The position numbers were made by a program, and so were the translations under genes. A DNA stretch of 14,223 bases, from positions 1 to 14,223 of the forward strand of contig JAEVZN010000293.1 in NCBI GenBank assembly GCA_023392205.1. Reading direction: 5' to 3'. How positions within the stretch are numbered: the first letter of the stretch is position 1; the number at the start of each line of letters is the position of its first letter. This stretch comes from Pseudomonadota bacterium (lineage in GTDB: Bacteria > Pseudomonadota > Alphaproteobacteria > Rhizobiales > Xanthobacteraceae). Of the stretch, positions 1 through 14,223 are shown in pieces. Below the pieces are notes generated by a model, which was not told the origin of the DNA, searched no databases, and saw only the letters and a program-made list of their open reading frames with translations.

Positions 1-1
1 A

Positions 2-718
2 TATCTGGCCGACGAGGCCGCCAACCTGCTGCTGGAATCCTGGCCGGAAGAGGTGGCCGGTCCGATTTCGCGGGAAATCCACAATGTGCTCGGCGGCGCG
101 CATGGTCAGGTGCTGACGGTCGGTGCCGCGCTCGCGCTGTTCTTCGCGTCGAGCGGAATCGAGAGCCTGCGCATCGGACTGAACCGCGCTTATACGGTTG
201 CGGAAACGCGGCCCTGGTGGCTGCTGCGGATCGAGTCGATCGGCTATGTCATTCTCGCGGCGATGGGGATGCTGGCGCTGTCGTTTCTTGTCGTGCTGGC
301 GCCGCTGATCTTCTCGGCCCTTGTCCGGCGCTTCCCCGGCCTTGAGCAATTCCGCGATGTGGTCACGCTGGTGCGCCTCACCATGGCCAGTGTGCTGCTG
401 ATCGTGCCGCTGATCGTGGTGCACAAATGGCTGCCGGCCGGAAAGCGGCGCTGGCGCGAAATCATGCCGGGCATCCTTGCGACACTCGCGCTGTGGCTGC
501 TTGCCGGCATGGTGTTCGGCCGCTATCTGGCCGATTTCGCCTTCACCTATTCCGTCTATTATGCGGGTCTCGCATCGCCAATGATCGCGCTGGTTTTTCT
601 CTATCTCACCGCCTCGATTTTCATCTATGGCGGCGAACTCAATGCGGAGATCGTGCGGCAGCGCGCCAAAACCGCCGCCGAGAAAGCCAGCAATGCCAAG
701 CCACACGCGACGGACTGA
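2..718 (+). CDS. YihY/BrkB family inner-membrane protein (5' end outside window)
   Basis: The reading frame is open from the left edge, so the start lies outside the window and about 238 residues are visible. The visible part has several long hydrophobic stretches: around the AALALFFASSG segment, the ILAAMGMLALSFLVVLAPLIF segment, the VLLIVPLIVVHKWLP segment, the ILATLALWLLAGMVFG segment and the ASPMIALVFLYLTASIFIYGGELNAE segment. The YGGELNAE ending is the typical C-terminal signature of the YihY/BrkB membrane family (often misannotated ribonuclease BN). A basic, Ala/Lys-rich cytoplasmic tail follows. The family consists of polytopic inner-membrane proteins of uncertain function, with transporter or exporter roles proposed. 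A GTG at 53 could be read as a start, but the frame continues upstream with compatible family sequence, so it is internal. The family call is secure; the function is not. Confidence 0.88.
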   Translation, partial: YLADEAANLLLESWPEEVAGPISREIHNVLGGAHGQVLTVGAALALFFASSGIESLRIGLNRAYTVAETRPWWLLRIESIGYVILAAMGMLALSFLVVLAPLIFSALVRRFPGLEQFRDVVTLVRLTMASVLLIVPLIVVHKWLPAGKRRWREIMPGILATLALWLLAGMVFGRYLADFAFTYSVYYAGLASPMIALVFLYLTASIFIYGGELNAEIVRQRAKTAAEKASNAKPHATD

Positions 719-1027
719 CCGTCACCCGATTATCTATTTCTCCGAATCGCCAGAGGTTCTCAGCGCGCTTGCTTTGTGAGGAAACATCGCGACCAGACAC
801 CCGCCGCGCCAGAGTTCGAGATCGTGGTCGTCCACAAGATGCTCGGCGTCACGAGGCCAAGCGTGTCGGCCGTGGCGAACACGCTGCAAATGTCCGGACT
901 GATGGCCTATCGCCGCGGAAACATACGGCTACTGGACGTAGGCGGCCTGCGCGACGCCTCTTGCGAATGCTACATCACCGTCAGAGATCACTATGAGAGG
1001 CTGCTGACGCGATCGGCCCCAAGATGA
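719..1027 (+). pseudogene. Orphan C-terminal HTH fragment of a Crp/Fnr-family regulator
   Basis: The frame is continuous from the stop of the YihY gene (716-718) to a TGA at 1025-1027. From a GTG at 776 it encodes 83 residues. Residues 23-80 of that reading fit the end of Crp/Fnr regulators common in Rhizobiales: HKMLGVTRPSVS as the recognition-helix region, then a wing with YRRGNIRLLD, then a CECY motif and a final YERLL. The cyclic-nucleotide-binding beta-roll, the dimerisation helix and the first part of the HTH domain are missing, and nothing similar is visible in the 57 bp before it in any frame. No clear ribosome binding site precedes the GTG at 776. I read it as a decayed remnant. A stand-alone small DNA-binding protein is possible but less likely. 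Confidence 0.7.
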
Positions 1028-1079
1028 CCTGTCAAGTCTGGCTCAACGACGCCCGAACACGGCGGCTCCGGACCGCGGC

Positions 1080-2348
<1,269 letters not shown>

Positions 2349-2353
2349 TAAAG

Positions 2354-2358
2354 CCTCC
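2354..2358 (-). promoter_or_regulatory. Strong Shine-Dalgarno that sets the ccr start
   Basis: Minus-strand GGAGG lies 5 nt before the ATG at 2348-2346. This supports the 422-residue Ccr over the 493-residue reading that begins at 2561. Confidence 0.75.
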
Positions 2359-2404
2359 GGCTGGCGCATAACGAGGCAGGGCGCGGCCGTGATTGTGACG
2401 CAGA

Positions 2405-2474
2405 GATTTTTGCGCCGCAACAGACAAGCGAGCCGCCCGCCTGGATGGAACCCGGCCTGGAGGCGGCAAAAATC
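2405..2474. repeat. 9-bp inverted repeat in the ccr upstream region
   Basis: GATTTTTGC at 2405-2413 is exactly inverted by GCAAAAATC at 2466-2474, with 52 bp between the arms. The AT-rich cores stand out in GC-rich DNA. The left arm overlaps the TTGC-N3-GCAA palindrome at 2410-2420. This could be a pair of half-sites for a regulator of ccr. The arms are far apart for a terminator and no role is proven. Confidence 0.4.
2410..2420. promoter_or_regulatory. TGC-N3-GCA palindrome upstream of ccr (candidate operator)
   Basis: The site reads TTGC-GCC-GCAA, a perfect 4-bp inverted repeat around a 3-bp spacer, 62 bp before the ccr start codon. From memory, sites of the form CTGC-N3/4-GCAG are bound by the polyhydroxybutyrate-responsive repressor PhaR in Paracoccus and relatives. 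Similar sites occur upstream of glsB-ecm in this window. Assigning it to PhaR is inference only. Confidence 0.4.
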
Positions 2475-2498
2475 CGCGTCAGGATGTCGCGAGGGCGG

Positions 2499-2538
2499 TT
2501 TCCTAAGGGGTTCCTCAAGGATTTGCGGTCCAAGGAAA
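2499..2538. repeat. Three iterated TTCCT/AAGG elements between ccr and the acyltransferase gene
   Basis: TTTCCTAAGG (2499-2508) and TTCCTCAAGG (2511-2520) are near-direct repeats, each with some dyad symmetry. CCAAGGAAA (2530-2538) is the same motif in inverse orientation. The three copies lie in the divergent control region, 50-90 bp before the plus-strand operon, which suits an operator array. No regulator is assigned. Confidence 0.35.
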
Positions 2539-2588
2539 GCGGTTGAAGCAGAGCAATTCAATCAACGGTAATCCGGGCTTCCAGACCT

Positions 2589-3422
2589 ATGTTGCGGCCG
2601 ATCGACTTTCACTCGCTGGACGACGCGCTGCCGGTGCTGGCGCGCGGCTTTCCCGCGCGATCGCACGCGGCGTGGACGGCGAGCCTGCAACGGCTCAGGC
2701 AATATGGCCGCAGCGATCCCGGCCGGACAGCCGGTTACATGCTTGAGGCCAAGGGCCGCGATGTCGGCGTCCTGCTGGCCATTCCCGGCGCCGCCACCGG
2801 CGCACCCGTGGTGAACCTCTCCAGCTGGTATGTGGACCCCGAGCACCGCTTCAAGGCGCCGCGCATGCTGCAACAGATCGTCGGCAGCGACACCACATTG
2901 TTCACCGACCTGACCCCCACCCCGCAGGTGCGCACGATGATCGGGCGCTTCGGTTTTCGCACCTGGACGGACGGTATCGTCCTGTTCGCGCTGCCGTGGT
3001 TTGCACTGAAATCGGCAAAGCACAGCCATGTGCTGCCGCTGCATGAAATTCCGGCCGACGCCTTCGCGCCCGCCGTGCAGACCCTGCTCGACGACCACGC
3101 GGCGCTCGATTGTATCGCCTGCGCGCTCTGGGACGGACACAGTCTTCATCCGCTGATCTTCTCGCGCACACGCCGCCGCGGGCTGCCTTTGGCGCGCTTG
3201 GTCTATGCCGACGATCTGGCGCTGGTGAATACGCATATCGCCGCCATTTCCCGTCATCTGTTGCGCGAGCGCGTGATCGTTCTGGCGGTCAACGGTAACC
3301 GCAACGAACGCGCCCGCGGCACCATCTTCACCGAGCATCCGTCGCCCGCCTATTTCAAAGGCGACCGCGCGCCCGGACCGCGCGATCTCGCCTATTCCGA
3401 ATACGTCTTTCTGCAGGTCTGA
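2589..3422 (+). CDS. GNAT-fold acyltransferase-like protein, first gene of the ACP/ligase/decarboxylase operon
   Basis: This gene encodes 277 residues. The N-terminal half has the trace of a GNAT N-acyltransferase. LSSWYVDPEHR at 77-87 corresponds to the beta4/motif A region, and a following helix is succeeded by a FGFR segment at 121-124 of the kind that closes GNAT domains. The usual R/Q-x-x-G-x-G/A pyrophosphate loop is degenerate (HRFKAPRML, no glycine). Residues 145-277 form a second domain that I do not recognise, possibly a second GNAT-like half. The gene ends 41 bp before the ACP gene on the same strand, so co-transcription is likely. Its logical role would be transfer of an acyl group from the ACP, but that is inference. 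The ATG has only a weak ribosome binding site; no better start is visible. The substrate is unknown. Confidence 0.65.
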   Translation: MLRPIDFHSLDDALPVLARGFPARSHAAWTASLQRLRQYGRSDPGRTAGYMLEAKGRDVGVLLAIPGAATGAPVVNLSSWYVDPEHRFKAPRMLQQIVGSDTTLFTDLTPTPQVRTMIGRFGFRTWTDGIVLFALPWFALKSAKHSHVLPLHEIPADAFAPAVQTLLDDHAALDCIACALWDGHSLHPLIFSRTRRRGLPLARLVYADDLALVNTHIAAISRHLLRERVIVLAVNGNRNERARGTIFTEHPSPAYFKGDRAPGPRDLAYSEYVFLQV

Positions 3423-3463
3423 CCGGAAACCGATCAGCAAGCGCAACGCCAGCGGGAGAAAAC

Positions 3464-3724
3464 ATGTTGTCGCCAGAGACCATCGATGTCAGAGCCCTGA
3501 CCGCGGACTATCTGCGGCAGCGCTTTCCGCAACTCGCAAGCCAGACCCTCGATGACGACACGGCCTTGCTGTCGACCGGCGTCGTCGATTCGCTCGGCAT
3601 TCTCGATCTTGCGGCCTTCCTTGGCGAACGTCTCGGCATCGAGATTTCCGATGAGGATTTCGAACCGCAGAATTTCGAGACCTTCGGTCGGCTGACGGAA
3701 TTTGTGGAGCGCAAGCGGTCGTGA
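3464..3724 (+). CDS. Free-standing acyl carrier protein
   Basis: This gene encodes 86 residues with the classic four-helix acyl carrier protein pattern. The phosphopantetheine attachment motif VVDSLGIL places the modified serine at residue 43. An acidic helix after it (AAFLGERLGIEISDEDF, 50-66) is where partner enzymes normally dock. GGGAG at 3454-3458 is a good ribosome binding site for the ATG. The stop codon overlaps the GTG start of the ligase gene by 4 bp (GTGA), so translation of the two is probably coupled. It is not fatty-acid-synthesis AcpP: the sequence differs from the highly conserved AcpP and the gene is not near fab genes. It probably carries the acid activated by the neighbouring ligase. 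Confidence 0.9.
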   Translation: MLSPETIDVRALTADYLRQRFPQLASQTLDDDTALLSTGVVDSLGILDLAAFLGERLGIEISDEDFEPQNFETFGRLTEFVERKRS

Positions 3725-5259
3725 CCATTGCGCCGTGTCTGGTTCATCATCTGCTGGGGGACCAGGATCGCGGCGATGCCGCGCGCATCGCCCTGATTCA
3801 GGATGCGCGCAAGCTCGACTATGGCGAATTTCGGCGGCTGGTGCGCCGCGATGCCATTGCATTGCAATCGCAGGGTCTGCAACGCGGCGATCGCGTCGCG
3901 ATCCTGCTGCCGAAAAGCATCGAGGAAAGCGCCGCGATCTTCGCCGTGAGCGCGGCGGGTGGCGTCTTCGTGCCGGTCAACCCGTTGCTGAAACCGGCGC
4001 AGGTGCGCCATATCGTCGAGGATTGCGAGGCTCGCTTTCTGATCACCAACCGCGCGCTTCGCGACACGCACGGCGATGCCCTGAGCGACCTGTCCTCGCT
4101 GACAATCCTCGATACCGACACCATCCCGCCGGTCGATGGCACGGCGCTAATCCCGTCCGCGGCCATCGGCGAGGATCTCGCCGCCATCCTCTATACCTCC
4201 GGGTCGACCGGCCGCCCGAAAGGCGTGATGCTAAGCCATCGCAACCTGATCGCCGGCACGCGCATCGTGCGCAATTATCTCGGTATCAATTCCGACGACC
4301 GCATCCTCTCGATCCTGCCGTTCAGCTTCGATTACGGACTGAACCAGTTGCTCACCGCCATCGAGCAGCGCGCCTCGCTGGTGCTGCTGACGTTCCGGTT
4401 CGGCGACGAGATCGTGCGCGCAATCCGCGATCATGAATGCACCGGCCTTGCCGGCGTCCCGACCATCTGGTCGATCCTCACCCGCGCCGCGCCTTTGCTG
4501 GCCAAAACGCCTTTGCCATCGCTGCGCTACATCACCAATTCCGGCGGCGCCGTGCCCTCCGAGACCGTGAAGCGGCTGCGCGATTTGATTCCCGATACCC
4601 GCATCTTCCTGATGTACGGGTTGACCGAAGCCTTCCGCTCCACCTTCCTGCCGCCCGACGAGATCGATCGCCGTCCGACCTCCATCGGCAGAGCCATACC
4701 CGAATGCGAGGTGTTTCCCGTTACCGCCGACGGCAAGCGCGCCAAGCCCGGCGAGCCCGGCATCCTCGTGCATCGCGGCCCGACCGTTTCGCTGGGCTAT
4801 TGGAAACGCCCGGAGGATACTGCACGCGTGCTACGCCAGAACCCGCTGATCCCCGCCGATTGCGGCGCCGATATCGTCTGCTGGTCCGGCGACCTCGTGA
4901 TCGAGGACGAAGAGGGGTTTCTGCATTTCGTCGGACGCGACGACGCCATGATCAAGTCGTCCGGCTATCGCATCAGCCCGACCGAAGTGGAGGAAGTGCT
5001 GATGGCCACCGGGCAATTCCGGCAGATCGCGGTGATCGGCCTGCCCGATCAACTGATCGGCCAGCGCGTTCATGCCGTGGCGGTGTCGCGCGGGGCACCG
5101 ATCGATATTCCGGTGACGCTGAAAAGCGTCTCCGACAGACTGGCCTCCTTCATGCTGCCGCGCGACATCGAACTGGTCGACGATCTGCCGGTCACGCCAA
5201 ACGGCAAGGTCGATTACAAGGCGCTGGTCGCGCAAAGGAGCGCGCATGCTGGCCATTGA
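3721..5259 (+). CDS. AMP-forming acyl-CoA/acyl-ACP ligase, exosortase A-associated type
   Basis: This gene encodes 512 residues of the ANL superfamily. The P-loop YTSGSTGRPKG is at 158-168, YGLTE at 299-303, WSGD at 388-391, the hinge region GRDDAMIKSSGYR at 405-417, and the catalytic Lys496 in PNGKVD. The enzyme should activate a carboxylic acid with ATP and pass it to a thiol, here probably the phosphopantetheine of the adjoining ACP. Segments such as GGVFVPVNPLLKPAQV, LPFSFDYGLNQL and LMYGLTEAFRSTFLPP agree closely with my memory of the family named acyl-CoA ligase, exosortase A system-associated, which is typically found beside a PLP decarboxylase, as here. The GTG start overlaps the ACP stop by 4 bp. 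The 3' end overlaps the decarboxylase gene by 14 bp. The substrate is unknown. Confidence 0.88.
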   Translation: MTIAPCLVHHLLGDQDRGDAARIALIQDARKLDYGEFRRLVRRDAIALQSQGLQRGDRVAILLPKSIEESAAIFAVSAAGGVFVPVNPLLKPAQVRHIVEDCEARFLITNRALRDTHGDALSDLSSLTILDTDTIPPVDGTALIPSAAIGEDLAAILYTSGSTGRPKGVMLSHRNLIAGTRIVRNYLGINSDDRILSILPFSFDYGLNQLLTAIEQRASLVLLTFRFGDEIVRAIRDHECTGLAGVPTIWSILTRAAPLLAKTPLPSLRYITNSGGAVPSETVKRLRDLIPDTRIFLMYGLTEAFRSTFLPPDEIDRRPTSIGRAIPECEVFPVTADGKRAKPGEPGILVHRGPTVSLGYWKRPEDTARVLRQNPLIPADCGADIVCWSGDLVIEDEEGFLHFVGRDDAMIKSSGYRISPTEVEEVLMATGQFRQIAVIGLPDQLIGQRVHAVAVSRGAPIDIPVTLKSVSDRLASFMLPRDIELVDDLPVTPNGKVDYKALVAQRSAHAGH

Positions 5260-6556
5260 TGAAAAGCCGAAGATTGAAGCCGGGCTGGCACAGGATCTGA
5301 TCGCGCAGCATTTTCGGATCGAGCGGGGACATCTGCTTGTCGGTGGATTGCGTGTTGCGGACATCGCGCAGCAATTCGGTACGCCGCTCTACATCTACGA
5401 TGCTGACGTGATGCGAAATTCCTTCCGCGCATTATCGGATGCGCTGAAGGGTTTTGCCGCGCTCTATTATTCCATCAAGGCCAACCCGCAGCCCGAGATC
5501 GCGCGCATCTTCCTCGACGAAGGCGCCGGGATCGAAATCGCATCACTGGGCGAATACGCGCGCGCGCGCCAGGCCGGCGCGAAGCCGCAGCAGATCCTGT
5601 TCGCCGGACCCGGAAAGCGCGAGCAGGAACTTGCGACCGTGATTGCCGACGGCATCGGCGAAATCCATGTCGAGACGTTCGAGGAAATCGCCCTCATTCA
5701 GGCCATCGCGACACGGCTCGAATGCCGCGTACCGGTGGCGATCCGCCTCAATCCCGTAGCAGCCGCACAGGGCGGCGCGATGCGCATGGGCGGCAAGCCC
5801 TCGCCCTTCGGCTTCGACGAGGAGCAATTGCCCGACGTCCTGGCAGCCCTCGCGGTCGCCCCGCATCTCGAACTGTGCGGCGTGCATCTGTTTGCCGGAA
5901 CGCAGATCCTCGATGCCGCGACATTGCTCAAGCAATGGCAACACGGCCTCGATCTCGCCGCACGCGTCGCCCGACAGGCTGCACATCCCCTGCGCAGCAT
6001 CGATCTCGGCGGCGGGCTTGGCATTCCCTATTACAACGGCGACAGGACGCTCGATCTGGCCGCCCTGCGCGCGGGCTTGCCTGACCTCACCGCGCAAAAG
6101 CAATCCGAGGCGTTGCTGCGCGATGCCCGTGTGATCGTCGAGCCCGGCCGCTATCTCGCCGGACCCGGCGGGCTTTATGTGATGCGGGTTCTCGCGAACA
6201 AATCCTCACGCGGCGAACGCTTTATCGTCACCGATGGCGGCATGCATCATCACCTCGCAGCATCCGGCAATCTCGGTCAGGTTATCAAGCGAGATTACCC
6301 GATAGTTGCACCGACCCGCCTCGACGATCCGGACACGATGACCTGTGCCATTGTCGGCCCGCTTTGCACACCGCTCGATACTTTGGCCCGCAAATGCCGG
6401 ATGCCGGACCTCAAAGCGGGCGATCTGGTCGCCGTCATGCAATCGGGCGCGTATGGATTGTCGGCCAGCCCGTCGGGTTTTCTCAGCCATCCCACACCGG
6501 CCGAAGTGCTGGTGGACAGGGGCGAGGTCCGGCCGATTGGCACGCGGCCGGACTGA
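5246..6556 (+). CDS. Fold-III PLP-dependent decarboxylase (DAP/ornithine decarboxylase-like), exosortase A-associated type
   Basis: This gene encodes 436 residues with an alanine-racemase-type barrel. The PLP lysine is Lys78 in YYSIKANP. The glycine loop DLGGGLG is at 254-260, EPGRYL at 299-304, GPLCTPLD at 371-378 with Cys374 at the catalytic cysteine position, and GAYG at 401-404. Diaminopimelate decarboxylases normally show CESxD and a SSNYN tail; here these are CTPLD and SASPSGFLSH, so free diaminopimelate is an unlikely substrate. VTDGGMHHHLAASGNLGQVIKR is split around 328-349 and fits the exosortase A-associated decarboxylase family as I remember it. The N-terminal extension of about 30 residues is unusual. 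AAAGGAG at 5234-5240 precedes the ATG, and the 14-bp overlap with the ligase implies coupling. A likely role is decarboxylation of an aminoacyl-ACP or its free acid. Confidence 0.87.
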   Translation: MLAIDEKPKIEAGLAQDLIAQHFRIERGHLLVGGLRVADIAQQFGTPLYIYDADVMRNSFRALSDALKGFAALYYSIKANPQPEIARIFLDEGAGIEIASLGEYARARQAGAKPQQILFAGPGKREQELATVIADGIGEIHVETFEEIALIQAIATRLECRVPVAIRLNPVAAAQGGAMRMGGKPSPFGFDEEQLPDVLAALAVAPHLELCGVHLFAGTQILDAATLLKQWQHGLDLAARVARQAAHPLRSIDLGGGLGIPYYNGDRTLDLAALRAGLPDLTAQKQSEALLRDARVIVEPGRYLAGPGGLYVMRVLANKSSRGERFIVTDGGMHHHLAASGNLGQVIKRDYPIVAPTRLDDPDTMTCAIVGPLCTPLDTLARKCRMPDLKAGDLVAVMQSGAYGLSASPSGFLSHPTPAEVLVDRGEVRPIGTRPD

Positions 6557-6613
6557 CCCGCGCATTCCCCGTTGCCGCAATAATCCATTGCCAGCGTCTT
6601 TCGCCGCGCTATG

Positions 6614-6624
6614 CTGCGTCGCAA
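6614..6624. promoter_or_regulatory. TGC-N3-GCA palindrome upstream of glsB-ecm
   Basis: The site reads CTGC-GTC-GCAA, with 3-bp perfect TGC/GCA arms and a 3-bp spacer, 60 bp before the predicted -35 box. Together with 6711-6721 it gives two such sites in a 219-bp gap. A further TTGC-C-GCAA lies at 6572-6580 with a different spacing. Confidence 0.35.
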
Positions 6625-6673
6625 TATCGGGCGTGTGGCCCCGGAATGCGCAGCCTATAACTCTGGCGCTTAC

Positions 6674-6703
6674 CTGACATGCCGGCTCCGCAACCGATAC
6701 AAT
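6674..6703 (+). promoter_or_regulatory. Candidate sigma-70 promoter for glsB-ecm
   Basis: CTGACA (6674-6679) and TACAAT (6698-6703) each match the -35 and -10 consensus at five of six positions, with an 18-bp spacer. Transcription would start near 6710, about 66 nt before the GlsB-family gene. The promoter would give ecm an expression unit separate from the decarboxylase operon that ends at 6556. Confidence 0.5.
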
Positions 6704-6710
6704 GCTCCCG

Positions 6711-6721
6711 CTGCAATGCAG
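6711..6721. promoter_or_regulatory. Perfect CTGC-N3-GCAG palindrome at the predicted transcription start (candidate operator)
   Basis: The site reads CTGC-AAT-GCAG. It lies immediately downstream of the predicted -10 box, over about +1 to +11, which is a classic repressor position. It matches the CTGC-N3/4-GCAG form I recall for PhaR-type repressors. The regulator assignment is inference. Confidence 0.45.
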
Positions 6722-6775
6722 AAGTTGCGGGGGCGAGGCGGTGCAGCGGCTCCTGCGCATGACGGGGAGACGAAG

Positions 6776-7027
6776 ATGGGTATTGAAAGTCTGCTTGTGT
6801 GGCTGATCGTCGGTGCAATTGCCGGCTGGCTGGCCGGCATCATCGTCAGCGGCTACGGTTTTGGGCTGATCGGCAATATTGTGGTCGGCATTGTCGGCGC
6901 CTTCATTGCCGGCCTGCTGCTGCCGCAACTTGGTATTGGGCTCCCGGCCGGCTTTCTTGGCGCGATCATTTATTCGGCGATCGGTGCCATCATTCTTCTG
7001 GTCATTATCGGTCTCATCAGACGGTAA
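6776..7027 (+). CDS. GlsB/YeaQ/YmgE family small membrane protein
   Basis: This gene encodes 83 residues, nearly all hydrophobic and glycine-rich. Three membrane segments can be seen: about 5-25 (LLVWLIVGAIAGWLAGIIV), 28-50 (around GLIGNIVVGIVGAFIAGLLLP) and 57-80 (around AGFLGAIIYSAIGAIILLVII). The WLIVGAIAGWLAG opening and the GNIVVGIVGAFIAG centre are hallmarks of the GlsB/YeaQ/YmgE family (transglycosylase-associated protein family), small inner-membrane proteins linked to stress responses but without a proven biochemical role. GGGGAG at 6764-6769, 6 nt before the ATG, fixes the start; the frame is open further upstream but lacks family sequence. Only 29 bp separate it from ecm, so the two probably share a transcript from the promoter at 6674-6703. 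Confidence 0.9.
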   Translation: MGIESLLVWLIVGAIAGWLAGIIVSGYGFGLIGNIVVGIVGAFIAGLLLPQLGIGLPAGFLGAIIYSAIGAIILLVIIGLIRR

Positions 7028-7056
7028 GTCTCACAAAGCGTCAGGTCGGGTCTCGC

Positions 7057-9048
7057 ATGGACGGCAAAACGGACGACACACGCAAGCGAGACCGGCCCTG
7101 GATTTTCCGCACCTATGCGGGGCATTCGACCGCTGAGAAGTCGAATGCCCTGTATCGACAGAATCTGGCGCGAGGCCAGACCGGCCTCTCCATCGCCTTC
7201 GATCTGCCGACCCAGACCGGCTACGATTCCGATCATGTGCTGGCGGCCGGCGAAGTCGGCAAGGTCGGCGTGCCGGTATCGCATCTGGGCGACATGCGCA
7301 CCCTGCTCGACGGCATTCCGCTCGCGCAAATGAACACGTCGATGACCATCAACGCGCCGGCGGCATGGCTGCTATCGCTCTATATTGCGGTGGCCGACGA
7401 GACCGGCGCGCCGCGTGAAAAGCTGACCGGCACCACCCAGAACGATATCATCAAGGAATATCTGTCGCGGGGCACGTATGTGTTTCCGCCCGGCCCCTCG
7501 CTGCGTCTGATCAAGGATACAATCCTGTTCACGACGCAGGAAATGCCGAAATGGAATCCGATGAATGTCTGCTCCTATCATCTGCAGGAGGCAGGTGCGA
7601 CACCGGTGCAAGAGCTGGCCTATGCGCTTGCGACAGCGATTGCCGTACTCGACACCGTGAAGGCATCCGGCGAAGTGCCGGAGGGCCAGATGGGCGAAGT
7701 GGTCGGCCGCATTTCCTTCTTCGTCAATGCGGGCATGCGCTTCATCACCGAAATCTGCAAGATGCGCGCCTTCGTGGAGATGTGGGACGAGATCACCGCA
7801 CAGCGGTTCGGCGTCACCGACCCCAAGCAGCGGCTGTTCCGCTATGGCGTGCAGGTCAATTCGCTCGGCCTCACCGAGCAGCAGCCGGAGAACAACGTCT
7901 ACCGCATCTTCCTTGAGATGCTGGCGGTCACGCTGTCGAAAAAGGCGCGCGCGCGTGCCGTCCAGTTGCCGGCCTGGAACGAGGCGCTCGGCCTGCCGCG
8001 GCCTTTCGACCAGCAATGGTCGCTGCGCGCGCAGCAGATCCTCGCCTACGAAACCGATCTGCTGGAATACGGCGACATTTTCGACGGCTCGACCGCGATC
8101 AGGAACAAGGTCGACGAACTGATCCGCGATGCGAAAGAGGAACTTGCCATTATCGACCGGCTGGGCGGTGCCGTTGCGGCCGTCGAGATGGGCTACATGA
8201 AGCAGCAGCTTGTGGACAGCAATACGAAGCGGCTTGAAGCCATTGAGCGCGGCGACAGCGTAGTCGTCGGCGTCAACAAGTATATCGAAAGCGAACCCTC
8301 GCCGCTGACCGGCGGCATCGATGCGATCATGACCGTGGCGCCCGGCGTCGAAGCCGAACAGATCGGCCGCCTCAATGCGTGGCGGCAGGCGCGCGATGCC
8401 AAGGCTGCGGATGCCGCGTTGAGCGAATTGCGCGCAGCCGCGCGCGAAGGCCGTAACGTCATGCCGGCCTCGATCGCCTGCGCCAAGGCCGGCATTACCA
8501 CCGGCGAATGGGGCGCCGTCTTCCGCGAGGTGTTCGGCGAATATCGCGCACCCACCGGGGTGCCGAAGGCGGCGCGTCAGGTCGGCGGCGAAGAACTCGA
8601 ACCCGTGCGCGCGGAAGTCGAGCGCGTCTCGCACAAGCTCGGACGGCGCATGAAATTCCTGGTCGGCAAGCCCGGCCTTGACGGCCATTCCAACGGCGCC
8701 GAGCAGATCGCCGTGCGCGCGCGCGACGTCGGCATGGACGTGATCTATGGCGGCATCCGCTTCACACCGGCCGAGTTGGTCAAGACCGCCAGGGACGAAG
8801 GCGTCGATGTGATCGGCCTGTCGATCCTCTCGGGAAGCCATGTGCCGCTGGTGCGCGACGTGGTGGAGCGGATGCGCGCCGAAGGCCTCGACGATGTGCC
8901 GGTCGTGGTCGGCGGCATCGTGCCACCGGAAGACGAACAGCTGCTCAAGCAATCGGGCGTCGCTGCCGTTTATACGCCCAAGGATTTCCAGATCAACCAG
9001 ATCATGACGGATGTGGTGCGGATCGTGGAGCGCGCCCAGCGCGACTGA
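7057..9048 (+). CDS. ecm: Ethylmalonyl-CoA mutase (B12-dependent, MeaA-type)
   Basis: This gene encodes 663 residues. The enzyme uses adenosylcobalamin to rearrange (2R)-ethylmalonyl-CoA to (2S)-methylsuccinyl-CoA in the cytosolic ethylmalonyl-CoA pathway, after Ccr and the epimerase. The N-terminal catalytic barrel (about 12-490) has the methylmalonyl-CoA mutase family pattern: RTYAGHSTAEKSN, FDLPTQTGYDSD and GTTQNDIIKEY. The C-terminal cobalamin-binding domain (about 530-660) has LDGHSNGAEQIA with axial ligand His544, the SxL motif at 589-591 and GG at 619-620. DGHSNG rather than the DGHDRG of methylmalonyl-CoA mutase, and the overall length, favour Ecm. The ATG of MDGKTDD is chosen because everything upstream in frame overlaps the GlsB-family gene. 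The ribosome binding site is weak (GGTCGGG), consistent with reliance on the upstream gene. Confidence 0.94.
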   Translation: MDGKTDDTRKRDRPWIFRTYAGHSTAEKSNALYRQNLARGQTGLSIAFDLPTQTGYDSDHVLAAGEVGKVGVPVSHLGDMRTLLDGIPLAQMNTSMTINAPAAWLLSLYIAVADETGAPREKLTGTTQNDIIKEYLSRGTYVFPPGPSLRLIKDTILFTTQEMPKWNPMNVCSYHLQEAGATPVQELAYALATAIAVLDTVKASGEVPEGQMGEVVGRISFFVNAGMRFITEICKMRAFVEMWDEITAQRFGVTDPKQRLFRYGVQVNSLGLTEQQPENNVYRIFLEMLAVTLSKKARARAVQLPAWNEALGLPRPFDQQWSLRAQQILAYETDLLEYGDIFDGSTAIRNKVDELIRDAKEELAIIDRLGGAVAAVEMGYMKQQLVDSNTKRLEAIERGDSVVVGVNKYIESEPSPLTGGIDAIMTVAPGVEAEQIGRLNAWRQARDAKAADAALSELRAAAREGRNVMPASIACAKAGITTGEWGAVFREVFGEYRAPTGVPKAARQVGGEELEPVRAEVERVSHKLGRRMKFLVGKPGLDGHSNGAEQIAVRARDVGMDVIYGGIRFTPAELVKTARDEGVDVIGLSILSGSHVPLVRDVVERMRAEGLDDVPVVVGGIVPPEDEQLLKQSGVAAVYTPKDFQINQIMTDVVRIVERAQRD

Positions 9049-9062
9049 AGGCGCCGTTGCTT

Positions 9063-9875
9063 TCAGGCTTCCGGCACGCGTCCGGCATGCATGGTCAGCG
9101 TGAAGGTGCTGCCCCGGTCCGGCGTGCTCGCCACCGTGAGATCGCCGTCCATCGCTTTGGCCAGACGCTTGACCAGCACGAGACCGAGACCGGTGCCGCC
9201 GAAGCGGCGCGAGACCGCTTCGCTGGCCTGCGCGAAAGGCCGGAACAGCGCCTTGATCTCGGCCGGGCTCATGCCGATACCGCTGTCGCTGATGGCGAAG
9301 ACAAGCAGCACGCGGCCCCGCGTGGCGGGCTTCGCGGTCACGTCGAACCCGACACTGCCACGCATGGTGAATTTCACCGCATTGTCGATGAGATTTTCCA
9401 GCGCCGCCCGCAACCGCACCGTATCGCCGATCGCCTCCGCCGGCACGTCGTCATGGATCGTCACATTCGCCGTAAGCCCCGCCGCGGCCGCACGGGCGGT
9501 AAGCGACGCGCCGAGATCCTGCGCCAATTTACGCGGGGAAAACCGGTCCTTGCGCAGCACCAGCGTCGCCGCATCGGCCTTGACCGCATCGAGGATCAGC
9601 AAGGTCGATTGTGCCAGATGCTCGGCCGCGCTTTGGATGGCATTTGCCCAGCCGCGCTGGCGATCGGTCAGATCGGAAGCGGCCAGCAATTCGGAAAGGG
9701 CCAGAATACCGGTCAGGGGTGTGCGGATATCGTGCGCCAAGGCTGCCATGGCGCGCTCAATCTGCTGCTGTTCTGCGGCTTCGGCCATAGCGCCCGCCTG
9801 CGCCTTGCGCACAGGTTTGCGCGCCGTGGCCGGCGCAGGCTTGGCGGCATGCCGCTTTGGTCGACCGCGCTGCAT
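9063..9875 (-). CDS. Soluble sensor-less histidine kinase
   Basis: This gene encodes 270 residues. The phospho-acceptor H-box is ALAHDIRTPL, with His48. The N-box ENLIDNAVKF has Asn165, the G1 box is DSGIGM at 197-202, and the G2 box GGTGLGL is at 226-232. This is a complete HisKA plus HATPase_c core. No membrane segment, PAS, HAMP or other sensor domain is present. The first 30 residues are very basic and Ala/Pro-rich and begin MQRGRPKR, which contains an AT-hook-like GRP core. The start is uncertain: the ATG at 9875 has no Shine-Dalgarno, while an internal ATG at 9788 (residue 30) follows AGGCGG. No response regulator gene is adjacent. It lies 44 bp downstream of gluQRS on the same strand, probably in one transcript, and converges on ecm with a 14-bp gap. 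Confidence 0.88.
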   Translation of the reverse strand: MQRGRPKRHAAKPAPATARKPVRKAQAGAMAEAAEQQQIERAMAALAHDIRTPLTGILALSELLAASDLTDRQRGWANAIQSAAEHLAQSTLLILDAVKADAATLVLRKDRFSPRKLAQDLGASLTARAAAAGLTANVTIHDDVPAEAIGDTVRLRAALENLIDNAVKFTMRGSVGFDVTAKPATRGRVLLVFAISDSGIGMSPAEIKALFRPFAQASEAVSRRFGGTGLGLVLVKRLAKAMDGDLTVASTPDRGSTFTLTMHAGRVPEA

Positions 9876-9919
9876 GATTCGTCACAGTAAGAATGACATG
9901 CGGCCGCGACGGCGGCCAT

Positions 9920-10792
9920 TCATCCGTCAGCGATACCCAAAGCCTTTCGCAATCCGGCTGGCGTCGCCTCTCCCGCCCTCAATGAACGGATGGCCGTCGC
10001 CTGCGTGGATTTCGAAAGCTTGCGGCCGTTGGCATCGAGCACCAGCCGGTGATGACGGTAAACCGGTGCGGGCAGTCCGAGCAACACCTGAAGGAGCCGG
10101 TGCACGTCGGTCGACCGGAAAAGATCCTGCCCGCGCACCACATGCGACACGCCTTGAATGGCATCGTCCACCACCACCGACAGGTGATAACTGGTCGGCA
10201 CATCCTTGCGCGCCAGCACCACATCGCCCCAGGCCTGCGGATCGGCCACCACCTCGCCGGTCTCGCCGGCCGGGCCGGCGCCGGTTTCGCTGAAAGTCAA
10301 TGCGCCAACTCGCGCGATGGCCTTGGCCATATCCAGCCGCAAGGCATAGGGCGCGCCGTCCGCAATGCGTGCGCGGCGCTCGGTATCGCTCATGTCCGCG
10401 CGGTGGCCGGGATAGATCGGCGCGCCGTCGGGATCGCGCGGCCAGCCATCCCCGCGTTCGCTCACCATCTGCGCAATGTCGCCGCGGCTCTCGAACGTCG
10501 CATAAAGCAGATCCATCGCGTCAAGCCGCGCCAGCGCGTCCCGATATGCGCCGAAATGCTCCGATTGCCGCCGCACCGGTTGCTCCCAGACGATGCCGAG
10601 CCAGGCCAGATCCTCATGGATCGCAGCCTCGAATTCCGGGCAGCAGCGCGTCCGGTCGATATCCTCGATGCGCAGAAGCAGGCGGCCCTGTGCGGCCCGC
10701 GCTAGTTCTGCATTGAGCAGCGCCGACAGCGCGTGTCCAAGATGCAGATAGCCATTCGGCGACGGCGCAAAACGGAAAACGGGTGGCGGCAT
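9920..10792 (-). CDS. gluQRS: Glutamyl-Q tRNA(Asp) synthetase
   Basis: This gene encodes 290 residues. It is a truncated class I glutamyl-tRNA synthetase paralogue that attaches glutamate to queuosine in the wobble position of tRNA(Asp), without an anticodon-binding domain. FAPSPNGYLHLGHA at 8-21 carries the HIGH-type motif (HLGH) and KLSKS at 258-262 is the second nucleotide-binding motif. RIEDIDRTR at 41-49 and the SYHLSVVVDD region are family hallmarks. The length fits GluQ-RS and excludes a full GltX. The Zn-binding cysteines of the E. coli enzyme appear absent: the corresponding positions read Thr99, Glu101 and Arg131, with Tyr127 kept. It is transcribed divergently from the DNA glycosylase gene, with 66 bp between starts. 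The ribosome binding site is weak. Confidence 0.92.
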   Translation of the reverse strand: MPPPVFRFAPSPNGYLHLGHALSALLNAELARAAQGRLLLRIEDIDRTRCCPEFEAAIHEDLAWLGIVWEQPVRRQSEHFGAYRDALARLDAMDLLYATFESRGDIAQMVSERGDGWPRDPDGAPIYPGHRADMSDTERRARIADGAPYALRLDMAKAIARVGALTFSETGAGPAGETGEVVADPQAWGDVVLARKDVPTSYHLSVVVDDAIQGVSHVVRGQDLFRSTDVHRLLQVLLGLPAPVYRHHRLVLDANGRKLSKSTQATAIRSLRAGEATPAGLRKALGIADG

Positions 10793-10858
10793 GTTGGGCT
10801 ATCTGCAAACGCGATTCACTGGACGTCCCGCCATATCGAGTTATGACAGCATCCCAGC

Positions 10859-11674
10859 ATGGTCCAGTTCCTCCACACGCAATCCGATCTTTCCGCGGCG
10901 CTGGGGCGGCTCATTGCCGCCGATCCGCGCCTCATGCCGGTTTTGGACACAGCCGGACACCCGCCCTTGCGGCGGCGCGCACCGGGCTTTCCGGGCCTTG
11001 CGCAGGTCATTTGCGGCCAACAATTGTCGACCGCAAGTGCCGGTGCCATCTGGGCGCGGTTGGAACAGGCCTTTGTGCCCTTCGATCCAGATCCTCTGCG
11101 CAAGGCGCGCGCCGACCGGCTCGCGCGGCTGGGTCTGTCTGCGGCCAAGATCAAGTCGATCAAGGCCATCGCCTCAGCGATCGGCAATGGGCAGCTCGAC
11201 CTCGATGCCATTGCCGTGCAGGAGGCCGACAGCGCGCATCAGGCCCTGATCGCCTTTCACGGCATCGGACCCTGGACGGCCGATATCTATCTCCTGTTCT
11301 GCCTCGGTCATGCGGACGCCTTTCCGGCCGGCGATCTGGCCCTGCAGGAGGCCTTGCGGATCGGCTTCGGGATGAAGGCACGCCCCACGGCAAAAGAGCT
11401 GATCGCGATTGCCGAATGCTGGCGGCCTTATCGCGGGGTGGCCGCGCATCTGCTCTGGCACTATTATCACGTCGTCAAACGCCGCGACGGCGCGCCGATG
11501 CAGGCCAAGCCGCCGCGTTCCAGCACAAAAGCCGGTGCGGCGACCGCGGCAGGACTCAAGGTCCCGGCCAAGGCCAGCGCGACCGTCAGATCCAGGGCCG
11601 CCACGGCCGTTCAGAAGAAAGCAGTCTCGAATGGCCGCAAGCGCCCCGCCGAAACTCTCAGGCCCAAGCCTTGA
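10859..11674 (+). CDS. AlkA-like DNA-3-methyladenine glycosylase with basic C-terminal tail
   Basis: This gene encodes 271 residues. The HhH-GPD core spans about 40-205. VICGQQLS at 50-57 is the usual start of the fold. The helix-hairpin-helix is FHGIGPWTA at 133-141, and Asp159 in FPAGDLALQ matches the catalytic aspartate (Asp238 of E. coli AlkA). The enzyme should excise alkylated bases such as 3-methyladenine in base-excision repair. Like yeast MAG it lacks the N-terminal domain of E. coli AlkA. From about 206 a 65-residue tail rich in Lys, Arg, Ala and Ser follows, probably disordered and DNA-binding. The tail's coding end overlaps the next gene by 44 bp. The ATG at 10859 has no strong Shine-Dalgarno. 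Exact base specificity cannot be told from sequence. Confidence 0.88.
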   Translation: MVQFLHTQSDLSAALGRLIAADPRLMPVLDTAGHPPLRRRAPGFPGLAQVICGQQLSTASAGAIWARLEQAFVPFDPDPLRKARADRLARLGLSAAKIKSIKAIASAIGNGQLDLDAIAVQEADSAHQALIAFHGIGPWTADIYLLFCLGHADAFPAGDLALQEALRIGFGMKARPTAKELIAIAECWRPYRGVAAHLLWHYYHVVKRRDGAPMQAKPPRSSTKAGAATAAGLKVPAKASATVRSRAATAVQKKAVSNGRKRPAETLRPKP

Positions 11675-12311
11675 ACCGCAATCCGGACAGGCCAAACGGC
11701 TTGTCGTCTTCCTGCATGGCTATGGCGCCGACGGCAACGACCTGATCGATATCGGCCGCGCCTGGCAGCCGATCCTGCCGGATACAGCCTTCATCTCGCC
11801 GCATGCGCCCGAGGCCTGCGGGCAGGCGCCGGTCGGCCGGCAATGGTTTGGCCTCACCTTCCGCGATCCGGACGAACGCTGGAATGGCGTCAATCAGGCG
11901 GCTCCGGCGCTGAATGCCTTTCTCGACGCAGAGCTGACAAGGCGGCAATTGCCGCCCTCGGCGCTGGCATTGGTCGGATTCAGCCAGGGGACCATGATGG
12001 CCTTGCATGCGGGCTTGCGCCGTGCGGTCGCACCCGCAGCTATCGTCGGCTATTCGGGGATGTTCATCATGCCCAATGACGGCCCGCCCGAGACGGTCCA
12101 GGGCGAGATCACCGCGCGCCCGCCGGTGCTGCTGATCCATGGCGACGGCGACGAACTGATCCCGGTTCAGGCCCTGTTCCACGCCTCTTCTGCCCTGTCG
12201 GCGCTGGATGTGCCGGTGGAATGGCATATTTCGTCCGGGATCGGCCACGGCATCGATCAGGAGGGCCTGCGCCATGGCGGCGAGTTCCTGGCGAGGCGAT
12301 TCGGGCTGTAA
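11631..12311 (+). CDS. Alpha/beta hydrolase, phospholipase/carboxylesterase family
   Basis: This gene encodes 226 residues with a full alpha/beta-hydrolase catalytic triad: Ser118 in GFSQG, Asp174 in GDGDELIP and His206 in GIGHGID. The oxyanion-hole motif LHGYGADGND is at 28-37. It belongs to the Pfam phospholipase/carboxylesterase (acyl-protein thioesterase-like) family of small cytosolic esterases; the natural substrate is unknown. The ATG at 11631 is chosen because PKLSGPSLEP directly after it looks like the normal beginning of rhizobial members, and no other start lies between it and the conserved core. This makes its first 44 bp overlap the end of the glycosylase gene, so co-transcription and translational coupling are likely. 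The reading frame is open for 74 more codons upstream, but that part is a shadow of the glycosylase gene. Confidence 0.9.
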   Translation: MAASAPPKLSGPSLEPQSGQAKRLVVFLHGYGADGNDLIDIGRAWQPILPDTAFISPHAPEACGQAPVGRQWFGLTFRDPDERWNGVNQAAPALNAFLDAELTRRQLPPSALALVGFSQGTMMALHAGLRRAVAPAAIVGYSGMFIMPNDGPPETVQGEITARPPVLLIHGDGDELIPVQALFHASSALSALDVPVEWHISSGIGHGIDQEGLRHGGEFLARRFGL

Positions 12312-12374
12312 GCAGCCGCCGGACCGGGTCGGGACGCGGCCAAGAACGCAACCGCGGTAAGCCTTGGGGAGACC

Positions 12375-12403
12375 TTCACATTCCCGTCACGCTCACCTAT
12401 CAT
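12375..12403 (+). promoter_or_regulatory. Candidate sigma-70 promoter of the HNH endonuclease gene
   Basis: TTCACA (12375-12380) and TATCAT (12398-12403) are separated by 17 bp and each match consensus at five of six positions. The start would be near 12410, giving a short leader of about 34 nt before the TTG start codon. Confidence 0.5.
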
Positions 12404-12427
12404 TGAAGGAGTCGTCTCCGGTGCTTG

Positions 12428-12446
12428 AAAGGAGCGCCATCGCTTG
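12428..12446 (+). promoter_or_regulatory. Shine-Dalgarno and TTG start of the HNH gene
   Basis: AAAGGAG at 12428-12434 lies 9 nt before TTG at 12444-12446. No in-frame ATG or GTG lies at a suitable distance, so a rare TTG initiation codon is inferred. Confidence 0.6.
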
Positions 12447-13001
12447 AACGTCCACGTCTCGCCTGCTGGATTCCCGGCTTTGGTGCTGAACGCCGACTTC
12501 CGGCCCTTGAGCTATTATCCGCTGTCGCTGTGGTCCTGGCAGGACACCATCAAGGCGGTGTTCCTCGAACGCGTCAACATTGTCGCAAATTACGACCGCG
12601 CCGTGCGCTCGCCGAGCTTCGAGATGAAGCTGCCCAGCGTGGTGTCGCTGAAAACCTTCGTCAAACCGTCGACGCATCCGGCCTTCACCCGGTTCAACGT
12701 GTTCCTGCGCGACCGCTTCGCCTGCCAATATTGCGGCGCGCGCGACGACCTGACGTTCGATCATATCGTGCCGCGCTCGCGCGGCGGCCTGACCACCTGG
12801 GACAACGTGGTCGCCGCCTGTTCGCCCTGCAATCTGAAGAAGGGCAGCCTGACCATGGCGGAAGCGCGCATGCATCCGGCGCAGATGCCCTTTGCGCCCA
12901 GTGTACAGCACCTGCATCGCAACGGGCGGATGTTTCCGCCCAATTACCTGCATGAAAGCTGGGTGGACTATCTTTACTGGGACACCGAACTGGAGCCGTA
13001 A
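12444..13001 (+). CDS. HNH endonuclease family protein
   Basis: This gene encodes 185 residues. The HNH/McrA-type zinc finger nuclease fold is complete: CQYC (Cys94 and Cys97), FDHIVPRSRGG with His107, and NVVAACSPCNLKKG with Asn121, Cys126, Cys129 and Asn130. An N-terminal stretch (ALVLNADFRPLSYYPLSLW, 12-30) is shared by a chromosomal HNH family widespread in alphaproteobacteria and not tied to phage or restriction systems. A metal-dependent nuclease activity is expected; the cellular role is unknown. The gene has its own promoter, a good Shine-Dalgarno and a TTG start. Its last 28 bp overlap the 3' end of the convergent FMN-enzyme gene. Confidence 0.9.
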   Translation: MNVHVSPAGFPALVLNADFRPLSYYPLSLWSWQDTIKAVFLERVNIVANYDRAVRSPSFEMKLPSVVSLKTFVKPSTHPAFTRFNVFLRDRFACQYCGARDDLTFDHIVPRSRGGLTTWDNVVAACSPCNLKKGSLTMAEARMHPAQMPFAPSVQHLHRNGRMFPPNYLHESWVDYLYWDTELEP

Positions 13002-14143
13002 GCGGCCGCATCCATAGGCGCGGTCCAGATCGCGGCACGACCGATCTCGTCCAGCGTGCGGCAGCCGGTCAGCGCCATCGTCACCTCAAGTTCTGCCAGC
13101 AGGATGCGGATGACATGCGCCACGCCCACGGCGCCCGCGGCCGCAAGGCCATACAGATAGGGCCGGCCGATCATCACCGCATTGGCGCCCAGCGCAATCG
13201 CCTTCACGATATCGCTGCCGCGCCGGATGCCGCCATCAAGCAGCACCGGCACGCGGCCATCGATTGCGGCAGCGATGCCCGGCAGGACGGCTATGGTAGG
13301 GGGCAGCGTGTCGAGCGCGCGCCCGCCATGATTGGACACAACGATGCCGTCGATGCCCGCTTCCAGGGCCAGCAACGCGTCCTCCGGCGTCATCACGCCC
13401 TTGATCAGCAACGGCAGACGCGTGAGCGATTTCAGCCAGACGATATCGCGCCAGGTCGGCGCCGCCTGCAATAGCGGGCCGCCCAGCAGAAGCTGTCCGC
13501 TCTCGCCTCCCGATGCGGCATCCGCGCGCGGACGATCGCGCAGATTGGCGGCAGCGATACCCGGCGGCAAGGCAAAGCCCGCACGCTGTTCGCGATTGCG
13601 CATCCCGCTGACCTGCGCATCCACCGTCACCACCAGCGCCGTGTAGCCTGAATTCTCCGCGCGACGCACGAGCGCTTCCGTCGCTGCGCGATCGGGCTGC
13701 ACGTAGAGCTGAAACCAGAACGGAGCCGTGGCGTCGCGCGCAATATCTTCCAGCGCGACGCCCGATTGCGTGCTCACCGTCATGATCGTCTGCATCGCAG
13801 AGGCCGCCAGGGCGGTTTCGCGTTCACCATCGGGATGAAAGAGCGTCTGGTAGGCCGCTGGCGCGAGGATCAGCGGCGAATCGCACGCAACACCGAACAG
13901 CGACAGCCGGCGATGCGCGCCGGTCATGTCGCGCAACACACGCGGCCGCAATCTGATCGCGCGGAAAGCATTTTCGTTTTCGCGCAGGGTGATCTCGTCG
14001 CCCGCACCGCCCGCCAGATAGGCGAAAATATCACCGGGCAGCGACGCGCGTGCCAGCGCTTCGTAATCCGCAATTGCGACAATGCCGGGCGGGACAATAT
14101 CGTCGCGGCGGCGCTGCTCGGGCGCTTTCAGGTGACCGACCAT
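12974..14143 (-). CDS. FMN-dependent alpha-hydroxy-acid oxidase/dehydrogenase (lactate dehydrogenase/glycolate oxidase family)
   Basis: This gene encodes 389 residues with a TIM-barrel flavoprotein pattern. Residues corresponding to the spinach glycolate oxidase active site are present: Tyr42 in AYLAGGAGDE, Tyr147 in FQLYVQ, Asp175 in TVDAQ, Lys248 in LIKGV, and His272 and Arg275 in SNHGGRALD. LLDGGIRRGSD and ALGANAVMIGRPYLYG at the C-terminal side bind the FMN phosphate. The enzyme oxidises an L-2-hydroxy acid to the 2-keto acid; lactate, glycolate, mandelate or another substrate cannot be separated by eye. No membrane-anchoring segment is obvious. The ATG at 14143 overlaps the end of the upstream minus-strand gene by 16 bp, so co-transcription is likely, although no Shine-Dalgarno stands out. 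Confidence 0.9.
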   Translation of the reverse strand: MVGHLKAPEQRRRDDIVPPGIVAIADYEALARASLPGDIFAYLAGGAGDEITLRENENAFRAIRLRPRVLRDMTGAHRRLSLFGVACDSPLILAPAAYQTLFHPDGERETALAASAMQTIMTVSTQSGVALEDIARDATAPFWFQLYVQPDRAATEALVRRAENSGYTALVVTVDAQVSGMRNREQRAGFALPPGIAAANLRDRPRADAASGGESGQLLLGGPLLQAAPTWRDIVWLKSLTRLPLLIKGVMTPEDALLALEAGIDGIVVSNHGGRALDTLPPTIAVLPGIAAAIDGRVPVLLDGGIRRGSDIVKAIALGANAVMIGRPYLYGLAAAGAVGVAHVIRILLAELEVTMALTGCRTLDEIGRAAIWTAPMDAAAYGSSSVSQ

Positions 14144-14223
14144 TCGCGCAGCAGGTTGTGATAGATGCCGGTCAAGCGATGAGCCACGGGATTGCCCGGC
14201 GCCTCGCTGCCGAGCGTCTGGAT
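14128..14223 (-). CDS. C-terminal end of an unidentified gene (5' part outside window)
   Basis: The minus strand is open from the right edge for 31 codons to a TGA at 14130-14128. The visible peptide ends in LTGIYHNLLREWSVT. I do not recognise the family from so short a tail. Its stop lies inside the first codons of the FMN-enzyme gene (16-bp overlap), which is typical of an operon, so it may act with that enzyme. The reading is plausible but rests on frame and context alone. Confidence 0.45.
   Translation of the reverse strand: MQTLGSEAPGNPVAHRLTGIYHNLLREWSVT

Follow-up and report, generated by a model that had tools for sequence, protein, structure and literature searches.

A four-gene operon and its neighborhood

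The window analyzed here, a stretch of 14,223 nucleotides (contig JAEVZN010000293.1) from a member of the Xanthobacteraceae, contains four collinear genes on the forward strand. They encode a tandem-GNAT-fold acyltransferase of 277 amino acids (2589..3422), a stand-alone acyl carrier protein (ACP) of 86 amino acids (3464..3724), an AMP-forming amino acid:ACP ligase of 512 amino acids with a GTG start (3721..5259), and a BtrK-like fold-III PLP decarboxylase of 436 amino acids (5246..6556). The gaps and overlaps between successive genes (+41, -4 and -14 bp) are, by the ORF coordinates, those given in the first-pass annotation. The ACP matches the Pfam PP-binding family (PF00550) with 26.1 bits, above the gathering score of 20.8, and its best NCBIfam model is that of AmcB, the cispentacin ACP (45 bits, under the cut-off of 80); the predicted 4'-phosphopantetheine-bearing residue is Ser43 (codon 3590..3592, forward strand), within a DSL motif read in the translation. 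The product of the first gene matched no NCBIfam family and no Pfam family up to an E-value of 0.1. Its AlphaFold2 model (pLDDT 92.9) adopts a tandem GNAT fold, placing the protein in the GNAT superfamily, and we propose that it is an aminoacyl-[carrier protein]-dependent transferase; its motif A, which bears on donor binding, reads R-x-x-A-P, and this counts against the pathway proposed below.

Outside this system, the window encodes a divergent crotonyl-CoA carboxylase/reductase (1080..2561, reverse strand; TIGR01751, 607.4 bits, cut-off 378.55) and, downstream of the operon, a methylmalonyl/ethylmalonyl-CoA mutase-type protein (6799..9048, forward strand; TIGR00641, 470.8 bits, cut-off 303.8), whose true start probably lies downstream of the called one. 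The ethylmalonyl-CoA-type neighbors noted previously look incidental because the flanks of the operon vary from lineage to lineage, and they are probably irrelevant; among the 30 relatives compared, only the Pseudorhodoplanes MAG (L001) shares both. No sugar gene was recognized among the scanned window ORFs, and no polyketide synthase among the scanned window proteins or the scanned flanks of relatives.

The ligase and the decarboxylase in relation to known families

Both enzymes are matched best, among the NCBIfam models listed, by the models of the exosortase A-associated pair, in agreement with part of the first-pass assignment, but neither reaches the respective cut-off: the ligase scores 568.6 bits against TIGR03098 (cut-off 592.35) and the decarboxylase scores 432.3 bits against TIGR03099 (cut-off 478.45), so that neither qualifies by score as a member of its family. 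In addition, the operon-type decarboxylases form a clade separate from the exosortase-locus enzymes (support 0.965). Ordinary acyl-CoA synthetase and diaminopimelate decarboxylase models did not score better in either case; better scores of such models were an outcome that the first-pass annotation had named as refuting it. TIGR03098 and TIGR03099 are themselves labelled “hypothetical equivalogs”, found beside exosortase and exopolysaccharide genes; we know of no substrate assigned to this pair, and a literature search found none.

The specificity region of the ligase has its top structural matches in 3wv4/3wvn, which are also the best single-domain match for the whole protein and which we take to be VinN of vicenistatin biosynthesis. 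D204, S274 and R306 of the ligase align with D230, S299 and R331 of these structures (VinN numbering), and the position of K330 is occupied by Phe, so that Asp, Ser and Arg of the 230/299/330/331 set are present; in VinN, D230 and R331 presumably bind the amine and the carboxylate of the substrate. D204 and R306 are present in all 67 aligned ligases, with Val at the Arg site (if ungapped) in the ligase of L084, a locus without the decarboxylase. S274 is replaced by Thr in 6 of the 20 exosortase-type and all three exopolysaccharide-type ligases, which, like the Phe in place of K330, counts against the pathway proposed below. By alignment, there is no Arg at the R306 position in 5jjp and 5jjq, presumably CmiS6 and IdnL1. 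PMC11284099 describes CmiS6 and IdnL1 as using non-acidic beta-amino acids. An amino-dicarboxylic acid is fairly well supported as the substrate class of the operon ligase, and within this class, the substrate is probably Asp.

The decarboxylase (Pfam PF02784/PF00278) shows the sequence features of a BtrK-type enzyme, namely, those of an ornithine/diaminopimelate-type PLP protein in which the PLP lysine (K78) is kept and CTP replaces CES (C374-T-P-L-D378). The CTPLD motif occurs in 33 of 33 operon-type and 20 of 20 exosortase-type decarboxylases, compared with CE(S/T)xD in 7 of 7 lysA enzymes, and both K78 and CTPLD are unvarying across 19 aligned relatives. The closest PDB relative is BtrK itself (7ru7, 284.5 bits), 98 bits ahead of the best diaminopimelate decarboxylase (186.8).

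Two alternative readings bear on these family assignments. The decarboxylase could act in the ordinary way on diaminopimelate, ornithine or lysine and the ligase could be an acyl-CoA synthetase, their proximity being accidental or serving polyamine metabolism; indeed, diaminopimelate decarboxylase is among the source names and the lysA model (TIGR01048) scores 289.2 bits, barely under its cut-off of 297.9. This possibility appears very slim given that TIGR03099 beats lysA by 143 bits, that the closest solved relative and the replaced lysA motif point to BtrK, and that the ligase carries an Asp of the amine-binding type; assignment to TIGR01048 was rejected. Similarly improbable is the reading, suggested by the best-scoring models, of an exosortase A (PEP-CTERM) module that has been displaced and serves protein sorting. 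The operon does not resemble a displaced pair of this kind because both cut-offs are missed and the decarboxylase belongs to its own clade. Moreover, exosortase (PF09721) was detected in only one of the 32 searched genomes related to operon loci, in line with the first-pass description of an operon without an exosortase in view, but in 27 of the 29 genomes whose decarboxylase exceeds the TIGR03099 cut-off. The acyltransferases differ as well: the operon GNAT family is missing from all 20 exosortase-type loci compared, where a PF13480-type GNAT is found at the ACP or fused to it in 11 cases (in L156, the ACP and another GNAT-type transferase share one open frame), and FemAB (TIGR03019) is over its cut-off in 26 of the 29 genomes with a decarboxylase passing TIGR03099. 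Both systems do have a carrier-protein partner, since all 20 exosortase-type loci compared encode an ACP within the 20 kb.

Linkage of the genes and a second setting of the tandem GNAT

Among 80 loci containing the GNAT, 30 also encode the ligase and the decarboxylase, one encodes a ligase cut by the contig end, 40 are of the aaRS type, defined by a class-II-aaRS-like gene within 3 kb of the GNAT, and 9, which count against the pathway proposed below, have neither partner nearby. Gene order and strand are kept in all 30 loci that combine GNAT, ligase and decarboxylase (retrieved via the GNAT). In a sample of 297 Hyphomicrobiales genomes, for which the two scans scored the best 8 and the best 5 first-look candidates per genome, all 13 genomes with the operon-type GNAT were among the 17 with the operon-type decarboxylase (hypergeometric probability 1.4e-19). 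The two genes lie 1.80-1.93 kb apart on the same contig and strand in all 12 assessable genomes, the remaining pair being split by a contig end. Nine of the 13 genomes were known beforehand from the GNAT scan; in the four newly met ones, the pair is again side by side. The grouping of the operon genes exceeds chance, and the four genes are real and conserved. A lack of joint conservation in relatives, named in the first-pass annotation as a refuting outcome, was thus not seen, apart from the exceptions that follow.

Seen from the decarboxylase, this conservation is incomplete, with four of the 17 genomes lacking the operon-type GNAT, which counts against the pathway proposed below. In G525 and G400, no recognizable ligase, ACP or GNAT lies within ~10 kb of the decarboxylase, and G408 and G293 contain ACP, ligase and decarboxylase only; distant GNAT paralogs occur elsewhere in G525 (two) and G408 (one), and in G400 and G293 there are none. 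Rhizobium CC-CFT758 has interrupted reading frames for both the ACP and the ligase. Heuristic ORF clustering of relatives revealed no fifth operon gene recurring across lineages.

Two aaRS-like neighbors from the aaRS-type loci were checked, and both match Bll0957 (3mey), the solved amino acid--[acyl-carrier-protein] ligase of Bradyrhizobium, with E-values of 5.6e-215 and 1e-132. Among 28 genomes whose GNAT loci, of whichever type, lack the ligase and decarboxylase, 25 have no TIGR03099-type enzyme at E <= 1e-85. As proposed for the operon ligase, Bll0957-type enzymes make aminoacyl-carrier proteins, and they are encoded next to homologs of the operon GNAT, but they have the class-II-synthetase fold and no accompanying decarboxylase. 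To our knowledge, no fate has been assigned to the aminoacyl group from Bll0957; a literature search found no paper. The GNAT family encoded beside these ligases is a candidate user of the aminoacylated carriers.

A proposed aminoacyl-ACP pathway and its possible acceptor

We lean, with some reserve, toward the operon being a stand-alone aminoacyl-ACP pathway comprising loading, decarboxylation and transfer to an amine. The substrate adenylated by the ligase would be an amino-dicarboxylic acid, L-aspartate being the likeliest one, which would be loaded via its side-chain carboxyl onto the phosphopantetheine of the ACP; the PLP enzyme would then strip the free alpha-carboxyl from the tethered amino acid, yielding beta-alanyl-ACP (or GABA-ACP if the substrate is Glu, and 3-aminoisobutyryl-ACP if it is 3-methyl-Asp), and the tandem GNAT would pass the omega-aminoacyl group to an amine. 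Sequence or fold establishes the enzyme classes, the key residues, the gene linkage and the presence of a carrier-protein partner, from which the substrate, tethering ahead of decarboxylation and the GNAT transfer are inferred. A terminal transferase role of the GNAT, anticipated in the first-pass annotation, gains support from its fold, from the linkage to ligase and decarboxylase in 30 of the 80 loci, from the Bll0957-type ligases encoded beside its paralogs and from the GNAT-ACP fusion in the exosortase-type locus L156.

The same set of ligase, ACP and PLP decarboxylase is found in vicenistatin (VinN/VinL/VinO) and fluvirucin (FlvN) biosynthesis, and the VinN-like logic suggested for the operon is supported by the three aligned ligase residues. 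In PMC11284099, the vicenistatin set is described as an adenylating ligase, a stand-alone ACP and a PLP decarboxylase acting on an ACP-bound beta-amino acid, together with the glutamate mutase VinI/VinH. Unlike the vicenistatin cluster, the operon has no recognized polyketide synthase, VinM-type second adenylation enzyme or dipeptidyltransferase, has a tandem GNAT in the terminal place, and encodes a ligase with Phe for K330. A glutamate mutase likewise adjoins the set in one relative (L163, genome G282), fused and located between ligase and decarboxylase (TIGR01503, 450.4 bits, cut-off 390.1); it is the sole PF06368 match in that genome at E <= 1e-60. Against the generality of this link, the mutase occurs in only one of 50 loci scanned, 40 of which are decarboxylase loci, and a fused mutase 47.5% identical to that of L163 lies inside an NRPS cluster in Roseibium. 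BtrK, of the butirosin pathway, resembles the operon decarboxylase in its CTP motif and works on glutamyl-BtrI, according to the PDB entry name. Its partner is an ATP-grasp ligase, whereas the operon enzyme sits beside an AMP-forming one.

The most tentative part of the proposal is the acceptor, which would most likely be an amino sugar belonging to a cell-surface polysaccharide. A sugar de-N-acetylase would free this amino sugar, by analogy with NodB, NodA and their ACP, for which PMC5080398 describes sugar de-N-acetylation and then N-acylation from the ACP. NodA transfers fatty acyl groups, unlike the omega-aminoacyl transfer proposed here, and no kinship of the GNAT with NodA is indicated because the GNAT has no Pfam match. 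In L163, a PIG-L de-N-acetylase and glycosyltransferases are encoded nearby; the Shinella and Rhizobium plasmid operons and L027 lie in polysaccharide clusters, with a deacetylase and a flippase in three of four cases; and in polysaccharide clusters of S. meliloti pSymB and Aureimonas, a distant GNAT homolog adjoins the ligase. Conversely, the seven proteins scanned beside the operon of Agrobacterium L015 and the three beside that of Phreatobacter L002 are products of housekeeping, transport or RraA-like genes, and no polysaccharide genes were found in the scanned flanks of L051 (6 proteins) and L045 (4 proteins). As the window ORFs include no recognized sugar gene either, the acceptor proposal draws on relatives.

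There is an appreciable, if minor, chance that the same aminoacyl-ACP chemistry serves a different acceptor made elsewhere, such as a small molecule, a lipid, a protein N-terminus or a polyamine. The product would then be a small natural product or a modified lipid, not a decorated polysaccharide. Against this alternative, no flanking gene family recurs across lineages by heuristic ORF clustering, while polysaccharide clusters are a repeated setting, seen in Shinella/Rhizobium, S. meliloti/Aureimonas and G282. It is also very unlikely that the cassette makes free beta-alanine or GABA, for instance, for CoA synthesis, with the GNAT as a releasing or protecting enzyme: the predicted product does bear a beta-alanyl group, but no additional gene recurs in the (heuristically called) operons, and a GNAT fold is that of a transferase.

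Returning to the aminoacyl-ACP pathway, the cassette, the ligase residues and the mutase-bearing relative yield a concrete prediction, namely, an acidic amino acid, a side-chain thioester and alpha-decarboxylation on the ACP. To the earlier reading, we add a likely substrate class (amino-dicarboxylic acids), the association of the GNAT family with amino acid:[carrier protein] ligases and, as a hypothesis, the sugar-amine acceptor. More speculatively, and with clear doubt, the operon might represent a general, so far undescribed route for decorating bacterial surface polysaccharides: after loading on an ACP and decarboxylation there, acidic amino acids would be moved by GNAT-fold transferases onto de-N-acetylated amino sugars. 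The group attached would be beta-alanyl, or 3-aminoisobutyryl where a glutamate mutase is present. Such a general route, if it exists, would explain what the exosortase A-associated TIGR03098/TIGR03099 enzymes act on and what they are for. It would also make the new GNAT family the acceptor enzyme that has been missing for the Bradyrhizobium amino acid:[carrier protein] ligases.

Conservation and gene neighbourhoods of the operon

The four genes of the operon, coding for a GNAT protein (2589..3422), an ACP (3464..3724), a ligase (3721..5259) and a PLP decarboxylase (5246..6556), all on the plus strand, are conserved together in Hyphomicrobiales. Searched against genome contigs, the GNAT alignment yielded 199 confirmed relatives, the best 80 of which were kept as loci. 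In 30 of these 80, the GNAT gene is followed by same-strand ligase and decarboxylase genes, in identical order in all 30; a further GNAT locus (L005) is cut by the contig end inside the ligase, and in all 31 loci tblastn detects the ACP in the interval from GNAT to ligase. The carriers comprise Pseudorhodoplanes, Phreatobacter, Agrobacterium/Rhizobium, Shinella, Beijerinckiaceae, Hyphomicrobium, unnamed Hyphomicrobiales and one metagenome-assembled genome (MAG) labelled Acidobacteria.

Because the GNAT had served as bait, GNAT and decarboxylase were searched separately in 297 Hyphomicrobiales genomes. Operon-type GNATs were found in 13 genomes (at least 333 bits, next match 182; best 8 candidates per genome scored) and operon-type decarboxylases in 17 (at least 652 bits, one more at 409; best 5 candidates per genome scored), and all 13 GNAT genomes fall within the 17 (chance probability 1.4e-19 for this sample). 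Nine of the 13 (G002-G009 and G011, the latter being the centre of the sample) had already been met in the bait scan; the four that were new with the sample (G688, G726, G786, G850) show the same pairing. In all 12 pairs that can be assessed, the coordinates place the two genes on one strand at a distance of 1.80-1.93 kb; a contig end separates the G005 pair, and one in-frame TGA falls within the decarboxylase match of G003. Among the best 8 candidates per genome, no operon-type GNAT was found in four decarboxylase genomes (G525, G400, G408, G293), absences in this sample being soft because so few candidates per genome were scored. At the decarboxylase loci of G400 and G525 (L165, L166), ligase, ACP and GNAT were not recognised within about 10 kb. 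In Shinella yambaruensis, two paralogues of the GNAT share one contig at a distance of about 17 kb (L025 and L027), one with the operon and the other without a nearby ligase or decarboxylase.

The flanking genes vary. The neighbours in the window, ccr (1080-2561, minus strand) and a methylmalonyl-CoA-mutase-type gene (6799-9048, plus strand), recur in only one of the 30 relatives compared by heuristic ORF calls (L001); near neighbours are alcohol dehydrogenase, a chorismate-binding enzyme, tgt and queA in Agrobacterium (L015), and TRAP transporter and RraA-like genes in Phreatobacter (L002). Thus, the operon looks like a self-contained cassette, the ethylmalonyl-CoA context tells little of its function, and a functional tie to that pathway is rejected. 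Further along the window (9091-10713), two plus-strand ORFs (400 and 138 aa) have no NCBIfam match; they overlap minus-strand ORFs with homologues in L001 and, therefore, may not be genes.

Relation to exosortase loci and to ordinary enzymes

The first-pass annotation had placed the ligase and decarboxylase in the exosortase A-associated type, delineated by the NCBIfam models TIGR03098 and TIGR03099. The relationship to that lineage stands, but the operon is rejected as an exosortase module given the distribution of exosortases and the separate clade of its decarboxylases. Among 32 genomes behind the loci (the operon being whole in 30, cut in G005 and missing from G012), an exosortase was detected in one, the Acidobacteria-labelled G027, versus 27 of the 29 genomes, out of 398 sampled Pseudomonadota, in which a decarboxylase exceeds the TIGR03099 cut-off, and 6 of 17 more in which one reaches E 1e-90 below it. 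FemAB (TIGR03019) exceeds its cut-off in 26 of the same 29. For comparison, 22 loci with a decarboxylase over the TIGR03099 cut-off were taken from 19 of the 29 genomes and from 3 others; after removal of L157 (20 kb without a ligase) and L154 (of the exopolysaccharide type, with a GNAT), 20 exosortase-type loci remained, among them L155, in whose genome (G642) no exosortase was found. In a FastTree phylogeny, the 33 operon decarboxylases, including that of the window, cluster with L168 and L169 in a single clade (support 0.965), whereas all 20 exosortase-type enzymes group separately with those of S. meliloti, Aureimonas and G365, with a support of only 0.547. Together, genome counts and tree indicate that the pair of the window represents a related lineage. 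The G027 MAG (RBC033) carries the whole operon (L028) and the sole exosortase genes of the 32 genomes; its operon may reflect horizontal transfer or a mis-binned contig.

A pair of diaminopimelate decarboxylase and acyl-CoA synthetase is likewise rejected, on model and structure scores and on the decarboxylase motif. The best solved relative of the decarboxylase is BtrK, which the PDB lists as L-glutamyl-[BtrI acyl-carrier protein] decarboxylase (284.5 bits vs 186.8 for the best diaminopimelate decarboxylase), and the Cys374 motif is CTPLD in all 33 operon and all 20 exosortase-type enzymes vs CE(S/T)xD in 7 of 7 lysA outgroups. In the VinO system, the thioester forms before decarboxylation, according to PMC11284099. 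A decarboxylase relative followed by an ACP also occurs near an NRPS gene on a Streptomyces decoyicus plasmid (L090).

Predicted substrate of the ligase

The specificity region of the ligase best matches the solved structures 3wv4 and 3wvn, listed in the PDB only as non-ribosomal peptide synthetase, which we take to be VinN. Residues D204, S274 and R306 align with D230, S299 and R331 of these structures, which presumably hold 3-methylaspartate by its amine and carboxylate. D204 and R306 are kept across 67 aligned ligases (32 operon, 20 exosortase-type and 3 exopolysaccharide-type sequences and a selection of 12 others), except that an ungapped reading gives Val in place of the Arg in L084, a locus without a decarboxylase. 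Each of the 32 operon ligases carries Ser at the S274 position and Phe where VinN has K330; exosortase-type ligases have either Ser or Thr at the S274 position. The structures 5jjp and 5jjq, presumably CmiS6 and IdnL1, lack an Arg at the R306 place. PMC11284099 describes the CmiS6/IdnL1 class as accepting non-acidic beta-amino acids, and VinN as receiving its 3-methylaspartate from glutamate mutase. At loci without that mutase, we infer that the substrate is Asp, with Glu possible.

A glutamate (methylaspartate) mutase was found in one of 50 scanned loci, L163 of G282. There, a fused mutase (L163:10447-12375) lies between a TIGR03099-like decarboxylase and a TIGR03098-like ligase, in a run that starts with a GNAT homologue (E 1.1e-14) and a PIG-L de-N-acetylase with a methyltransferase domain; the ACP is on the opposite strand, and glycosyltransferases flank both sides. 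The mutase exceeds the TIGR01503 cut-off (450.4 bits vs 390.1), its N-terminal B12-binding part matches S-subunit models below their cut-offs, and it is the only PF06368 match of the genome at E 1e-60. A fused mutase of Roseibium belongs to an NRPS cluster and was set aside.

Ligase and ACP relatives also occur beside an asparagine synthase gene (asnB), with the decarboxylase absent, on S. meliloti pSymB (L198:5707-9512), where the ligase carries a VinN-like TECKR motif, and in Azospirillum (L200:6342-13926), together with a polysaccharide deacetylase, nadE and a GNAT. In the Azospirillum ligase, Gly takes the place of the predicted amine-binding Asp, and the Arg sits one position away from its usual place.

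The GNAT family and its predicted acceptor

The GNAT family is not confined to the operon. A class-II-synthetase-like gene lies within 3 kb in 40 GNAT loci (among the best 80 of 199) without the ligase and decarboxylase, and in none of the 30 loci with them. For the two of these genes that were compared with solved structures, the match is to the amino acid--[acyl-carrier-protein] ligase Bll0957 (E 5.6e-215 and 1e-132), with seryl-tRNA synthetase far behind. Bll0957-type ligases, with an acyl-CoA dehydrogenase-like gene, adjoin GNAT paralogues at L051:8962-9939 and L045:10841-11761. Neither partner was found within the set limits in 9 of the 80 loci (L012, L025, L029, L033, L034, L036, L038, L041, L044), several of which have an AMP ligase or ACP nearby and some of which sit on short contigs; among 28 genomes with a GNAT locus that lacks the pair, 3 (those of L029, L041 and L044) encode a TIGR03099-type decarboxylase elsewhere. 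Pseudochrobactrum has a ligase-ACP-GNAT arrangement, and the annotation of the stretch examined lists no decarboxylase. Thus, one transferase family accompanies several routes to aminoacyl carrier proteins. The family was not detected in any of the 20 exosortase-type loci, 10 of which have a different transferase directly adjoining the ACP (PF13480 in L186 and in a distant copy of L152), missing matches being weak evidence because the profiles for GNAT2, ACP, deacetylase and others were built from few seeds. In an eleventh, L156 of G385, a GNAT-type transferase (residues 12-335) and an ACP (365-439) share one open frame (L156:6571-7896).

With regard to the acceptor, the cassette lies within polysaccharide clusters in Shinella pShin-01, Shinella WSC3-e, Rhizobium CC-CFT758 (with interrupted ACP and ligase frames) and S. 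yambaruensis L027; in all but the first of these, a polysaccharide deacetylase and a flippase lie close to it. Distant GNAT homologues occur with ligase, decarboxylase, ACP, glycosyltransferases and deacetylase in S. meliloti pSymB and Aureimonas (E about 1e-25) and in G365 (2.7e-20). Deacetylase-like matches, from a small profile, were obtained in 12 of the 20 exosortase-type loci, and L186 contains a TIGR03006 deacetylase. De-N-acetylation followed by N-acylation has a chemical precedent in NodB/NodA, as described in PMC5080398; kinship of the GNAT with NodA is rejected for want of a Pfam match, and NodA is kept as an analogy only. The absence of sugar genes from the scanned flanks of Agrobacterium, Phreatobacter, the window, L051 and L045 counts against a sugar acceptor. 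On balance, a polysaccharide might tentatively be predicted as the acceptor, and the GNAT is, with moderate support, the predicted transferase of the aminoacyl group.

In the open-licence PMC literature on exosortase-associated enzymes, beta-alanyl exopolysaccharide, BtrK/VinO, SMc01553 (an S. meliloti ACP), carrier protein ligases and Bll0957, represented mostly by titles and the starts of abstracts, we recognised no paper on this operon. As a class, its assignment to carrier-protein amino acid pathways is well supported. The operon belongs with the VinN/VinL/VinO and BtrI/BtrK systems as a variant of its own, carrying an acyltransferase family for which no model exists yet.
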